DNA from: Rhizobium jaguaris
GTDB lineage: Bacteria > Pseudomonadota > Alphaproteobacteria > Rhizobiales > Rhizobiaceae
Reading direction: 5' to 3'
DNA: 64,000 bases
Assembly (NCBI RefSeq): GCF_003627755.1
Contig: NZ_CP032694.1
Span: forward strand, 3,525,501-3,589,500
The notes under the pieces were generated by a model. It was not told the origin of the DNA, ran no database searches, and saw nothing but the letters and a program-made list of their open reading frames with translations. A program made the position numbers and the translations under genes. The stretch's first letter is position 1, and the number at the start of each line of letters is the position of its first letter. Shown here in pieces: positions 1-64,000 of the stretch.

Positions 1-235
1 CGATGCCGAGGTCGCAACGCTGACCGACGAAGCCTCCCGTATCCTTGCCTCCTCACTCGAAAGCGTCATCAAGGCCGGTATCGGCAGCGGCGATTTCGCC
101 GCCGATCTCGACGTCACGAGTGCCGTCTATTTTCTCGGCGCCACGCTCTCCGGCATGAAAGTCAGCGCCCGCAACGGCGCCTCCCCCGCAACCCTCACCG
201 CCATCGCCCACATGGCCCTCAAAAGCTTGAGCTGA
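1..235 (+). CDS. TetR/AcrR-family regulator, C-terminal fragment (5' end outside window)
   Basis: An open frame enters from the left edge (codons in phase with position 2) and stops with TGA at 233-235. The roughly 77 visible residues are helical and end in a segment rich in Ala, Leu and Thr, including SAVYFLGATLSGMKVSARNG. This resembles the C-terminal ligand/dimerisation half of TetR regulators. The DNA-binding domain is not visible, so the family call is an inference. It is strengthened by the SDR oxidoreductase that follows on the same strand, a common TetR partner. Confidence 0.6.
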   Translation, partial: DAEVATLTDEASRILASSLESVIKAGIGSGDFAADLDVTSAVYFLGATLSGMKVSARNGASPATLTAIAHMALKSLS

Positions 236-311
236 AACCATCAGCGGCTTCCTCCATTTTGGCATGCACAATTCTAGATCGAACAGTCCAAAAATAAAGA
301 AAGGAAATATC

Positions 312-1046
312 GTGTCCCAACCCTTCACCAACAAGGTTGCCCTCGTCACCGGCGGCTCGCGCAGCATCGGGGCCGCCATCGTCCGTCGGCTGAGCGCCGA
401 TGGCGTCAAGGTGGCCTTCACCTATTCGGCCTCGCCGGACAATGCGGAAGCCCTGATGCGTGATCTCAAAGCTGCCGGCGGCGCGGTGACCGCCATCAAA
501 GCAGACAGCGCCGATCCGGACGCCGTGCGCGCCGCCGTCACAAGGACCGTTGAGCAGTTCGGCGGCCTCGATATATTGGTCAACAATGCCGGCATCCTGA
601 TCCGCGAAACGGTCGACAACTACGATCTCGCCGATTTCGACCGCATGTTCGCCGTCAACGTCCGTGCTGTCTTCGTTGCCGCGCAGGCTGCTATCAAACA
701 CATGAGTGAGGGCGGCCGTGTCATTACCATTGGCAGCGTCGTCGCGGACCGCAGTGGTTTTCCGGGCGCCTCCGTCTATAGCGCCACAAAGGGTGCCGTT
801 GCCGCCATGACTCGCGGCCTCGCCCGCGATTTGAGCCCGCGCGGCATCACCGTCAACACCATCCAACCCGGTCCGACCTTAAGCGGCATGACGGTCGATG
901 CGGGAGAAATGTTGAAGCCGCTCCTGCCTGTCGGCCGGCTCGGCAAGGACACGGAAATCGCCGCCTTGGTCGCCTATCTCTGCAGCCCGGAGGCCGCCTT
1001 CGTCACCGGCTCGGCGCTTACGATCGACGGTGGTTACCTGGCTTAG
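312..1046 (+). CDS. SDR-family NAD(P)-dependent oxidoreductase
   Basis: A classical short-chain dehydrogenase/reductase of 244 residues. The cofactor loop is TGGSRSIG, near residue 15, a variant of TGGSRGIG. NNAG follows at about residue 90, and the catalytic Ser and Tyr-x3-Lys lie in GSVV...YSATKGAV. The C-terminus TGSALTIDGGY is typical of FabG-like SDRs. I chose the GTG at 312 because AAGGAA sits just before it; an upstream ATG at 264 would add 16 residues unlike the family. Such enzymes reduce carbonyls or oxidise alcohols; the substrate cannot be told. The preceding TetR-like gene ends 76 bases upstream and may control it. Confidence 0.88.
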   Translation: MSQPFTNKVALVTGGSRSIGAAIVRRLSADGVKVAFTYSASPDNAEALMRDLKAAGGAVTAIKADSADPDAVRAAVTRTVEQFGGLDILVNNAGILIRETVDNYDLADFDRMFAVNVRAVFVAAQAAIKHMSEGGRVITIGSVVADRSGFPGASVYSATKGAVAAMTRGLARDLSPRGITVNTIQPGPTLSGMTVDAGEMLKPLLPVGRLGKDTEIAALVAYLCSPEAAFVTGSALTIDGGYLA

Positions 1047-1056
1047 TTCCCTGTTC

Positions 1057-1113
1057 GAGCATGATCTTGTCCGGAGCTTTCCGCTTCGCGGCTCTTCGGC
1101 CCGGATCATGCTC
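1057..1113. repeat. Palindromic intergenic element (GAGCATGATC...GATCATGCTC)
   Basis: GAGCATGATC at 1057-1066 is mirrored by GATCATGCTC at 1104-1113, with a GC-rich middle that can fold on itself. It lies between the convergent SDR gene and cheB and overlaps the cheB stop codon. Palindromes with these ends are scattered through rhizobial genomes. Here it could act as a bidirectional terminator or an mRNA-stabilising hairpin. Confidence 0.65.
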
Positions 1114-2203
1114 AGAATTTCTGCTGCGCCATCAATATCTCGCGGGCGATCTGTTCGAGCGGCACGACGCGATCGACGCCACCACGGGCGATTGCCTCCT
1201 TCGGCATGCCGAAAACGACGGAGGTCGCCTCGTCCTGGGCAACCGTGTAGGCACCGGCCTGTTTCATCTCGAACATGCCGCGCGCGCCGTCATCGCCCAT
1301 GCCGGTCATGATGACACCCATGGCATTCGATCCGGCCGCCCGTGCCGCCGAGCGGAAAAGCACGTCAACGGAAGGCCGGTGGCGCGACACCAGCGGCCCG
1401 GTTTTGACGGCCACATGGTAACGCGCACCCTGCCGCTCCAGCAGCATGTGGTTGTCGCCGGGGGCGATCAGCACGTGGCCGCGCAATACCGGATCGCCAT
1501 CGGCCGCTTCCTTCACTTCCACTTCGCAGAGGCTGTTCAGCCGCTTGGCGAAGGCGGCGGTAAACTTCTCCGGCATATGCTGGACGATGACCATGCCCGG
1601 CGCATTGGCTGGCAGCGCCTCCAGCATCTCGCGCAGCGCCTCGGTGCCGCCTGTCGAGGCGCCGACGCAGACCACCATCTCCGTCGTCTTCGCCATGGCG
1701 CGGCCGGTCGGCGGCGGTAGCATGGCGTCGGCCGTCAGCTTCTTGGCTGGTCCCGAAGCGGCTGCCGAGCGCGCCTCGGCCCGCCGGACACTCGGCAGCC
1801 TGGCATGCGACGCACTCTTGACTACCTCGCGGATGCGCATCGCCTCGTCAGCCAGATAATCGGCAGCGCCGATCCGTGGCTTCTGGATGATATCCACGGC
1901 GCCGGCTTCCAATGCCTGCAGCAAAGTCTCAGAACCCGCCTCCGTCAGCGACGAGCACATGACGACGGGGATTGGCCGCTGCGACATCAGCTTGCGCAGA
2001 AACGTGATACCGTCCATGCGCGGCATCTCGACATCCAGCGTGATGACGTCGGGTATCTCCTCCTGGATCTTGCGGGCGGCCATGAAGGGATCGGTCGCTA
2101 CCCCCATCACCTCGATTTCGGGGTCGTCCGACAGCAATGCGGCGAGCGTCTGACGCACGCTGGCCGAGTCGTCGATGATCAGGACACGGATTTTCTTTGG
2201 CAT
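1112..2203 (-). CDS. cheB: Chemotaxis response regulator protein-glutamate methylesterase CheB
   Basis: A protein of 363 residues with an N-terminal receiver domain, a linker and a C-terminal methylesterase domain. The receiver has acidic residues at D11-D12 and a phospho-acceptor D57 in [12 protein letters not shown]. The esterase has the catalytic Ser in [11 protein letters not shown], His in [10 protein letters not shown] and Asp in [11 protein letters not shown]. It removes methyl groups from, and deamidates, receptor glutamates, opposing CheR. Last gene of the minus-strand che operon, it starts 11 bases after the cheR stop. The ATG at 2203 follows AGGCAGG; a longer frame to 2326 would overlap cheR and adds non-conserved residues. 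Confidence 0.96.
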
Positions 2204-2214
2204 GATGACCTGCC

Positions 2215-3072
2215 TTAGAGTCGCTGGAAGACCGTGTTGGAAACCTGTTTCAGCGGCAAGTCGAAGCCGGTGATCGATTCCGAGTGGCCGATGAACATAT
2301 AGCCGCCGGACACCAGACAATCGCACAAACGCGAAAGGACGCCGGCTTGCGTCTGCTTGTCGAAATAGATGAGGACGTTGCGGCAGAAGATGAGGTGCAT
2401 GGCATCGCCCACCTGATATTTCTCATCCATCAGATTCATCCGGCCGAAGGCGATCTTCGAGCGCAGCCGCGGCGTAATGCGCACCTCGCGCTTGCCCGGC
2501 ACTTTGGCGGTCATCACATATTTGCGCTTCAGGTCGGCAGGAACCGGCAATACCATGTCTTCCATGTAGATACCGTTCCTGGCCGATTGCAAAACGTCGG
2601 TGCTGAGATCGGTCGCCAGGATCGCATAATCGTTTCCGCCTTCGCTTTCGGAGAATTCCTCCATCACCATCGCCATGGAATAAGGTTCAGCCCCGGTCGA
2701 GCAGGCGGCACTCCAGGCGCGCAGGCGGCGATGGCCGGCGCGCGTCAGCGCCGGCAGGGCCACAGCCTGCATGAAATCGAAGTGTTTGGCCTCGCGGAAG
2801 AAATCGGTCTTGTTGGTCGTCACCGCATCGATGAGATAGACCGATTCCTGTTCGAGGCCGCCATGATTGAACAGAAAGTCGCAGTAGTCGTCGAAGGATG
2901 TGATGCTGGTGGCGCGCAGGCGGCGGCGCAGCCGCCCTTCCAGCATCGTCAGCTTTGTCGACGGCATCTTGATGCCGCTGTAATCATAGATGAAACGCGC
3001 CAGCTTCTCGAAATTCCGCTTACTGATGCGGTCACTGATGCTTTGACTTTCCTGAACGGCAGCAGTTCCCAT
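2215..3072 (-). CDS. cheR: Chemotaxis protein methyltransferase CheR
   Basis: A protein of 285 residues. The N-terminal helical domain (about 20-95) contains YDYSGIKM and the basic [10 protein letters not shown] stretch. The Rossmann-type SAM domain follows, with [18 protein letters not shown] as the SAM-binding segment and [10 protein letters not shown] near residue 230. It methylates glutamates in receptor cytoplasmic domains using S-adenosylmethionine. It lies between cheW and cheB, with 22 bases separating it from cheW. The three receptors of this operon lack an obvious NWETF-type docking pentapeptide, so how CheR is recruited is open. Confidence 0.96.
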
Positions 3073-3094
3073 TCATCCACTCCCTTACGAATTC

Positions 3095-3592
3095 TTATGC
3101 AGCATGACCGGCGCGATGCGGATCGAGCGCGACGGTATCTTCTCGCGACAGCAGGCGGGCGAGATCGACGATGACGACAAACCCATTCTCCCGGCGTACG
3201 ACACCGGCGATATAGTCGGAACGCCAGCGAACGCCGATGTCGGGCGCCGCTTCGATCTGGTCGCGTCGGAAGGGCGTGACTTCAAAAACGCGGTCGGCGA
3301 CGAGGCCGAGCGTCAGCACTTTGGCCTCGATTGGAATGTCCAGCACCAACACCCGTGTATGCGAGGTCGGCACGGTCTTGGAGAGACCGAGCTTCAGCCG
3401 GAGATCGATGGTAGGCACGCCCTGCCCGCGCACATCGCGCAGGCCGAGCAGGTAATCAGGCCCGTTCGGAATCTTGAAAGCCTCGGCATAGTCGAGGATT
3501 TCGCGGACTACTTCGACGGGAACGGCGAAGACTTCCTCGCCGAGGCTGAAGGTCACGAATTGCGCTTCCAGAGCAGGTGCGGCCATAGTCAT
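3095..3592 (-). CDS. cheW: Chemotaxis coupling protein CheW (first of two)
   Basis: A single CheW domain of 165 residues. It begins with [20 protein letters not shown], the usual first strands of the double SH3-like barrel. It continues with [20 protein letters not shown], the canonical coupling-protein core. It links receptors to CheA in the signalling array. Its ATG overlaps the stop of the adjacent receptor gene (ATGA), indicating translational coupling. It is divergent in sequence from the second CheW at 9480-9995, so the two are not recent duplicates. Confidence 0.94.
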
Positions 3593-5400
3593 GCACTTTC
3601 CTTGAATTCGGCGTCGCCATCGTCGGGGCCGCCCATGGAGAGATCGAGGGCAAAGCCCTTGAGACGTGCCTGTTGCGCCTGAACCGTGGTGGGTTTCACC
3701 ACCGCCTTCGGCTGACGAGCGGTCGCCGCCGAAGCCCGGCCGGTCGACTTAGCTGCGGCCGTTCGGTTCTGGCGATTGGTCGATGTATCGACCTTGAAGA
3801 AGGCGATGGAGGCTTGCAGCTCTTCAGCCTGGGCCGCCAGCTCTTCCGAGGTCGCCGACATTTCTTCCGAGGCGCCGGCATTCTGCTGCGTCACCTTGTC
3901 GAGCTGCTGGATCGCCTCATTGATCTGGGCAGCCCCAATATCCTGCTCGCGGCAGGCAGCACTGATCTCGGAGACGAGTTCGGCGGTCTTTCGGATGTCC
4001 GGCACGAGGCGGCCGAGCATTTCACCGGCTTCGGCGGCGGCTGTGACGGTATCGCTCGACATCGAGCTGATCTCGGCGGCGGCGGATTGGCTGCGTTCGG
4101 CAAGCTTGCGCACTTCCGAGGCGACGACAGCAAAGCCCTTGCCGTGCTCACCGGCGCGCGCCGCTTCCACAGCTGCGTTCAGAGCGAGCAGATCGGTCTG
4201 ACGGGCAATCTCCTGGACGATGCCGATCTTTTCGGCGATTGTCCGCATGGCACTGACGGCGCGCGAAACAGCGTCGCCGCTTGCTTCCGCATCCTTGGCC
4301 GACTGACGGGCAATCTTTTCCGTCTGGGCGGCATTGTCCGCATTCTGCTTGATATTGGCTGCCATCTGTTCCATCGAGGCCGAGGCTTCTTCGGCCGATG
4401 CAGCCTGTTCGGTCGCGCCCTGCGACACCTGCTCCGAGCTTGCCGAAAGCTCCTGGCTGCCGGCCGAGACATTCTCGGATGCGGAAATGGCGTCGGCGAC
4501 AACGCCGCGAAGACGTTCGACCATTTGCTCCAGCGCCAGGCCGAGTACGTCCTTCTCGGACAGCGGCTTCGGCGTCACCATCAGATCGCCGTTGGAGATC
4601 TTCGTGGCGATATCGGCTGTGTTGCGCAGGTTCGCGGTCATACGCTGCATCGAATTGACGAGGTCGCGGATTTCGTCGTTGCTCTTGTGTTCGATCGTCT
4701 GGTTGAGATCGCCGATGCTGACGGCGTCGGCCAGACTGACGGCGCGCGTGAGGCCGCGGGAGATGTTCAGCAGGATCCAGATCGCAAAGGCGGAGGAAAC
4801 CACGGCAAGGCCGATCGCCATGCTGATCAGAAGGTTACGCGACTGCGCATATTGATCATTGGTGGACGAGTCGGTTGCGGCGACATCGCCGGTCACGGTG
4901 TCGTTGAGCTTCTTCAGCGTATCGAGCAACTGCGTGGTGATCGCCTGGCCATCGCCCATCGAGATCGCGCCCGCCTGGGTATCGGATTCCTGCGTATTCT
5001 GCTTGGCGAGGTCGGCGACCTTGTCCTGCAGCGGCGTCCAGCGGCTGTAAAGATCCGAGAAGCTCGCCATTGCGGCGCGGACGTTCGGATCCGCCGAGGC
5101 AACCAGCTTGCCTTCCAGCGTCCTGATCAGATCGCGCTGCTTGCTGATATCGTCGATATAGCCGGAGATCTTCGTCGGATCCGTATTGATGATCGCATCC
5201 TTCTCGGCGCGGATCGAACGCAGGACAGCGTCGGAAAGATCACTGGAGCTACGCAGGTCTGCCACCGGACCGGCGACCATCACGCTAATATCGTCGTTCA
5301 GCGAGGAAAGATTGAAGATGGAAATGGCCGCCATCGTGCAGGTCAGCAGCACGATGAAGCAGAATACCAAGCTGAGCTTGAGTTTGATCGTCAGACGCAT
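3589..5400 (-). CDS. Methyl-accepting chemotaxis protein with two HAMP units (receptor 1)
   Basis: A transmembrane receptor of 603 residues. TM1 is at about 8-30, followed by a periplasmic four-helix-type domain (31-188), TM2 at about 189-213, a first HAMP at 214-264 and a second HAMP-like unit at about 265-302 beginning [13 protein letters not shown]. The MCP signalling domain is at 303-540 with the hairpin tip [21 protein letters not shown] variable linker leads to the tail [18 protein letters not shown]. Ligand unknown. The signalling half is nearly identical to those of the next two genes. CCTCTTCAGGAG precedes the ATG. The 180-base gap upstream could hold its own promoter. Confidence 0.95.
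3791..4515 (-). repeat. Signalling-domain repeat copy 1 (in receptor 1)
   Basis: A block of about 725 bases encoding the MCP signalling domain. It recurs with no length change at 5795-6519 and 7959-8683. By eye the copies differ at scattered, mostly synonymous positions. Homology with copy 2 continues past this block through the last HAMP unit, to about 4640. Confidence 0.85.
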
Positions 5401-5580
5401 AGCTACTCCTGAAGAGGCTGGAAATCATTTGCAAAGATGGATGGCCCGATCATGCGAGCTTTCGGAGCGGTACATCCACTCCTGGATTTTGGTCCGAGGC
5501 GCCGGCTGTCGGCCCGCGCTCCGGTAGCTAGGCGGAACCCGGTCGTCATATCCGGATCGCGCCTGAAGTCGTTGCAAGAG

Positions 5581-7512
5581 TTATGCGCCGTCGCGGAAAT
5601 CCTCGTCGCCAGCGTCAGGACCGCCCATCGACAGATCGAGGGCAAAACCCTGGGCACGAGCCTGCTGAGCTGCGACCGACTGGCTGGTGCGAGCGGCGGG
5701 TGCCGGCTTACGCTGCGCAGGGATGTGCGCTGCTTTAGTCATGGTCCTCGCAGCCGCCTTCTTCACTGCGGCGGGCTTGTGGCCGCTCGTCTCAACCTTG
5801 AAGAAGGCGATCGAGGTCTGAAGTTCCTCGGCCTGAGCCGCCAGTTCTTCCGAGGTCGCCGACATTTCTTCCGAGGCGCCGGCATTCTGCTGCGTCACCT
5901 TGTCGAGCTGCTGGATTGCCTCATTGATCTGGGCGGCCCCAATATCCTGCTCACGGCAGGCGGCGCTGATCTCGGAAACGAGTTCGGCGGTCTTTCGGAT
6001 GTCCGGCACGAGGCGGCCAAGCATTTCGCCGGCATCGGCGGCAGCCTTGACGGTGTCGCTCGACATCGAGCTGATCTCGGCGGCGGCAGACTGAGAGCGT
6101 TCGGCAAGCTTACGCACTTCCGAGGCGACGACAGCAAAGCCCTTGCCATGTTCGCCGGCGCGCGCCGCTTCCACAGCCGCGTTCAGCGCGAGCAGATCGG
6201 TCTGACGGGCGATCTCCTGGACGATGCCGATCTTTTCGGCGATTGTCCGCATGGCACTGACGGCGCGCGAAACAGCGTCGCCGCTTGCTTCCGCATCCTT
6301 GGCCGATTGACGGGCGATCTTTTCCGTCTGGGCGGCGTTGTCGGCATTCTGCTTGATATTGGCCGCCATCTGCTCCATCGAGGCCGAGGCTTCTTCGGCC
6401 GATGCAGCCTGTTCGGTCGCACCCTGCGACACCTGCTCCGAGCTTGCCGAAAGCTCCTGGCTGCCGGCCGAGACATTCTCGGATGCGGAAATGGCGTCGG
6501 CGACAACGCCGCGCAGCCGTTCGACCATCTGCTCCAGCGCCAGGCCGAGTACGTCCTTCTCGGACAGCGGCTTCGGCGTCACCATCAGGTCGCCGTTGGA
6601 AATCTGCGTGGCAATCTCAGCGGTCGCACGCAGGTTGGCGACCATGCTCTGCATCGCCAGACCCAACACGTCCTTGTCGGAGAGCGGCTTCACCGTGATG
6701 GAGAGATCGCCCATGGCGATGCGATCAGCCACCGCAGCGGTGTCGCGCAGGTTGGACGTCATGACGTTGACAGTGTCGATCAAGTCCTTGATCTCATCAT
6801 TGGTCTTGACCTCGACCTTCTGATTGAGATCGCCGAGTGCCACCGCCTTGGCAATGTTGGACACTTTGGATAGGCCACGATTGATGCCGAGCGTGATCCA
6901 GAAGGCCGCACCGATCGCTATGATCAATGCGATGCCGGACGCAATCGCCAGAAGCATCTTCGTGTCGGAATAGAGTTGGTCATTGGCCGCATCGGTTGTC
7001 GCCAGACCCTTCTTCTGGATTTCCACCAGGCTGTTGACCGCATCGGTCATCTGGTTGGTCAAGTCACGCAGTTCGCCAACCGAGAGGGCCTGAGCGCCAG
7101 CCTGATCGCCCTTGGCGTCAAGCGCTTGCATATCGGCGGAGCGCTGGCGGAATGTCTGGCCGAGCGACAGAAGCTTTTCCCAATAGGGCTTGCCTTCCGG
7201 CGAAGCAATGGCAAGGCCATCCTGCGCATTGGAGAACATCGTCTGTATATAGCCGTCGGACTCCTTGTAGAAGGCGGCGGTTTCAGATGCGACGCTGGTG
7301 AGCAACGCGTTCTTCTGCGCACGCACCGCATTGACTTCGGCAACATTGGCATTGAGCGCAAGCTGCAAGCGCTTGACCGGTCCCGCGACCATGGCACCGC
7401 TGGCGTCATTCAGCCGACCGAGGCTGACACTGCCATAGACGGCGATGCCGATCAAAAGCAGCGTCATGATGCCGAAGGCTAATGCCAATTTGAGCTTAAT
7501 GGAAAAACGCAT
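5581..7512 (-). CDS. Methyl-accepting chemotaxis protein with three HAMP units (receptor 2)
   Basis: A receptor of 643 residues. TM1 is at about 8-28, the periplasmic four-helix-type domain spans 29-184 and TM2 is at about 185-210. HAMP units follow at 212-262, 263-300 ([20 protein letters not shown]) and 301-340 ([20 protein letters not shown]), so units 2 and 3 are clear duplicates. The signalling domain has the canonical [20 protein letters not shown] tip, and the tail is [19 protein letters not shown] chose the ATG at 7512, where the membrane-anchor sequence starts; the open frame continues to 7674 without receptor-like sequence. The ligand domain differs from receptors 1 and 3 although all share the fold type. 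Confidence 0.95.
5795..6519 (-). repeat. Signalling-domain repeat copy 2 (in receptor 2)
   Basis: Second copy of the 725-base signalling-domain block. It matches copy 1 also in the adjoining HAMP unit (to about 6644), which makes receptors 1 and 2 the closest pair. Confidence 0.85.
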
Positions 7513-7738
7513 TGCTATATCCCCGAAAAGAAGACGGAAAATCTGGTGCTGCGGACCGCCGTCCCGGATCAGGGGCGTCGCGCCGAAATGAGAGAGCTCG
7601 CACATCGGAAAGAGCGATCCATCCGCACTCTCCGTTACAAGACATCTCACGAACCACGACGCCAACGCATACACACGTTGGGGATATCAACCAGCCGAGG
7701 CCTGAGACAGCCTCGGCAGAACTCACGAAGGGAAGCGC

Positions 7739-9442
7739 TTAGGCGCTTTCGCGGAAGTCCGCGTCGCCGGCGTCCGGACCACCCATGGAGAGATCGAGGG
7801 CAAAGCCCTTGGCCCGAGCCTGCTGCGCGGCGACGGTATGAGCCGGATTGACGGTCGCAGACGTGGTGCGACGATTAACCAGCGGCGCGGCGGTAGCCTT
7901 ATGAGCGGCCGCCTTGGCGGGCGACTTCCTGGCGGTGATTTTGCTCCCTGCAGTATCGACCTTGAAGAAGGCGATCGAGGTCTGCAGTTCCTCGGCCTGG
8001 GCCGCCAGCTCTTCCGAGGTTGCCGACATTTCTTCCGAGGCGCCGGCATTCTGCTGCGTCACCTTGTCGAGCTGCTGGATTGCCTCATTGATCTGGGCGG
8101 CACCGATATCCTGCTCGCGGCAGGCCGCACTGATCTCGGAGACGAGTTCGGCGGTCTTGCGGATGTCCGGCACGAGGCGGCCAAGCATTTCGCCGGCATC
8201 GGCGGCGGCCTTGACGGTATCGCTCGACATAGAGCTGATCTCGGCGGCGGCCGATTGGCTGCGTTCAGCGAGCTTGCGCACTTCCGAGGCGACAACCGCA
8301 AAGCCTTTGCCATGTTCACCGGCACGCGCCGCTTCCACAGCCGCGTTCAGCGCGAGCAAATCGGTCTGGCGGGCGATCTCTTGCACGATGCCGATCTTCT
8401 CGGCGATTGTCCGCATGGCGCTGACGGCGCGGGTCACCGCATCGCCGCTGGCTTCAGCATCTTTGGCCGACTGACGGGCGATCTTTTCCGTCTGGGCGGC
8501 ATTGTCCGCGTTCTGCTTGATATTGGCTGCCATCTGCTCCATCGAGGCCGAGGCTTCTTCGGCCGATGCAGCCTGTTCGGTCGCGCCCTGCGACACCTGC
8601 TCCGAGCTTGCCGAAAGCTCCTGGCTACCCGAGGAGACGTTGTCAGCCGCGCCCAGCGCATCGGCGACCACGCCGCGAAGACGCTCGATCATGACATTGA
8701 CGTTGCCGAGCAACTCACCGATTTCATCCTGGTTGGTGATCTCTGCGGTCTTCGTCAGATCGCCTTCGGAGACTTCGCGAACCACAGTGTTGGCACGGGC
8801 CAGGCCCTTGCTGATCGTGTTGGCGATCCAATAGGCGGTCACGGCGGCAATCAGCAGCGCTGTGGCGGCAGCAATGAGCATCGTCAGGCGAGTGCTCCCA
8901 TACTGGACGTCGGCGCCGTCGTCGGCTTCTTTCATGTGCTGCTTCTCGGTGGCAATCATACCGTCGAGGGCATCATCGATATCGCGGTTAGCCTTGCGAG
9001 CATCGGTGACGGAGATATTGTTGGCACCTTCCTTGTCGCCGGCCTTCAGGAGCTGACGAACCTGATCGTCAGCCTGGATGAATCTTGCAGCCATGGACTG
9101 GACGTTGGCCCAGCGCTCGCGGCTCTGTTCGGTGGCGATCTTGTCGACGGCGACAAACGTATCAGCAAGTTCCTTACGCGCCGCATCGCCGGCGGCAACC
9201 GCCGCCTTGGCTTCATCATCATTGCGCGCGGCAAGCAGGTTCTTCTGCTGGCGGATAATTTCAAGTTCGGAGATGTTAACCTGCTGAGTGAGCTCCAGAC
9301 GCGCGACGGGGCCTTCCAGCACATTGCTGATGGTATCGTTGAACGAGCTGAGACTCATGATGCCGTAGCCGGCCGTGCCTATCAGCATGAGAATGATGAA
9401 GGCGAACGCCCCCACCAGCTTGGCTTTGATCGTTAGACGCAT
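7739..9442 (-). CDS. Methyl-accepting chemotaxis protein with one HAMP unit (receptor 3)
   Basis: A receptor of 567 residues. TM1 is at about 8-29, the periplasmic four-helix-type domain at 30-184, TM2 at 185-207, a single HAMP at 209-259 and the MCP signalling domain after that. The C-terminal tail [18 protein letters not shown] is shared with its two neighbours. The start at 9442 follows GAGGGAACC and matches the MRLTIK opening of receptor 1; the open frame reaches 9649 but that part overlaps cheW. It lies between the second cheW and receptor 2 in the same orientation, consistent with tandem duplication. Confidence 0.95.
7959..8683 (-). repeat. Signalling-domain repeat copy 3 (in receptor 3)
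   Basis: Third copy of the 725-base signalling-domain block. Similarity falls off at its 5' end (about 8640-8690), where this receptor goes straight into its only HAMP unit. Confidence 0.85.
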
Positions 9443-9479
9443 CGTCTTGGTTCCCTCGATATTCAGCCGGCGGCATTGG

Positions 9480-9995
9480 TCAGGCGGAAAGCGCCTTGTT
9501 TTGCCGGGCGGAAAAAATCGCCTGCAGATTGGGGAGAATGATGAATTCCCCACCGCGCTTGACCAGGCAGTTGATGTAGTCGGGACGCCAACGCATCCCC
9601 ACGCTAGGCGGCGCTTCGCTGGAAGCTTTTGCAAGTGTGGTGACTTCATTCACCTTGTCAGTCCGCAGACCCACGAGCGTGGGCTCATCCTGCAGGTCGA
9701 GTTCGATAACGATGATACGGCTATCAATCGTCGCTTCCGCCGCCTCCATGCCGAAGGCGAGACGGAGATCGGCAAGGGGGATCACCTTGCCGCGAAAGTT
9801 GATGACGCTGCCCACGAAGGGCTGGCTGCCGGGAACGGCAGTTTCCGGCAGAATATCCAGGATCTCCTGAACCATGACCGCCTCGAGGGCGAAGGTTTCG
9901 CCATTGAGATCGAAGGTCAGAACCTCGAGCTCGCCGTCGTCATTCCAATGAGTGCCATTCCAGAGATTGTCGAGTTTCATGGCTGCTTCGCTCAT
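9480..9995 (-). CDS. cheW: Chemotaxis coupling protein CheW (second copy)
   Basis: A protein of 171 residues with a CheW domain from about residue 23 ([20 protein letters not shown]) to about 160. The core is [21 protein letters not shown] short N-terminal extension, with WNGTHWNDD, precedes the domain. It couples receptors to CheA. Its start overlaps the cheA stop by four bases (ATGA), so translation is probably coupled to cheA. Having two different CheW proteins in one operon could allow alternative array contacts. Confidence 0.94.
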
Positions 9996-12016
9996 CCCGC
10001 TGCACGCAGATGCGCCTCCTGTTGCTGGCCGACTGTGACCAGATGCACGACGTCGAGAATGAGGGCGACACTGCCGTCGCCGAGGATCGTGGCCCCGGAG
10101 AAATGCGCGACGTCATTGTGCAGCTTCGACATGGATTTGATCACCGTCTGATGGTCGCCGATGATCTGGTCGACGACCAGGCCGACCCGCTCCGTGCCGG
10201 TCGAGATGACCACGACCTTCTGATGGACATCCGGCTTGGTGCCGGTGCGGAACACGTCCCGCAGCCGCAGGAACGGCACCAGGCTGTCGCGCAGCGAAAT
10301 GAAACTGCGGCCTCGCGAACGCAGGTCCTCTTCCAGCGACAGTTCCAGGCATTCCTCGACCGCCGACAGCGGAATGACGTAGCGTCCGGCGCCAACGCGT
10401 ACGAGCAGGCCATCGATGATGGCGAGCGTCAACGGAATGCGCAGCGATACATCCGAGCCCTGCCCCGGCAGGCTGACGATATCAATGGCGCCCCGCAGCG
10501 CCTCGACCGTTTTCTTCACCACATCCATGCCGACGCCGCGGCCAGAGAGATTGGTGATCTGCGCCGCCGTCGAAAAGCCGGGCGCGAAGATGAGCTGCAG
10601 CAGCTCGGCGTCGCTGAGCTGCTGACCCGGCTGGATCAGCCCGGACGATTCCGCCTTGGCACGAACGCGCTCGCGATTGATGCCGCGGCCGTCATCCTTG
10701 ATCGAGATGATCACCTCGCCGCCCGATTGCCGCGCCGACAATGTAATGGTTCCTGCTTCGGCCTTGCCGGCAGCGAAGCGCTCTTCCGGTGGCTCCAGGC
10801 CATGGTCGATGGAATTGCGCACCAGATGCACAAGCGGATCGGCAAGCCGCTCGATAACGGTCTTGTCGACTTCCGTCGTCTCACCTTCGGTGACGAGCTC
10901 GATGACCTTGCCGGTCTCGCGCGCCAGATCATGGACCAGACGACGGAAACGGCTGAAGAGGCTCGCGACAGGCACCATGCGCAGCACCATCATCGTGTCG
11001 CGCAGCTCGCCGGACAGGCGCTCGATCTCCTCCGACACCGACCTCAGCCCGATATCGGCGCTAGCGCTGGCCAACTGACTGAGGCGCGATTGCGCAATGA
11101 CCAGCTCCCCGACACGATCCATGAGTTCGTCGAGGCGCTCTGCCGGGACGCGAACGCTTTCCGTAACTTTTGCCTGACGCTGGTCGGCAACGGGCGCCAC
11201 CTGTGCCGGCGCCTCCCGTTTGACCGGTACAATCTCGCCAGCGGCCGGCGCGACGGGCGCCGCCGGGGCCGCCGAGACAACAGCCTCCTTCGGCGTCGCA
11301 ACAACCGCGTTGCCATCGATTTCCTCGACATCGAGCTGCATGTCGTCCATGACGAAGATGAAGACGTCGTCGATGGCTGAACGCGGCTGCTCGGTCGTGA
11401 CTGTCACGTCCCAGGACAGATAGAGTTCCGTCGGCACCAGCGCGCTCAGCGACGGAATGGTCGATGTGTTTGCGACGACGCGGCATTCACCGAGATCACG
11501 CAGCTCGTCCAGCAGCCCCAGCGGATTGGTGCCATTGATCATCGCGTTCAGCGGCAGGCTGAAGCGGATACGCCAGGTCTTGCGCTTGTCCGTCACTACG
11601 GATGCAGGCGCAGCCGCGGTAACCCACTGCGCCGGCTTTGCAGCGCCGCCGACTGCCGCTTGCAACTGTGCCAGAAGACGCTGGCTGGTGGCGTCATGAT
11701 CGCCATTGGGATCGTCGACGAGGGCGCGCATATGATCCTGCGCATCGAGAACGGCGGCGACGAGTTCGGCCGTTGCCGGCGCTTCGCCCTTACGGACGCG
11801 ATCGAAGGCGGTTTCGCAATGATGGGTGAAAGCGGCGAGCGCATCGAAGCCGAACATCGAGCCCGAGCCCTTCAGCGTATGAAGGCCGCGAAACACCGCG
11901 TCGATCAGGGCCTTGTCGTCAAGCTGGTGCGTGAGATCGAGAAGACCCGCCTCGATCTGCTCCAGGCATTCGGCGGCCTCGATACGGAAGACGGCGATAG
12001 GATCGGTCGAGCTCAT
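9992..12016 (-). CDS. cheA: Chemotaxis sensor histidine kinase CheA
   Basis: A protein of 674 residues. The Hpt domain carries phospho-acceptor H46 in GLHTLKGSGS. A regulator-binding-like region lies at about 140-235 and an Ala/Pro linker at about 240-275. The dimerisation domain begins near SVRVPAERLDELMDRVGELV. The kinase domain has VRNSIDHGLE (N box), DDGRGINRE (G1) and GRGVGMDVV (G2). The C-terminus is a CheW-like regulatory domain. It autophosphorylates in response to receptors and passes phosphate to CheY and CheB. It overlaps both cheY upstream and cheW downstream by four bases. Confidence 0.97.
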   Translation of the reverse strand: MSSTDPIAVFRIEAAECLEQIEAGLLDLTHQLDDKALIDAVFRGLHTLKGSGSMFGFDALAAFTHHCETAFDRVRKGEAPATAELVAAVLDAQDHMRALVDDPNGDHDATSQRLLAQLQAAVGGAAKPAQWVTAAAPASVVTDKRKTWRIRFSLPLNAMINGTNPLGLLDELRDLGECRVVANTSTIPSLSALVPTELYLSWDVTVTTEQPRSAIDDVFIFVMDDMQLDVEEIDGNAVVATPKEAVVSAAPAAPVAPAAGEIVPVKREAPAQVAPVADQRQAKVTESVRVPAERLDELMDRVGELVIAQSRLSQLASASADIGLRSVSEEIERLSGELRDTMMVLRMVPVASLFSRFRRLVHDLARETGKVIELVTEGETTEVDKTVIERLADPLVHLVRNSIDHGLEPPEERFAAGKAEAGTITLSARQSGGEVIISIKDDGRGINRERVRAKAESSGLIQPGQQLSDAELLQLIFAPGFSTAAQITNLSGRGVGMDVVKKTVEALRGAIDIVSLPGQGSDVSLRIPLTLAIIDGLLVRVGAGRYVIPLSAVEECLELSLEEDLRSRGRSFISLRDSLVPFLRLRDVFRTGTKPDVHQKVVVISTGTERVGLVVDQIIGDHQTVIKSMSKLHNDVAHFSGATILGDGSVALILDVVHLVTVGQQQEAHLRAAG

Positions 12017-12381
12017 CTTCCAAGTACCTTCCTGACGATCTTGACGAGGTTTTCCGGATCGAAAGGCTTGGTCAGCCAGCCGGTGGCACCGGCCGCCTTG
12101 GCGCGCGCCTTGAGATCGGCATCGGATTCCGTCGTCAGGAAGATGATCGGAACGCCCATATGAGCCGGCAGCTTGCGGAGCTCTTCGATCATGGTCAGCC
12201 CATCCATAACGGGCATATTGAGGTCGGTCACGATAAGATCGAACTGTCCAGCCTTGGCCTTGTCGAGGCCTTCGGCGCCGTTCACCGCTTCGGTGACCTC
12301 GTAGCCGGCATTGGTAAGCGTCACCTTGGTCGTCAGACGGATGCTGGCGGAATCATCGACAGTCAAAATCTTCGCACTCAT
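12013..12381 (-). CDS. cheY: Single-domain chemotaxis response regulator CheY
   Basis: A stand-alone receiver of 122 residues. It has D9-D10, phospho-acceptor D53 in IVTDLNMPVMDG, a conserved Thr in IIFLTTES and Lys in WLTKPFDPENL. It receives phosphate from CheA; the output target (flagellar motor, a phosphate sink or a non-motility output) is not shown by the sequence. It is the only CheY-like gene in the locus, whereas the main rhizobial che operon usually has two. Its ATG overlaps the STAS gene stop (ATGA) and its stop overlaps cheA. Confidence 0.95.
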   Translation of the reverse strand: MSAKILTVDDSASIRLTTKVTLTNAGYEVTEAVNGAEGLDKAKAGQFDLIVTDLNMPVMDGLTMIEELRKLPAHMGVPIIFLTTESDADLKARAKAAGATGWLTKPFDPENLVKIVRKVLGR

Positions 12382-12701
12382 GGATGTACCTCTTGATGGA
12401 GCCAGAATTGCGCGTCCTCTGCCGTAAAGGCGTCGATGAACCCACCCCTCTGCAAGACTTTCAAAACAGAACCACTAGCCGGAGAAGAAAGGCGAAGTGT
12501 TTTGCCGGAGGCCTTCGCCTCGATCCGCGCTGACTCGACCAACTGAACGAAGCTCAAATCGGCTTCCGCATCGTCAGCGACTTCGAGGACGAGCATTTTG
12601 CTGTCCTGAAACTTCAAAGTCATACTTTGATGAATTTCGGAAATGTTCCTGATATTCAGGGCATTTGGCAGAGAAATAGATTCGGAATATTTATCGGACA
12701 T
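12378..12701 (-). CDS. STAS-domain protein, first gene of the che operon (CheS-like position)
   Basis: A small protein of 107 residues with a STAS-like pattern. A leading strand (ESISLPNALNI) is followed by an alternating helix/strand core, including KMLVLEVADDAEADLSFVQL, and a closing segment LKVLQRGGFIDAF. The canonical phosphorylatable Ser/Thr of SpoIIAA-type proteins is not obvious. In Sinorhizobium the gene in this place before cheY1 is called cheS, whose product helps CheA act on CheY1. Equivalence here is inferred from position and size. I chose the ATG at 12701; the frame can also be opened by a TTG at 12740. Confidence 0.75.
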   Translation of the reverse strand: MSDKYSESISLPNALNIRNISEIHQSMTLKFQDSKMLVLEVADDAEADLSFVQLVESARIEAKASGKTLRLSSPASGSVLKVLQRGGFIDAFTAEDAQFWLHQEVHP

Positions 12702-13045
12702 TTCAAATCTGGCCCCGCTAGCAAATAAATACTTGAGCAATAACTATTGAATCTCATGTCAACCTTAACAGGCAGTAAATGCAGGTTGTATAATCCGCCA
12801 TTTCGAAGGCTGTGAATTCTCACCCGGCATAAATGACCACTAAAATTGCATGGTGAAAAATGTGATTGAGATTCAGGTAGTTAAATCGAAAAAACTAAAA
12901 CACCGCTTTTCCAGTGAGCGAATTTTAACCCTACCGACGAAAGCCCGGGATGCAACGCTTACGAGTCCCGAGAATTTACCGGAATTTTCCATCCCACATT
13001 TAAGAGTTGAGTCAAACAAGCCTTTCTCCAAGTAAAGGGACAGAC
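12702..13045. promoter_or_regulatory. AT-rich divergent promoter region of the che locus
   Basis: This 344-base gap separates the minus-strand che operon from the plus-strand coiled-coil gene and is clearly more AT-rich than the genes around it. On the plus strand TTAACA (12765-12770) and TATAAT (12789-12794) are 18 bases apart, a fair sigma-70 promoter for the rightward gene. On the minus strand TTGACA lies at 12762-12757, but its -10 partner is poor. No ORF or strong hairpin is evident. Basis is motif reading only. Confidence 0.45.
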
Positions 13046-14794
13046 ATGGAAAATGGAACAGCTCTGGCACGCCGCATCGATCGCCCACGGGGGTTCCCGC
13101 AGGCAATGGATGTCAGCCGTACCCTGGAAGCGGCGCGCACCGAGGTTGAGAAACGCTTTCTCGACGGCGGCGCTGTTCTCTTGTCGGTGATGGAGGTTCT
13201 GAACCAACTGTTGTCATCCCTCGACCGGTTGACCAAGGCGCTCGACGGCGATGGCGCCAGCGACACCACGGCTGATCTGTTGCAGACGGTGAGCGGCCTG
13301 TCCGACCTGCCCGGCCTCGAAGCCAAGCGCCAGAAGAATTTCGCCGTGCTGGCCGAGGCCGGCACCAAGCTGCACGCACATGTCACCGATATGCAGGAGA
13401 CCATGCGTTACCTGCGCACCTTCGCAGTGACAGTGAAGATTACCGGTGCGGGCATTGCCGAATTTGCTGGTTTTGCGGAGGAGATCCTGGAGCGCATTCA
13501 CTCCGGCACCAATGAAGTCAACACCTTCGCCCAGCAGCTCGGCGCGCTCGAACGCGACCTGAAGGTCGCAATGACCTTTGGCGCCACCACCGCGAAGGCC
13601 TATGACCGCACCGTTCCGCAAGTGGTCGCAGCGCTCGAAAAGGATGCCCGCACTATCGCCGCCCACCGCAGGGAACTCGCAGTGATCGCCGCCGAGGTTG
13701 GCGCCATCGCCCGCGGCGTGCAAAGCAAGGTCGCAACCACCCTTTCGGCTCTGCAGATCGGCGACATCACCCGCCAGCGCATCGAGCACGTGCAAAGCGC
13801 CTTCACTTTTCTCGAAGAGTTTCTCGCGAGCAACGAAGGGAGCAAGCTCGATGCCGACGCCCGCCAGCGGCTCGCAAATGTCATTCATCATCTGACGGCG
13901 GCGCAGATGCGGGAGATGGTCGCTGACTTCCAGCGGGAGTCGGGCAATGTCGTCAAGACGATCGCCAGCTTCAGCAACGACACCCGGGAAATCCTGAAAC
14001 TGCGCGACGCCATGAAGCCCGAGGGAAGCAGCGATGGCAATGTGCTGCGTGCATTGGAACAGAGCGTCTCCGCTGCTCACACCATCGTCAAACAGGTCGA
14101 AACTGCCCGCGTGCAGGCCGATGGCATCAGCCAATCGACGCTCGGCACCGCCTCGAACCTGCTGCACCGCATCGAAACCATCCGCGCCGTCAAGACGGAT
14201 ATTCACTATATGGCGCTGAACACCAATCTGCGCTGCAGTCGCATGGGCGAGGAAGGCCGCTCGATCAACGTCGTCACCGCCGAACTGCGCATCTTTGCGG
14301 CAAAGCTCGATGAATCCGCTGACGCAATTGTCGCCGGTCTCGCAACTCTCGAAACGGCGGCCGGCCGCGTCGCCTCTGGCCAGGAGGCTTCGGATCATCG
14401 CCTCGACGAGAGGCTGATCTCGGCCGTCGACACCATCCGCTCCGCCGCCAATATCATGGACGGCGAGTTGGAGACGCTGTCGGAACATGGCCGTGAAGTG
14501 GCAAACAAGATCATGCTGTCGATCGGCAAGCTCGACTTCCAGCGCGACCTCGGCGAGACCCTGGCAAATTGTGCCGACACGCTCGACGACATGGCCGGCA
14601 GCGAAATGGCCGATGTGAGCGATTTGGAAGAGATCATCGCGCCGCTCAGCGCGCGCATCTTCAAGATCTACACGATGGTGCAGGAGCGCAATATCCATAG
14701 AGACATCATCGCCATGGACGATAGCGTTGCACCAGCCGCTGCCGCACCTGCCAAGACGGATGACGAAGATCTTTTCGCCGACGCTCTATTCTAA
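13046..14794 (+). CDS. Long helical chemotaxis-associated protein with a CheZ-like D-x-x-x-Q motif
   Basis: A protein of 582 residues with no membrane segment, predicted almost entirely helical. It is rich in Ala, Leu, Glu and Arg heptads and resembles the cytoplasmic bundle of receptors, but the conserved hairpin tip is missing. Residues 237-247 read LQIGDITRQRI (D240, Q244). This resembles the CheZ active-site segment, where Asp and Gln are four apart. The last residues, DDEDLFADALF, recall the acidic, Phe-ended CheY-binding tail of CheZ. It could be a phosphatase or scaffold for the neighbouring CheY; that is inference. It diverges from the che operon. The ATG at 13046 follows AAAGGGA. Confidence 0.6.
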   Translation: MENGTALARRIDRPRGFPQAMDVSRTLEAARTEVEKRFLDGGAVLLSVMEVLNQLLSSLDRLTKALDGDGASDTTADLLQTVSGLSDLPGLEAKRQKNFAVLAEAGTKLHAHVTDMQETMRYLRTFAVTVKITGAGIAEFAGFAEEILERIHSGTNEVNTFAQQLGALERDLKVAMTFGATTAKAYDRTVPQVVAALEKDARTIAAHRRELAVIAAEVGAIARGVQSKVATTLSALQIGDITRQRIEHVQSAFTFLEEFLASNEGSKLDADARQRLANVIHHLTAAQMREMVADFQRESGNVVKTIASFSNDTREILKLRDAMKPEGSSDGNVLRALEQSVSAAHTIVKQVETARVQADGISQSTLGTASNLLHRIETIRAVKTDIHYMALNTNLRCSRMGEEGRSINVVTAELRIFAAKLDESADAIVAGLATLETAAGRVASGQEASDHRLDERLISAVDTIRSAANIMDGELETLSEHGREVANKIMLSIGKLDFQRDLGETLANCADTLDDMAGSEMADVSDLEEIIAPLSARIFKIYTMVQERNIHRDIIAMDDSVAPAAAAPAKTDDEDLFADALF

Positions 14795-14827
14795 GGGAAT
14801 TCAGTCTAACGGAATTCGTCTGGCGCG

Positions 14828-16063
14828 TTACTGCGCCCTGCGAAATTTGTTCGCGGCATCGATTGCGGCCTTCTGCTGAAAATCCTCGATGCCCTGGTAG
14901 AAATCCTCGAGCTCCGGATCTTTCAGGCCGGCGCGGCGCGAGATGACATACCAGGTGGCCGCGGCGACCGGATCCTGCTTCGTACCCAGTGCATTGATAT
15001 AGAGATGTGCCAGCTTGTTCTGCGCGACGACGTTACCGCGATAGGCAGCGACCTTCATCCAGTTGAACCCGTTCTCCAGGTCCTGCTTGCCGCCGATACC
15101 GTTGATCAGCCAGATACCCATGTCGAGCTGTGCGGTGTCGTAGCCCGCATTGGCGGCGCGCGACAGCCATTCACGCGCCTGCGCCTTCTTTTCAGGCGGC
15201 ATGTCCGGCAGATTGAGGTAGAGCTGCGAGACTGCGTATTGCGCATCGGCAATGCCCTGCTCCGCCGATTTTTCATAATATGGAAGAGCTAACTGCAAAC
15301 CTTTGATGCCGGGATTGTCGGCCGTCAGGCTTTGCGCCCAGTTGAATTCGGCGGATGCCTGGCCGGCATCGGCCGCCTTCTTCATCCATTCGTCCGCCTT
15401 CTTCTGGTCGCGCGGCACATCGCGCCCCTCCATCAGGAGCAGCGCATATTTGAACATCGATGTCGCATCGCCACCCTCGGCCGCCTTGCCGTACCAGAAG
15501 GCAGCGTCCTTGGTGTCGCGCTTGACGCCCAGACCTTGCGACATCAATTCGGCAATCAGGGTCTGGGCAGAGGGATCGCCGAGTTGCGCCCGCGGCAGAG
15601 CTTTCTGAAACGCGGTCAAGTAATAGCCGCGCTGGAAGGCACCGTAGGCATCGTCGATCTTGCCTTTGAAGGGCTTTTCCGGCGGCAGGTCGGGCAGCTT
15701 CGCGCCCATGCGGTCAAAGACACCCACACCTTGCGAGGGCTTGATGTCCTCCGCCTTTGGCTCCGAGCCTGGCTGAATCTTCTCGGTCTTGAAGGTACCG
15801 ACTTCAGCGTTCAATGGCCGCGTCACCACGCCGTCATGCGCTGGCGCGCCGTCGCTCGGCACAGCAAATTCATCCCGTTGCGTGGCATCGTCGGGTTGAT
15901 CGCTGTCGGCGGGCCGGCTGCCCTTGTCCGGCTGCGTGGTGATACCTGGCAGCGACGTATCGTTATTGCTCGATTGCGCCGCTGCCAACAGCGGCAATGT
16001 CGTTAGCCCAACGGCGAGCGCGGCAAGAAAGGAACGGTGGCGAAATCGAGGCGTGAGCGACAT
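14828..16063 (-). CDS. Secreted Sel1-repeat (SEL1/TPR-like) protein
   Basis: A protein of 411 residues with a signal peptide (about 1-29, ending LLAAAQ). An acidic Pro/Asp-rich region follows to about 110, then a series of Sel1 repeats of about 36 residues. Recognisable units include AFWYGKAAEGGDATSMFKYA, DEWMKKAADAGQASAEFNWA and REWLSRAANAGYDTAQLDMG. Such helical solenoids act as periplasmic or envelope protein-interaction platforms; the partner is unknown. It follows the ThiE-like gene by 9 bases, so the two form an operon. Its 3' end converges on the che coiled-coil gene with 33 bases between. Confidence 0.88.
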   Translation of the reverse strand: MSLTPRFRHRSFLAALAVGLTTLPLLAAAQSSNNDTSLPGITTQPDKGSRPADSDQPDDATQRDEFAVPSDGAPAHDGVVTRPLNAEVGTFKTEKIQPGSEPKAEDIKPSQGVGVFDRMGAKLPDLPPEKPFKGKIDDAYGAFQRGYYLTAFQKALPRAQLGDPSAQTLIAELMSQGLGVKRDTKDAAFWYGKAAEGGDATSMFKYALLLMEGRDVPRDQKKADEWMKKAADAGQASAEFNWAQSLTADNPGIKGLQLALPYYEKSAEQGIADAQYAVSQLYLNLPDMPPEKKAQAREWLSRAANAGYDTAQLDMGIWLINGIGGKQDLENGFNWMKVAAYRGNVVAQNKLAHLYINALGTKQDPVAAATWYVISRRAGLKDPELEDFYQGIEDFQQKAAIDAANKFRRAQ

Positions 16064-16072
16064 GGATTGCTA

Positions 16073-16750
16073 TCAATCTTCAAACCGTGGCGCTTTTTCG
16101 TCCAAAAGCGCATTCACTTCCGCAACGATGGAAGGCGCCGTCGCAGGGTCGGCAAAAACAGCGGTGCGCAGCGCCACAAATTCGGCGCCGGACAGCGCCA
16201 CCTCCAGCGCCGATTTCGGATCGGTGCCACCCATGACGATGCAGGGAATTTCGATCATCGACGCCCACCATTCGCCGAGTGCGACGTTTTTCGGATGCGC
16301 CTCCGGCTTGATGTCCCCGTCGAGCTTGCCGAAGAAGATATAGTCGGGCCGTAGCTCGCCGATCTCCAGCGCATTGTGCCTGTCCGTGGCACTACCGCCG
16401 CCGACGATTAGCTTCGGCACGAATTTCTCGACTGCCTCGGTGAATTCGGCAAGATTGCCGGTAATGTGCAACCCGTCGGCCTTGGCACGGCCCGCGACGC
16501 GGCTGTCCCCGGCAATCAACGCAGCCGCTCCGGCGGCCTGCACCACCGGCACCAGCTTTTCCGCGTGTTTCTGAAAGGTGCCGTCATCAAGGCCATATTG
16601 CGGGATGATGACCGATGCCACATCCCCGCCCCTCAGCGCATCGGCTACCATCTTCGCCTGCTCGTCCATATCGGCGATGTCGGGAACGATGAGAACGAGC
16701 CGGCAGCGATCTTCAGGTACGGTCATGCGGGTTTCCATGTTTGCTTTCAT
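16073..16750 (-). CDS. ThiE-like (thiamine-phosphate synthase family) TIM-barrel protein
   Basis: A protein of 225 residues with the thiamine monophosphate synthase/TenI barrel pattern: LVLIVPDI, GGDVASVIIPQ, ALIAGDSRVAGRAKADGLHI and ending IVMGGTDPKSALEVALSGAE. In true ThiE the loop after the sixth strand carries a Gly-Pro-x-Phe-x-Thr motif that binds substrate. Here it reads YIFFGKLDGDI, so ordinary ThiE activity is doubtful. It is cotranscribed with the Sel1 gene. No other thiamine gene is nearby. The start could be one of three in-frame ATGs (16750, 16738, 16726); the longest is given. Confidence 0.75.
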   Translation of the reverse strand: MKANMETRMTVPEDRCRLVLIVPDIADMDEQAKMVADALRGGDVASVIIPQYGLDDGTFQKHAEKLVPVVQAAGAAALIAGDSRVAGRAKADGLHITGNLAEFTEAVEKFVPKLIVGGGSATDRHNALEIGELRPDYIFFGKLDGDIKPEAHPKNVALGEWWASMIEIPCIVMGGTDPKSALEVALSGAEFVALRTAVFADPATAPSIVAEVNALLDEKAPRFED

Positions 16751-16944
16751 TTATTGGGGATGGCACGCCCATTCGATGCTTGTGAGTAAATCCGTTAGAA
16801 CTTGCTGACAAGGGGAAACACACGCTGATCTGTGCATTGCCTGCCCGACAACCGAAGACTGATGCGAATACAACCTCAAAGTTGATATTTACCGCAGTAC
16901 CAGAGTAAAGCTAGGTGACGGATCGGCGACTGGCTGGGGTATTA

Positions 16945-17211
16945 ATGATAAATCACATGAAAGTAGGGCGCATAATGTTCGCCCTGGCGTTGAGCTTTGC
17001 GCTTTGCACGGCTCGTACAGTCGCCCTGGCCGATCCAGATGAAGCTTTCACAGCCTATCAGAAGTCGGATTATGCCACTGCCTTCAAGCTTTATCATGAA
17101 AGGGCGCAGAAGGGGGACGTCACCGCTCAAGGTATGGTCGGAACTCTCTACGCTTACGGACGGGGCGTGAAGCAGGACGACACTCAGGCAGCCTTCTGGT
17201 TCCAGAAGCTA
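16945..17211 (+). pseudogene. Sel1-repeat protein gene, 5' part, interrupted by IS630 element
   Basis: The first 89 codons of a secreted Sel1-repeat protein: signal peptide (from the ATG at 16957, ALALSFALCTARTVALA) and the start of the Sel1 array (AFTAYQKSDYATAFKLYHER, GTLYAYGRGVKQDD). The reading frame runs into the insertion element at 17211/17212 and stops at once with a TGA inside the element. Joined to 18389-18658 it gives a 178-residue protein without any frameshift. GGGGT lies 5 bases before the ATG at 16945. The gene was intact until the insertion. Confidence 0.88.
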
Positions 17212-18388
17212 GTCAGCTGAATCGGAAATTCGTGTCATAAGCTGTTGTCGACCTTCTGACAGAAGCGTTTGACGGCGGCGAGAATGTCGTCTGCCGATTT
17301 GGTCCACCGATACGGCTTGGGATTTTCGTTGTGGCGCTCGATGAAGCTTTTGATGTCGGCTTCGAGTTGAGCTGTCGAAGTATGGACGCCACGACGTAAT
17401 TGCTTGCGGGTTAATTCCGCAAACCAGCGTTCGACTTGGTTGATCCATGAAGCCGAGGTTGGGGTGAAGTGCACGTGGTAGCGTGGCCGCCGCAGCAGCC
17501 AGTTCTTGATCGATGCAGTTTTGTGCGTTGCATAGTTGTCCATCACGATATGCACGTCCAAATCGGGCGGCACATTCGCATCGATCTGCTTCAGGAAGTC
17601 GAGGAACTCGGTGGCCCGATGCCGCTTGTAGCATTTGCCGATGACAAAGCCGGAGGCGACATCCAGAGCTGCAAACAACGTCGTTGTGCCGTGGCGAACA
17701 TAAGAATGGGTACGCCGTTCAGGCACGCCAGGCATCATCGGCAGGACTGGCTGCTCGCGATCGAGTGCCTGGATTTGGCTCTTCTCGTCCACACTGAGAA
17801 CCAGCGCCCGATTGGGAGGCGACAGATAAAGACCGACGATGTCGCGGACCTTATCGACGAACAGGGGATCGCTGGACAGCTTGAACGTCTCAGTGCGATG
17901 CGGCTGCAGGCCGAAGGCGTTCCATATCCGGCGGATCGTCGTGTGCGAAAAGCCGGCGACTCCTGCCATCGAGCGGATCGACCAGTGGGTCGCATCGCTT
18001 GGCGTAGAACGCAGCGTGCGCTCGATCACAGCAGCAATCTGATCATCGTCGATCGTTCGGGGCCGGCCAGGGCGAACTTCGTCGAGCAGGCCATCGAGCC
18101 GATCTTTAAGAAAGCGCCGTCGCCATTTGCCAACCGTATGTTCATGTACGCCAAGTTCGCTCGCAACGGTCTTGCTCGCAATCCCGTCGGCGCAGCGAAG
18201 AATGATCCGGCACCGCTCAGACATGGAACGAGCAACGCGATGTTTACGAACCTGTCGCTCTAGATATTCCCGCTCCGCCTCGCTCAAAATCAGGGGTGCC
18301 GTCGGTCGGCCAGTCGCATTTGCCATTGCTCAACCTCCCATGAAGAGGCCAAGCGTACAATGTAATGAACTTCTGTTCCAGGTGACTA
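17210..18388. mobile_element. IS630-family insertion sequence with TA target duplication
   Basis: A 1,175-base element (17212-18386) flanked by TA at 17210-17211 and 18387-18388, the target-site duplication expected for the IS630/Tc1/mariner group. The outer ends are imperfect inverted repeats of about 27 bases. Counting the flanking TA, 21 of 29 aligned positions match (left TAGTCAGCTGAATCGGAAAT, right complement TAGTCACCTGGAACAGAAGT). One transposase gene fills it. Its insertion breaks a Sel1 gene whose two halves join perfectly with one TA retained. Confidence 0.93.
17235..18326 (-). CDS. IS630-family transposase
   Basis: A protein of 363 residues. An N-terminal helix-turn-helix region (about 20-75, with SELGVHEHTVGKWRRRFLKD) is followed by a second winged-helix segment with GRPRTI and a DDE catalytic domain. 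The catalytic acids are visible as D in VLSVDEKSQIQ, D in HIVMDNYATHK and E in INQVERWFAELTRK. The reading frame is intact and needs no programmed frameshift, so the element may still be active. It is oriented opposite to the gene it interrupts. Confidence 0.95.
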   Translation of the reverse strand: MANATGRPTAPLILSEAEREYLERQVRKHRVARSMSERCRIILRCADGIASKTVASELGVHEHTVGKWRRRFLKDRLDGLLDEVRPGRPRTIDDDQIAAVIERTLRSTPSDATHWSIRSMAGVAGFSHTTIRRIWNAFGLQPHRTETFKLSSDPLFVDKVRDIVGLYLSPPNRALVLSVDEKSQIQALDREQPVLPMMPGVPERRTHSYVRHGTTTLFAALDVASGFVIGKCYKRHRATEFLDFLKQIDANVPPDLDVHIVMDNYATHKTASIKNWLLRRPRYHVHFTPTSASWINQVERWFAELTRKQLRRGVHTSTAQLEADIKSFIERHNENPKPYRWTKSADDILAAVKRFCQKVDNSL

Positions 18389-18658
18389 GCGGAGCAGGGC
18401 ATTGCCAAGGGGCAATTCGCACTTGGGGAGATGTATCTCGCAGGCCGCGGCGTACCTCAGGATTCCACCAAGGCAGCCGAATTGTTCCGCAACGCCGCGG
18501 AACAAGGCGAACCATTCTCCGCATTTTGGCTGAGTATGCTCTACGAGCAGGGGCAAGGAGTCCCCAAGGACCCAGAGCAAGCCGCCTACTGGAAGAGGAA
18601 ATCCGACGAGAACATGCCCGACATTTCCCATATTTTACCTCCGCGACAACAAAAGTAG
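18389..18658 (+). pseudogene. Sel1-repeat protein gene, 3' part, beyond the IS630 element
   Basis: The remaining 89 codons and stop of the interrupted Sel1 gene. It begins at GCG immediately after the second TA. The sequence contains GQFALGEMYLAGRGVPQDST and FSAFWLSMLYEQGQGVPKDP, two further Sel1 repeats in phase with the 5' fragment. An ATG at 18431 could open a 75-residue frame, but there is no signal peptide, so a secreted product is unlikely from this half alone. Confidence 0.88.
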
Positions 18659-18734
18659 GCCGCGACCAACACAACGCATCATTGCGGCGCACAATTGACT
18701 TGCCGCTCTTTGGCGTTTGACGTAGTTTTCCGCC

Positions 18735-18995
18735 ATGTCGACCATGGACCCCTTCGCAGCCATCGCGGATCCGAACCGGCGCTACTTGCTGGAGGAGCTG
18801 CGACGCGCACCGAAAACGGTCAATGAACTGGCGCAGGGCCTGCCGATCAGCCGCCCCGCCGTCTCGCAGCATCTTAAGGCATTGCTCGACAGCAATCTCG
18901 TTTCCGTCACCACCGAAGGCACGAAACGCATCTACGCGGTCAACAGCCGCGGTTTCGACAAGCTCAATTTGTGGCTGGATCAATTCTGGGCCTGA
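18735..18995 (+). CDS. Short ArsR-family winged-helix regulator
   Basis: A protein of 86 residues. It has DPNRRYLLEELRRAPKTVNE and a recognition-helix region ISRPAVSQHLKALLDSNLVS, followed by the wing and GFDKLNLWLDQFW. This matches the ArsR/SmtB subfamily that pairs with SRPBCC (Aha1-like) proteins. Metal-binding cysteines are absent. Relatives usually continue 10-25 residues beyond WLDQFW, and the SRPBCC partner is missing downstream, so the locus may be 3'-eroded. Two TTGAC boxes precede the gene, at about 18693 and 18713. Confidence 0.8.
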   Translation: MSTMDPFAAIADPNRRYLLEELRRAPKTVNELAQGLPISRPAVSQHLKALLDSNLVSVTTEGTKRIYAVNSRGFDKLNLWLDQFWA

Positions 18996-19045
18996 CGAGC
19001 GGCCCTACGCTTTTGCAGCAATTTCCCGATCTTTCTCAGGAAAGT

Positions 19046-19084
19046 TGCGCCAACCTCCACTGGTCACGTTTTGAAGTTGGCGCA
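19046..19084. repeat. Perfect 9-bp inverted repeat downstream of the arsR-like gene
   Basis: TGCGCCAAC at 19046-19054 pairs with GTTGGCGCA at 19076-19084 around a 21-base loop that contains CCTCC. A second, looser inverted repeat (GTCTTCC 19153-19159 with GGAAGAC 19188-19194) lies further on. No run of T follows the first stem on either strand. It could be an mRNA 3' structure or part of an untranslated RNA. Confidence 0.45.
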
Positions 19085-19200
19085 TCCGTTTCGACTGGGA
19101 GCAGTCACCGTCTCTTACAAGGGAATTTGTTTCAGGGCCTTGCGGCCCGCCTGTCTTCCTTGCCACGATCGGCGGCTTTAGTCTTTTGGAAGACGTTGCG

Positions 19201-19374
19201 TCAGTGAACTGACGATCTTAGACGTTGGATTTCGTCTTTGAGACGCAGTTTCCTGCGCTTGATGTCGGCTATTTCGGTATCATTGATAGAGGGAGATGTC
19301 AGTGCGGAATGTAGCTCCTCCTCAAGAGCGACATGTTTCTTTTCGAGCGATTCAAGATGAGCTTGAACAGTCAT
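19201..19374 (-). CDS. Small DUF465 (YdcH-like) protein
   Basis: An unusually short gene of 57 codons. It encodes MTVQAHLESLEKKHVALEEE followed by a Ser/Asp turn and a second basic helix with IKRRKLRLKDEIQRL. This two-helix hairpin with LExKHxxLxxE and the KxxKLxLKDxIxxL end is the DUF465/YdcH signature. Function of the family is unknown. A strong ribosome-binding site (AGGAAGGAAGGG) precedes the ATG. It diverges from a second DUF465 gene 223 bases away, and TTGACA lies in between on its strand. Confidence 0.85.
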   Translation of the reverse strand: MTVQAHLESLEKKHVALEEELHSALTSPSINDTEIADIKRRKLRLKDEIQRLRSSVH

Positions 19375-19597
19375 ATGACCCTTCCTTCCTCATACGATCC
19401 CTGGCCATCCATCGCCAAGGCTCTAGGTGTCAACCCTATCAGTGTGCCATAATATTGAACCCTTGTCGAAGGCCAAAACGTGGCCTACAGGCGGCAAATT
19501 CGTGATGAAGGATAACTTCCCGTTATCGCGATTTGGTGATAGGAGCTTGCGGAATTCATGAGGCGGAACGCTTGCGATTCCGCGAGGCATTGGGGAA

Positions 19598-19807
19598 ATG
19601 GGCATGGCCGATCAGGAACAGGCGGAAATCAGGCTGATCGTGGCGCGGTTGCGCCAGGAACATGAGGATTACGACGCCGCAATCGACGCCATGATCCAGA
19701 CGGGCTGCGACGCCCTTCGCATCCAGCGCATGAAGAAGAAGAAGCTCGTCATCAAGGACAAGCTGACCAAGCTGGAAGACCAGATCATCCCCGACATTAT
19801 CGCCTGA
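19598..19807 (+). CDS. Small DUF465 (YdcH-like) protein upstream of purE
   Basis: A protein of 69 residues; a second ATG two codons on (19604) is better spaced from GGGGAAA. It forms two helices, LIVARLRQEHEDYDAAIDAM and IQRMKKKKLVIKDKLTKLED, matching DUF465 with the terminal KKKLxxKDxLxxLE pattern. It ends 16 bases before purE and probably shares its transcript. This linkage is frequent in rhizobia as far as I recall, but no biochemical role is known. It differs from the divergent DUF465 protein and is not a recent duplicate. Confidence 0.88.
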   Translation: MGMADQEQAEIRLIVARLRQEHEDYDAAIDAMIQTGCDALRIQRMKKKKLVIKDKLTKLEDQIIPDIIA

Positions 19808-19823
19808 GGAGTAAGACGCGACG

Positions 19824-20321
19824 ATGATGACAGAAAGACCACCCGTCGCCATCATCATGGGCAGCCAGTCCGACTGGGAAACCATGAAAAATGCCGCAGA
19901 CACGCTGGAAGCGCTGGAGATCGCCTATGACGCGCGCATCATCTCAGCGCACCGCACACCGGACCGGCTGGTAAGCTTCGCCAAGGGCGCGCGCGACGAA
20001 GGCTTTAAAGTAATCATCGCCGGTGCGGGTGGCGCCGCCCACCTTCCGGGCATGGCCGCCTCGATGACGCCTCTGCCGGTCTTCGGCGTACCCGTGCAGT
20101 CGCGCGCCTTGTCCGGCCAGGACAGTCTTCTTTCCATCGTGCAGATGCCGGCAGGCATTCCCGTCGGCACACTGGCGATCGGCAAGGCCGGCGCGATCAA
20201 CGCTGCCCTTCTTGCAGCCGCCGTCCTGGCACTCGGCGACGAAGATATCGCCGAGCGGCTGGACGAGTGGCGCGCCCGGCAGAGCGCCGCAGTCGCTGAA
20301 TACCCGATGGACGACCTATGA
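19824..20321 (+). CDS. purE: N5-carboxyaminoimidazole ribonucleotide mutase PurE
   Basis: A class I PurE of 165 residues. It shows [12 protein letters not shown] at the N-terminus, [11 protein letters not shown] with the catalytic His, and [11 protein letters not shown] followed by PVFGVPVQS. It converts N5-CAIR to CAIR in purine biosynthesis, after PurK. Its stop overlaps the purK start by four bases (ATGA). Either of two adjacent ATGs may be used (19824 or 19827). Confidence 0.97.
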
Positions 20322-21376
20322 CCGCAAAAACAATCGGCATCATCGGCGGCGGCCAGCTCGGCCGCATGCTAGCCATGGCTGCGGCCCGTTTGAATTTCCG
20401 TACGATCATCCTGGAGCCCCAGGCCGATTGCCCGGCCGCGCAGGTGGCGAACGACCAGATCGTGGCCGCCTACGACGATCCCGCTGGTCTCGCCGAGCTC
20501 GCAAAGCGCTGCGACCTCGTCACTTATGAATTCGAGAACGTGCCGGTCGCCGCTGCCGAAAAACTCGCCAAGGATATTGCCGTCTACCCGCCGCCGAAGG
20601 CGCTGGAGATGGCGCAGGATAGGCTGACCGAAAAGCGCTTCATCAACGATTGCGGCATTCCGACCGCCCGCTTCCACGCCGTCGATAGCCAGGCCGATCT
20701 CGATGCTGCGCTTGCCGATTTCGGCGGACAAGGCGTGCTCAAGACTCGCCGTCTCGGCTATGACGGCAAGGGCCAGCGCGTCTACCGATCGTCCGCCGAC
20801 AGCCCCGAAGGCGGCTATGCCGCGCTCGGCAGCGTGCCGCTGATTCTCGAAAGCTTCGTGCCATTCGAGCGGGAGGTCTCCATCATTGCCGCCCGCGGCC
20901 TGGACGGTGCTGTCGCCTGCTACGATCCGGCGGAAAATATTCACCGCAATGGCATCCTTCACACCTCTACCCTTCCCGCCCGTATCTCTGCCGAGACGGC
21001 GGCTGCGGCGCGCGTGGCCGCGGAAAAAATTCTGGCCGCGCTCGGCTATGTCGGCGTCGTCGGCATCGAGTTCTTCGCGCTTGCGGACGGCAGTCTGATC
21101 GCCAATGAAATGGCGCCCAGAGTGCATAATTCCGGCCACTGGACGGAGGCAGCCTGCGTGGTCTCGCAATTCGAGCAGCATATCCGTGCCGTCACCGGCC
21201 TGCCGCTCGGCAATCCCGCGCGCCATTCGGACTGCGTGATGCAGAATCTGATCGGCGACGATATCCTTTCGGTTCCCGATTGGCTGAGCCAAGACGATGT
21301 GCTCGTGCATCTCTACGGCAAGACTGAGTCGCGCCCGGGCCGCAAAATGGGCCATATCACACAGCTTCGCCGCTAA
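20318..21376 (+). CDS. purK: N5-carboxyaminoimidazole ribonucleotide synthase PurK
   Basis: An ATP-grasp enzyme of 352 residues. An N-terminal loop [17 protein letters not shown] precedes the pre-ATP-grasp domain. The ATP-grasp core includes [15 protein letters not shown] and [11 protein letters not shown], and [14 protein letters not shown] near the C-terminus is a PurK hallmark. It carboxylates AIR with ATP and bicarbonate to give N5-CAIR, the substrate of PurE. It is translationally coupled to purE. A hairpin terminator follows at 21449-21470. Confidence 0.97.
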
Positions 21377-21404
21377 CAGCGCGGGGAAAAAACCCCTGAC
21401 GTGG

Positions 21405-21433
21405 TTGACAGGACCCAGGCGACAGGGTATTTG
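21405..21433 (+). promoter_or_regulatory. Candidate sigma-70 promoter before rpmJ
   Basis: TTGACA at 21405-21410 and TATTTG at 21428-21433 are separated by 17 bases. The -35 is a perfect match; the -10 is partial. A start near 21440 would place the terminator-like hairpin at 21449-21470 at the very beginning of the rpmJ leader. Motif reading only. Confidence 0.45.
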
Positions 21434-21448
21434 CTGCCCACCCTAAAG

Positions 21449-21470
21449 AGCGCGCCCTGAGCGCGCTTTT
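21449..21470 (+). terminator. Hairpin terminator between purK and rpmJ
   Basis: AGCGCGC (21449-21455), a 5-base loop and GCGCGCT (21461-21467) form a perfect 7-bp GC stem followed by TTT. It is placed to end the DUF465-purE-purK transcript, but lies downstream of the candidate rpmJ promoter, so it might also attenuate rpmJ. Confidence 0.65.
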
Positions 21471-21528
21471 GATTGTTAAAGACCCGGGCGAATGTGACAT
21501 TCCCCCTCAAACATCGCGGATCAGAAAA

Positions 21529-21654
21529 ATGAAGATCAAGAATTCGCTCAAGTCGCTCAAGGCGCGTCACCGTGACAACCGTCTGGTCCGCCGCAAGGGC
21601 CGCATCTATATCATCAACAAGCTGAACCCGCGCTACAAGGCTCGTCAGGGCTGA
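21529..21654 (+). CDS. rpmJ: 50S ribosomal protein L36, cysteine-free form
   Basis: A protein of 41 residues, [20 protein letters not shown] followed by a basic segment ending [13 protein letters not shown]. This is the L36 type of alphaproteobacteria. The four zinc-binding residues of the classical form (three Cys, one His) are not conserved and there is no Cys at all, so this is the zinc-independent (C-minus) form. It sits alone after purK, as is usual in this order, and not in the spc operon. Confidence 0.95.
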
Positions 21655-21665
21655 TTTTGCGTGGC

Positions 21666-21731
21666 GCCTGGCCCATGGCCAGGCCGACCGTCATCGGTCG
21701 CTTGAGATGATCACATCAAAATTGTTTTGAT
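21666..21731. repeat. Three consecutive perfect hairpins after rpmJ
   Basis: Stem 1: GCCTGGCC/GGCCAGGC (21666-21684, 3-base loop). Stem 2: CGACCG/CGGTCG (21685-21700, loop TCAT). Stem 3: ATCAAAA/TTTTGAT (21715-21731, loop TTG). The first two abut and could end or protect the rpmJ mRNA. The third is AT-rich and 22 bases before the next start codon, so it could be an operator. Confidence 0.6.
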
Positions 21732-21752
21732 CTTCGGCATTGGCGGGCTACT

Positions 21753-22382
21753 ATGCTCGCCATGCGCATTTTTGCTTTGTCATATTTGGCTCTGCCGATT
21801 CTCTTCGCTTTGACTGCCGCCGCACCGCATCTCGCCATGGCGGATGATTCGAGCATCGTCGAGAAGAAAGATCCGAACGCCGCGTCCAGCAGCCTGTCGC
21901 CGAAACAGCAGCTCGACAATCTCTTCACAGCTTTGAAACGCCAACGCGATCCTGAGCAGGCGAGCCTCATCGCCGACCAGATCCGTATGGAATGGAACGA
22001 TTCCGGCAGCGCTACGATCAATCTCCTGATGCAATGGGCCGACAAGGCCATCCAGGAGAAGCGCAATGCCGCCGCTATGGATTTCCTTGATCAGGTCATT
22101 GCGCTGAAGCCCGACTATGCCGAGGGATGGAATCGTCGAGCGACGCTGAATTTCGCCATCGGCGACTATCGCAAGTCGATGGAAGACATCAATCAGGTGC
22201 TGCGGATAGAGCCGCGCCATTTCGGTGCGCTCGCCGGCATGGCCGCGATCTTGAGCGAAGCCGGCAACGACGAGCTGACGCTGAAGGCGTGGGAACGTTT
22301 CCTTGAAATCTATCCGGCGAATCGCGCGGCTCAGGAGCAGGTTAATACCCTCTCCGAAAAAATCGCCGGAAGCCGAACTTGA
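21753..22382 (+). CDS. Secreted TPR-repeat protein
   Basis: A protein of 209 residues with a signal peptide (about 1-30, ending HLAMADD). TPR units follow: AAAMDFLDQVIALKPDYAEG, RATLNFAIGDYRKSMEDINQ and GMAAILSEAGNDELTLKAWE. The TPR pattern (W/L-G/Y-A-P spacing) covers about residues 90-200. It is likely a periplasmic protein-interaction module; the partner is unknown. ATG at 21753 or at 21762 could both start a good signal peptide. An AT-rich palindrome precedes it. Confidence 0.85.
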   Translation: MLAMRIFALSYLALPILFALTAAAPHLAMADDSSIVEKKDPNAASSSLSPKQQLDNLFTALKRQRDPEQASLIADQIRMEWNDSGSATINLLMQWADKAIQEKRNAAAMDFLDQVIALKPDYAEGWNRRATLNFAIGDYRKSMEDINQVLRIEPRHFGALAGMAAILSEAGNDELTLKAWERFLEIYPANRAAQEQVNTLSEKIAGSRT

Positions 22383-22471
22383 GGTTTGTCAACAGCGGGC
22401 ATGCCTACGACGGACGGGGGTTCATGAAAGTCGGATAGGCTGATGGTCCCCAGTATCTGCTTACTACAACA

Positions 22472-23521
22472 ATGATCGATGTCCTGCTTCTCGCCGTTGT
22501 TCTCCTTTTTGCCGTTGGTGCCGGCTTTTCGGCTTACAAGACACGCGCCATAGAACAGGCCTATCCCAACATAGGCGAGCTGACCGATATCGGCGATTTC
22601 CGCATGAATGCCCTGCATCTGCCGCGCCCGGCCACTGCCGATCTGCCGTCGCTGATCTTCATCCACGGCGCAAGCGGCAATCTGCGCGACCAGTTCGAAG
22701 CCTTTGCCGACCCACTCGAGGGCCGGGCCGAAATGCTGTTCGTCGATCGCCCCGGCCATGGCTATTCGGAACGCGGTGGCCCGGAAAACGCCTTGCCGTC
22801 CGGCCAAGCTGATGCGATCGCCAAACTGATGGAGAAACGCGGTATCAAAAGCGCGATCATCGTCGGCCACTCCTTCGGCGGCGCCATCGCCGCAGCTTTC
22901 GGCATGCGCCATCCCGACAAGACAACCGGCCTGCTTTTTCTCTCGCCGGCAACCCACCCGTGGCCGGGTGGCATCGATTGGTACTATACGCTTGCCGCCA
23001 TGCCGGTCTTTGGCTGGCTCTTCGCTCATCTGCTGGTGATGCCGATCGGTCTGCACCGTGTCGAAAGCGGTACGCTCGGCGTCTTCAGCCCCAACGAGCG
23101 GCCGGTCGACTATCTCGAAAAAACAGCACCGGAGCTGGTGCTGCGGCCAAGAACCTTTCGCAACAATGCGGCCGACGTCGCCAATCTCTTCGCCTATGTT
23201 TCGGCACAAGCGCCGCGCTACCGCGAGATAACTGCGCCGACCGTTATCATCACCGGCGACAGCGACGATATCGTCATGGAAGAGCTGCATTCCCGCGGCC
23301 TGGCACGTGACATCGCCGGCGCCGAACTCGTCACCATCGGTCATCTCGGACACAAGCCCGACTACGTCACAACCGATGTGGTCATCGCAGCGATGGAACA
23401 CCTCGCCGGCCAGTCGCGCGATCTCCAGGCCTTCGCCCAGGAGGCGGAAGCCCGCCTCGCCTGCCTGAAGACCGTGCTGTCGACCGGAACCGCCGCCGCT
23501 CAGGCGGTCACGAGTTCATAG
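22472..23521 (+). CDS. Alpha/beta hydrolase, membrane-anchored
   Basis: A protein of 349 residues. A hydrophobic anchor covers residues 3-20. The alpha/beta hydrolase fold follows with an oxyanion segment IFIHGASGNLRDQ, strand-loop DRPGHGYSERGG, nucleophile elbow VGHSFGGA and a catalytic Asp region VIITGDSDDIV; the His is probably in LGHKPDY. Substrate cannot be told. The 3' end overlaps the convergent lysR gene by 22 bases. No clear ribosome-binding site precedes the ATG at 22472. Confidence 0.85.
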   Translation: MIDVLLLAVVLLFAVGAGFSAYKTRAIEQAYPNIGELTDIGDFRMNALHLPRPATADLPSLIFIHGASGNLRDQFEAFADPLEGRAEMLFVDRPGHGYSERGGPENALPSGQADAIAKLMEKRGIKSAIIVGHSFGGAIAAAFGMRHPDKTTGLLFLSPATHPWPGGIDWYYTLAAMPVFGWLFAHLLVMPIGLHRVESGTLGVFSPNERPVDYLEKTAPELVLRPRTFRNNAADVANLFAYVSAQAPRYREITAPTVIITGDSDDIVMEELHSRGLARDIAGAELVTIGHLGHKPDYVTTDVVIAAMEHLAGQSRDLQAFAQEAEARLACLKTVLSTGTAAAQAVTSS

Positions 23522-24441
23522 TCAGGCGCATCGACAAACACCCGCCCCTGCGGCGTGGCGTTCACCGTTTGCCGCACGGCTTGCAGCATGATCGAGGCCA
23601 ACCGCTCCGTCGCCGGATTTGCTTCAGCTTCAGCGCGATGCAGCACGAGGTCGAGTTTCGGCAGCAGTGGCAGGCCGGCTTCGCCTGACGCCATAAGGTG
23701 CACCTTGTCCGGCAGGCCAAGCGGCGTGCGCACGGCCAAGCCCAATCCAGCTGCCGTCGCCGCCCAGAGCCCGCCAAGGCTGGGACTGACGAAGGAGATG
23801 CGCCAGCCGATGCCCGCGTGATCCAGCACCTTCGTCGCGATGGTGCGCAACAGACAAGGCGCTTCCAGCGACGCAAGCGGCAGCGGCTCGCCGCCATCGG
23901 CATGCCAATGGGTAGCACGATGCACCGGCCCGACCCAGCACATCGGCACTTCGGCGATTCGATCGGTATGGGCAGTGCGAAAACCGTCGCTCCAGGCGAG
24001 CGCCAGATCGAGCTTGCCGGAGGTCACGCGCTCGATCAGCTCGGCATTGCGAACCACGCGCGCCTCGATCCGCACCTTCGGATGCGCGCGGGCAAAGCGG
24101 CCAAGCACCTCCGGCAGCAGCGTCTCGCCGAAATCCTCCTGCAAGCCGAGCCGCACCCAGCCTTCCAGATCGGCACCGTGGATCGCAGTCGCGGCCTCAT
24201 CGTTAAGATCCAGCAATCGCCGCGCATAGGCAAGCATGGTCTCGCCGGCCTCCGTCAGCGCCAGCCCACGCCCGGCCTTGCGGAAGATCGGCGCGCCCGC
24301 CTGCTCCTCCAACTTCTTGAGCTGCGCGCTGATGGCTGACGTCGAACGGCCGAGCCGATCGGCCGCCTTGGCAAAACTCCCAAGCTCCATACCGGTAACG
24401 AAGCTCCGTAGAACGTCAAGATCGAAGACGGCTTTCCGCAT
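23500..24441 (-). CDS. LysR-family transcriptional regulator
   Basis: A protein of 313 residues with an N-terminal winged helix-turn-helix (FVTGMELGSFAKAADRLGRS, then SAISAQLKKLEEQAGAPIFR). A linker helix and a type 2 periplasmic-binding-like effector domain follow. It is transcribed divergently from the tautomerase/cupin/DUF4865 genes, with 110 bases between. That arrangement and a T-rich imperfect palindrome in the gap suggest it regulates them and itself. The inducer is unknown. Confidence 0.9.
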   Translation of the reverse strand: MRKAVFDLDVLRSFVTGMELGSFAKAADRLGRSTSAISAQLKKLEEQAGAPIFRKAGRGLALTEAGETMLAYARRLLDLNDEAATAIHGADLEGWVRLGLQEDFGETLLPEVLGRFARAHPKVRIEARVVRNAELIERVTSGKLDLALAWSDGFRTAHTDRIAEVPMCWVGPVHRATHWHADGGEPLPLASLEAPCLLRTIATKVLDHAGIGWRISFVSPSLGGLWAATAAGLGLAVRTPLGLPDKVHLMASGEAGLPLLPKLDLVLHRAEAEANPATERLASIMLQAVRQTVNATPQGRVFVDAPDYELVTA

Positions 24442-24453
24442 GATCTATCATCC

Positions 24454-24483
24454 ATATTTTTGGGACTATCGGTCCAATATTAT
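24454..24483. promoter_or_regulatory. Candidate LysR operator in the lysR-tautomerase gap
   Basis: An imperfect inverted repeat: ATATTTTTGG at 24454-24463 against CCAATATTAT at 24474-24483, 8 of 10 positions complementary. It is AT-rich and sits 13 bases from the lysR start, as expected for a LysR recognition site. Confidence 0.5.
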
Positions 24484-24551
24484 CTAATTTTCCGAACGAT
24501 TATCCCGTGGCATGGTGAAGCCGTCAAGTGGACAGATGACAGGAGTTTCCC

Positions 24552-24941
24552 ATGCCTTTCACCCGAATTTCCCTTCTCCGCGGCAAATCGCCCGAATATC
24601 TGCAAGCGCTCTCGGACAATTTCCATCGCGCAATGGTAGAGACTTTCGAGGCGCCGCCCACCGATCGTTTTCAGGAGATCCGTCAGTTGGAACCCGGCGA
24701 GCTGATCTTCGACCGCACCTATCTCGGCGGCCCGCGTTCGGACGATTACGTCTTCTTCCAGATCACCATCGGCAAGCCGCGCTCCACTGAAGTCAAAAAG
24801 GCCTTCTATCGCCGCCTCGTGACCCTGCTTGCGGATCAGCCGGGCGTCCGGCCCGAAGATGTCATGATCAACATCGTCACGACGACGCGCGAGGACTGGT
24901 CCTTCGCAGACGGGATCGCGCAGATGATCGAACAGGTCTGA
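24552..24941 (+). CDS. Tautomerase-family protein
   Basis: A protein of 129 residues beginning Met-Pro, so removal of Met exposes the N-terminal Pro used as catalytic base in the 4-oxalocrotonate tautomerase superfamily. It is longer than classical 4-OT and matches tautomerases of about 130 residues with ISLLRGKSPEYLQALSDNFH and a C-terminal DVMINIVTTTREDWSFADG. AGGAG lies before the ATG. First gene of a three-gene set controlled by the divergent LysR regulator. Confidence 0.88.
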   Translation: MPFTRISLLRGKSPEYLQALSDNFHRAMVETFEAPPTDRFQEIRQLEPGELIFDRTYLGGPRSDDYVFFQITIGKPRSTEVKKAFYRRLVTLLADQPGVRPEDVMINIVTTTREDWSFADGIAQMIEQV

Positions 24942-24946
24942 CGACG

Positions 24947-25342
24947 ATGAACCGGACAAGCATTCGACAACCGCTTGCGATCCATCGCGCCGGCACCGCT
25001 ATCAGGCGTTCACCGGAAGGCATCGCCAATGCGCCCTTTTGGGTGGAGATGCTGGTTAAGGACAGCGAGGACGGCGGCCTCACAGCCATGCGCTGCACGC
25101 TCGAACCCGGCACCATGACACGCTGGCACACACATCCCCATGGGCAGATCCTCTATGTTCTGTCGGGTGTCGGCCATGCCCAATGCGACAACGAACCGGC
25201 AGAGGAACTGCGCGCCGGCGACTGCATTACCTTCGCACCCGGCGAGCCTCACCGACACGGCGCAACGCCGGACAGCACCTTCGCCTATATCAGCATCCAG
25301 GCTCAACAGAACGGCAGCGCCGTGACCTGGCTGGAGGATTGA
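24947..25342 (+). CDS. Cupin-domain protein
   Basis: A protein of 131 residues with a single cupin barrel. Motif 1 is MTRWHTHPHGQILYVLSG (two His and a Gln in place of the usual Glu) and motif 2 is FAPGEPHRHGATP. The metal-binding His residues are present. It starts 5 bases after the tautomerase stop. Likely a small dioxygenase-like or isomerase-like enzyme acting on the same metabolite; substrate not recognisable. Confidence 0.88.
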   Translation: MNRTSIRQPLAIHRAGTAIRRSPEGIANAPFWVEMLVKDSEDGGLTAMRCTLEPGTMTRWHTHPHGQILYVLSGVGHAQCDNEPAEELRAGDCITFAPGEPHRHGATPDSTFAYISIQAQQNGSAVTWLED

Positions 25343-25345
25343 CCC

Positions 25346-25918
25346 ATGATCGCCATGCAATACAGCTTCACCCTGCCCGCCGGCTATGACATGGCGATCA
25401 TCGACCACCGCGTCCGCGACAAGGGACCTATGCTCGACAATTTTCCGGGTCTGAAGTTCAAGGCCTATCTCACAGCCCGGAAGGGTGATGGAGCCACGGA
25501 AAGCCGGGAAAATCTCTATGCGCCCTTCTATATCTGGGAGAAGGACGAGGGCTTGAGCAATTTCATCTGCGGCCCCGGCTTTGTCGGGCTAACGGATAGC
25601 TTCGGCTGGCCGCAAGTCAGGACATGGATCGTTTGGGCTGCCGATGTCTCGCCGGACATTCGCAATGCCCGGTTTGCCACTCGCGAGATTGTTCAGATAG
25701 AGCCCTATGCGCCGCTTGCCGAGATTCGTCGGCGCGAGAGCGATGCAGCCCCTGTCGAGATCGCCCGTGGCGAAGCGCTTGCTTCCGTCGCCGCCTTCGA
25801 GCCGACGAGCTGGACGCGAGTGCGCTTCCGGCTCCTCGCCGATCTGCCGAAAAGCATCTTGCGGCCCGCCGTCCAGGCCTACGCTGTCGGCCACCTTTCC
25901 TTGCCGGATGTCAGTTGA
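25346..25918 (+). CDS. DUF4865-family protein
   Basis: A protein of 190 residues beginning MIAMQYSFTLPAGYDMAIID, with RENLYAPFYIWEKDEGLSNF and GWPQVRTWIVW. I recognise this as the DUF4865 family often found with tautomerase and cupin genes. No catalytic motif is known to me. It starts 3 bases after the cupin stop. The family's fold (a dimeric alpha/beta barrel or similar) is a guess. Confidence 0.82.
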   Translation: MIAMQYSFTLPAGYDMAIIDHRVRDKGPMLDNFPGLKFKAYLTARKGDGATESRENLYAPFYIWEKDEGLSNFICGPGFVGLTDSFGWPQVRTWIVWAADVSPDIRNARFATREIVQIEPYAPLAEIRRRESDAAPVEIARGEALASVAAFEPTSWTRVRFRLLADLPKSILRPAVQAYAVGHLSLPDVS

Positions 25919-26007
25919 AGTGTCACCGGGACAAAGTCGTTGTTTCAAAGAGGGTCGCGGCGTCTTATGGATGGATAGCCTTTCCGCAGCAGAAGAGTGT
26001 TCCCTCC

Positions 26008-26979
26008 ATGGTCGATATTGCAATGATTGAAGCCGCTCGCGCTCGCCTCGGCGGTCGCGCGCGACGCACGCCCCTTCTCTCCTCCCCCTTCCTCGATGAG
26101 ATCGCGGGGCGGCGGCTGTTCGTGAAGGCGGAATGCCTGCAGCATTCCGGCTCCTTCAAATTCCGCGGCGGCTGGTCGGCCGTGTCTGCATTAGAGCCCT
26201 CCGTACGCGCCAAGGGCGTCATCGCCTTTTCCTCCGGCAATCATGCCCAAGGCGTGGCGCTGGCCGCGCAACTGCACGGCATTCCCGCCGTCATCGTCAT
26301 GCCGACGGATGCCCCGAAACTGAAGATCGCCAACACTCGTGCCTTCGGCGCCGAAGTCGTGCTTTATGACCGCATCAAGGAGGATCGCGACGAGATCGGT
26401 GCGCGGCTCTCCAAGGAGCGCGGCCTGACGCTCATCAGGCCTTTCGACGAACCGCTGGTCATCGCAGGCCAAGGGACGGCCGGGCTGGAAATCGCTGAAC
26501 AGGCGGCCGAAGAGGGCATCGATGCCGCAACCGTACTCGTTCCGTGTGGCGGCGGCGGCTTGACGTCCGGCATCGCGCTGGCACTCGAGGCTCGCGCCCC
26601 CGGCTTCAAGGTCCGCCCCTGTGAACCCAAGGACTTTGACGACACCACCCGCTCGCTCGCCTCCGGCAAGATCGAACGCAACGCCGCCCTGCAAGGCTCG
26701 ATCTGCGACGCCATCATCACTCCGCAGCCCGGCAACATCACCTTTCCTATTCTGAAGCGTCTCTGCGGCGCAGGCGTGGTCGTGACCGACGAGGAAGCAC
26801 TCGACGCCATGGCACTCGCTTTCACTCGCCTCAAGATCGTCGTCGAGCCAGGCGCCGCCGTGGCACTGGCGGCAGCCCTCTTTCACGGCAAGGAGATCGA
26901 CGGCGACACGGTCATCGCGGTCACATCCGGCGGCAATGTCGATACCGACGTCTTCGAGACGGCGCTGCGCCGCCACTAA
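26008..26979 (+). CDS. Threonine/serine dehydratase-like PLP enzyme
   Basis: A fold-type II PLP enzyme of 323 residues. The Schiff-base Lys is K51 in SGSFKFRGG. SSGNHAQGVALAAQ is the substrate loop, and the phosphate-binding loop CGGGGLTSG is at about 184. It lacks the C-terminal ACT domains of biosynthetic IlvA, so it resembles catabolic threonine dehydratase or serine racemase. The enzyme would deaminate Thr/Ser to 2-oxoacid plus ammonia. The start at 26008 gives the family-typical N-terminus; an open frame extends to 25624 but overlaps DUF4865. Confidence 0.9.
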   Translation: MVDIAMIEAARARLGGRARRTPLLSSPFLDEIAGRRLFVKAECLQHSGSFKFRGGWSAVSALEPSVRAKGVIAFSSGNHAQGVALAAQLHGIPAVIVMPTDAPKLKIANTRAFGAEVVLYDRIKEDRDEIGARLSKERGLTLIRPFDEPLVIAGQGTAGLEIAEQAAEEGIDAATVLVPCGGGGLTSGIALALEARAPGFKVRPCEPKDFDDTTRSLASGKIERNAALQGSICDAIITPQPGNITFPILKRLCGAGVVVTDEEALDAMALAFTRLKIVVEPGAAVALAAALFHGKEIDGDTVIAVTSGGNVDTDVFETALRRH

Positions 26980-27030
26980 AGCTCGTCGCGATCTTTCAGA
27001 TTCGCTCCCACGCTTTAGCTCCTTGTTTTC

Positions 27031-27075
27031 GCATGTCGTTTTCGCAAAACCGCCGCACACTTTTGCGCGACATGC
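27031..27075. repeat. Rhizobial palindromic intergenic repeat (GCATGTCG...CGACATGC)
   Basis: GCATGTCG at 27031-27038 mirrors CGACATGC at 27068-27075. Within, TTTTCGCAAAA and CACACTTTTGCG give further pairing. This 45-base form is a common dispersed palindrome of Rhizobium intergenic regions. It lies 8 bases before the 3' end of the convergent lysE-like gene and may end both transcripts. Confidence 0.75.
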
Positions 27076-27083
27076 ATTAATCC

Positions 27084-27719
27084 TCAACTCGCCGCGCGGC
27101 GATAAAGCACCAGCGAACCGGCCAAAGCCAGGAGCGCGCCGCCACAGGCGCGTTCCAGCCATTTCGTACCTTCCGTCTTGAGGAAGCGGACTGCCCGCGA
27201 GCCGAAAACCGCATAGCCGAACATGATCGAGAAATCGAGCGAGGCAAAGACCAGCGCGAGGATGGCATATTGCGGCATCTGCGGCGCGGCAGGATCGATG
27301 AACTGCGGCAGGAAGGCCGAGAAGAGCAAGTAACCCTTGGGATTGGTCACGGCGACCATGAAGCTCTTCATCCCGATGGAAAGCACGGTGCCCCTAGCCT
27401 GCTCGGCACTGGCCCTGAGCATGCCGTCGATCGACCCCTTCGAGCGCAACATCATGATGCCGAGGAAAGCGAGATAGGCGGCACCCGCCCATTTCAGAAC
27501 CGAGAACCAGAATTCCGATGCCGCCAGCAATGCGCCGAGCCCAATGGCGACCGCGCCGATCAGCACGAAATCCGACAGCACGGCACCGACCATGCCGGCC
27601 AAGGCACGGCGTACGCCGTAGCGCGAACCATTGGTCAATGCCAGAAGCACAGTCGGCCCCGGCGTCGCGATGCCGATTGACGAGACGGTGACAAAGGCAA
27701 GCAATGCGGCGGTGTGCAT
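27084..27719 (-). CDS. LysE/RhtB-family amino-acid exporter
   Basis: An integral membrane protein of 211 residues with about six hydrophobic segments. It carries the family signature GIATPGPTVLLALTNGSRYG near residue 18 and an internal VTNPKGYLLFSAFLPQF. It probably exports an amino acid or derivative. The ATG at 27719 follows a perfect AGGAGG; the frame could extend to 27752 without support. A dyad CTGACAGTTGTCAG overlaps the upstream flank. Confidence 0.92.
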   Translation of the reverse strand: MHTAALLAFVTVSSIGIATPGPTVLLALTNGSRYGVRRALAGMVGAVLSDFVLIGAVAIGLGALLAASEFWFSVLKWAGAAYLAFLGIMMLRSKGSIDGMLRASAEQARGTVLSIGMKSFMVAVTNPKGYLLFSAFLPQFIDPAAPQMPQYAILALVFASLDFSIMFGYAVFGSRAVRFLKTEGTKWLERACGGALLALAGSLVLYRRAAS

Positions 27720-27845
27720 GGTTTCCTCCTGACAGTTGTCAGAACCTTGCATGCACCACTACGGTTTGCAAGCTTCCCACAGTCCCCAGATGTCACGATA
27801 GTGACGGGGAGGACGGACGCCCTCCCCACTCACCACCAATAGAGA

Positions 27846-28727
27846 CTAGTCCCCCAGGCCGGCATCCATCGCTGCCAGTGCACCGACCGCTGACCAGTCG
27901 AGATCCTCGCCGCCGTGGGCCAGCAAGGTCAAGAAGCGGTCGCGTAGCAGGCTTGCAAGCGGCAGCGGCACGTTCAGCGCCTCGCCGGCGGCCAGTGCGA
28001 GACGGATATCCTTTTGACCAAGCGGCGCGGCAAAGCCAGCCGGCTTGAATTTGCGGTCGGCGATCAGGCCGCCATAAGTCTTGTAGACCGGCGCATTGAA
28101 CAGCGTCGATGTCAAAAGATCGAGATATTCATGTCGGTCGACACCGCCCTTTTCCACCAATGCCATGGCTTCCCCGAGCGACTCGATCACCGAGGCGATC
28201 AGGAAATTGCCGCTCAGCTTGACGAGATTGGCGGATTTCGGTTCTTCGCCGAGAACGAAAGTATGCTGACCGATCGCCTCAAACAGCGGTGCCACGGCTG
28301 CGATGGCGCCGGGCTCGCCGGACGCGGCGATAAAGAGTTTGGCCGCAGCCGCCGCTTCGGGCCGGCCAAAGACCGGGGCCGCCACGAAGCGCTGACCGGC
28401 CGCGGCATGCTCTTTTGTCAGCCGCTCCGAGAGGGCGACACTGATCGTGCTCGATGAAATATGAATCGCATTTTTATGCAAACTCGCCAGCACGCCGCCC
28501 TCGCCATGAACGACAGCCGACAGCGCATCGTCATTAGCAAGCATGGTGAATACCGCCTCGCCGTGGCAGGCTTCTGCGACCGTTGCGGCGATCTTGGCGC
28601 CCTCGCCCACGAGCGCTTCCGCCTTGTCGCGCGAGCGATTGTAAACTGTAACGTCGTGCCCGGCCTTCAACAGGTTTGCCGCCATGGCACTGCCCATCTG
28701 GCCCAATCCGATAAATCCGATCTTCAT
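27846..28727 (-). CDS. NAD(P)-dependent beta-hydroxyacid dehydrogenase-like oxidoreductase
   Basis: A protein of 293 residues. The Rossmann loop is IGFIGLGQMGSAMAANLLKA, followed by the NADP-type VYNRSRDKAE. A catalytic Lys region NLVKLSGNFLIASVIESLGE and a C-terminal helical domain complete the 3-hydroxyisobutyrate dehydrogenase/GLYR pattern. The usual substrate-binding GxxGxG-like segment reads VAAPVFGRPEAAAA, typical of the subgroup acting on small aldehydes or 2-oxoacids. The start at 28727 follows GGAGAG; the frame extends to 28841 without family similarity. Confidence 0.9.
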   Translation of the reverse strand: MKIGFIGLGQMGSAMAANLLKAGHDVTVYNRSRDKAEALVGEGAKIAATVAEACHGEAVFTMLANDDALSAVVHGEGGVLASLHKNAIHISSSTISVALSERLTKEHAAAGQRFVAAPVFGRPEAAAAAKLFIAASGEPGAIAAVAPLFEAIGQHTFVLGEEPKSANLVKLSGNFLIASVIESLGEAMALVEKGGVDRHEYLDLLTSTLFNAPVYKTYGGLIADRKFKPAGFAAPLGQKDIRLALAAGEALNVPLPLASLLRDRFLTLLAHGGEDLDWSAVGALAAMDAGLGD

Positions 28728-28884
28728 TGGAAACTCTCCATTCACATATGATTCGTCAAAGCCTGAAACATCATCCCAATGTCTGAAACGGCTTTCCGGC
28801 GGGATTATGCTGCGTCCGATCCGTGGGCGATCGAAGGACAACAGGACGAACTACCAGGGCTCCAGCACATCTTTTTCGCCGTCG

Positions 28885-29514
28885 CTAGACGATCAGCAAT
28901 ATCGTACCGGTGCCAAGCAGGACCAGCGTCCAGACGAGATCCATATTAATCCAGGCGCTGCGCAATATCTCGAGTCCGACCCAGCGATAGACCGCGAGCG
29001 CAATGAGACTTGTGACCGCCAACATTGCAACCGTATGAACACCGACTGCCGCGATCGTTATCGCCGCGGTCGTATCCCCGCCGATGTCGTGCAATGGTGA
29101 CCCCGCAAGACAGAGCGGCATCAAAGCCGGCAGGAGCATGAGCCCGGCACCATGAGCCGTCGCCATCAGGAACGACCAGAGCACGAGGCCGGCAAGCCCT
29201 GTGCGCATGCCGATGCGAACGCGATGCCGATGTCCGAAGAAATGATGCCATAAAGCCCAGGCGACGAGGCCCGCTCCGGTGGCCGTGCGCACGGCCCCCT
29301 GATCTACGAAAAGACCGACCGCAACCACGGCTCCAGCAACAAGCGCGATGGATACGGCGTGGCCAAGGGCGATAGCAGGCACCGCTTTGACCACAGCGGC
29401 AGAACTCTGCCGGTGAACGCCAAGCGCCACGGCAAACAGCCATCCCATCGCGGGATTGAGACCATGAAAGGCCCCCAGTCCCGCCAGCAGCATCCAAGGC
29501 CAGAGTTCGTTCAT
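28885..29514 (-). CDS. Polytopic membrane protein, partner of the SBP56 gene
   Basis: A protein of 209 residues with about six membrane segments. An early AGLGAFHGLNPAMGWLFAVA has an H-G-x-N-P motif like those seen in small transporter families. WHHFFGHRHRVRIGMR is a His/Arg-rich cytoplasmic or periplasmic loop, and a second ATAHGAGLMLLPALMPLCL repeats the first motif. I do not recognise the family with certainty; a metal or small-solute transporter is possible. It follows the SBP56-like gene by 26 bases. GAGGTG precedes the ATG at 29514. Confidence 0.7.
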   Translation of the reverse strand: MNELWPWMLLAGLGAFHGLNPAMGWLFAVALGVHRQSSAAVVKAVPAIALGHAVSIALVAGAVVAVGLFVDQGAVRTATGAGLVAWALWHHFFGHRHRVRIGMRTGLAGLVLWSFLMATAHGAGLMLLPALMPLCLAGSPLHDIGGDTTAAITIAAVGVHTVAMLAVTSLIALAVYRWVGLEILRSAWINMDLVWTLVLLGTGTILLIV

Positions 29515-29540
29515 TGGCACCTCATCCGACAGACCTTTGC

Positions 29541-30935
29541 TCACGGATAACAATAGGAATCCGACGAACAATCTCCGCCCTGCAAGCGGACCTGGTGCGG
29601 ACGATGCGACTTTGGCCACTCGACGAAGAATTTCTCGTCGAAGGCAATGCCGCCATCCGCTCGGACATCAAGTTTCACCATCCAGCCAGAGACACCATCG
29701 GGATAGATCTGATCGTCGATCGCACCATAAAGCGAATTGGTGAAATAGACGCGGCGACCGTCGCGGCTGATCTCGACCATCTGCGGACCGCCATTCAGCG
29801 TGCCATTCTTCGCTCCCGCATGCGAAGCGCGCGAAACGACGCCGCCGATCCGGACCTTGCCAGTCAGCTTTGGCTTGAAGGGATCGGATACATCATATTG
29901 TTGCAGGTCTCCGGTTCCCCAGCAGGAGACGTAGAGAAATCTGTCATCCATCGAAAGGTCGATATCGGTGACGAACGGCGGCACCGCATTGAAACCCTTG
30001 AGCATCGGCGGCAACAGTTCCGGATCAGCTGGCTCCGCCGGAATATCGATCACCTTCGTCACCGCCCACTTCTCGCCATCGCGATGCCAGACCCATATTG
30101 AGGATGACAGGTCCTCAAGGCTGAGAACGCAGTTGACGAAGCCATAGGCCTTGGTCGGATTGTGCGCGGGTCTGAGTTCGAACACGAGCTGATATTTTTC
30201 ACCGAGATCGATCGTCTGCACATGCTTGCGCTTGTGCAGATCCCAGAAATGCAGACGGTGACCGTATTTCGAGCCGAGCAGGACTTCCGGGATCAGGCCG
30301 TTTTCGAAAGTATCCGGCGTGCCCCATTCGCTGGTGACGAGCGTATCGTGACCAAGGTGCCACCAGACATCATAGGAAAGCTGTTGCGGTCCGCGATCCA
30401 TTTCCCATTGGCCACGCACCTCGAATGTCTGGTGGTCCATGAGGAATACGCCGCCCGGCCCTTTCCCCTCGGCATTGCCAAGCGCCGCGATATAAATCCC
30501 TTCCGGTCCGCAATGAATGGTATGGGGTCTGGAATATCCGGCCCTCTCGGCGACTTCGCCGGGTTCGATAACCTTGACGATCGATGGCTTCCGACCATCG
30601 GGCTTGGTGTCGATGATATGGATGCGCGAGGATTTCAATCCCGGCACGACCAGATAGCGGCGCTCCGCATGCGGATGCGGCGCATTCGGGCAAAGGCAGG
30701 ATGAACAGGCATTCCAGCCGAAATGATGCAGCTCGTCGCCGACATTGGGCATCGCAACGGCGGTCACGATTTGACCGTAAGTGGTTGATTTGGGATCGAC
30801 ATCGACAACCGCGAGCTCGTCGGGAACCGCTCGTGTCGGATCGAAGGCTGCGACATAGGCAAGCGTCTCCGGCGCCGCCTTCATGGCCATGCGCGGTGAC
30901 GGATAAAAGCTTGGATCGGGTTTCAACATAACCAT
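29541..30935 (-). CDS. SBP56/methanethiol oxidase-family protein
   Basis: A protein of 464 residues of the selenium-binding-protein 56 family. It has the diagnostic NACSSCLCPNAPHPHAERRY near residue 80, and the His-rich motifs HTIHCGPEGIYI and DVWWHLGHDTLVTSEWG of its seven-bladed propeller. Bacterial members (MtoX) oxidise methanethiol to formaldehyde, sulfide and peroxide; this role is inferred from the family. The SCO1 and MauG-like genes of known mtoX operons are not here; a membrane protein follows instead. I chose the ATG at 30935 after AGGAG. Confidence 0.88.
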   Translation of the reverse strand: MVMLKPDPSFYPSPRMAMKAAPETLAYVAAFDPTRAVPDELAVVDVDPKSTTYGQIVTAVAMPNVGDELHHFGWNACSSCLCPNAPHPHAERRYLVVPGLKSSRIHIIDTKPDGRKPSIVKVIEPGEVAERAGYSRPHTIHCGPEGIYIAALGNAEGKGPGGVFLMDHQTFEVRGQWEMDRGPQQLSYDVWWHLGHDTLVTSEWGTPDTFENGLIPEVLLGSKYGHRLHFWDLHKRKHVQTIDLGEKYQLVFELRPAHNPTKAYGFVNCVLSLEDLSSSIWVWHRDGEKWAVTKVIDIPAEPADPELLPPMLKGFNAVPPFVTDIDLSMDDRFLYVSCWGTGDLQQYDVSDPFKPKLTGKVRIGGVVSRASHAGAKNGTLNGGPQMVEISRDGRRVYFTNSLYGAIDDQIYPDGVSGWMVKLDVRADGGIAFDEKFFVEWPKSHRPHQVRLQGGDCSSDSYCYP

Positions 30936-31269
30936 GTGAAGTGCTCCTGGCTCGCGTTTGCTAAACAATGAAGAATGTTCACTGGATGCATGCCGACAAC
31001 AGCCCCATCGCTGCGGAGGGGCAGGATCAAATGCTTCAATGGGATTCGAGACCGTCCTCGCGGCCGAATGGGCGGCAGAGGCAATGTTCCCCAGGTGATT
31101 ATCTCAGATAAAGGCGGGTTTGGGCAGCTTTTTTCGCCGCCACTCTCGCCGCGGCCGCTACACTGCCCGTTCAAAGCAGGGCTGGTGCGATGACGGTTGC
31201 TGCCTGATAACAAAAAAGCCCGCCGCCTTTCTCAGGCAACGGGCTTCGATACTTGCGAGAATCCGGCCG
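30936..31269. other. Intergenic region between SBP56-like gene and pyruvate kinase
   Basis: A 334-base gap. Its right end carries the pyruvate kinase terminator. The left 270 bases should hold the SBP56-like promoter; I find no convincing -35/-10 pair and no ORF with a ribosome-binding site. GC content is gene-like, so a decayed coding remnant is possible but nothing is recognisable. Confidence 0.5.
31212..31244 (-). terminator. Rho-independent terminator of pyruvate kinase
   Basis: Read on the minus strand: GCCCGTTGCCTG, loop AGAA, AGGCGGCGGGC, then TTTTTT. The stem has about ten base pairs with one mismatch. It lies 26 bases after the stop codon. Confidence 0.88.
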
Positions 31270-32709
31270 TTAGACGCCCGATTGGCCGTCCGAGCCGATG
31301 TAGGCGATACGCAGCATGTTGGTGGCACCAGGGGTGCCCAGCGGCACACCGGCCGAGATGATGATGCGGTCGCCGGGCTTGCCGAAACCTTCCTCCGCGA
31401 CGATGCGGCAGGCATTGTTGACCATATCGTCGAGGTCGGTGGCGTCATGGGTAACGACACAGTGCATGCCCCAGACAACCGACAGACGGCGAGCCGTCTG
31501 AATGATCGGCGACAGCGCCAGGACCGGAACCTGCGGCCGCTCGCGCGAGGCGCGCAGACCCGTCGTGCCCGACGAGGTATAGCAGACGATGGCGGCGAGC
31601 TTCAGCGTCTCGGCAATCTGGCGGGCAGCCAGCGAGATGGCGTCGGCGCCGGTTGCTTCCGGCTGGGCGCGCTGGGCATAAATGATGCCCGGATAGTGCG
31701 GCTCGCGCTCGATCGTGCTGGCGATCGAGGCCATCATTGCCACGGCCTCGACCGGATAGTCGCCGGAAGCGGATTCGGCCGACAGCATGACGGCGTCGGC
31801 GCCTTCGAATACGGCGGTAGCGACGTCGGAAACTTCGGCGCGGGTCGGAACCGGCGCAGAGATCATCGATTCCAGCATCTGCGTCGCGACAACCACCGGC
31901 TTGCCAGAACGGCGGCAGGCGCGGATGAGTTGTTTCTGAATACCGGGAACGGCTTCGAGTGGCATTTCGACGCCAAGATCGCCGCGGGCGACCATCAGCG
32001 CATCGGAAAGCTCGATGATCTCCTCAATGCGCTCGACGGCCTGCGGCTTCTCGATCTTCGACATCAAACCGACGCGGCCGCGCGAAATCTTGCGCACTTC
32101 GGACAGATCTTCCGGGCGCTGGATGAAGGAGAGCGCCACCCAGTCGACTTCATTGGTGGCCAGCACCGCGTCGAGATCGACGCGATCCTTGTCAGTCAGT
32201 GCGCCGACACCAAGCAACGTATCGGGCAAGCTGACGCCCTTACGGTCGGAAATCTTCGTGCCGGAAATGACGGTCGCGACAATGCTTTTGCCGTCGCACT
32301 TTTCCGCGCGAAGCGCGAGCTTGCCGTCATCGATCAGCAGACGGTGGCCGGGCTGAACCGACTCCAAGATTTCCGGATGCGGCAAGAACACGCGGGTGTT
32401 GTCACCGGGCACATCGTTGTTGTCGAGCGTGAAGGTCTGGCCCGGCTTGAGATCGACCTTGCCTTCGGCAAACTTGCCAACACGCAGCTTGGGACCCTGC
32501 AAGTCGGCGAGAATACCGATCGGACGACCACAGCGGGCCTCGACGGAGCGGATACGCTGGATCAGCGTGCGCATCAGGTCATGGCTGGCATGGCTCATGT
32601 TGATGCGGAACAGATCGGCACCGGCCTCATGCAGCTTCTGGATCATCTCCTCTTCGGAGGAAGCCGGGCCGAGCGTCGCTAGGATTTTGACTTTTCGGTT
32701 GCGTTTCAT
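31270..32709 (-). CDS. pyk: Pyruvate kinase
   Basis: A protein of 479 residues. The N-terminal KILATLGPASSEEEMIQKLH and FRINMSHASHD open the barrel. DLQGPKLRVGKF starts the lid domain. LMSKIEKPQAVERI contains the catalytic Lys, and ARGDLGVEMP and VATQMLESMI bind metal and substrate. The C-terminal allosteric domain includes CYTSSGTTGLRASRERP. It makes pyruvate and ATP from phosphoenolpyruvate. Its ATG overlaps the DUF1036 stop by one base (TGATG), so the two are coupled. Confidence 0.97.
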   Translation of the reverse strand: MKRNRKVKILATLGPASSEEEMIQKLHEAGADLFRINMSHASHDLMRTLIQRIRSVEARCGRPIGILADLQGPKLRVGKFAEGKVDLKPGQTFTLDNNDVPGDNTRVFLPHPEILESVQPGHRLLIDDGKLALRAEKCDGKSIVATVISGTKISDRKGVSLPDTLLGVGALTDKDRVDLDAVLATNEVDWVALSFIQRPEDLSEVRKISRGRVGLMSKIEKPQAVERIEEIIELSDALMVARGDLGVEMPLEAVPGIQKQLIRACRRSGKPVVVATQMLESMISAPVPTRAEVSDVATAVFEGADAVMLSAESASGDYPVEAVAMMASIASTIEREPHYPGIIYAQRAQPEATGADAISLAARQIAETLKLAAIVCYTSSGTTGLRASRERPQVPVLALSPIIQTARRLSVVWGMHCVVTHDATDLDDMVNNACRIVAEEGFGKPGDRIIISAGVPLGTPGATNMLRIAYIGSDGQSGV

Positions 32710-33197
32710 CAATTCTGGCTCTCTTGGCTGCCCGGGGTATCGGAGAGCTGAACCATCCAACTCGCCTGACGCCCCGTGTCGTATTCCTTGAATCCCATTT
32801 TCTGGTAACCGCGCGCGTAGCAATCTTTCACGCCTGGGATCTTGAATTCATTTTCCGCCACGCACATTTCGACATCGCCCGTCCAGCGGCCGCCACGGGC
32901 TGCGTCTTCTGCGTAGAGGTAATAATAGCGGGATTGGAGCGGCCCTTCGATCAAAGTAGCGCAGGTGGTAGCCGGAACTTGCCACCATCCCTCGGTCACC
33001 CAGCCTTCCTTCGCACGATAACCGATCGCCACGCCCACGAGATTCTGCGTACCATTGCAGACGCGGAAATCGGCATGGGCTGCATTTGGCATGAAGAAAA
33101 ACGGCGCGGCGGCGGCAAGGATGAAAAATGCGAATCGGGCAAACGGCCCCGACCGCGTAACGAAACTTGGCGCGACTTGGCTGAACACGGCTTCCAA
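32709..33197 (-). CDS. Secreted DUF1036-family protein
   Basis: About 162 residues. A hydrophobic signal segment (RFAFFILAAAAPFFFMPNAAHA) is followed by the DUF1036 domain: DFRVCNGTQNLVGVAIGYRA, EGWWQVPATTCATLIEGPLQ and YYYLYAEDA, with several conserved Cys. No ATG lies before the signal; a TTG at 33197 preceded by GGGAG is my best start, and the frame is open to a TTG at 33254. Function of DUF1036 is unknown; predicted periplasmic. Coupling to pyruvate kinase is conserved in rhizobia as far as I recall. Confidence 0.85.
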   Translation of the reverse strand: MEAVFSQVAPSFVTRSGPFARFAFFILAAAAPFFFMPNAAHADFRVCNGTQNLVGVAIGYRAKEGWVTEGWWQVPATTCATLIEGPLQSRYYYLYAEDAARGGRWTGDVEMCVAENEFKIPGVKDCYARGYQKMGFKEYDTGRQASWMVQLSDTPGSQESQN

Positions 33198-33403
33198 TGG
33201 GCTCCCGGTTATTCGTTGTTGCGTCTTCTTGCGCTGCCATCCATGGAATGTCAACGCAAGTCTAATCGATTATATTTCCTTCACGGGATGGTGACGGCAC
33301 CTTGCGGCCCGCTCCTTGCCCATTCAATAGGCCGAACCTTGCACCTTCCGCCCGCGCATGCAATCAAACAACGGGCTGAAAATGCAGTAATCGACAAATC
33401 CAC

Positions 33404-34201
33404 ATGAATGACTTCAAATCTTTCGAAATCATATCCGGCAATCGTGACAAAGGCATGGTCATTCTCGGTGATCATGCGATGCGGCATCTCCCCGAACGCT
33501 ATGGACGGTTAGGCCTGCCAGAAACTGCCTTTTCGCGGCATATCGCCTATGACATCGGCATCGAGGGCCTTTGCCGCAAGCTTTCGGCGCGGCTCGGCGT
33601 GCCTTCCGTGCTCGGCGGCTTTTCCCGTCTGCTGATCGATCCGAACCGTGGCGAAGACGACCCCACGCTGATCATGAAAATTTCCGATGGGGCGATCATT
33701 CCAGGCAATCATCCGATCACCGAGGAAGAGTGGGACTATCGCATCGAAGCTTTCCACCGGCCCTATCACCGCGCAGTGGACGAGACGATTGCGTCGGTCG
33801 CGGAGGCGACGGGCAAGGCGCCGCTGGTGCTGTCACTGCATTCCTTCACACCGGCCTGGAAGGGCGTCCCACGCCCATGGCATGCAAGCGTGCTCTGGGA
33901 CAGCGACGAGCGCGCCGTGGTGCCGCTGCTTGCAAAGCTCCGTGCCGACACCAATTTCGTTATAGGCGACAATGAACCCTATGACGGGGCGCTGAGGAAC
34001 GACACCATGTATCGCCATTGCATGGTCAGAGGCATTCCCCACGCGCTGCTGGAAGTCCGCCAGGATTTGATCGGCGATGAGGCCGGCATCAGCGAATGGG
34101 CCGAACGACTGGCACCGATCTTTTCGGCGATGAACGACGATCCGGCACTGCACGAATACAAGCGCTACCCGTCGCGCACCGGCCCTGACGACGAAGCTTG
34201 A
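33404..34201 (+). CDS. N-formylglutamate amidohydrolase-family protein
   Basis: A protein of 265 residues. It contains GDHAMRHLPERYGRLGLPET, DIGIEGLCRKLSARLGVPSV, FSRLLIDPNRGEDDPTLI, FHRPYHRAVDETIA and LVLSLHSFTPAWKG, the motifs of the N-formylglutamate amidohydrolase (HutG-like, zinc-dependent) family. True HutG hydrolyses N-formylglutamate at the end of histidine use. No hut genes are nearby, so the substrate here may differ. Followed by DUF1244 after 62 bases and a GapR-like gene on the same strand. Confidence 0.9.
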   Translation: MNDFKSFEIISGNRDKGMVILGDHAMRHLPERYGRLGLPETAFSRHIAYDIGIEGLCRKLSARLGVPSVLGGFSRLLIDPNRGEDDPTLIMKISDGAIIPGNHPITEEEWDYRIEAFHRPYHRAVDETIASVAEATGKAPLVLSLHSFTPAWKGVPRPWHASVLWDSDERAVVPLLAKLRADTNFVIGDNEPYDGALRNDTMYRHCMVRGIPHALLEVRQDLIGDEAGISEWAERLAPIFSAMNDDPALHEYKRYPSRTGPDDEA

Positions 34202-34263
34202 TGCCAAAGAAACGAAGGGCTTCGGACGACATCATGCCGGCGAAGCGGCTTGAGGAGATAGAG

Positions 34264-34569
34264 ATGACCGAACTCACCAAGGAACAGCAGACCGAACTGG
34301 AAGCAGCCGCCTTTCGTCGCCTTGTTGCTCATCTGCGCGAGCGCAGCGACGTGCAGAACATCGACCTTATGAACTTCGCCGGTTTCTGCCGCAACTGCTT
34401 GTCCAACTGGTATCGCGAGGCGGCCGAAGAAGCAGGGCTGCCGGTAACCAAGGACGAATCGCGCGAAATGGTCTACGGCATGCCCTATGAAGACTGGAAA
34501 AATCTGCATCAGACAGAAGCTTCCGCTGTGCAAAAAGCCGCTTTTGAGCTGAACAAGCCGAAAGAATAG
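34264..34569 (+). CDS. DUF1244-family protein
   Basis: A protein of 101 residues. EAAAFRRLVAHLRERSDVQN, LMNFAGFCRNCLSNWYREAA and MVYGMPYEDWK are the DUF1244 hallmarks, with a C-x-x-C pair in the middle that could bind metal. The ATG at 34264 has an excellent TGAGGAG site; longer frames to 34198 overlap the upstream gene. Function unknown, cytoplasmic, widely conserved in proteobacteria. Confidence 0.9.
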   Translation: MTELTKEQQTELEAAAFRRLVAHLRERSDVQNIDLMNFAGFCRNCLSNWYREAAEEAGLPVTKDESREMVYGMPYEDWKNLHQTEASAVQKAAFELNKPKE

Positions 34570-34590
34570 GGCTTCTTCCGTCGAGACGGC

Positions 34591-34621
34591 TTGACCTCGC
34601 GCTCCATTCGCGGCAGGTCAA
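34591..34621 (+). other. Hairpin in the leader of the GapR-like gene
   Basis: TTGACCT (34591-34597) pairs perfectly with AGGTCAA (34615-34621). Inside, CGCG (34598-34601) can pair with CGCG (34609-34612), leaving a 7-base loop and a 2-base bulge. No T-run follows, so a simple terminator is unlikely. It may be an mRNA control or processing element between DUF1244 and the GapR-like gene. Confidence 0.5.
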
Positions 34622-34660
34622 CGGCCCATCGAATTCAAAATCCCACGCAATCAGGAGACA

Positions 34661-34927
34661 ATGATGTCTGATGCTCATGGCGTCGCCCGCGATCAGCTTC
34701 GCGCTTTTGTCGAGCGCATCGAACGGCTGGAAGAAGAGAAGAAGACTATTGCCGACGACATCAAGGATGTCTACGGCGAAGCCAAGGGCATGGGCTTCGA
34801 TACCAAGATCCTGAAAAAGGTCATTGCGTTGCGCAAGAAGGACGATCAGGAGCGGATGGAGGAAGACCTCATTCTCGATACCTATCTCCACGCTCTCGGC
34901 ATGATCGAAGCACCGCCGGAAGCCTGA
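34661..34927 (+). CDS. GapR-like (DUF2312/UPF0335) nucleoid-associated protein
   Basis: A protein of 88 residues. [20 protein letters not shown] forms a long helix, followed by [20 protein letters not shown] and a C-terminal [20 protein letters not shown]. This is the DUF2312 family whose Caulobacter member GapR is an essential DNA-clamping protein that tracks overtwisted DNA ahead of replication and transcription. The assignment is from family pattern. Either of two adjacent ATGs (34661, 34664) may start it; CAGGAGA precedes them. A bidirectional terminator follows. Confidence 0.9.
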
Positions 34928-34971
34928 GCTTCCGTCGAAGGCTGAGCTTCGCGCCTCTGCGCCTGAAATAG

Positions 34972-35001
34972 AAAAACCGCCGAATCGCTTCGGCGGTTTT
35001 T
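34972..35001. terminator. Bidirectional terminator (GapR-like / DUF882 genes)
   Basis: AAAAACCGCCGAA and TTCGGCGGTTTTT form a perfect 13-bp arm pair around TCGC, with T-runs on both strands. It ends both convergent transcripts. Confidence 0.93.
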
Positions 35002-35023
35002 CTTTTGGAATTGATGGCAGCGG

Positions 35024-37000
35024 TTATTCGACGGAATTGAACTTCTTCACCTGCAGGAAGTTCACGGCCGAACCGCTGAAGCGTTCCGGGTCGATCGACG
35101 CTGTCTGAACCTTGAAGCCATCGGTGTAGACGGCGGTCGGCTGGGCGCGCAGCGTCGGGCTCACAAAGCGCGGAGCCTTGACCGGGCGGTTGACGATCTC
35201 GACGCGGGCATTGGTGATCGCCCACTGCGAGATCATCTTTTCGGTCAGCTTCGGCTCGGTAGTCACCGTCGCGCGGCCGGCATCAGCTACTGCAGCATCC
35301 TGCTTGTTCGGACGGCCGCCCTTGGTCGCAATACCAGCAGCGATCGGACGTTCCTGCGGCACCGCCATCTCGAAATTGTCCCTGAAGCGGCTACCGCCGG
35401 CCTTCATCTCGCTGGCGGTCGGCGCAAGTGCTGCCACCTGCATCGGCATCTGCGGCCTCTTCTGCGGCGAGACCGCAGCGATCGCCCGCACGGCGTCATT
35501 GTCGGCAACGGCATTGTCCTTGGCCGGCGGCGCGGCATCCGCGGTATTCTTCGGCGGCGCCTCATCCTTGGACGCGGCGTTGTTGGCAGCAACTACAGCC
35601 ACGGGAACGCCGACATTCGTACCCGTCTGATCGACGCGATGCTGTTCGAGGGCAGCAACGATCGAGGGCGACAGCGTGCCCTCGTCGGCCGCATCATCGA
35701 CCGCATCCGGATCGGCGTCGGCAGAGGCAAGCAGGCTCTCGGCGACTTCCGGACGTTCGGCTGGAACCGGCACGTCGGCGGTCTGATCGTTCGCGTCGGA
35801 CTCGGCGGAGGCCAACTCGGCATCCCCGGGCGAACGGCGCTCAAGCAATGCAGGCACAGGAACGTGATAGGCGCGAAGATCGGCAAATTGCTGTTGGTCC
35901 TGCTGGCCATTCGGCATGGCTGCGGCCATCGCATCTTGAGCGGCATTCTGCGGTGACGACATCAGAGCCGAAGCAACGTCGCTTCCTGCCGGTTGATTGC
36001 CGAAGGCCGGACGAACCTGCGGAACAGGCGCGTTTATGCTGGCAACCTGCGTCTGTGTCGGCGGCTGGCTGTCGTCGCCCTCGTCCGCAGTTGCTGGAGC
36101 CTGCCCAGCCTTGTTGCTCGCAACCATCGTGGTCGGCGCTGCCGTTGCCGGTGCACCTTCATCCGCATTGTCCTCTTCCTCATCCGCGCCACCGCCGCCA
36201 AACAGCCTGGCGAAGAAGCCGCGACGCGAATGCGAAGCGCTGGCGATCTGGATATCGTCGGACGCCATGCGGCGCTTATAGTCGGCAACCGCTTCCTGAT
36301 ATCCCGGCAACGGCCGTCCGTCGGCCGGAATATGCATGGTCTTGCCATCGGGGAAGAGGCGGACGAGATCCTGGCGATCCATGCGCGGCCATGCGCGCAC
36401 GCCGCCAACGTCCATGTGGACGAAGGGCGAGCCGGACGTCGGATAATAGCCGACACCGCCGACCTGCAACTTCATGCCGATCTCGCGCAACTTCGTGAGC
36501 CTGACGTCGGGAAGATAGAAATCCATCGCGTTGCCAAGCATATGTTGGCTCTTCTTCGCGACACCTGTATGGGCCGAACGTGTGCGCAGCATCTCGTTGG
36601 TACCCGGTGACCGGAAGCCGCAGACGACATAGATGAATTCATGCGAGCCGCTTTCGCGGTAGACTTCCCAAATCAGGTCGAACAAGCGCGGGTTCATCTT
36701 GGTGGGCTGGTTTTTACGCCAGTCGCGCAGGATGCGGTTCAGTTTCTCCAGACCGTCCGGATCGAACTTTCCATTGCGCTTGTAGGTGATGACGGCCTTT
36801 TCGCCTGTATGGACATAGTAGATCTTGAGGCTTCGAGTTTCGCCGCCTGCCTGGGATGGGGTGCCAATGAAAACCGGAGTGGAAACAGCCATCGCAAGCA
36901 GACCAACGGCTACGACCTTGGCCACCTTACGAAATATCTCTGAGCACGCAAAAAGCCTGCTCAAGCTATTAGGCTTGGTATTCCCACTCAGATTCGGCAA
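35024..37000 (-). CDS. DUF882 (peptidase M15-like) protein with long disordered tail
   Basis: A protein of 658 residues. The signal/anchor is at about 24-50. The DUF882 domain at about 55-230 has murein-endopeptidase-type metal motifs: KKSQHMLGNAMDFYLPD (His...Asp) and SPFVHMDVGGVRAWPR (His). It probably trims peptidoglycan cross-links in the periplasm. From about residue 260 to 560 the chain is Ala/Pro/Asp/Gln-rich and probably disordered; the last 100 residues are more ordered (MISQWAITNARVEIVNRPVK). The start is a TTG at 37000 after GGGGA; I see no better ATG before the signal. Confidence 0.87.
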   Translation of the reverse strand: MPNLSGNTKPNSLSRLFACSEIFRKVAKVVAVGLLAMAVSTPVFIGTPSQAGGETRSLKIYYVHTGEKAVITYKRNGKFDPDGLEKLNRILRDWRKNQPTKMNPRLFDLIWEVYRESGSHEFIYVVCGFRSPGTNEMLRTRSAHTGVAKKSQHMLGNAMDFYLPDVRLTKLREIGMKLQVGGVGYYPTSGSPFVHMDVGGVRAWPRMDRQDLVRLFPDGKTMHIPADGRPLPGYQEAVADYKRRMASDDIQIASASHSRRGFFARLFGGGGADEEEDNADEGAPATAAPTTMVASNKAGQAPATADEGDDSQPPTQTQVASINAPVPQVRPAFGNQPAGSDVASALMSSPQNAAQDAMAAAMPNGQQDQQQFADLRAYHVPVPALLERRSPGDAELASAESDANDQTADVPVPAERPEVAESLLASADADPDAVDDAADEGTLSPSIVAALEQHRVDQTGTNVGVPVAVVAANNAASKDEAPPKNTADAAPPAKDNAVADNDAVRAIAAVSPQKRPQMPMQVAALAPTASEMKAGGSRFRDNFEMAVPQERPIAAGIATKGGRPNKQDAAVADAGRATVTTEPKLTEKMISQWAITNARVEIVNRPVKAPRFVSPTLRAQPTAVYTDGFKVQTASIDPERFSGSAVNFLQVKKFNSVE

Positions 37001-37174
37001 TTCGATCCCCGTCCGACAGACAATGTCGCATCGTGTTCCAAATGGCTGTCAATTGCGGTGACACGATGGCAAAAATGCCACACATAGTCGCCACCTTCAT
37101 ACATGGTGAACGATGCACTAACAAGTGCTTTACGACGGGTAACAAAATATGCTTGCCTAAACGTTAAAATACTT

Positions 37175-38758
37175 TCAGGCTGCATGTTTCTGCGGGTCAT
37201 CCGGGTCTATCCCATAGTCTTTCAACTTGCGATAGAGGGTCGAACGGCCAATCCCGAGCTTTCTCGCCACTTGACTCATTTGTCCTCGATAGAATTTGAG
37301 AGCGAATCGAATGAGCTCTTCTTCAACATCTGCGAGCTTTCTGACGTCGCCGGACGGGTCGGTGCTGGCGATGACATTGTCAGAAATATGTCCAGATTGT
37401 GTTTCGACGATCGAAAGCGGAGAGATTGTAATCACATCCGAGGAAATGACACGCATACCGTGCTCAAATCTCTCGGCTGCATCCGCGTCGGTGCTGAAAG
37501 TCTGAGAATTATCCACAACTAAAGTCGGATGCTCAGCGGTGAAATAACCTGGCAGCTGTGCCGCAATCTGCGGGAAATCGGCTTCAATCAGGTCTGCCCC
37601 CTCGGACAGCACGACCGCGCGGAAGATCGCGTTTTCGAGCTGGCGGATATTGCCCGGCCAGTCATAGGCCGTCAGCAATGCCAGTGCGCCAGGGCTGATC
37701 GAAAGCGAGTGGCCGAGCTTCTGCTCGAGCGCAAATCGGTCGGCGAAGGCGCGGGCAAGGTACGGGATATCCTCCTTGCGGCGGCGTAGCGCCGGCATGG
37801 TGATCGGGAAAACGTTGAGGCGATAATAAAGGTCTTCACGGAACCGGCCGGACTTCACTTCCTCGATCAAATCCTTGTTGGTGGCCGAGATCAGCCGGAC
37901 GTTGACCTTCTGCGCGACGCGTGCGCCGACTGTCTCGATCTCGCCCTGCTGTACGGCGCGCAGGAGCTTGACCTGCACCTCCAGCGGCAGATCGCCGACT
38001 TCGTCGAGAAACAGCGTGCCACCGTCTGCTTCCATGAACTTGCCGACATGCCGCTCGGCAGCACCGGTGAACGCACCCTTCTCATGGCCGAAGAGAATAC
38101 TCTCGACAAGATTGTGCGGAATCGCACCGCAATTCACCGTCACGAACGGTTTGCCGGCGCGGTCGCTGGCGGCCTGGATGGCACGCGCCACCAGCTCTTT
38201 GCCAACACCGGATTCGCCTTCCAGCACCACGGGGATGTTCGATTGTGCGGCTCTCTGGGCAAGGTCGACCACCCGCATCATCGCCGGGCTTGCCGAGACG
38301 ATGTCGTCGAAACTGATCGCACTCGAACGCACCCTGCGTCCGGCACGCGCCCTTGCCTCGCGCTGATCGAGCTTCAACGCATTGGCGATCGAAGCCGCTA
38401 TCCGTTCGGGCGACACCGGCTTGACGACGAAATCGAAAGCGCCAGCCCGCATGGCCTGCACCACGGTCTCAATGCCGCCCTGCCCCGTCTGCACGATGAC
38501 GGGCAGATCGGTACCCATATCGCTCAACGCGCCCAGAAACTCGATGCCGTTCATCTCCGGCATCATGAGATCAAGCACGATCACATTGATCTGCTCGCTA
38601 TTGCGCTTCAGAATCTCAAGGCCGAAGCGGCCATTCTCTGCCATATGAGCAACGTGTCCGTGCCGCTCGATAGCGTTTTTCAGCAGACGCCGTTGAATCG
38701 GATCATCCTCAACAACGAGAATCTGCGCGCCCCCCTTGGCGCTATTAAATACGGTCAT
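37175..38758 (-). CDS. Sigma-54-dependent response regulator, TacA-like
   Basis: A protein of 527 residues. The receiver domain has D18-D19, phospho-acceptor D63 in [11 protein letters not shown] and Lys in VVKPVSPE. The AAA+ domain has Walker [15 protein letters not shown], the sigma-54 contact loop GAFTGA and Walker [15 protein letters not shown] Fis-type helix-turn-helix ([17 protein letters not shown]) ends the protein. It activates RpoN promoters when phosphorylated. It resembles Caulobacter TacA. No histidine kinase gene is adjacent, so it is an orphan here. Confidence 0.92.
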
Positions 38759-38981
38759 TGGTGCCTCACTTCATGCGAAACCTGACGCGGACATTCGCAG
38801 AAAGGCTTGAACATGAAGTTTTGCCAAAGCATCGTATTTTAATCATCGTGACGAATGTAACATCGCGTGAGAGTCCGGTTGTTTGGCCCCAAGGAAATCC
38901 GCCCTTGCCGCCGCCTTTTCAGCGGAATAGACACGGACGGACCGGACTGTCCCGCAAAGAAAAGCAGAGGAACTACCGCCC

Positions 38982-40835
38982 ATGAGCCCGACCTCGCTCT
39001 ATTCATCCCTTAATTTTTCCGCTGGCCCGGCGGCGGCGGCCAATGCCGAACTCGGCGACCTGCCCGCCTGGAAACTCAGCGATCTCTATCCTTCCGCCAC
39101 ATCCACCGCCTTCGTCAGCGACATGGAAAAGGCTGGCAAGGCGGCAATCGCCTTCGAGGAAAAATGGAAGGGCAAGCTCGCCGACGCCGCGACAAAAACC
39201 GCCGATGCCGGCATCGGCGCCGCGCTGAAGGAATATGAAGCGCTGGACGACATCATGGGCCGCCTCGGCTCCTTCGCCGGACTGACCTATTTTTCCAACA
39301 CCAGCGATCCGGCTAATGGCAAGCTCTATGGCGACGTGCAGGCGCGGCTGACGGACTATTCGGCCCATCTGCTGTTCTTCCCGCTTGAATTGAACCGTAT
39401 CGACGATGCCGTGATGGATGCGTGCATGGCGAACGATCCGGCTGCTGGCCATTACCGTCCCTGGATCGTCGACCTGCGCAAAGACAAGCCCTATCAGCTC
39501 GACGACAAGCTGGAGCAGCTGTTCCTGGAAAAATCCATGACCAGCGCCGCCGCCTTCAATCGCCTGTTCGACGAGACCATGGCGGAACTGCGCTTCGACG
39601 TCGACGGCGAGAAGCTGCCGCTGGAAGTCGCCTTGAACATGCTGCAGGAAAAAGATCCGGAGGTACGCCGCAAGGCGGCAATGGCTTTGGCCGAGACCTT
39701 CAAGGCCAATTTGCGCGTCTTCACCCTGATCACCAATACGCTCGCTAAAGACAAAGACATTGCCGACCGCTGGCGCGGCTTCGAGGATATTGCCGACAGC
39801 CGGCATCTGGCAAACCGCGTCGAGCGCGACGTCGTCGACGCATTGGCAGCGGCGGTGCGCGATGCCTATCCGCGCCTCTCGCACCGCTATTACAAGATGA
39901 AGGCCAAGTGGCTCGGCATGGAACAGATGAACTTCTGGGACCGCAACGCGCCGCTACCCGAAACCTCCAACGCGCTGATCCCCTGGACCGAGGCGAAACA
40001 GACCGTTCTTTCCGCCTACGGCAATTTCGCCCCTGAGATGGCCGCGATCGCCAAGCGGTTCTTCGATGAGGAATGGATCGATGCGCCGGTGCGTCCCGGC
40101 AAGGCGCCGGGCGCCTTCGCGCACCCGACCGTTCCTTCCGCCCACCCTTACGTCCTCGTCAACTATATGGGCAAGCCGCGCGATGTCATGACGCTGGCGC
40201 ATGAGCTCGGCCATGGCGTGCATCAGGTGCTTGCCGGCGGCCAGGGCGCGCTGATGTGCCAGACGCCGCTGACCTTGGCTGAAACCGCGTCCGTCTTCGG
40301 CGAAATGCTGACCTTCCGCGCGCTGCTCGACAAGACCACGGACAAGCGCGAGCGCAAGGCGATGCTCGCCCAGAAGGTCGAAGACATGATCAACACGGTC
40401 GTCCGCCAGATCGCCTTCTACGAATTCGAGCGCAAGGTGCACACTGCGCGCAAGAACGGCGAACTGACATCAGACGATATCGGCGAGCTGTGGCTCTCCG
40501 TCCAATCGGAGAGCCTCGGTCCGGCGATCAAGATCTCCGAGGGCTATGAGACCTACTGGTCTTATATCCCCCACTTCATCCATTCGCCCTTCTACGTCTA
40601 CGCTTACGCTTTCGGCGACTGCCTGGTGAATTCGCTTTATGCCGTCTACCAGAATGCCGAGCAGGGCTTTCAGGCGAAATATTTCGAGATGCTGAAGGCC
40701 GGCGGCACCAAGCATCATTCCGAACTCCTGAAACCCTTCGGCCTCGATGCGACCGATCCGTCGTTCTGGAGCAAGGGACTGTCGATGATCGAAGGGCTCA
40801 TCGACGAGCTGGAGGCGCTTGATAAAAGCGCTTGA
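38982..40835 (+). CDS. pepF: Oligoendopeptidase F (M3 metallopeptidase)
   Basis: A protein of 617 residues. The zinc motif HELGH is in MTLAHELGHGVHQVLAGGQG at about residue 407, with the third ligand Glu in TLAETASVFGEMLTF. The N-terminal PepF lid domain and the C-terminal SPFYVYAYAFGDCLVNSLYA are family-typical. It cleaves short peptides in the cytoplasm. Its stop overlaps the pabB frame by four bases, so it opens the pepF-pabB-pabC transcription unit. Confidence 0.95.
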   Translation: MSPTSLYSSLNFSAGPAAAANAELGDLPAWKLSDLYPSATSTAFVSDMEKAGKAAIAFEEKWKGKLADAATKTADAGIGAALKEYEALDDIMGRLGSFAGLTYFSNTSDPANGKLYGDVQARLTDYSAHLLFFPLELNRIDDAVMDACMANDPAAGHYRPWIVDLRKDKPYQLDDKLEQLFLEKSMTSAAAFNRLFDETMAELRFDVDGEKLPLEVALNMLQEKDPEVRRKAAMALAETFKANLRVFTLITNTLAKDKDIADRWRGFEDIADSRHLANRVERDVVDALAAAVRDAYPRLSHRYYKMKAKWLGMEQMNFWDRNAPLPETSNALIPWTEAKQTVLSAYGNFAPEMAAIAKRFFDEEWIDAPVRPGKAPGAFAHPTVPSAHPYVLVNYMGKPRDVMTLAHELGHGVHQVLAGGQGALMCQTPLTLAETASVFGEMLTFRALLDKTTDKRERKAMLAQKVEDMINTVVRQIAFYEFERKVHTARKNGELTSDDIGELWLSVQSESLGPAIKISEGYETYWSYIPHFIHSPFYVYAYAFGDCLVNSLYAVYQNAEQGFQAKYFEMLKAGGTKHHSELLKPFGLDATDPSFWSKGLSMIEGLIDELEALDKSA

Positions 40836-42019
40836 TGCACATTGATGTAGAATCGCGCATGGCCGATGCCCAACCCTACGTCCTCTTTCGGGACGACAGC
40901 ACTGGACAGGTAATGATCTTCGCCGAGCCGGCGGAGATCATCATTGCTCGAACGCACGCGGAATTTTTCGATGCCCTTGAGCGGATGCAGAAGGCGAAGG
41001 CCGAGGGAAAATGGCTGGCGGGCTATCTGGCCTATGAGGCCGGCCATCTCTTTGAGGAAAAACTTGCGCCTTTCGCCGAAGAGAACCGCGAGACGCCGCT
41101 GCTCTGCTTCGGCGTTTTCGATGCTCCCGCGGCCGATGGTCATGCCCTCGCCCAGCCACTTCAACGCCTTGAAAACGAACCGTTTCTGACTGGCGCCACG
41201 GCTGCTTGGGATTTCCCCGTATATAAAGAGAGATTCGACCGGCTGCATTGGCACTTGCGCCAGGGCGACTGCTATCAAGCAAACCTTACCATGCCCATCA
41301 CCGCCCGTTGGAATGGCGACGCCCGCGCTGCCTTCTGGTCGCTGATCGACCGTCAACCGGTAAAGTACGGCGCGCTGGTCGATCTCGGCGGCCCGATCAT
41401 CCTATCGCGGTCGCCCGAACTCTTCTTCCGCACGGATGAGGATGGCTGGATCGAGACACATCCGATGAAGGGCACGGCCAAACGTGGCGCCGACGCCGCC
41501 GAGGACACAGAAATCATCAGCGCCATGCTCGCCGACGAAAAGACGCAGGCCGAAAACCGCATGATCGTCGACCTCTTGCGCAATGATATCTCACGCATCA
41601 CCGAGGTCGGCACCCTCGACGTGCCGAAACTTTTCGAGATCGAGACCTATCCGACGGTGCACCAGATGGTCAGCCATGTGCAGGCGAAGCTGCGCCCCAA
41701 TATGACCATCCGCGATATCTTCGCCGCCCTATTCCCCTGCGGCTCGATCACCGGCGCACCGAAAATGCGGGCGATGGAAATCCTGCACGAGCTCGAAGAC
41801 GGCCCTCGCGACGCCTATTGCGGAGCAATCGGCATGATTTCGCCATCCGGCGCCATGCGCTTTTCCGTGGCGATCCGCACCATCACGCTGTTCGATAACG
41901 GCCGCGCCGTCTTCAATGTGGGCGGCGGCATTGTTTTCGATTCGACGGCGGAAGCGGAATATGAAGAATGCCTGTTGAAGGCACGCTTCGCCGTGGGGGA
42001 CCGATGGATCAAGCGCTAG
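40832..42019 (+). CDS. pabB: Aminodeoxychorismate synthase component I PabB
   Basis: A protein of 395 residues of the chorismate-binding family. It has ETHPMKGTAKRG (the PIKGT-like loop of PabB), ENRMIVDLLRNDISRITEVG, YPTVHQMVSHVQAKL, PCGSITGAPKMRAMEIL and a terminal GGGIVFDSTAEAEYEECLLK. It aminates chorismate to 4-amino-4-deoxychorismate for folate synthesis, using ammonia from PabA elsewhere. Starts possible at 40832 (overlapping pepF) or at an ATG at 40859 before ADAQPYVLF. Overlaps pabC by 16 bases. Confidence 0.94.
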   Translation: MMHIDVESRMADAQPYVLFRDDSTGQVMIFAEPAEIIIARTHAEFFDALERMQKAKAEGKWLAGYLAYEAGHLFEEKLAPFAEENRETPLLCFGVFDAPAADGHALAQPLQRLENEPFLTGATAAWDFPVYKERFDRLHWHLRQGDCYQANLTMPITARWNGDARAAFWSLIDRQPVKYGALVDLGGPIILSRSPELFFRTDEDGWIETHPMKGTAKRGADAAEDTEIISAMLADEKTQAENRMIVDLLRNDISRITEVGTLDVPKLFEIETYPTVHQMVSHVQAKLRPNMTIRDIFAALFPCGSITGAPKMRAMEILHELEDGPRDAYCGAIGMISPSGAMRFSVAIRTITLFDNGRAVFNVGGGIVFDSTAEAEYEECLLKARFAVGDRWIKR

Positions 42020-42645
42020 ACGACTTTTCGCTGATCGAGACGTTGCGCTATGAACCGCAAACAGGTTTTGTGCGTCTGCGCTTACATCTTGCCCGATTGC
42101 AACGTTCCGCCCGTCGTCTGGGTTTCCCCGCGCCGAAAGATGCGCTGACGAAACTGGATGCTATCGTTGCTGGCGCGAACGCGTCGTTGCGGGTCCGCCT
42201 AACTTTCGATCGCACCGGACGAACGGACATCACCACCGCGCCTTTCACGCCTCTCGTTACCGATACGGTCTGGCGCGTCCACATTGCAGAGACACGCGTC
42301 GATTCCGCCGACAAGCTGCTGCGCGTCAAAACCACTCGCCGGTCCGTCTATGAGGCCGCCCGCGCCGAATATTCGCTAGCAGAGGCTGACGAGGTGCTTT
42401 TGCTCAATGAAAAGGGCGAGGTCTGCGAGGGCACCATCACCTCGATTTTCCTCGACGATGGCTCCGGCATGTTGCGTACCCCACCCATTTCTTCAGGGCT
42501 GCTCGCCGGCGTGTTGCGCACCGAACTCATCTGCCAGCGCAAGGCGCGCGTCGGCCGCATAGGGCTGGACGATCTCGAAAAAGGCAGCCTTTATGTCGGA
42601 AACTCTCTGCGCGGACTGATCCGCGCGCAACTCCTACGGAATTGA
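42004..42645 (+). CDS. pabC: Aminodeoxychorismate lyase-like class IV aminotransferase
   Basis: A PLP protein of 213 residues, short for branched-chain aminotransferases and typical of PabC. It shows FSLIETLRYEPQTGFVRLRL, the PLP-Lys region LLRVKTTRRSVYEAAR, DEVLLLNEKGEVCEGTITSI and PISSGLLAGVLRTELI. It releases pyruvate from aminodeoxychorismate to give 4-aminobenzoate. The start at 42004 follows GGGGGA and lies within the pabB end. pabB and pabC are fused in some bacteria; here they are separate, overlapping genes. Confidence 0.88.
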   Translation: MDQALDDFSLIETLRYEPQTGFVRLRLHLARLQRSARRLGFPAPKDALTKLDAIVAGANASLRVRLTFDRTGRTDITTAPFTPLVTDTVWRVHIAETRVDSADKLLRVKTTRRSVYEAARAEYSLAEADEVLLLNEKGEVCEGTITSIFLDDGSGMLRTPPISSGLLAGVLRTELICQRKARVGRIGLDDLEKGSLYVGNSLRGLIRAQLLRN

Positions 42646-42648
42646 TTG

Positions 42649-42933
42649 ATGTTCATCCTCTCGCTAACCTATCTCAAAGGCAATGACGAAGCCGATAAGT
42701 ACATGCAACCGCATATGGCCTGGGTAAAGGAAGGCTATGCCAAGGGCTGGTTCCTGGCTTCCGGCCGCAAGGTGCCCCGTACCGGCGGCGTCATCTTCGC
42801 CCGAGGAGACCGCGCCGAACTGGAAGCCTATGTCGCGGTCGATCCCTTTACTGTTCACGGCATCGCAACATACGACGTCACGGAGATAGCCCTGACGACC
42901 GTGACAGAGGGCTTGGAAGCGTTGAAGAGCTAA
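42649..42933 (+). CDS. YciI-family protein
   Basis: A protein of 94 residues. MFILSLTYLKGNDEADKYMQ, HMAWVKEGYAKGWFLASGRK and the terminal AYVAVDPFTVHGIATYDVTE match the ferredoxin-like YciI family, with the conserved His and Asp of the putative active site. Chemistry of the family is mostly unknown. It begins 3 bases after the pabC stop, so it shares that transcript. I use the ATG; a TTG just before it is also in frame. Confidence 0.88.
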   Translation: MFILSLTYLKGNDEADKYMQPHMAWVKEGYAKGWFLASGRKVPRTGGVIFARGDRAELEAYVAVDPFTVHGIATYDVTEIALTTVTEGLEALKS

Positions 42934-42939
42934 AAAACG

Positions 42940-43308
42940 ATGGACGATCTACAGGCGCGCTTGAAAGATCTGGAAGAACGGCTCTTTGACCCGGCGGTGC
43001 GCGGCTCCCGGCAGATGCTGGCGGATTTACTCTCTGCTGACTTCCGCGAGATCGGCAGCTCCGGCCGGCTCTTCGACCTGGAGGACGTCCTGACCCGGCT
43101 TCCGGTAGATCCGGAGGATATCGCCTTGCGGGCACTCGAGGACTTCGACGCTCGTCTGCTTTCGGACGGCATCGCTCTCGTCACATATCGGGCCACCCGC
43201 GCATCTCCCGACAAGCCAGCGGTCAGAACGCTGCGCAGCTCGATCTGGCGATTGGAAGCGGATGGGCACTGGCGGATGCTATTCCATCAAGGCACGTTAA
43301 TGCGGTAG
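42940..43308 (+). CDS. DUF4440/NTF2-like protein
   Basis: A protein of 122 residues with an alpha+beta barrel pattern: a leading helix (LKDLEERLFD), FREIGSSGRLFDLEDVLTRL and closing strands VRTLRSSIWRLEADGHWRML and FHQGT. This matches DUF4440 of the SnoaL/NTF2-like superfamily. Members are small-molecule enzymes or binding proteins; no catalytic residues can be assigned. It starts 6 bases after the YciI gene stop. Confidence 0.82.
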   Translation: MDDLQARLKDLEERLFDPAVRGSRQMLADLLSADFREIGSSGRLFDLEDVLTRLPVDPEDIALRALEDFDARLLSDGIALVTYRATRASPDKPAVRTLRSSIWRLEADGHWRMLFHQGTLMR

Positions 43309-43317
43309 GTTCCAACC

Positions 43318-44220
43318 ATGACTCTACCCACCTACACGCCCTATGATGGCTCCGCAAAACCCTTCACGATCGGTCTTATGCCGCTCGACCCGCTGCGATG
43401 GATCGAGCCCGATGCCGATCTTGACCGCTATCTCGATGAAAAACAGCGGCTTCTGCGAGACCATCGCGACGCCATTTTCCTCTCGGAGACCGGCTCCGAA
43501 GATGCCCAGCAGGAATGTCTCGATCTCCTAGCTGCGTATCTTTGCCAGCAACATCCCGGCTTCCACCGCCGCGAAGGCGACATCGTCTCTGCCGCGGGGC
43601 ACTCTGTCGATCTTGCCGACCCCAACCTGCCTCCGCTTCTGAAAGCAGGCTCGCTGATCGCCGACGATCTTGTGATCATGCGGCGCAAGACCGATGGCTG
43701 GCACCTCGTCGCGGGCCATGTCGCCTTCCCCTCGTCATGGTCCCTTGCCGAGAAATTCGGGCGGCCTATACAGGCGATCCACGGCGAAGTGCCCGGTTTC
43801 GGCGAAGGCACCCGCAATGCGGTGCTCATCAACCGCATCTTCGACAATCTTCAGGTGACGCAGCCGGTCGAACGATTCAATTGGTCCGTCAGCACCAGCG
43901 GCAATCTCCACCTGCCGTTTCCGCCTGTCCGCCCAAAGGTCGGCGAGGCCTTTACCCTCAATCAACGCTTCGCGCGTATCGAGCGGCAAACACTACGGAA
44001 ACTGCCCATATCTGGCGATATTCTCTTCACGATCCGCATCTACGTTGATCCGATCGCCGCGATCGCCAACCATGCCAAAGCTTCGGAACTGGCGTTAAGC
44101 TTCGCCGCACAATTGGATGCATTGGACGAATCGCAAGCGGCTTATAAAGGTCTGGTTCATCAGAAAGCAGAGCTCGCCAGGCAATTGCGAGCGCTTGTGG
44201 AAGTTGCTTCACCGGCTTGA
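43318..44220 (+). CDS. DUF3445, heme-dependent oxidative N-demethylase family
   Basis: A protein of 300 residues. The family core is visible in FTIGLMPLDPLRWIEPDADL, LVIMRRKTDGWHLVAGHVAF, PSSWSLAEKFGRPIQAIHGE and VERFNWSVSTSG. DUF3445 includes a heme enzyme that oxidatively removes N-methyl groups; heme-binding residues cannot be fixed by eye. It follows the DUF4440 gene by 9 bases and closes the pepF-pab operon as judged by spacing. Confidence 0.85.
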   Translation: MTLPTYTPYDGSAKPFTIGLMPLDPLRWIEPDADLDRYLDEKQRLLRDHRDAIFLSETGSEDAQQECLDLLAAYLCQQHPGFHRREGDIVSAAGHSVDLADPNLPPLLKAGSLIADDLVIMRRKTDGWHLVAGHVAFPSSWSLAEKFGRPIQAIHGEVPGFGEGTRNAVLINRIFDNLQVTQPVERFNWSVSTSGNLHLPFPPVRPKVGEAFTLNQRFARIERQTLRKLPISGDILFTIRIYVDPIAAIANHAKASELALSFAAQLDALDESQAAYKGLVHQKAELARQLRALVEVASPA

Positions 44221-44356
44221 CATTTGGCCGATAAGCCGGAACGGCTCTTTATTGTGACATCAATTTATGGTTAGAGCCGTTCAACTCGCATTTTCGCGCT
44301 AACATTGATTGTATTTCATAGGCCGAACGGCGTCCTGCCTTTCGAAGGAGACAAGA

Positions 44357-45808
44357 ATGACGGAACAGAACTATCCGGTATATGCCGAAATTACCGGTCC
44401 GATCGTGATGATCGGCTTTGGCTCCATCGGCCGCGGCACCTTGCCCCTGATCGAGCGCCATTTCAAATTCGACAAGAGCCGGATGGTCGTCATCGACCCG
44501 CAAATGGACGCCGAGCACTTGGCGATCCTGGAAAGGCACGGTGTCCGTCATATCCAGGAATACGTCACCAAGAACAACTACAAAGACCTCTTGATGCCGC
44601 TTCTGACGGAAGGCGGCGGTCAGGGCTTCTGCGTCAACCTTTCTGTTGATACGTCGTCGCTCGACCTCATCAAGTTCTGCCGCAAGCACGACGTGCTCTA
44701 TATCGATACCGTCGTCGAACCTTGGCTCGGCTTCTATTTCGACAAGAACATGAAGAATGCGGATCGCACCAACTACGCGCTTCGTGAGACCGTGCGCAAG
44801 GAAAAGGCGAAGAACCCCGGCGGCGCGACAGCGGTTTCTACCTGCGGCGCAAACCCGGGCATGGTGTCCTGGTTTGTCAAGCAGGCGCTCGTCAATCTCG
44901 CCAACGACATCGGCCTCAAATTCGAAGAGCCGGATCAGCATGACCGCGAAGGCTGGGCCAAGCTGATGAAGAAGGTCGGCGTCAAGGGCATCCACATTGC
45001 AGAGCGGGACACGCAGCGCACCAAGCATCCGAAGCCGCTGAACGTCTTCTGGAATACCTGGTCGGTCGAAGGCTTCATCTCCGAAGGACTGCAGCCGGCC
45101 GAACTCGGCTGGGGCACCCACGAAGAATGGATGCCGAAGAACGCCAAGACGCACAAGAAGGGCAACAAGGCCGCCATTTACCTGGAACAGCCGGGCGCCA
45201 ACACCCGCGTTCGCACCTGGTGCCCGACACCGGGTCCCCAGTATGGCTTCCTGGTCACGCACAACGAATCGATCTCGATTGCCGACTTCTTCACGGTCCG
45301 CGATAAGGATGGCGAAGTCACCTTCCGTCCGACCTGCCACTACGCTTATCATCCGGCCAACGATGCCGTGCTCTCGCTGCACGAAATGTTCGGCAACGGC
45401 GGCACGCCGCAGCCGGTTCACCACGTTCTCGATGAAGATGAGCTGGAAGATGGCATCGACGAACTCGGCGTGCTGCTCTATGGCCACGACAAGAACGCTT
45501 ATTGGTACGGTTCGCGCCTGTCGCTCGAAGAGACACGCCGCATCGCCCCATACCAGAATGCAACCGGTCTTCAGGTGACGTCCGCCGTCCTCGCCGGCAT
45601 GGTCTGGGCTCTGGAAAATCCGACCGCCGGCATCGTCGAAGCCGACGAGATCGACTACAAGCGCTGCCTCGAAGTGCAGTTGCCCTATCTCGGTCCGGTT
45701 GAAGGCCACTACACCGATTGGACGCCGCTTGATGGCCGGCCGGGCCTCTTCCCGGAAGACATCAACACCAAGGATCCGTGGCAGTTCAAGAACATCCTGG
45801 TTCGCTGA
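44357..45808 (+). CDS. hss: Homospermidine synthase
   Basis: A protein of 483 residues. The NAD loop is IVMIGFGSIGRGTLPLIERH. YIDTVVEPWLGFYFDKNMKN, STCGANPGMVSWFVKQAL and WGTHEEWMPKNAKTHKKGNK are typical of bacterial Hss. The enzyme joins two putrescines (or putrescine and spermidine) to make homospermidine, the main long polyamine of rhizobia. The ATG at 44357 follows AAGGAG; the frame extends to 44309 without support. A clear terminator follows, so the gene is probably monocistronic. Confidence 0.96.
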   Translation: MTEQNYPVYAEITGPIVMIGFGSIGRGTLPLIERHFKFDKSRMVVIDPQMDAEHLAILERHGVRHIQEYVTKNNYKDLLMPLLTEGGGQGFCVNLSVDTSSLDLIKFCRKHDVLYIDTVVEPWLGFYFDKNMKNADRTNYALRETVRKEKAKNPGGATAVSTCGANPGMVSWFVKQALVNLANDIGLKFEEPDQHDREGWAKLMKKVGVKGIHIAERDTQRTKHPKPLNVFWNTWSVEGFISEGLQPAELGWGTHEEWMPKNAKTHKKGNKAAIYLEQPGANTRVRTWCPTPGPQYGFLVTHNESISIADFFTVRDKDGEVTFRPTCHYAYHPANDAVLSLHEMFGNGGTPQPVHHVLDEDELEDGIDELGVLLYGHDKNAYWYGSRLSLEETRRIAPYQNATGLQVTSAVLAGMVWALENPTAGIVEADEIDYKRCLEVQLPYLGPVEGHYTDWTPLDGRPGLFPEDINTKDPWQFKNILVR

Positions 45809-45840
45809 TCGGCGGATCATCCGAATAGTCGAAGATCGAA

Positions 45841-45868
45841 ATGCCCGCACAGGCTGTGCGGGCATTTT
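45841..45868 (+). terminator. Rho-independent terminator of hss
   Basis: ATGCCCGCACA, loop, TGTGCGGGCAT then TTTT: a perfect 11-bp stem with a short GGC-type loop region, 32 bases after the hss stop. Confidence 0.93.
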
Positions 45869-45988
45869 TGTTACGCTCGTCGGATAAATCGAAGTGACGG
45901 ATTGTGGAGCCTTGCTTTCAACAGATGGCCGCGCCATGTTTCCCGCAACTACACGACATCAGTCCGCCTTCAATCGCGGGAGACATTT

Positions 45989-46360
45989 ATGAAGATTAGA
46001 ACCAGCCTTGCTCTTATTGCCGCCGCGGCAGCGCTTTCTGCCTGCGTCGATTTCGGTGGATCAAGGGCCCCGCCTGCTATGCAAGCCAGCGCGCAGCCGC
46101 AGGGAGTGGAAGGTAACTGGAGCGATGCGAACGGCCTCATTTCGACCTTCCAGGCCGGCACCTTCACCACTCACACCACCGACAGCAACTCGGTTCTGGC
46201 TTCGGGCACCTATACCAACGTTTCTCCCGGCCTGATCGAAATCAACATGACCTCGCTGGTGCGCAAGACCCAGTCCAAGATCAACTGCGCCCTGATCAGC
46301 GCCTACCAGCTCAATTGCACCTCCGATGCCGGGAAGCAGTTTTCCCTCAATCGCCGATAA
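45989..46360 (+). CDS. omp10: Omp10-type outer-membrane lipoprotein
   Basis: A protein of 123 residues. The lipoprotein signal is MKIRTSLALIAAAAALSAC, with the acylated Cys after LSA. The mature part closely follows the Brucella Omp10 pattern: GVEGNWSDANGLISTFQAGT, SPGLIEINMTSLVRK, INCALISAYQLNCTS and FSLNRR. Omp10 is a surface-exposed lipoprotein of unknown exact role. The start at 45989 gives the canonical lipobox; a longer frame to 45902 has no basis. Monocistronic by context. Confidence 0.93.
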   Translation: MKIRTSLALIAAAAALSACVDFGGSRAPPAMQASAQPQGVEGNWSDANGLISTFQAGTFTTHTTDSNSVLASGTYTNVSPGLIEINMTSLVRKTQSKINCALISAYQLNCTSDAGKQFSLNRR

Positions 46361-46700
46361 GCTGAAACAGGCGGCATGGACGGATAAGCGCCATCTGCAT
46401 AATGGCGCCTATTCGTCTGTGTCCCCACATTGCCGCTTGGCCTTCCGGCGGTGGTTTTCCCCACCAATAGCGACCGAACGACAGGCATCGCGCGCTTGAT
46501 TGACGCCGCCCGAGAATCTTAACGCGATGCCTCCAACGAGGCCTGCATTTGACGCTGCGACTTCTTTCCCACGGATTTGCAAAATCCTAATAAACCCAAC
46601 AGCTTTCGCTTGCGCTCTTCCCGCCGTGATGGAAACATTCATGCCGGGAACCGCCTAGGCGCATGGGCGGACCGGATTTGGTGAGCAACAGGAGAAAGAG
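46361..46700. other. Intergenic region between omp10 and the 5'-nucleotidase gene
   Basis: A 340-base gap. A hairpin with stem GCGCCAT/ATGGCGC at 46388-46408 follows the omp10 stop and may end its mRNA, although no T-run follows. The rest should carry the nucleotidase promoter, but no clear -35/-10 pair is seen. Short frames in it lack ribosome-binding sites. Confidence 0.5.
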
Positions 46701-48989
46701 ATGACGAAGCCCTTAGGAGTGGGTCTTTTAGCCGCCGCCGCGTTGGCGCTCAGCGCCAGCGCCGCTTTCGCGGATTACCAGCTAAACATTCTGCACTTCA
46801 ACGATCTCCATTCGCGCATAGAGTCGATCAACAAGTTCGATGCCACCTGCTCCGCTGCCGAGGAGGCCAAGAACGAATGCTTTGGCGGCGCTGCACGGCT
46901 GAAGACGGCCATCGACCAGAGGCGCGCCGCGCTCGCCGGCCAGAATGTGCTGGTGCTCGATGCCGGCGATAATTTCCAGGGCTCGCTGTTCTACACGACG
47001 TACAAGGGGGCGGCCGAGGTCGAATTCCTCAACGATATGAAGATCGACGCCATGACCGTCGGTAATCATGAGTTCGATGACGGCGAAGGCCCGCTTGCCG
47101 CCTTCCTCGACAAGGCACAGTTCCCGGTCGTGACAGCGAATATGGTGATCGACGACCAGTCGAAGCTCGGCGACCGCATCAAGAAATCCATCGTGCTAGA
47201 CATCGGCGGCCAGAAGATCGGCATCGTCGGCGCAGTCACGACCGAGACGCCCGAACTCGCCTCGCCCGGCCCCCACGTCAAGATCACCGACGATGCCGCC
47301 GCCATTAGCGCCGAGGTGGACGCGCTGAAGTCGCAGGGCGTCAACAAGATCATCGCGCTGACCCACGTCGGCTATCCGCGCGATGTCGAGAAGATCGGCA
47401 GGATCGCCGGCGTCGATGTCGTCGTTGGCGGCCATTCGCATACGCTGCTGTCGAACACCGATCCGAAGGCCGCCGGCCCCTATCCGACCATGGTCGACAA
47501 TCCGGCCGGCTATAAGGTCCCGGTCGTCCAGGCTGCCTCCTACAGCAAATATCTCGGCGATATCGTCATCACCTTCGATGACAACGGCGTCGTCAAGGAG
47601 GCCAAGGGCGATCCGATCCTGCTCGATTCCTCGATCAAGCCAGACCCCGCGATATCAGCCCGTATCCAGGAAATGGCCAAGCCGATCGAAGAGCTGCGCC
47701 AGAAAGTCATCGGCGCCTCCACCGACCCGATCGATGGATCGCACGACGTCTGCCGCGCAGCCGAATGCCCAATGGGCAATCTCGTGGCCGACGCCATGCT
47801 CGATCGCACGAAAAACCAGGGCATCAGCATCGCCATCCAGAACGGCGGCGGCCTGCGTGCCTCCATCGGCGGCGGCAACGTCACCATGGGTGACGTGCTG
47901 ACCGTGCTGCCGTTCCAGAACACGCTCGCCACCTTCCAGTTGACCGGCGCCGACATAAAGGCGGCGCTGGAAAACGGCCTCAGCCAGATCGAGGACGGCG
48001 CCGGCCGTTTCCCGCAGGTCGCCGGTCTGAAATATACTTTTGACAAGTCAAAGCCGCCCGGCAGCCGCGTCGTCTCCGTCTTGGTGCAAGAGGGCACGGA
48101 GTTCGTGCCTCTCGATCCGAACAAGACCTACGGCGTCGTCAGCAACAATTATATGCGCGCCGGCGGCGACGGCTATGTCGTCTTCGCGCAAAACGGCAAA
48201 AATGCCTATGATTTCGGCCCCGACTTGGAAGCAGTCGTCGCCGACTATCTGGCGGCGCATAATCCCTACAAGCCTTACACCGACGGCCGCGTGACCCAGG
48301 TTGCCGCAACCGCAGCGACCGCCCAACCGGAGGCGGCGAAACCCGCGGAAACGCAACAGGCGGCACCATCGGATCAGAAACCCGCCCCGGCCGCGGCCGA
48401 TACCAGCGCAACACCCTCCACAACGGCTCCCGCTGCTTCAACTCCCACCGCGACACCCAACACGTCAACATCTCAAACGACAGCGCCCGCCGCGACCCCG
48501 CCGGCAGCGACGGCCCCCTCTATGACCGCACCTGCCGCTTCGACACCCAGCACCACTACGACACCCGACACGTCAACGTCTCAGACAACGACGCCGGCCG
48601 CCCCCCCTCCGGCGACGACCGCTCCGGCAACAACAGCCCCTGCGACCAATACTCCGGCCACGACGACGGCGCCCGCCACGACAGCGCCCGCTGCTTCAAC
48701 GCCCAGCACCCCCGCGCCTGCTGCGCCAACGCCTGAGACCACCGCGCCGACGACAACGGCTCCCGCTGCCACAGCAACGGCACCGGAGACCACAGCACCG
48801 GCCCCTCAGGCTAGCGAGCCGCCGAAAACACCGACCACCCATGTCATCGTCGCCGGCGACACGCTCTGGGATATCGCCAAGACTTATTACGGCGATGCCA
48901 ATGGATGGCGCAAACTTCTGGCTGCCAATCACAATCTCAGGCCACACCACCTTACCATCGGTCGTGAATTGAAGATTCCGGCCAAGTAA
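46701..48989 (+). CDS. Secreted 5'-nucleotidase/metallophosphoesterase with C-terminal LysM
   Basis: A protein of 762 residues. The signal peptide is 1-24. The metallophosphatase domain shows ILHFNDLHSRIE, VLDAGDNFQGS, TVGNHEFDDG and VVGGHSHTLL. The 5'-nucleotidase C-terminal domain includes NGGGLRASIGGGNVTMGDVL. From about residue 533 to 711 there is a Thr/Pro/Ala-rich linker. The last 50 residues are a LysM domain (VIVAGDTLWDIAKTYYGDAN) that binds peptidoglycan. It probably dephosphorylates extracellular nucleotides in the periplasm while held on the wall. A terminator follows at 49014. Confidence 0.94.
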   Translation: MTKPLGVGLLAAAALALSASAAFADYQLNILHFNDLHSRIESINKFDATCSAAEEAKNECFGGAARLKTAIDQRRAALAGQNVLVLDAGDNFQGSLFYTTYKGAAEVEFLNDMKIDAMTVGNHEFDDGEGPLAAFLDKAQFPVVTANMVIDDQSKLGDRIKKSIVLDIGGQKIGIVGAVTTETPELASPGPHVKITDDAAAISAEVDALKSQGVNKIIALTHVGYPRDVEKIGRIAGVDVVVGGHSHTLLSNTDPKAAGPYPTMVDNPAGYKVPVVQAASYSKYLGDIVITFDDNGVVKEAKGDPILLDSSIKPDPAISARIQEMAKPIEELRQKVIGASTDPIDGSHDVCRAAECPMGNLVADAMLDRTKNQGISIAIQNGGGLRASIGGGNVTMGDVLTVLPFQNTLATFQLTGADIKAALENGLSQIEDGAGRFPQVAGLKYTFDKSKPPGSRVVSVLVQEGTEFVPLDPNKTYGVVSNNYMRAGGDGYVVFAQNGKNAYDFGPDLEAVVADYLAAHNPYKPYTDGRVTQVAATAATAQPEAAKPAETQQAAPSDQKPAPAAADTSATPSTTAPAASTPTATPNTSTSQTTAPAATPPAATAPSMTAPAASTPSTTTTPDTSTSQTTTPAAPPPATTAPATTAPATNTPATTTAPATTAPAASTPSTPAPAAPTPETTAPTTTAPAATATAPETTAPAPQASEPPKTPTTHVIVAGDTLWDIAKTYYGDANGWRKLLAANHNLRPHHLTIGRELKIPAK
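48295..48836 (+). repeat. Thr/Pro/Ala-rich low-complexity linker region
   Basis: About 180 codons drawn mainly from ACN, CCN and GCN. They encode recurring TSTSQTTAP-like and TTAPA-like units between the nucleotidase and LysM domains. Imperfect direct repeats, such as two copies of a DTSTSQTT-like unit near 48460 and 48570, point to growth by slippage or unequal crossing over. Confidence 0.8.
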
Positions 48990-49013
48990 GGACGATTTGT
49001 CTCGTAAAAAGTC

Positions 49014-49048
49014 GGCCGGTCCGGGCTTTTCCGGGCCGGCTTTTGTTT
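49014..49048 (+). terminator. Terminator after the 5'-nucleotidase gene
   Basis: GCCGGTCCGG and CCGGGCCGGC pair (one G-T type position) around GCTTTT, followed by TTTTG. It separates the nucleotidase from hemH. Confidence 0.85.
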
Positions 49049-49089
49049 CTATGTGAGGTGCTTCCATTTCGTTGAGAGGAATACAACTG

Positions 49090-50115
49090 ATGACCGCAGA
49101 AGCCCCGACCGGCCAGTCACAGCAAAAGTCCGGCAAGATCGGCGTCCTTCTCGTCAATCTCGGCACGCCCGACGGCACCGACTACACCTCTATGCGACGC
49201 TATCTGCGCGAATTCCTGACCGACAAGCGCGTCATCGAATGGTCTCCATGGAAGTGGTACCCGATCCTGTTCGGCATCGTCCTCAACACCCGCCCCTCCA
49301 AGGTCGGCAAGGCCTATGAGACGATCTGGAACAAGGAAAAGAACGAAAGCTTCCTGCGGACTTATACCCGCAACCAGTCGGACTTGATGGCCGAGCGGCT
49401 GACAGATTTGCCTGACGTAATCGTCGATTGGGCGATGCGCTACGGGAAACCCTCGATCGCAGAGCGTATCCAGACGCTGAAGGATCGGGGCTGCGACCGC
49501 ATCCTGCTGTTTCCGCTCTACCCACAATATGCGGCCGCAACCACCGCTACCGTCAATGACAAGGCTTTCGAGAAACTGATGGCCATGCGCTGGCAGCCGG
49601 CGCTACGCACGGTGCCCGACTACCATACCGATCCCATCTATATCGACGCGCTCGCCAACTCCGTCACCCGGCATCTCGCCACACTCGACTGGCAGCCGGA
49701 AAAGATCCTTGCGTCCTTCCACGGCATCCCGCTTTCCTATTCCGAAAAGGGCGATCCCTATTACGGCCAATGCATCGAGACCACGCGACTGCTGCGCGAG
49801 AAGCTCGGACTTTCCGAAGACAGGCTGATGATTACCTTCCAGTCCCGCTTCGGCCCGGAAGAATGGCTTCAGCCCTATACCGATAAAACAGTGGAACGCC
49901 TCGCCAAGGAAGGCAGCAAGCGCATCGCCGTCCTCAATCCCGGCTTCGTCTCGGACTGCCTGGAAACACTCGAAGAAATCGCCGAACAGGCGGCCGAATC
50001 CTTCCACCACAATGGCGGCGAAAAGTTCGCGCACATCCCCTGTCTGAACGACAGCGAGGATGGCATGCGGGTGCTGGAGAAGGTGGTGCGGCGGGAGTTG
50101 CTGGGTTGGGCTTAA
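49090..50115 (+). CDS. hemH: Ferrochelatase
   Basis: A protein of 341 residues. IGVLLVNLGTPDGTDYTSMR is the diagnostic N-terminus. The metal-binding His lies in ASFHGIPLSYSEKGDPYYGQ, and the family signature continues with FQSRFGPEEWLQPYTD and a conserved Glu in LETLEEIAEQ. It inserts Fe2+ into protoporphyrin IX, the last step of heme synthesis. The ATG at 49090 is preferred; a TTG at 49072 within the ribosome-binding region is also in frame. Monocistronic by context. Confidence 0.96.
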   Translation: MTAEAPTGQSQQKSGKIGVLLVNLGTPDGTDYTSMRRYLREFLTDKRVIEWSPWKWYPILFGIVLNTRPSKVGKAYETIWNKEKNESFLRTYTRNQSDLMAERLTDLPDVIVDWAMRYGKPSIAERIQTLKDRGCDRILLFPLYPQYAAATTATVNDKAFEKLMAMRWQPALRTVPDYHTDPIYIDALANSVTRHLATLDWQPEKILASFHGIPLSYSEKGDPYYGQCIETTRLLREKLGLSEDRLMITFQSRFGPEEWLQPYTDKTVERLAKEGSKRIAVLNPGFVSDCLETLEEIAEQAAESFHHNGGEKFAHIPCLNDSEDGMRVLEKVVRRELLGWA

Positions 50116-50176
50116 GGGGTGCTCTTGCGGCATCGAACCCCGTTCCGACCGGAAGCTCCGTCACGCCGGCGATACC

Positions 50177-51085
50177 TCATTGCAGTTGCGGCTTCCGGAG
50201 GAAACTGTTGCGGTCGGCCGACTTGATGCGCAGCCATGCTTCGCGACCGTCGCGCAATATCCTCATGGGGATTTCTGCACCGGCAGGGCCACTTTCCCAC
50301 ACCTTGCGATAGAAATCAGCCAGGCTATCAACTTCCCCATCTCGGATCTCGGAGATGACGTCGCCTCGACGCAGGCCTGCTTGAGCCGCCGGGCCCCCTT
50401 CCGCAACGCTCATGACCACGACCTCGCCATTGCTCTCGGCGGAGAAAGCGCCGAGCCAGGGCCTGGGCGGCTTGTTGACTTGGCCCCGGTTGAGCAGATC
50501 ATCGAGAATTGGCGGCAGCAAATTGATCGGCACGACCATATTGATATCGGCAGTCTCTTCGTTTTGGGAGGCCATCTGCAGGTGAAGCGAGCCGATGCCC
50601 AAAAGCTTGCCGTCCGTGTTGAGGAGCGCAGCACCTCCCCATGAAGGATGGGCGGGCGCGACGAAGATCGCCTCGTCCAGCAGGTATTCCCAATAACCCG
50701 CGAATTCCTGCTTGGCCACGATGTTCGCGCGGACGAATTGACCGATTCCGTCAGCGATCACCACCGGATCGCCGATCTCGGCCTCGGCCACGTCGCCGAA
50801 ATCCAGTGCGGGGACGCCAAGCGACCCCAGCGCCTGGACCAGGCCAAAGCCGGTTTCCTGATCGTAGGCAAGTGCATGCGCAGGAACCACATGACCATCA
50901 TTGGTCGTCAGCCAGACCTCGTCGGCCTCGGTGATCAGATAACCGATCGTGAGCACCAGCCCGTTACCTCTGATGACCACACCGCTGCCTTCCCGCCGGG
51001 TCCCTAGTGCCCCGGCTGTAAAGGCATCTTCCGGAATTGAAGCGTGTACGGCCACGATTGACCGCAAAGTCCTATCGATATTCAT
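50177..51085 (-). CDS. HtrA/DegP-like trypsin-fold protein with PDZ domain, catalytic triad apparently lost
   Basis: A protein of 302 residues with the HtrA layout: a chymotrypsin-like domain (about 10-190) and one PDZ domain (about 205-295, AAQAGLRRGDVISEIRDGEV). Aligned by eye to DegP, the His loop TNNHVV reads TIGYLI, the Asp loop DPRSDIAL reads DQETGFGL, and the Ser loop GNSGGAL reads PSWGGAAL. All three catalytic positions are therefore changed. No signal peptide is seen, so it may be cytoplasmic. It could be a binding or chaperone-like pseudoprotease. The start at 51085 follows GAGGGTGAG. It diverges from the SPFH-NfeD operon. Confidence 0.82.
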   Translation of the reverse strand: MNIDRTLRSIVAVHASIPEDAFTAGALGTRREGSGVVIRGNGLVLTIGYLITEADEVWLTTNDGHVVPAHALAYDQETGFGLVQALGSLGVPALDFGDVAEAEIGDPVVIADGIGQFVRANIVAKQEFAGYWEYLLDEAIFVAPAHPSWGGAALLNTDGKLLGIGSLHLQMASQNEETADINMVVPINLLPPILDDLLNRGQVNKPPRPWLGAFSAESNGEVVVMSVAEGGPAAQAGLRRGDVISEIRDGEVDSLADFYRKVWESGPAGAEIPMRILRDGREAWLRIKSADRNSFLRKPQLQ

Positions 51086-51489
51086 AGTCTCACCCTCATG
51101 ATGCGCCATGCGATGGCTCAGAAGGCTACGCGGCGGCAGAAAGCAGATACATTTCCTACCCTTAAGGTATGACGATGTATGGTAAGTGCAAGACCTTGCG
51201 CGAGATTGAGTATCTCGGCCACTTTCGGCTGAATTTATTCCGCAGGCGAGAGGGCGGCGGGAGCTGCCCCTTCGGGTCGGGAACGCAACGTTTCCGTCCG
51301 CACTTTCATGCCGTCAAACAGGGCAAAAGGTCTGAAGACGCGGGCCATTCCGCCCTTGCCGAGAACATGCTAACCCACCACATCAGATTGGGCTGCCGCA
51401 TGGCCTGTTCGTCCGAATCGGCTGATATCGCGGCAGGTCTTTGAAGTGACGCAAACCTGCATCGTGCGGGAGCGTCTAGGGAGGATTTT
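51086..51489. promoter_or_regulatory. Divergent intergenic region, HtrA-like gene / SPFH-NfeD operon
   Basis: A 404-base gap between divergent genes, so it should contain two promoters. I see no strong consensus pair. A GC-rich stretch around 51250-51300 has short self-complementary segments (GGGAGCTGCCCC, CCCCTTCGGG). A 91-residue frame at 51169-51444 lacks a ribosome-binding site and family resemblance. Confidence 0.4.
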
Positions 51490-52506
51490 ATGGTAATCGG
51501 TGGGTTCAGCATCGTTGTGATTGCCTTGGTTGTCTTGGTCATCCTGGTGCTGTTTGCAGGAATCAAGACCGTGCCGCAGGGATATCGCTACACGGTCCAG
51601 CGCTTCGGCCGCTATATCCGCACGCTGGAGCCGGGGCTCAATCTGATCGTGCCCTTCATCGAAACGGTCGGCGCACGCATGAATGTGATGGAACAGGTCC
51701 TCGCCGTCCCGACGCAAGAGGTCATCACCAAGGACAATGCCAGCATCGCCGCCGATGCGGTCGCCTTCTTCCAGGTGCTGAATGCGGCTCAGGCTGCCTA
51801 TCAGATCACCAATCTCGAAACCGCGATCCTCAATCTCACCAAGACGAACATCCGCTCCGTCATGGGCTCGATGGATCTCGACGAATTGCTGTCGAATCGC
51901 GACGCCATCAACGAGCGGCTGCTGCGCGTGGTCGATGAAGCAGCCGAGCCCTGGGGTATCAAGGTGACGCGCGTGGAAATCAAGGACATCCAGCCGCCCA
52001 AGGATCTCGTCGATGCCATGGCACGGCAGATGAAGGCCGAGCGCGAAAAGCGCGCTCAGGTTCTGGAAGCGGAAGGCTTGCGCAATGCGCAGATTCTGCG
52101 CGCCGAAGGCGCCAAGCAAGCCGCAGTTCTCCAGGCCGAAGGCCAGCGCGAGGCAGCGTTCCGCAATGCCGAGGCCCGCGAGCGCCTCGCTGAGGCAGAA
52201 GCCAAGGCGACGCGCGTGGTGTCTGAGGCCATTGCGGAGGGCAATGTGCAGGCGATCAATTACTTCATTGCGCAGAAGTACACGGAAGCCCTGAGCGCGA
52301 TCGGCTCCGCCGGCAATTCGAAGATCGTGCTCATGCCGATGGAAGCCAGCTCCATTATCGGTTCACTGGGCGGCATCGGCGCCATCGCCCGTGAAGTCTT
52401 CGGCGACAATGGCGATGGCAACGGCGCGCCGCAGCCTTCTCGTCCGCGGACGAGCTCCGCGCGCACCACGCCTTCGATCAATCCTTTGACGTCTAGGGAG
52501 AGCTGA
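51490..52506 (+). CDS. SPFH/Band 7 (stomatin, QmcA-like) membrane protein
   Basis: A protein of 338 residues. An N-terminal membrane helix (4-24) is followed by the SPFH domain: VPQGYRYTVQRFGRYIRTLE, GLNLIVPFIETVGARMNVME and TKDNASIAADAVAFFQV. A long charged coiled coil of AEG/AEA units spans about 175-250, and a disordered Ser/Pro-rich tail ends it. SPFH proteins form large ring assemblies in membrane microdomains. GGGAGG precedes the ATG. It is directly followed by its usual NfeD partner. Confidence 0.95.
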   Translation: MVIGGFSIVVIALVVLVILVLFAGIKTVPQGYRYTVQRFGRYIRTLEPGLNLIVPFIETVGARMNVMEQVLAVPTQEVITKDNASIAADAVAFFQVLNAAQAAYQITNLETAILNLTKTNIRSVMGSMDLDELLSNRDAINERLLRVVDEAAEPWGIKVTRVEIKDIQPPKDLVDAMARQMKAEREKRAQVLEAEGLRNAQILRAEGAKQAAVLQAEGQREAAFRNAEARERLAEAEAKATRVVSEAIAEGNVQAINYFIAQKYTEALSAIGSAGNSKIVLMPMEASSIIGSLGGIGAIAREVFGDNGDGNGAPQPSRPRTSSARTTPSINPLTSRES

Positions 52507-52507
52507 G

Positions 52508-52966
52508 ATGTTCGACAATCTCGTCGTCGAACTCGGCCCTTGGAGCTGGTGGCTGGCGGGCCTAGTGCTGCTCGCTGCTGAACTGATCCTGCCGGGCTTC
52601 TTCCTTGTGTGGATCGGCTTGGCTGGCATCATCGTCGGCGCTTTATCGCTGCTTTTCTGGGATAGCGCCTTCTGGATCTGGCAAGTGCAAGGACTTGTCT
52701 TCGCCGCCACGGCCGTGATTGTTACCCTGCTCGGTCGTCGCTACCTCTATGGCAACAACCAGGCCACCGACGAGCCCTTCCTGAACCAGCGCAGCGCCAG
52801 CCTGGTCGGACGCACGGCAACGCTCGACCAACCGATCACCGAAGGCCGGGGGCGCATTCGTTTGAACGATACCTATTGGACGGTAAACGGACCAGATTTG
52901 CCCGTGGGCACCCGCGTCAAGGTCGTCGCCAGCAGCGGCCGCGACCTTACAGTCGAACCAGCCTGA
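52508..52966 (+). CDS. NfeD-family membrane protein
   Basis: A protein of 152 residues with two or three N-terminal membrane segments (WWLAGLVLLAAELILPGFFL, then further hydrophobic stretches to about 78) and a C-terminal OB-fold (SLVGRTATLDQPITEGRGRI ... TRVKVVASSGRDLTVEP). This is the short NfeD type without the protease domain. It partners the SPFH protein 1 base upstream. Its stop abuts the convergent kdsD stop with no gap. Confidence 0.93.
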   Translation: MFDNLVVELGPWSWWLAGLVLLAAELILPGFFLVWIGLAGIIVGALSLLFWDSAFWIWQVQGLVFAATAVIVTLLGRRYLYGNNQATDEPFLNQRSASLVGRTATLDQPITEGRGRIRLNDTYWTVNGPDLPVGTRVKVVASSGRDLTVEPA

Positions 52967-53962
52967 TCAGGCGACGCCGATACGCAGCAGATCGTGGAAG
53001 TGAACGATGCCGATCGGCCGCCGGGCGTCATCGACAACGATCAGCGCCGAGATATTGTGGCGGTTCAGCAATGCCATCGCACCGGTCGCCAGCGTCGTTT
53101 CCTTCACCGTCTTCGGATTGCGCGTCATTACCTCGTCCACGCACATCTCCGCAAGGCTGCTACCGATATTGCGGGCAATATCGCCGTCGGTCACAATGCC
53201 GCAAAGACACCCGTAATCATCGACGACGCCGACGCAACCGAAGCGCATTTGCGCCAGCGTCATGACGGCTTCCCGCATACCCGTGCCAAGCTTGACCAGG
53301 GGTACGCGATCGCCCTTGTGCATGATATCGGCGACATGCGAGAGGCTGGCGCCCAATTTGCCGCCCGGGTGGAAGGTACGGAAATCCTCCGCGGTGAAGC
53401 CCCGCGCCTCCAAGAGCGCCACGGCAAGCGCATCGCCGATCGCAAGCTGCAACAGCGTCGATGTCGTTGGCGCCAGCCCATGCGGGCAGGCTTCCTGTTC
53501 CTTGGGCAGCAACAGCACGACATCCGATTCGCGCGCCAGCGTCGAGGTTTCGCCGGCCGTAATGGCGATCATCGGGATCGAGAAACGGCGCGAATAGCTG
53601 ATAATGCCACGAAGCTCAGCGCTTTCGCCGCCCCAGGACATAGCAATGATGACGTCGTCATGGGTAATCATGCCGAGATCACCGTGATTGGCCTCGACCG
53701 GATGGACGAAGAAAGCCGGTGTTCCCGTAGAGGCCAGGGTGGCGGCGAGCTTATTGCCGATATGGCCGCTCTTGCCGACTCCGGTCACGATGACGCGCCC
53801 GTTAATCTCGCCCAGAAGCTCCACCGCGCGGCTGAAAGGTTCGGCCAAACCATTGACCAACGAACGCTCCAGCGCCTCCAGCCCCCGCCTTTCGGTCTCG
53901 ATCGTCCGCATCGCGGACTCAATCGCACCGTTCTCGATGAGTCTTACAGCTCTCTTGTTCAT
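52967..53962 (-). CDS. kdsD: KpsF/GutQ-family arabinose-5-phosphate isomerase
   Basis: A protein of 331 residues. The SIS domain (about 40-180) has VTGVGKSGHIGNKLAATLAS and HPVEANHGDLGMI, then MSWGGESAELRGI. Two CBS domains occupy about 210-331 (SHVADIMHKGDRVPLVKLGT and VDEVMTRNPKTVKET). It converts ribulose 5-phosphate to arabinose 5-phosphate, the first step to KDO of lipopolysaccharide. The CBS pair suggests regulation by a nucleotide or sugar. The capsule-type KpsF is the alternative name for the same fold. Confidence 0.93.
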   Translation of the reverse strand: MNKRAVRLIENGAIESAMRTIETERRGLEALERSLVNGLAEPFSRAVELLGEINGRVIVTGVGKSGHIGNKLAATLASTGTPAFFVHPVEANHGDLGMITHDDVIIAMSWGGESAELRGIISYSRRFSIPMIAITAGETSTLARESDVVLLLPKEQEACPHGLAPTTSTLLQLAIGDALAVALLEARGFTAEDFRTFHPGGKLGASLSHVADIMHKGDRVPLVKLGTGMREAVMTLAQMRFGCVGVVDDYGCLCGIVTDGDIARNIGSSLAEMCVDEVMTRNPKTVKETTLATGAMALLNRHNISALIVVDDARRPIGIVHFHDLLRIGVA

Positions 53963-54158
53963 GACGGAGGCCTAACGCTTTTCTGCAAATCTGTCCACCG
54001 GAGATCGATTTTGCACAGCGACGATGGGTAGTCGCGTCACCAAAGCCAATTCCGTCATCATCACTCCTTGTAGTCCGCTGGCAAGGAAGCGTTAACCATG
54101 AGCCTTTACGGTTGGGTAACGATTTAAAGCATTTCCAGTAAGGTCAGCATAGGATCAA

Positions 54159-55679
54159 ATGGACATTGGCAAGAACAAGGCGGGTGGTTGCTCCCTCCGG
54201 CTGACGGCGTGCGCTGCATCCGCTCTGCTGGGCTGGGGCGCGCTCGCCATGCCGATGCCGGTTCATGCGCAATCGCTCGATATCAGCCAGAGTTCCGGCG
54301 CCAATCTAACGGCGACTTCGACCGGTATAGACAGCCTCGATCTGCCCGGTTCCGACACGACGACCACGACATCCTCTAAATCGAAGGCGGCCAAGACCGC
54401 GACAGATACGGCCGCCGCACCCAATGCCCGCCTCAGGCTCGACGGCATCGACCCGACCACGACAGGTTCCACCCTTGATGACGATCTGCGCCGCGTCAAT
54501 TTGCGCGAGACCAGTGTCGATGACCTGAAGGCGCGGCAACATCCGGATCGCGAAGATGTACAGGGCATACCACTCGGCACATTCACCCTGCGCCCCTCCG
54601 TCAACCAGTCCATCAATGTCGAGCGCAACCGCACCGGCTCCACCAACGATGACCGCAGCTTCCTGCAAACCGATCTCCGCAGCACGCTGAAATCGGATTG
54701 GGATCGCCATGCCCTGACCATTACCGGTGAGGGTGTCTGGCAGAAAAACCTGAGCGGCAATGGCGCTGAACAACCGACTGTTGATATCAATGCCGATCTG
54801 CGCCTCGACCTTCCCGCCGATACGACGGCGCATATCACCGCCGGCTATCAATTCTTCCGTGAAGACACCAGCGATCCGAACGCTATTGCCGGCGCCTCCA
54901 AGCAATCGGCCGTTAACCAGTTCGACGCCGGCGCATCGCTGGAGCGCGATTTCGGCGTGCTGCGCGGCACGACCGCCTTGGCGTTGGTCCGCACCGTCTA
55001 TTCCGATGCCACCCTGTCGGACGGAACGCAGGTCACGCTCAGCGACCGCAACCAGACGGCCGGCACCTGGCGTGGGCGTATCGGCTACGAATTGTCCCCC
55101 GCCCTGATCCCCTTCCTGGAAGCCGATCTCGGCCGCACCCTCTACGACCAGTCGCAAGACAGCAACGGCTACGCCCGTTCGAACCAGAGTTACGGCGGCA
55201 AGGCCGGCATGGAGCTCGACCTCGGCGAAAAGATGAAGGGCGAACTGGGCTTCGGCTATCTACACACGCAATTCGACGATTCGCGCCTTGCCTCGATCGA
55301 TTCGCCGACCGTCGACGGCAATCTCGCCTGGTCGCCACAGCGCGGCACGGATGTCAGCATCGGTCTCTCAACCACCTTCCAGCCCTCCACGACAGCGGGC
55401 GAAAGCGGCTACACCGCTTATCAGTTGACGAGCACATTGAGCCAGGAACTGCGCGACGACCTCACCGCCAAACTGACGGGTGGCACGATCTGGCGCGACT
55501 ACCCGTCCAGCAGCGCCACATCAGACGAAACCGAATATGACGCCGCATTCGGCCTGATCTGGGGCATCAACCGCTACCTCGATCTGACCAGCAATGTCGG
55601 CTACCAGCTAACGTCGCGAAAGACGGGCGATGATACCCAGCAGCTCCAGGCGGGCGTGGGATTGACGGTGAAGAGGTAG
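54159..55679 (+). CDS. Outer-membrane beta-barrel protein
   Basis: A protein of 506 residues. The signal peptide is at about 10-37 (ending MPVHAQ). A Thr/Ser/Asp-rich, probably disordered segment covers about 38-150. From about 150 to the end there are repeated amphipathic strands with alternating hydrophobic residues and Gly/Asp turns, such as RHALTITGEGVWQKN, TTAHITAGYQFF, LGEKMKGELGFGYLHTQFDD and YLDLTSNVGYQLTSR. It ends in LQAGVGLTVKR rather than a Phe. I recognise the BBP2/OMP_b-brl type common in rhizobia; cargo unknown. Confidence 0.87.
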   Translation: MDIGKNKAGGCSLRLTACAASALLGWGALAMPMPVHAQSLDISQSSGANLTATSTGIDSLDLPGSDTTTTTSSKSKAAKTATDTAAAPNARLRLDGIDPTTTGSTLDDDLRRVNLRETSVDDLKARQHPDREDVQGIPLGTFTLRPSVNQSINVERNRTGSTNDDRSFLQTDLRSTLKSDWDRHALTITGEGVWQKNLSGNGAEQPTVDINADLRLDLPADTTAHITAGYQFFREDTSDPNAIAGASKQSAVNQFDAGASLERDFGVLRGTTALALVRTVYSDATLSDGTQVTLSDRNQTAGTWRGRIGYELSPALIPFLEADLGRTLYDQSQDSNGYARSNQSYGGKAGMELDLGEKMKGELGFGYLHTQFDDSRLASIDSPTVDGNLAWSPQRGTDVSIGLSTTFQPSTTAGESGYTAYQLTSTLSQELRDDLTAKLTGGTIWRDYPSSSATSDETEYDAAFGLIWGINRYLDLTSNVGYQLTSRKTGDDTQQLQAGVGLTVKR

Positions 55680-55731
55680 GTCTTCGGCCGCCCTCTTGCC
55701 CCGCAAGAACGGGGCAAGAGAGGACAGGCCT

Positions 55732-56619
55732 CTACTTGAGCGCCTCGATAAGCGCCTTGAACCCGTCCTCGATGGTCGGGCGGATATCCGCACGGGCGAG
55801 CGCGAAGGCGACGTTGGCGAGAATGAAACCATCCTTCGACCCACAGTCGAAAGTCTGGCCCTGGAAGTGATAGCCGGCGAAATCCTGCTCTTGCGCAAGC
55901 TTCAGCATGCCGTCCGTCAGCTGGATCTCATTGCCCGCACCACGCTCCTGGCTCTCCAGGATGTGGAATATCTCCGGCTGCAGGATATAGCGGCCGTTGA
56001 TGAAGAAATTCGACGGAGCCTTGCCCTTGGCCGGCTTTTCCACCATTTCGGTAATGCGGAAGCCGTTGCCGACGGTGTCACCAACGCCGACGATGCCGTA
56101 TTTGTGGGTCTGATCCGGAGCGCATTCCTCGACAGAGATGACGTTGCCGCCGCTATGCTCATAAAGCTCGATCATGCCCTTCATGCAGCCCTTTTCCGCA
56201 CGCATGACCATGTCGGGCAGCAGCAGCGCAAACGGCTCGTCGCCGACGATCTCACGGGCGCACCACACGGCATGGCCGAGGCCGAGCGGCTCCTGCTGGC
56301 GCGTGAAGCTTGCAGTACCTGCCTTCGGCAGCAGGCCGTTCAGCAGCGACAGCTCGGCACTCTTGTTACGCTGACGCAGCGTGTGCTCGAGCTCGAACTG
56401 AATGTCGAAATAGTCTTCGATGACATGCTTGCTGCGGCCGGTCACGAACACGAAATGTTCGATCCCCGCTTCCATCGCCTCATCGACGACATACTGGATA
56501 ACCGGCTTGTCGACGACGGTCAGCATTTCCTTCGGCACCGCTTTGGTCGCCGGCAAGAACCGCGTCCCAAGTCCGGCGACCGGAAATACTGCCTTACGCA
56601 CCTTTTTATGCTGTCCCAC
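55732..56619 (-). CDS. galU: UTP-glucose-1-phosphate uridylyltransferase GalU
   Basis: A protein of 295 residues. [20 protein letters not shown] is the nucleotide-binding signature, followed by [32 protein letters not shown] and [14 protein letters not shown] are also typical. It makes UDP-glucose, the precursor of exopolysaccharide, lipopolysaccharide and cyclic glucans. Monocistronic; the 3' end converges on the beta-barrel gene with 52 bases between. Confidence 0.96.
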
Positions 56620-56825
56620 TCATACCTCCTGGGGAATTACGTCGCTTCGCGCCAAAACTGTTCCGAGGGTCAGTAGTATAGAATTGCTACTGTTTCGCAA
56701 ATGATGACTGACCCCGACTTCCATGGTAAAGAATTTGTTGACTTCGTTTCTGTAGTGTCATGCTTGGGCGAATGCTAAGGGCATCGCCGCACCGAAATCC
56801 AAAGTATTGATGGACACGGCTGTTG

Positions 56826-58049
56826 ATGACCCCAAACCGCAAACTCTCCCTTCGTGGTCTCGCTCTGGCGCTCGCGCTCGGTGCCTTTGCGGGACTCGCC
56901 CCCGTTAACGCCAATGCGGACCCAGGGTTCCAGAAATGGATCGCGGGTTTCTACGATACCGCGGCTAAAAGCGGCATTACGCAGTCAACCTATCGCAAAG
57001 CATTTGCCGGCGTGACGGACCCCGACCCCACGGTCCTCGAAAAAGCTCAGTACCAACCGGAATTCACAACCCCGATCTGGGATTATCTGGATTCCCGCGT
57101 CAATCCCTATACCATTGATATTGGCCGGAAGATGGCGGCCAAATACGGTTCGACACTGCGTACACTTGAACAGCATTTCGGCGTGGACCGCAACATTGTC
57201 TTAGCCATCTGGTCGATGGAATCGAACTACGGCGCGGTATTGGCCAAGGACGAGAAGCTGCATTATGTGCCTCGTGCGTTGGCGACCCTTGCCTATGCCG
57301 ACCCGAAGCGCGCCAACTATGCCAGAAAACAATTGATCGCGGCGCTGAAGATTCTGCAGAGCGGCGATGTGCCGCGCGAAGAGCTCAACGGCTCCTGGGC
57401 CGGCGCCATGGGCCATACGCAGTTCATTCCGACCAGCTACCTGCTCTATGCCGTTGATGCCGACGGCAGCGGCCATGCGGACATTTGGAACTCAGTTCCC
57501 GACGCCCTGGCAACGACCGCCAATCTCTTGGCAAAGAACGGCTGGAGCACCGGCCGCACCTGGGGCTACGAAGTGAAGGTGCCGCCAGGCGGCAGCGCAC
57601 AGGCCGGCAAGACTCATACCCTCGCTCAGTGGGCAGCCCTTGGCTTTGTCCGCCCGAACGGCAAAGGCTTCAGCCAGACCGCCGATCGCGCGCAACTGAA
57701 GATGCTTGGCGGACCTGACGGCCCCGGCTTCCTGATGGCCGGCAACTTCTTCACCATCAAGCGCTACAACGCATCCGACAGCTATGCGCTCGCCGTTGGC
57801 CTGCTTGCCGATCAAATCGCTGGGTATGGTGGCATGCAGCAATCCTGGCCGCGTCCGAGCGGCACGCTGGACGTCAAACAGAAATTCGAGCTGCAGACCC
57901 GCTTGAAGGAGCTCGGCTATTATGACGGCGTAGTCGACGGCAATTTCGGTTCCGGCTCCAAGGCCGCCATTACCGCTGTGCAACAGCATTTCGGCATGAG
58001 CGCCGACGGTGAGCCGTCGCTGAACCTGCTGAAGGCACTACGCAAGTAG
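56826..58049 (+). CDS. Lytic murein transglycosylase (MltB/SLT_2 family) with PG-binding domain
   Basis: A protein of 407 residues. The signal peptide is 1-31. The MltB-type catalytic domain has the Glu in VLAIWSMESNYGAVLAKDE and SWAGAMGHTQFIPTSYLLYA. A C-terminal peptidoglycan-binding domain spans about 340-407 (LQTRLKELGYYDGVVDGNFG and AAITAVQQHFGM). It cleaves the glycan strand with formation of anhydromuropeptides. The ATG at 56826 is used; a TTG precedes it in frame. The following DUF459 gene lies 87 bases downstream. Confidence 0.95.
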   Translation: MTPNRKLSLRGLALALALGAFAGLAPVNANADPGFQKWIAGFYDTAAKSGITQSTYRKAFAGVTDPDPTVLEKAQYQPEFTTPIWDYLDSRVNPYTIDIGRKMAAKYGSTLRTLEQHFGVDRNIVLAIWSMESNYGAVLAKDEKLHYVPRALATLAYADPKRANYARKQLIAALKILQSGDVPREELNGSWAGAMGHTQFIPTSYLLYAVDADGSGHADIWNSVPDALATTANLLAKNGWSTGRTWGYEVKVPPGGSAQAGKTHTLAQWAALGFVRPNGKGFSQTADRAQLKMLGGPDGPGFLMAGNFFTIKRYNASDSYALAVGLLADQIAGYGGMQQSWPRPSGTLDVKQKFELQTRLKELGYYDGVVDGNFGSGSKAAITAVQQHFGMSADGEPSLNLLKALRK

Positions 58050-58136
58050 GTCGCGACCGTCGGCGTGAGCCTTGGATTTGCTGGACGGCGATGCCGTCCT
58101 CATGCGACCATGGGGTAGTGAGCGGAAAAGAGCCCG

Positions 58137-59327
58137 ATGAAGAACCGACCTGCCCGCGCCATCATGGCTGCCACAAAAGCCATCCTTGCGACGCTTGTTG
58201 CCGCCTGTTTCACGCTTACGTGTCTGCTGTCGTCGGCTGAGGCGCAGGAGCCGCGGCGTAGAACTTTGCTCGAAATGCTGTTTGGCCGTTCCGAGCCCGA
58301 TATCCCTGAGCAGCAGCCTGCGCCGAGACGCACAATTCGGCCGCCACGCAAACGGATTGCCCCGCCGCCGCCCCGTCAGGTGGTCGCTCAACCGGAAACA
58401 CCGCCGCAGGTACAAAAGCTGCCTGACGCCAAGTCGATCCTCGTCGTCGGTGATTTCCTGGCAGGTGGCCTGGGTGTCGGACTGGAGGATGCCTTTTCCA
58501 CCTCCCCCGGCGTCGTCGTCCAGACACACAGCACCGTTGCCTCCGGCCTCGTCCGCCAGGACTATTACAACTGGCCGCAACAGCTGCCCGCCATGCTGGA
58601 TCAATTGAAACCAGCGATGGTCGTCGTGATGATCGGCGCCAACGACCGCCAGCAGATGGTTGGTGACGGCCTCAACGAAAAATACGGCACCGACCCTTGG
58701 TTCCTAGCCTATGAAGAGCGCATACAGGAGTTCGGCAAGCTGGTGACGAGCCGGCATATCCCGTTGCTCTGGGTCGGTCTGCCGCCCTTCGGCTCGGACC
58801 AGATGACGGCGGATGCGGTGAAGCTCAACCAGCTCTATCAGAGCCAGGTTCAAAGTGTCGGCGGCGAGTTCATCGATATCTGGGACGGGTTTACGGACCA
58901 GAACGGCCAGTTCATTGTCACCGGCTCCGACATCAACGGCCAGCAGGTGCGGCTCAGAACCGCCGACGGAATCAACCTGACGGCAGCGGGCAAGCGCAAG
59001 GTCGCCTTCTATGTCGAAAAGCCGACGCGCCGCCTGCTTGGCGATCAGGCGAGCCCGGATATCATCCGCCTCGATACAGGCAATTCGCTCCCAGTCGAAC
59101 AGGCCAACCTGCCGCCGGGGGAGATGGAGAAGGTTACCCGTACCCAGCCCGTGAGTCTCTCAGATCCCAATCTAGACGGCGGCTCGCAGCTTCTCGGCGG
59201 CGCTCCCCCGCGCAATCCCATCACACCATCACCTCGCGATCTCTTGGTCGAAAAAGGCGAAATGGCCCCCGCGCCGACTGGACGCGTTGACGATTATCGG
59301 CTGCCGGCGGCTACAACTGCTCCGTAA
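58137..59327 (+). CDS. DUF459/SGNH-fold secreted protein with substituted catalytic residues
   Basis: A protein of 396 residues. The signal peptide is about 1-36, followed by a Pro/Arg-rich linker to about 90. An SGNH-like domain follows with block I ILVVGDFLAGGLGVGLEDAF, block III VVVMIGANDRQQM and block V RTADGINLTAAGKRKVAFYV. In active SGNH enzymes block I has Gly-Asp-Ser and block V has Asp-x-x-His; here they read G-D-F and D-G-I-N. A Pro-rich tail ends the protein. Periplasmic location and peptidoglycan or polysaccharide association are inferred from the neighbouring transglycosylase. Confidence 0.85.
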   Translation: MKNRPARAIMAATKAILATLVAACFTLTCLLSSAEAQEPRRRTLLEMLFGRSEPDIPEQQPAPRRTIRPPRKRIAPPPPRQVVAQPETPPQVQKLPDAKSILVVGDFLAGGLGVGLEDAFSTSPGVVVQTHSTVASGLVRQDYYNWPQQLPAMLDQLKPAMVVVMIGANDRQQMVGDGLNEKYGTDPWFLAYEERIQEFGKLVTSRHIPLLWVGLPPFGSDQMTADAVKLNQLYQSQVQSVGGEFIDIWDGFTDQNGQFIVTGSDINGQQVRLRTADGINLTAAGKRKVAFYVEKPTRRLLGDQASPDIIRLDTGNSLPVEQANLPPGEMEKVTRTQPVSLSDPNLDGGSQLLGGAPPRNPITPSPRDLLVEKGEMAPAPTGRVDDYRLPAATTAP

Positions 59328-59361
59328 CCCACCACCGGATATCAACGAAGGGCAATTTCGA

Positions 59362-60447
59362 ATGCTCGGATCGCACGCAGACCTCAGCCTGCCGGAAGCA
59401 GTGGCGGATGGATGGACGTCTTCGATCCCTGAGGAACATGGTTTCGACGCGGACAGATTGCGAGGCATCGGCTCGCATTTCGAGGCATGGGCAGCGGCAA
59501 ATGCCCATGCAGTCGTAATCGCTCGCCATGGCAAACTGGTCTACGAGCGATATTTCACTGGGGAGGACAGGGCATGGGCGACTCCGCTTGGCCGTGTCTC
59601 CTATCATGCGGGCCTCAGACACGATCTTCGCTCAATCACCAAAAGCATCACCTCTTTGCTCGTCGGCATCGCCATTGAAAACGGCTGGATCACCGACCTC
59701 GACATACCGGTTTTCTCGTTCTTTCCTGATCACGGCGATCTCCGTACGCCGGAGAAAGACAGGATTACGCTCCGCCACCTGCTGACGATGTCCGCCGGCC
59801 TCGCCTGGAGCGAGGAACTGCCTTACAGCAATCCTGCCAATAGCGAGCGCCGGATGATGGAGGCTCCCGACCAGCACCGCTATGTTCTGGAACAACCTGT
59901 CGCTAGGCCGGCTGGCGCTGTTTATACCTACAATGGCGGCTTGACCGCCCTCCTCGGCGCCATTCTGGATAGGGCATCGGGTCGACAACCCGATCAGCTT
60001 GCAAAAGAATTTCTCTTCTCTCCACTCGGTATCGATGATGTGGAATGGATTCGCTATCCAAACGGCACGCCCAATGTTACTTCCGGCCTGCGTATGCGGC
60101 CTCGCGACGTCGCCAAGATCGGCCAATTGATCTTGAACAAGGGCAGCTGGAACGACGCCAGAATCGTATCGCCAACTTGGATCGACCAAGCCACATCACC
60201 GCAAATCCAGGGGGAAGGCCTGTATTTTTATGGCTTCCAATGGTGGCTTGGGCGCTCGCTGATCGATCGACAGGAGGTTAGCTGGAGTGCGGCCGTTGGT
60301 TGGGGTGGACAAAGACTCTATGTCATTCCGAGCTTGGACATGACAATCGTGGCGCTGGCAGGATTATATGACAATCCGGCACTGCAGCCGGCCGTCGGAG
60401 ATACCGTCCTTCGACGCTTCGCACTGCCAGCCGCAATGAACCGCTGA
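59362..60447 (+). CDS. Serine hydrolase, beta-lactamase class C/penicillin-binding-like
   Basis: A protein of 361 residues. The Ser-x-x-Lys motif is in RSITKSITSLLVGIAIENGW, preceded by AVVIARHGKLVYERYFTG. Tyr-x-Asn is in YTYNGGLTALLGAILD, and a C-terminal third-motif region VGWGGQRLYVIPSLDMTIVA holds Gly-Gly in place of Lys-Thr-Gly. No signal peptide is visible, so it probably acts in the cytoplasm as an esterase or peptidase. The ATG at 59362 follows GAAGGGC; the frame extends to 59287 into the preceding gene. Confidence 0.88.
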   Translation: MLGSHADLSLPEAVADGWTSSIPEEHGFDADRLRGIGSHFEAWAAANAHAVVIARHGKLVYERYFTGEDRAWATPLGRVSYHAGLRHDLRSITKSITSLLVGIAIENGWITDLDIPVFSFFPDHGDLRTPEKDRITLRHLLTMSAGLAWSEELPYSNPANSERRMMEAPDQHRYVLEQPVARPAGAVYTYNGGLTALLGAILDRASGRQPDQLAKEFLFSPLGIDDVEWIRYPNGTPNVTSGLRMRPRDVAKIGQLILNKGSWNDARIVSPTWIDQATSPQIQGEGLYFYGFQWWLGRSLIDRQEVSWSAAVGWGGQRLYVIPSLDMTIVALAGLYDNPALQPAVGDTVLRRFALPAAMNR

Positions 60448-60503
60448 ACGGAAAGGCGCCGCCGAAGCAGAGCCTTTCCTGCCCTCAATAGCGCCAAGCG
60501 CTT

Positions 60504-61958
60504 TTACCGCGGCAGTACCGTCGAACCCATCAGGGCCTCGTCGATCGCACGGGCGGCCTGGCGGCCTTCGCGGATGGCCCAGACGACCAGGGATTGGCCG
60601 CGGCGAACGTCGCCGGCGGTCCAGAGCTTGTCGACCGAGGTCTTGTAGCTCTTGTCGTCGGCAACGACATTGGTCGAGCCACGGCGGTCCGTGTTCAGCG
60701 TCAGCTTGCCGTCGAGTTCCCTGAGCACGCTGTCGGTGAACGGGCCGCGGAAGCCGATGGCGATGAAGGCGAGATCGGCGCGGATGACGAATTCCGTCCC
60801 GGCGATAGGCTGGCGGCGCTCATCCACTTCGCAGCACTTTACACCGGTCAACACACCATCTTCGCCGACGAATTCCAGCGTTGCGACCTGGAATTCGCGC
60901 ACGGCACCCTCGGCCTGCGAAGAGGAGGTACGCATCTTCGTCGCCCAGAAGGGCCAGACGGCCAGCTTGTCTTCCTTTTCCGGCGGCTGCGGGCGGATGT
61001 CGAGCTGAGTCACCTTGACGGCGCCCTGACGGAAAGCAGTGCCGACGCAGTCCGATGCCGTATCGCCGCCACCGACGACGACAATATGTTTACCGCCGGC
61101 GAGGATCGGATCGGACGGCCAGCCGATGCTGTCGATGTTTTCGCGGCCGATGCGACGATTCTGCTGCACGAGATAGGGCATGGCGTCATGGACACCGGCA
61201 AGCCCGGTGCCGGGAATACCGGCCTCGCGCGGGGTTTCCGAGCCGCCGCAATAAAGAACAGCGTCATAATCAGCCAGAAGCTGCTCGACATTGACGTCGA
61301 CGCCGACATTGACGCCGCAATGGAAGGTGACGCCCTCGCCCTTCATCTGCTCGACGCGGCGGTCGATGAAGTTCTTCTCCATCTTGAAGTCCGGAATGCC
61401 GTAGCGCAGCAAGCCACCGGGCTTCGTTTCGCGCTCGTAGACATGGACCTCATGGCCGGCGCGGCCAAGCTGCTGAGCCGCAGCCATGCCGGCGGGGCCG
61501 GAGCCGATGACGGCGACCTTCTTGCCGGTATGGACCGTTGCCGGTTCCGGGCGGATGAAGCCGAGCTCATAGGCCTTGTCGGCTATGGCCTGCTCGACCG
61601 TCTTGATCGCGACCGGGGCGTCCTCGAGGTTCAGCGTGCAGGCTTCCTCGCAAGGCGCCGGGCAGACACGGCCGGTAAACTCCGGGAAGTTGTTGGTCGA
61701 ATGCAGGTTGCGGATCGCCTCTTCCCAGTTGTTGTTGTAGACGAGGTCGTTCCAGTCCGGAATCTGGTTGTGAACAGGGCAGCCGGTCGGGCCGTGGCAA
61801 TAGGGAATGCCACAGTCCATGCAGCGCGCGGCCTGTTTCTGTACTTCCTGGTCCGACATGGGGATCGTGAATTCGCGGAAATGCCGGATGCGATCAGACG
61901 CCGGTTGATACTTGCCAACCTGCCGGTCGATTTCCAAGAAGCCTGTTACCTTGCCCAT
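60504..61958 (-). CDS. gltD: Glutamate synthase (NADPH) small subunit GltD
   Basis: A protein of 484 residues. The N-terminal Cys clusters [15 protein letters not shown] and CPAPCEEAC hold iron-sulfur centres. [20 protein letters not shown] is the FAD site and [19 protein letters not shown] the NADPH site. [20 protein letters not shown] closes the fold. It passes electrons from NADPH to the large subunit, which makes two glutamates from glutamine and 2-oxoglutarate. It lies 177 bases after gltB on the same strand. No terminator is evident in that gap, so cotranscription is likely. Confidence 0.97.
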
Positions 61959-62135
61959 GCTTTCGTTTCCTCACTCTAGTAGAGGAGCCGATGGCTCCTG
62001 TGCCTGCAGGCAAATCCCGCTGCCCTGTCAGGCACTGTAATTCAAATTCGATTCCGCTGTTCGACAGTTGCGATCGCCTCTCCGGCGACCGCAATCGGAC
62101 GCGAAACCCTCGACTGGAAGACAAGCCGCAGCGGA

Positions 62136-64000
<1,865 letters not shown>

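Follow-up and report, generated by a model that had tools for sequence, protein, structure and literature searches.

The protein encoded divergently to the che operon in the window, that is, in the whole 64,000-nucleotide stretch of the 8.0-Mb genome of Rhizobium jaguaris analysed here, is probably a soluble CheY-P phosphatase of an F8-class Che2 system, a remote homologue of CheZ carried on a chemoreceptor-like helical bundle. A catalytic role for this protein, termed DIV, is proposed on the grounds of its homology and the invariance of its putative active-site residues. CheY would be the substrate on which the C-terminal tail docks, the receptor-type region would attach the protein to the chemosensory array, and the chain would be organised as a pseudo-dimer. 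DIV may also sequester CheY-P or serve as a scaffold without catalysis. The new element would be a remote CheZ relative outside PF04344 that works in a CheZ-like manner.

The DIV frame opens with an ATG at 13046 and closes with a stop codon ending at 14794, giving the 582 residues that the earlier note had assigned to it. The translation contains D240-I-T-R-Q244 within LQIGDITRQRI and terminates in DDEDLFADALF, both as described in that note. Its account of DIV as helical and soluble agrees with the AlphaFold2 model (55-row alignment, mean pLDDT 87.3, pTM 0.67), which is helical except for the ends and short breaks, and with the lack of any membrane-like stretch (top 19-residue hydropathy of 1.38). 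The closest database protein, with 97% identity, also derives from Rhizobium jaguaris. Pfam detects no sensor domain in DIV, the NCBIfam search returned receptors and chance names only, and a PDB sequence search with alignment A4 gave no match. Apart from CheZ, chemoreceptors are the sole clear sequence relation of DIV. Fold searches with the 582-aa model and with that of a 157-aa relative matched TTYH channels, pore-forming proteins, receptors, LSD1, PI3K and others. A confident match to an unrelated fold, named in the earlier note as an argument against its reading, did not emerge; the matches are generic helical bundles alone. As for the four-helix bundle of CheZ, both models are helical, and no CheZ is among the rows listed for either search.

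DIV lies divergent to an operon with a single CheY, as the earlier note had stated. On the minus strand, the operon runs in the order STAS, CheY, CheA, CheW, three MCPs, CheW, CheR and CheB; the first four proteins and one of the MCPs were searched with Pfam, and the others are named from their sequences (Table 1). The accessory Che2 cluster of R. leguminosarum, described as F8-class with the type-34H receptors mcrABC, contains the same gene set, cheY-A-W-three receptors-cheW-R-B (PMC8429497, PMC7617929), and the DIV orthologue in strain 3841 (locus L074) is likewise divergent to the operon. Compared with the window, the published cluster, delimited as RL4036 to RL4028, omits the STAS gene and the DIV gene. 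By gene order, the numbers in strain 3841 would be RL4038 for the DIV orthologue and RL4037 for the STAS gene. In a transposon study, RL4037 is classed as growth-defective when hit (PMC5118466). An effect on bacteroid differentiation has been reported for Che2 of Rhizobium (PMC7617929), in a paper whose main text contains neither the word CheZ nor the word phosphatase.

Table 1. Positions of the genes and of the DIV segments discussed, numbered from the first letter of the window.
Feature	Position	Strand	Basis
STAS-domain protein, first gene of the divergent operon	12378..12740	-	PF13466 E 6.7e-4, below cut-off
CheY, proposed substrate	12013..12381	-	PF00072 E 2e-29
CheA	9992..12016	-	Hpt, H-kinase_dim, HATPase_c and CheW domains
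CheW	9480..9995	-	PF01584 E 6e-28
Chemoreceptor (MCP)	7739..9649, real start probably near 9442	-	Named from sequence
Chemoreceptor (MCP)	5581..7674	-	PF00015 E 3e-29 and HAMP for 5581-7509
Chemoreceptor (MCP)	3589..5400	-	Named from sequence
Second CheW	3095..3592	-	Named from sequence
CheR	2215..3072	-	Named from sequence
CheB	1112..2326	-	Named from sequence
DIV, 582-aa protein	13046..14794	+	ORF and translation; relatives found by search
Residues 237-248, QIGDITRQRIEH, CheZ-like motif helix	13754..13789	+	Q237, D240, R243, Q244, R245, E247 and H248 invariant in 55/55
D240 codon	13763-13765	+	
Q244 codon	13775-13777	+	
Residues 339-472, degenerate chemoreceptor signalling hairpin	14060..14461	+	PF00015 E 2e-4; 43/55 relatives; model helices 333-399 and 401-448
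Residues 496-506, LDFQRDLGETL, putative second degenerate CheZ-like unit	14531..14563	+	hhalign alignment with QFQDITRQ
Residues 542-551, YTMVQERNIH, conserved signature of the linker that precedes the tail	14669..14698	+	T543, M544, E547 and R548 invariant in 55
Residues 572-582, DDEDLFADALF, acidic Phe-ending tail	14759..14791	+	54/55 relatives end in [LFM][FL]; low model confidence

The gene context recurs in other genomes. Among 80 loci from named genomes, which are close relatives because the best 80 of 572 were taken, the STAS, CheY and CheA genes adjoin DIV in 74, and 73 of these also have CheW, L125 lying at a contig edge. The DIV frame is kept in five Rhizobium loci where the operon is lost or survives only as fragments of STAS, CheY or CheB (L056, L084, L089, L101 and L116); the contig of the remaining one, L115, is too short to judge. 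In order-level genomes, 16 of 20 loci lie within a che cluster, and in ten of these, L038-L047, the gene immediately follows cheB; outside such clusters, L029 and L030, likewise from Rhizobium, have remnants, and L034 and L035 have no che genes within about 7 kb. From this context, DIV is almost certainly a dedicated che component. Of the five named genomes that lack the operon, two have an altered tail (a substitution in L084 and a frameshift in L089), versus two of the 74 with it (Fisher p 0.018, with the tail classes set after seeing the tails); an association between tail damage and operon loss is suggestive only. A few kb from the che genes, the window also holds a 363-aa ORF (17235-18326, minus strand), which we take to resemble an IS630-type transposase.

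The motif DXXXQ is situated in helix 237-261 of the AlphaFold2 model. The earlier note had made its case dependent on conservation of D240, Q244 and the tail among orthologues, and all of these persist in remote ones. D240 and Q244 are invariant in 21/21 relatives and again in 55/55 aligned relatives down to 17% identity, and an acidic aromatic tail with a [LFM][FL] end is found in 54 of the 55. The alignment of 55 proteins has 14 invariant columns (G42, L45, Q237, D240, R243, Q244, R245, E247, H248, N392, T543, M544, E547 and R548), seven of which fall within residues 237-248; G239, T242, Y542, H551 and F582 are among those conserved in at least 90%. Such conservation of the motif is more than chance. 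The string GD..RQR is present in 97 of 100 loci (20 plus the 80 from named genomes); the exceptions are L153 (the same gene as L178), reading LQIHDITRQR, L169, which keeps the D and the Q, and L154, whose match spans profile positions 289-515 only. Relatives of DIV occur in at least 27 of 297 genomes of the order, at least 16 of 61 of the family and at least 6 of 385 of the class; these tallies, which include the genome carrying the window, are lower bounds, at most 4, 22 and 3 candidates, respectively, having been scored per genome.

Direct comparison with CheZ gives a mixed picture. Pfam CheZ (PF04344) has no match in DIV (E up to 1), in the 55 relatives or in the genome. DIV was rejected as a plain PF04344 member for this lack of a match and for the IG that replaces FQ before the catalytic Asp. 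In CheZ, AXXFQ directly precedes DXXXQ and its FQ is described as strongly conserved (PMC7750401); DIV has A235-L-Q-I-G239 at this place, with G239 in at least 90% of the 55 relatives, and the residues before the Asp in remote relatives are FQ, YD, FE or similar. The CheZ set used here comprises the 20 best-matching loci, all alphaproteobacterial, and E. coli CheZ. The active-site block of alphaproteobacterial CheZ reads FQDITGQRITKVV, close to IGDITRQRIEHV in DIV, and D-I-T-x-Q-R-I-x-x-V is common to DIV and the consensus. DIV further resembles CheZ in carrying D...Q on a long helix, in its acidic amphipathic C-terminal tail, which is similar to the CheZ end QVDDLLDSLGF, in its che-cluster location, and in a profile link via intermediates. 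Unlike CheZ, DIV lacks the Pfam match, has IG for FQ before the Asp and R for G before the Gln, is 582 aa long, compared with about 210-240 aa, and includes a receptor-type hairpin, a YTM..ER..H linker and a probable second degenerate unit.

In a PSSM of the 21 CheZ blocks, DIV scores 9.3 and its close relatives up to 15.0, with 8.7 for the best unrelated ORF among 2541; remote DIV members are close to zero or negative, and 5 of 21 relatives have their best window at a place other than the motif. Whole-length hhalign of the DIV family against CheZ is weak (prob 9.9, P 0.0032), with D240 and Q244 paired with the CheZ Asp and Gln, and a second, unrelated alignment elsewhere is nearly as good (P 0.006). 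Sliding 81-column windows are the better guide, the hhalign P-values being single comparisons. Of 51 family windows, the best against CheZ lies around the motif (prob 84.8, P 6.5e-6, score 38.5); the maxima of the control windows are 25.5 for 25 MCP windows and 26.1 for 31 CheA windows. An HMM of DIV alone finds 0/21 CheZ at E<=0.1, and a CheZ HMM finds 0/55 DIV members at E<=1e-3 and 13 at E<=1.

The relation to CheZ becomes clearer through remote relatives. The A3 profile, covering only residues 196-262 in 21 rows, matched in at least 32 of 299 Pseudomonadota genomes at E<=1e-3, with up to 20 candidates scored per genome. From these matches, with genomes G754 and G764 left out, loci L170-L199 were read: L170-L179 are DIV-type, and the other 20, L180-L199, are remote proteins with lengths of 157-699 aa. 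The tail, the Y.M signature and the che context were all absent from the A3 query. The last two residues are LF, FF or MF in 19 of the 20 remote proteins and EF in L186, and the signature Y.M..[EQ]R..[HL] is present in 13 and missing in 7. Among 20 neighbourhoods (L200-L219, two of them DIV-type), 12 contain CheA, or CheB plus CheR, and 8 do not. Ten of the remote proteins were scanned with Pfam, and five are chemoreceptors in which the module lies behind the signalling domain (L180, L181, L184, L190 and L196; PF00015 E 7e-15 to 1.5e-30). Each of these five has an N-terminal hydrophobic stretch together with the CheZ-like motif helix and an xLF tail; L180 also matches Pfam CheZ at E 8e-4, below the cut-off. 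Other remote proteins have a layout of roughly 570 aa as in DIV, and L187 (157 aa) and L192 (176 aa) are minimal versions. The smallest version (L187:1321-1791, minus strand) is flanked in L206 by cheY on one side and cheA on the other. A search with it found 12 proteins, and the three with a source name are each a 'hypothetical protein' of Mariprofundales.

Nineteen windows from the remote proteins align both with CheZ (prob 97.0, P 9.5e-11) and with DIV (prob 97.6, P 3.2e-12). For the HMMs A5 and w2, the remote windows were drawn from the A3 matches by a pattern requiring Q..D...Q, which 19 of 20 fit (L186 was dropped), so the invariance of Q..D...Q within A5 is by construction. The w2 HMM, built from remote relatives without CheZ or DIV, recovers 20/21 CheZ at E<=1e-3 (database size 5000), and A5, which includes five DIV members, recovers 19/21; neither matches any of the 21 control MCPs or 11 CheA. 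E. coli CheZ is missed by w2 (E 0.79) and A5 (E 4.0), and no HMM used here reached it. Conversely, the CheZ HMM finds 6 of the 20 remote relatives at E<=1e-3. For the motif helix, distant homology to CheZ is shown: weak with the DIV family on its own, strong via INTERMEDIATES. Together, the profile links and the recurrence of tails and che context in remote matches favour the CheZ-like interpretation of the earlier note.

The C-terminal part of DIV probably contains a second, degenerate version of the motif unit. When DIV 440-582 is aligned by hhalign with the C-terminal 110 residues of 19 remote relatives (prob 97.2, P 3.9e-11), LDFQRDLGETL pairs with the QFQDITRQ position, and YTM..ER..H is aligned as well. 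An internal-repeat test of DIV 180-275 against 440-582 is weak (prob 10.7). Long-type relatives carry a second copy without the Gln (MDFHDPIKKGTDHV in L182). CheZ is reported to act as a dimer of hairpins (PMC7750401), and an active and a degenerate CheZ-like unit in one chain hence suggest that DIV is a pseudo-dimer.

The statement in the earlier note that DIV lacks the receptor hairpin tip proved wrong. Pfam MCPsignal (PF00015) matches residues 339-472 with E 2e-4 and 21.7 bits, below the cut-off of 34.6; 43/55 relatives match at E<=0.01, the best at 1.2e-8, and N392 and G401 are conserved. The region forms helices 333-374, 376-399 and 401-448 in the AlphaFold2 model, and the best PDB sequence match of DIV is the chemoreceptor 6s18 (E 1e-4). 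DIV thus shares a degenerate hairpin with the chemoreceptor signalling domain and differs from it in the score under the Pfam cut-off, the missing membrane segment, and the additional motif helix and tail. Soluble chemoreceptors exist, so the lack of a membrane segment or sensor domain is not decisive against receptor identity. In the che1 cluster, a receptor-like ORF (L254 4075-5790) matches the DIV profile at positions 266-520, in the bundle/hairpin region only, and has no match to the motif and CheZ profiles. DIV as an ordinary soluble receptor only was rejected, since this receptor-like ORF lacks a motif or CheZ match.

Other proteins that end chemotactic signals were also considered. The earlier note had seen no recognisable CheC, CheX or CheZ in the operon. 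For CheZ and CheX (PF13690), the absence extends to the whole genome as judged by Pfam; for CheC (PF04509), it is qualified by a 14-position match elsewhere in the genome, below the cut-off at E 0.2. A CheC/CheX type was rejected for DIV, neither PF04509 nor PF13690 having a match in it. Rhizobia are said to encode no CheZ, Azorhizobium excepted (PMC8429497), and the known rhizobial routes of signal ending are CheS with a CheY sink, and CheT. CheT of Sinorhizobium/Agrobacterium is reported to carry DXXXQ, to have a CheZ-like predicted structure, to speed the dephosphorylation of one CheY and to associate with CheR in a complex (PMC12654446). In the present genome, the che1 cluster contains a CheT-like ORF, named by its place after cheD (L253:3214-3603, plus strand, 129 aa), with D...Q (DLAVQ) and the end DFDFF. 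The preceding CheD (L253:2642-3196, plus strand) ends in NTIEFF, and aromatic C-termini recur among the che proteins of this genome. DIV resembles CheT as a rhizobial che-cluster protein with DXXXQ. In contrast to DIV, the CheT-like ORF is short, belongs to the che1 cluster and has no detectable sequence relation to DIV, giving E above 100 with the HMMs A2, A5, w2 and CheZ.

Two further points speak against the CheZ-like reading as such: CheY-P might be handled by the CheT-like gene of the che1 cluster, and some Rhizobium genomes retain the DIV gene without the Che2 operon. Beyond these, the bundle that makes up most of DIV, its chemoreceptor-type hairpin and the best PDB match to a chemoreceptor would fit a degenerate soluble chemoreceptor or adaptor in the Che2 array, which binds CheY-P as a sink, localiser or scaffold without dephosphorylating it; phosphatase activity of DIV is, after all, a prediction. 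However, D240 and Q244 are invariant in a bundle that is mostly variable, the link to CheZ runs through the motif helix and not through the hairpin, and the receptor-like ORF of che1 shares with DIV the bundle/hairpin region alone. A receptor or adaptor of this kind is considered unlikely. A resemblance arising by chance, in which the conserved helix of an unrelated bundle happens to read D...Q and an acidic tail is added, draws on the failure of the DIV-only HMM to reach CheZ and on background helices that score close to DIV in the CheZ PSSM, but it is highly improbable in view of the motif invariance across the family, the tails and che context recurring in matches found without them, and the profile links that hold against MCP and CheA controls.

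The partner of DIV could also differ from CheY, the tail of a CheZ-like protein serving as a tether for CheR or CheB, or the protein acting as the phosphatase of another response regulator. A CheR-binding pentapeptide can form the C-terminus of receptors, with an aromatic residue at position -4 in the consensus. The reported complex of CheT with CheR (PMC12654446) and the persistence of DIV in some Rhizobium genomes without the Che2 operon would suit such a partner, and the IEFF end of CheD in this genome shows that tails of this type also occur outside CheY phosphatases. The DIV tail, however, is acidic and amphipathic like the end of CheZ and lacks an aromatic at position -4, and in 74 of the 80 loci its gene has cheY as a neighbour; a partner other than CheY is given a low probability.

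In CheZ, a Gln holds the attacking water in the active site of CheY. For DIV as a phosphatase, a similar course may be envisaged: the acidic Phe-ending tail would dock on CheY, and D240 and Q244, one turn apart on the long helix, would then enter the CheY active site, with the Gln holding the attacking water in a CheZ-like manner. The receptor-type hairpin 339-472 may hold DIV at the receptor/CheA/CheW array, and the active unit may have the degenerate one near 496-506 as its partner, so that a single chain would mimic the CheZ dimer.

Matches of this type also occur in other Pseudomonadota. The A5 HMM, with up to 13 candidates scored per genome, matches in at least 150 of 398 Pseudomonadota genomes at E<=1e-3, and Pfam CheZ in 147 at E<=1e-5; 81 genomes have both, 69 A5 only, 66 CheZ only and 182 neither. 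A5 also finds true CheZ, as in four of four matches that overlapped Pfam CheZ loci (picked by eye because their genomes recurred), so some genomes counted under both have a single gene matched twice. Every one of the 30 best A5 matches, 14 of which are outside A5, ends in [LFMI]F, and the Y.M signature is present in 25; the background for this end is 1/362 long ORFs, spurious frames included, 0/21 MCPs and 0/11 CheA. In the genome carrying the window, the DIV gene is the only A5 match at E<=1. If all weak matches hold, the CheZ-type candidates would rise from 147 to 216 of the 398 genomes. A broader reading, held tentatively and somewhat short of even confidence, is that DIV represents a second, unnamed CheZ-type phosphatase lineage, widespread in Pseudomonadota and often receptor-fused or receptor-derived. 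Receptor arrays would then carry their own CheY-P phosphatase, the type of roughly 570 residues being a single-chain pseudo-dimer with an acidic tail, and the lineage would have been missed on account of this frequent tie to receptors. Among the papers listed in searches of an open-licence library, no title or abstract beginning describes the DIV family or receptor-fused CheZ modules, which does not in itself prove novelty.

Many alphaproteobacterial chemosensory systems have no recognised CheY-P phosphatase to end their signals. A CheZ-like module in or beside the receptors would explain signal ending in F8-class systems such as Che2 of Rhizobium, and makes it testable with one gene.
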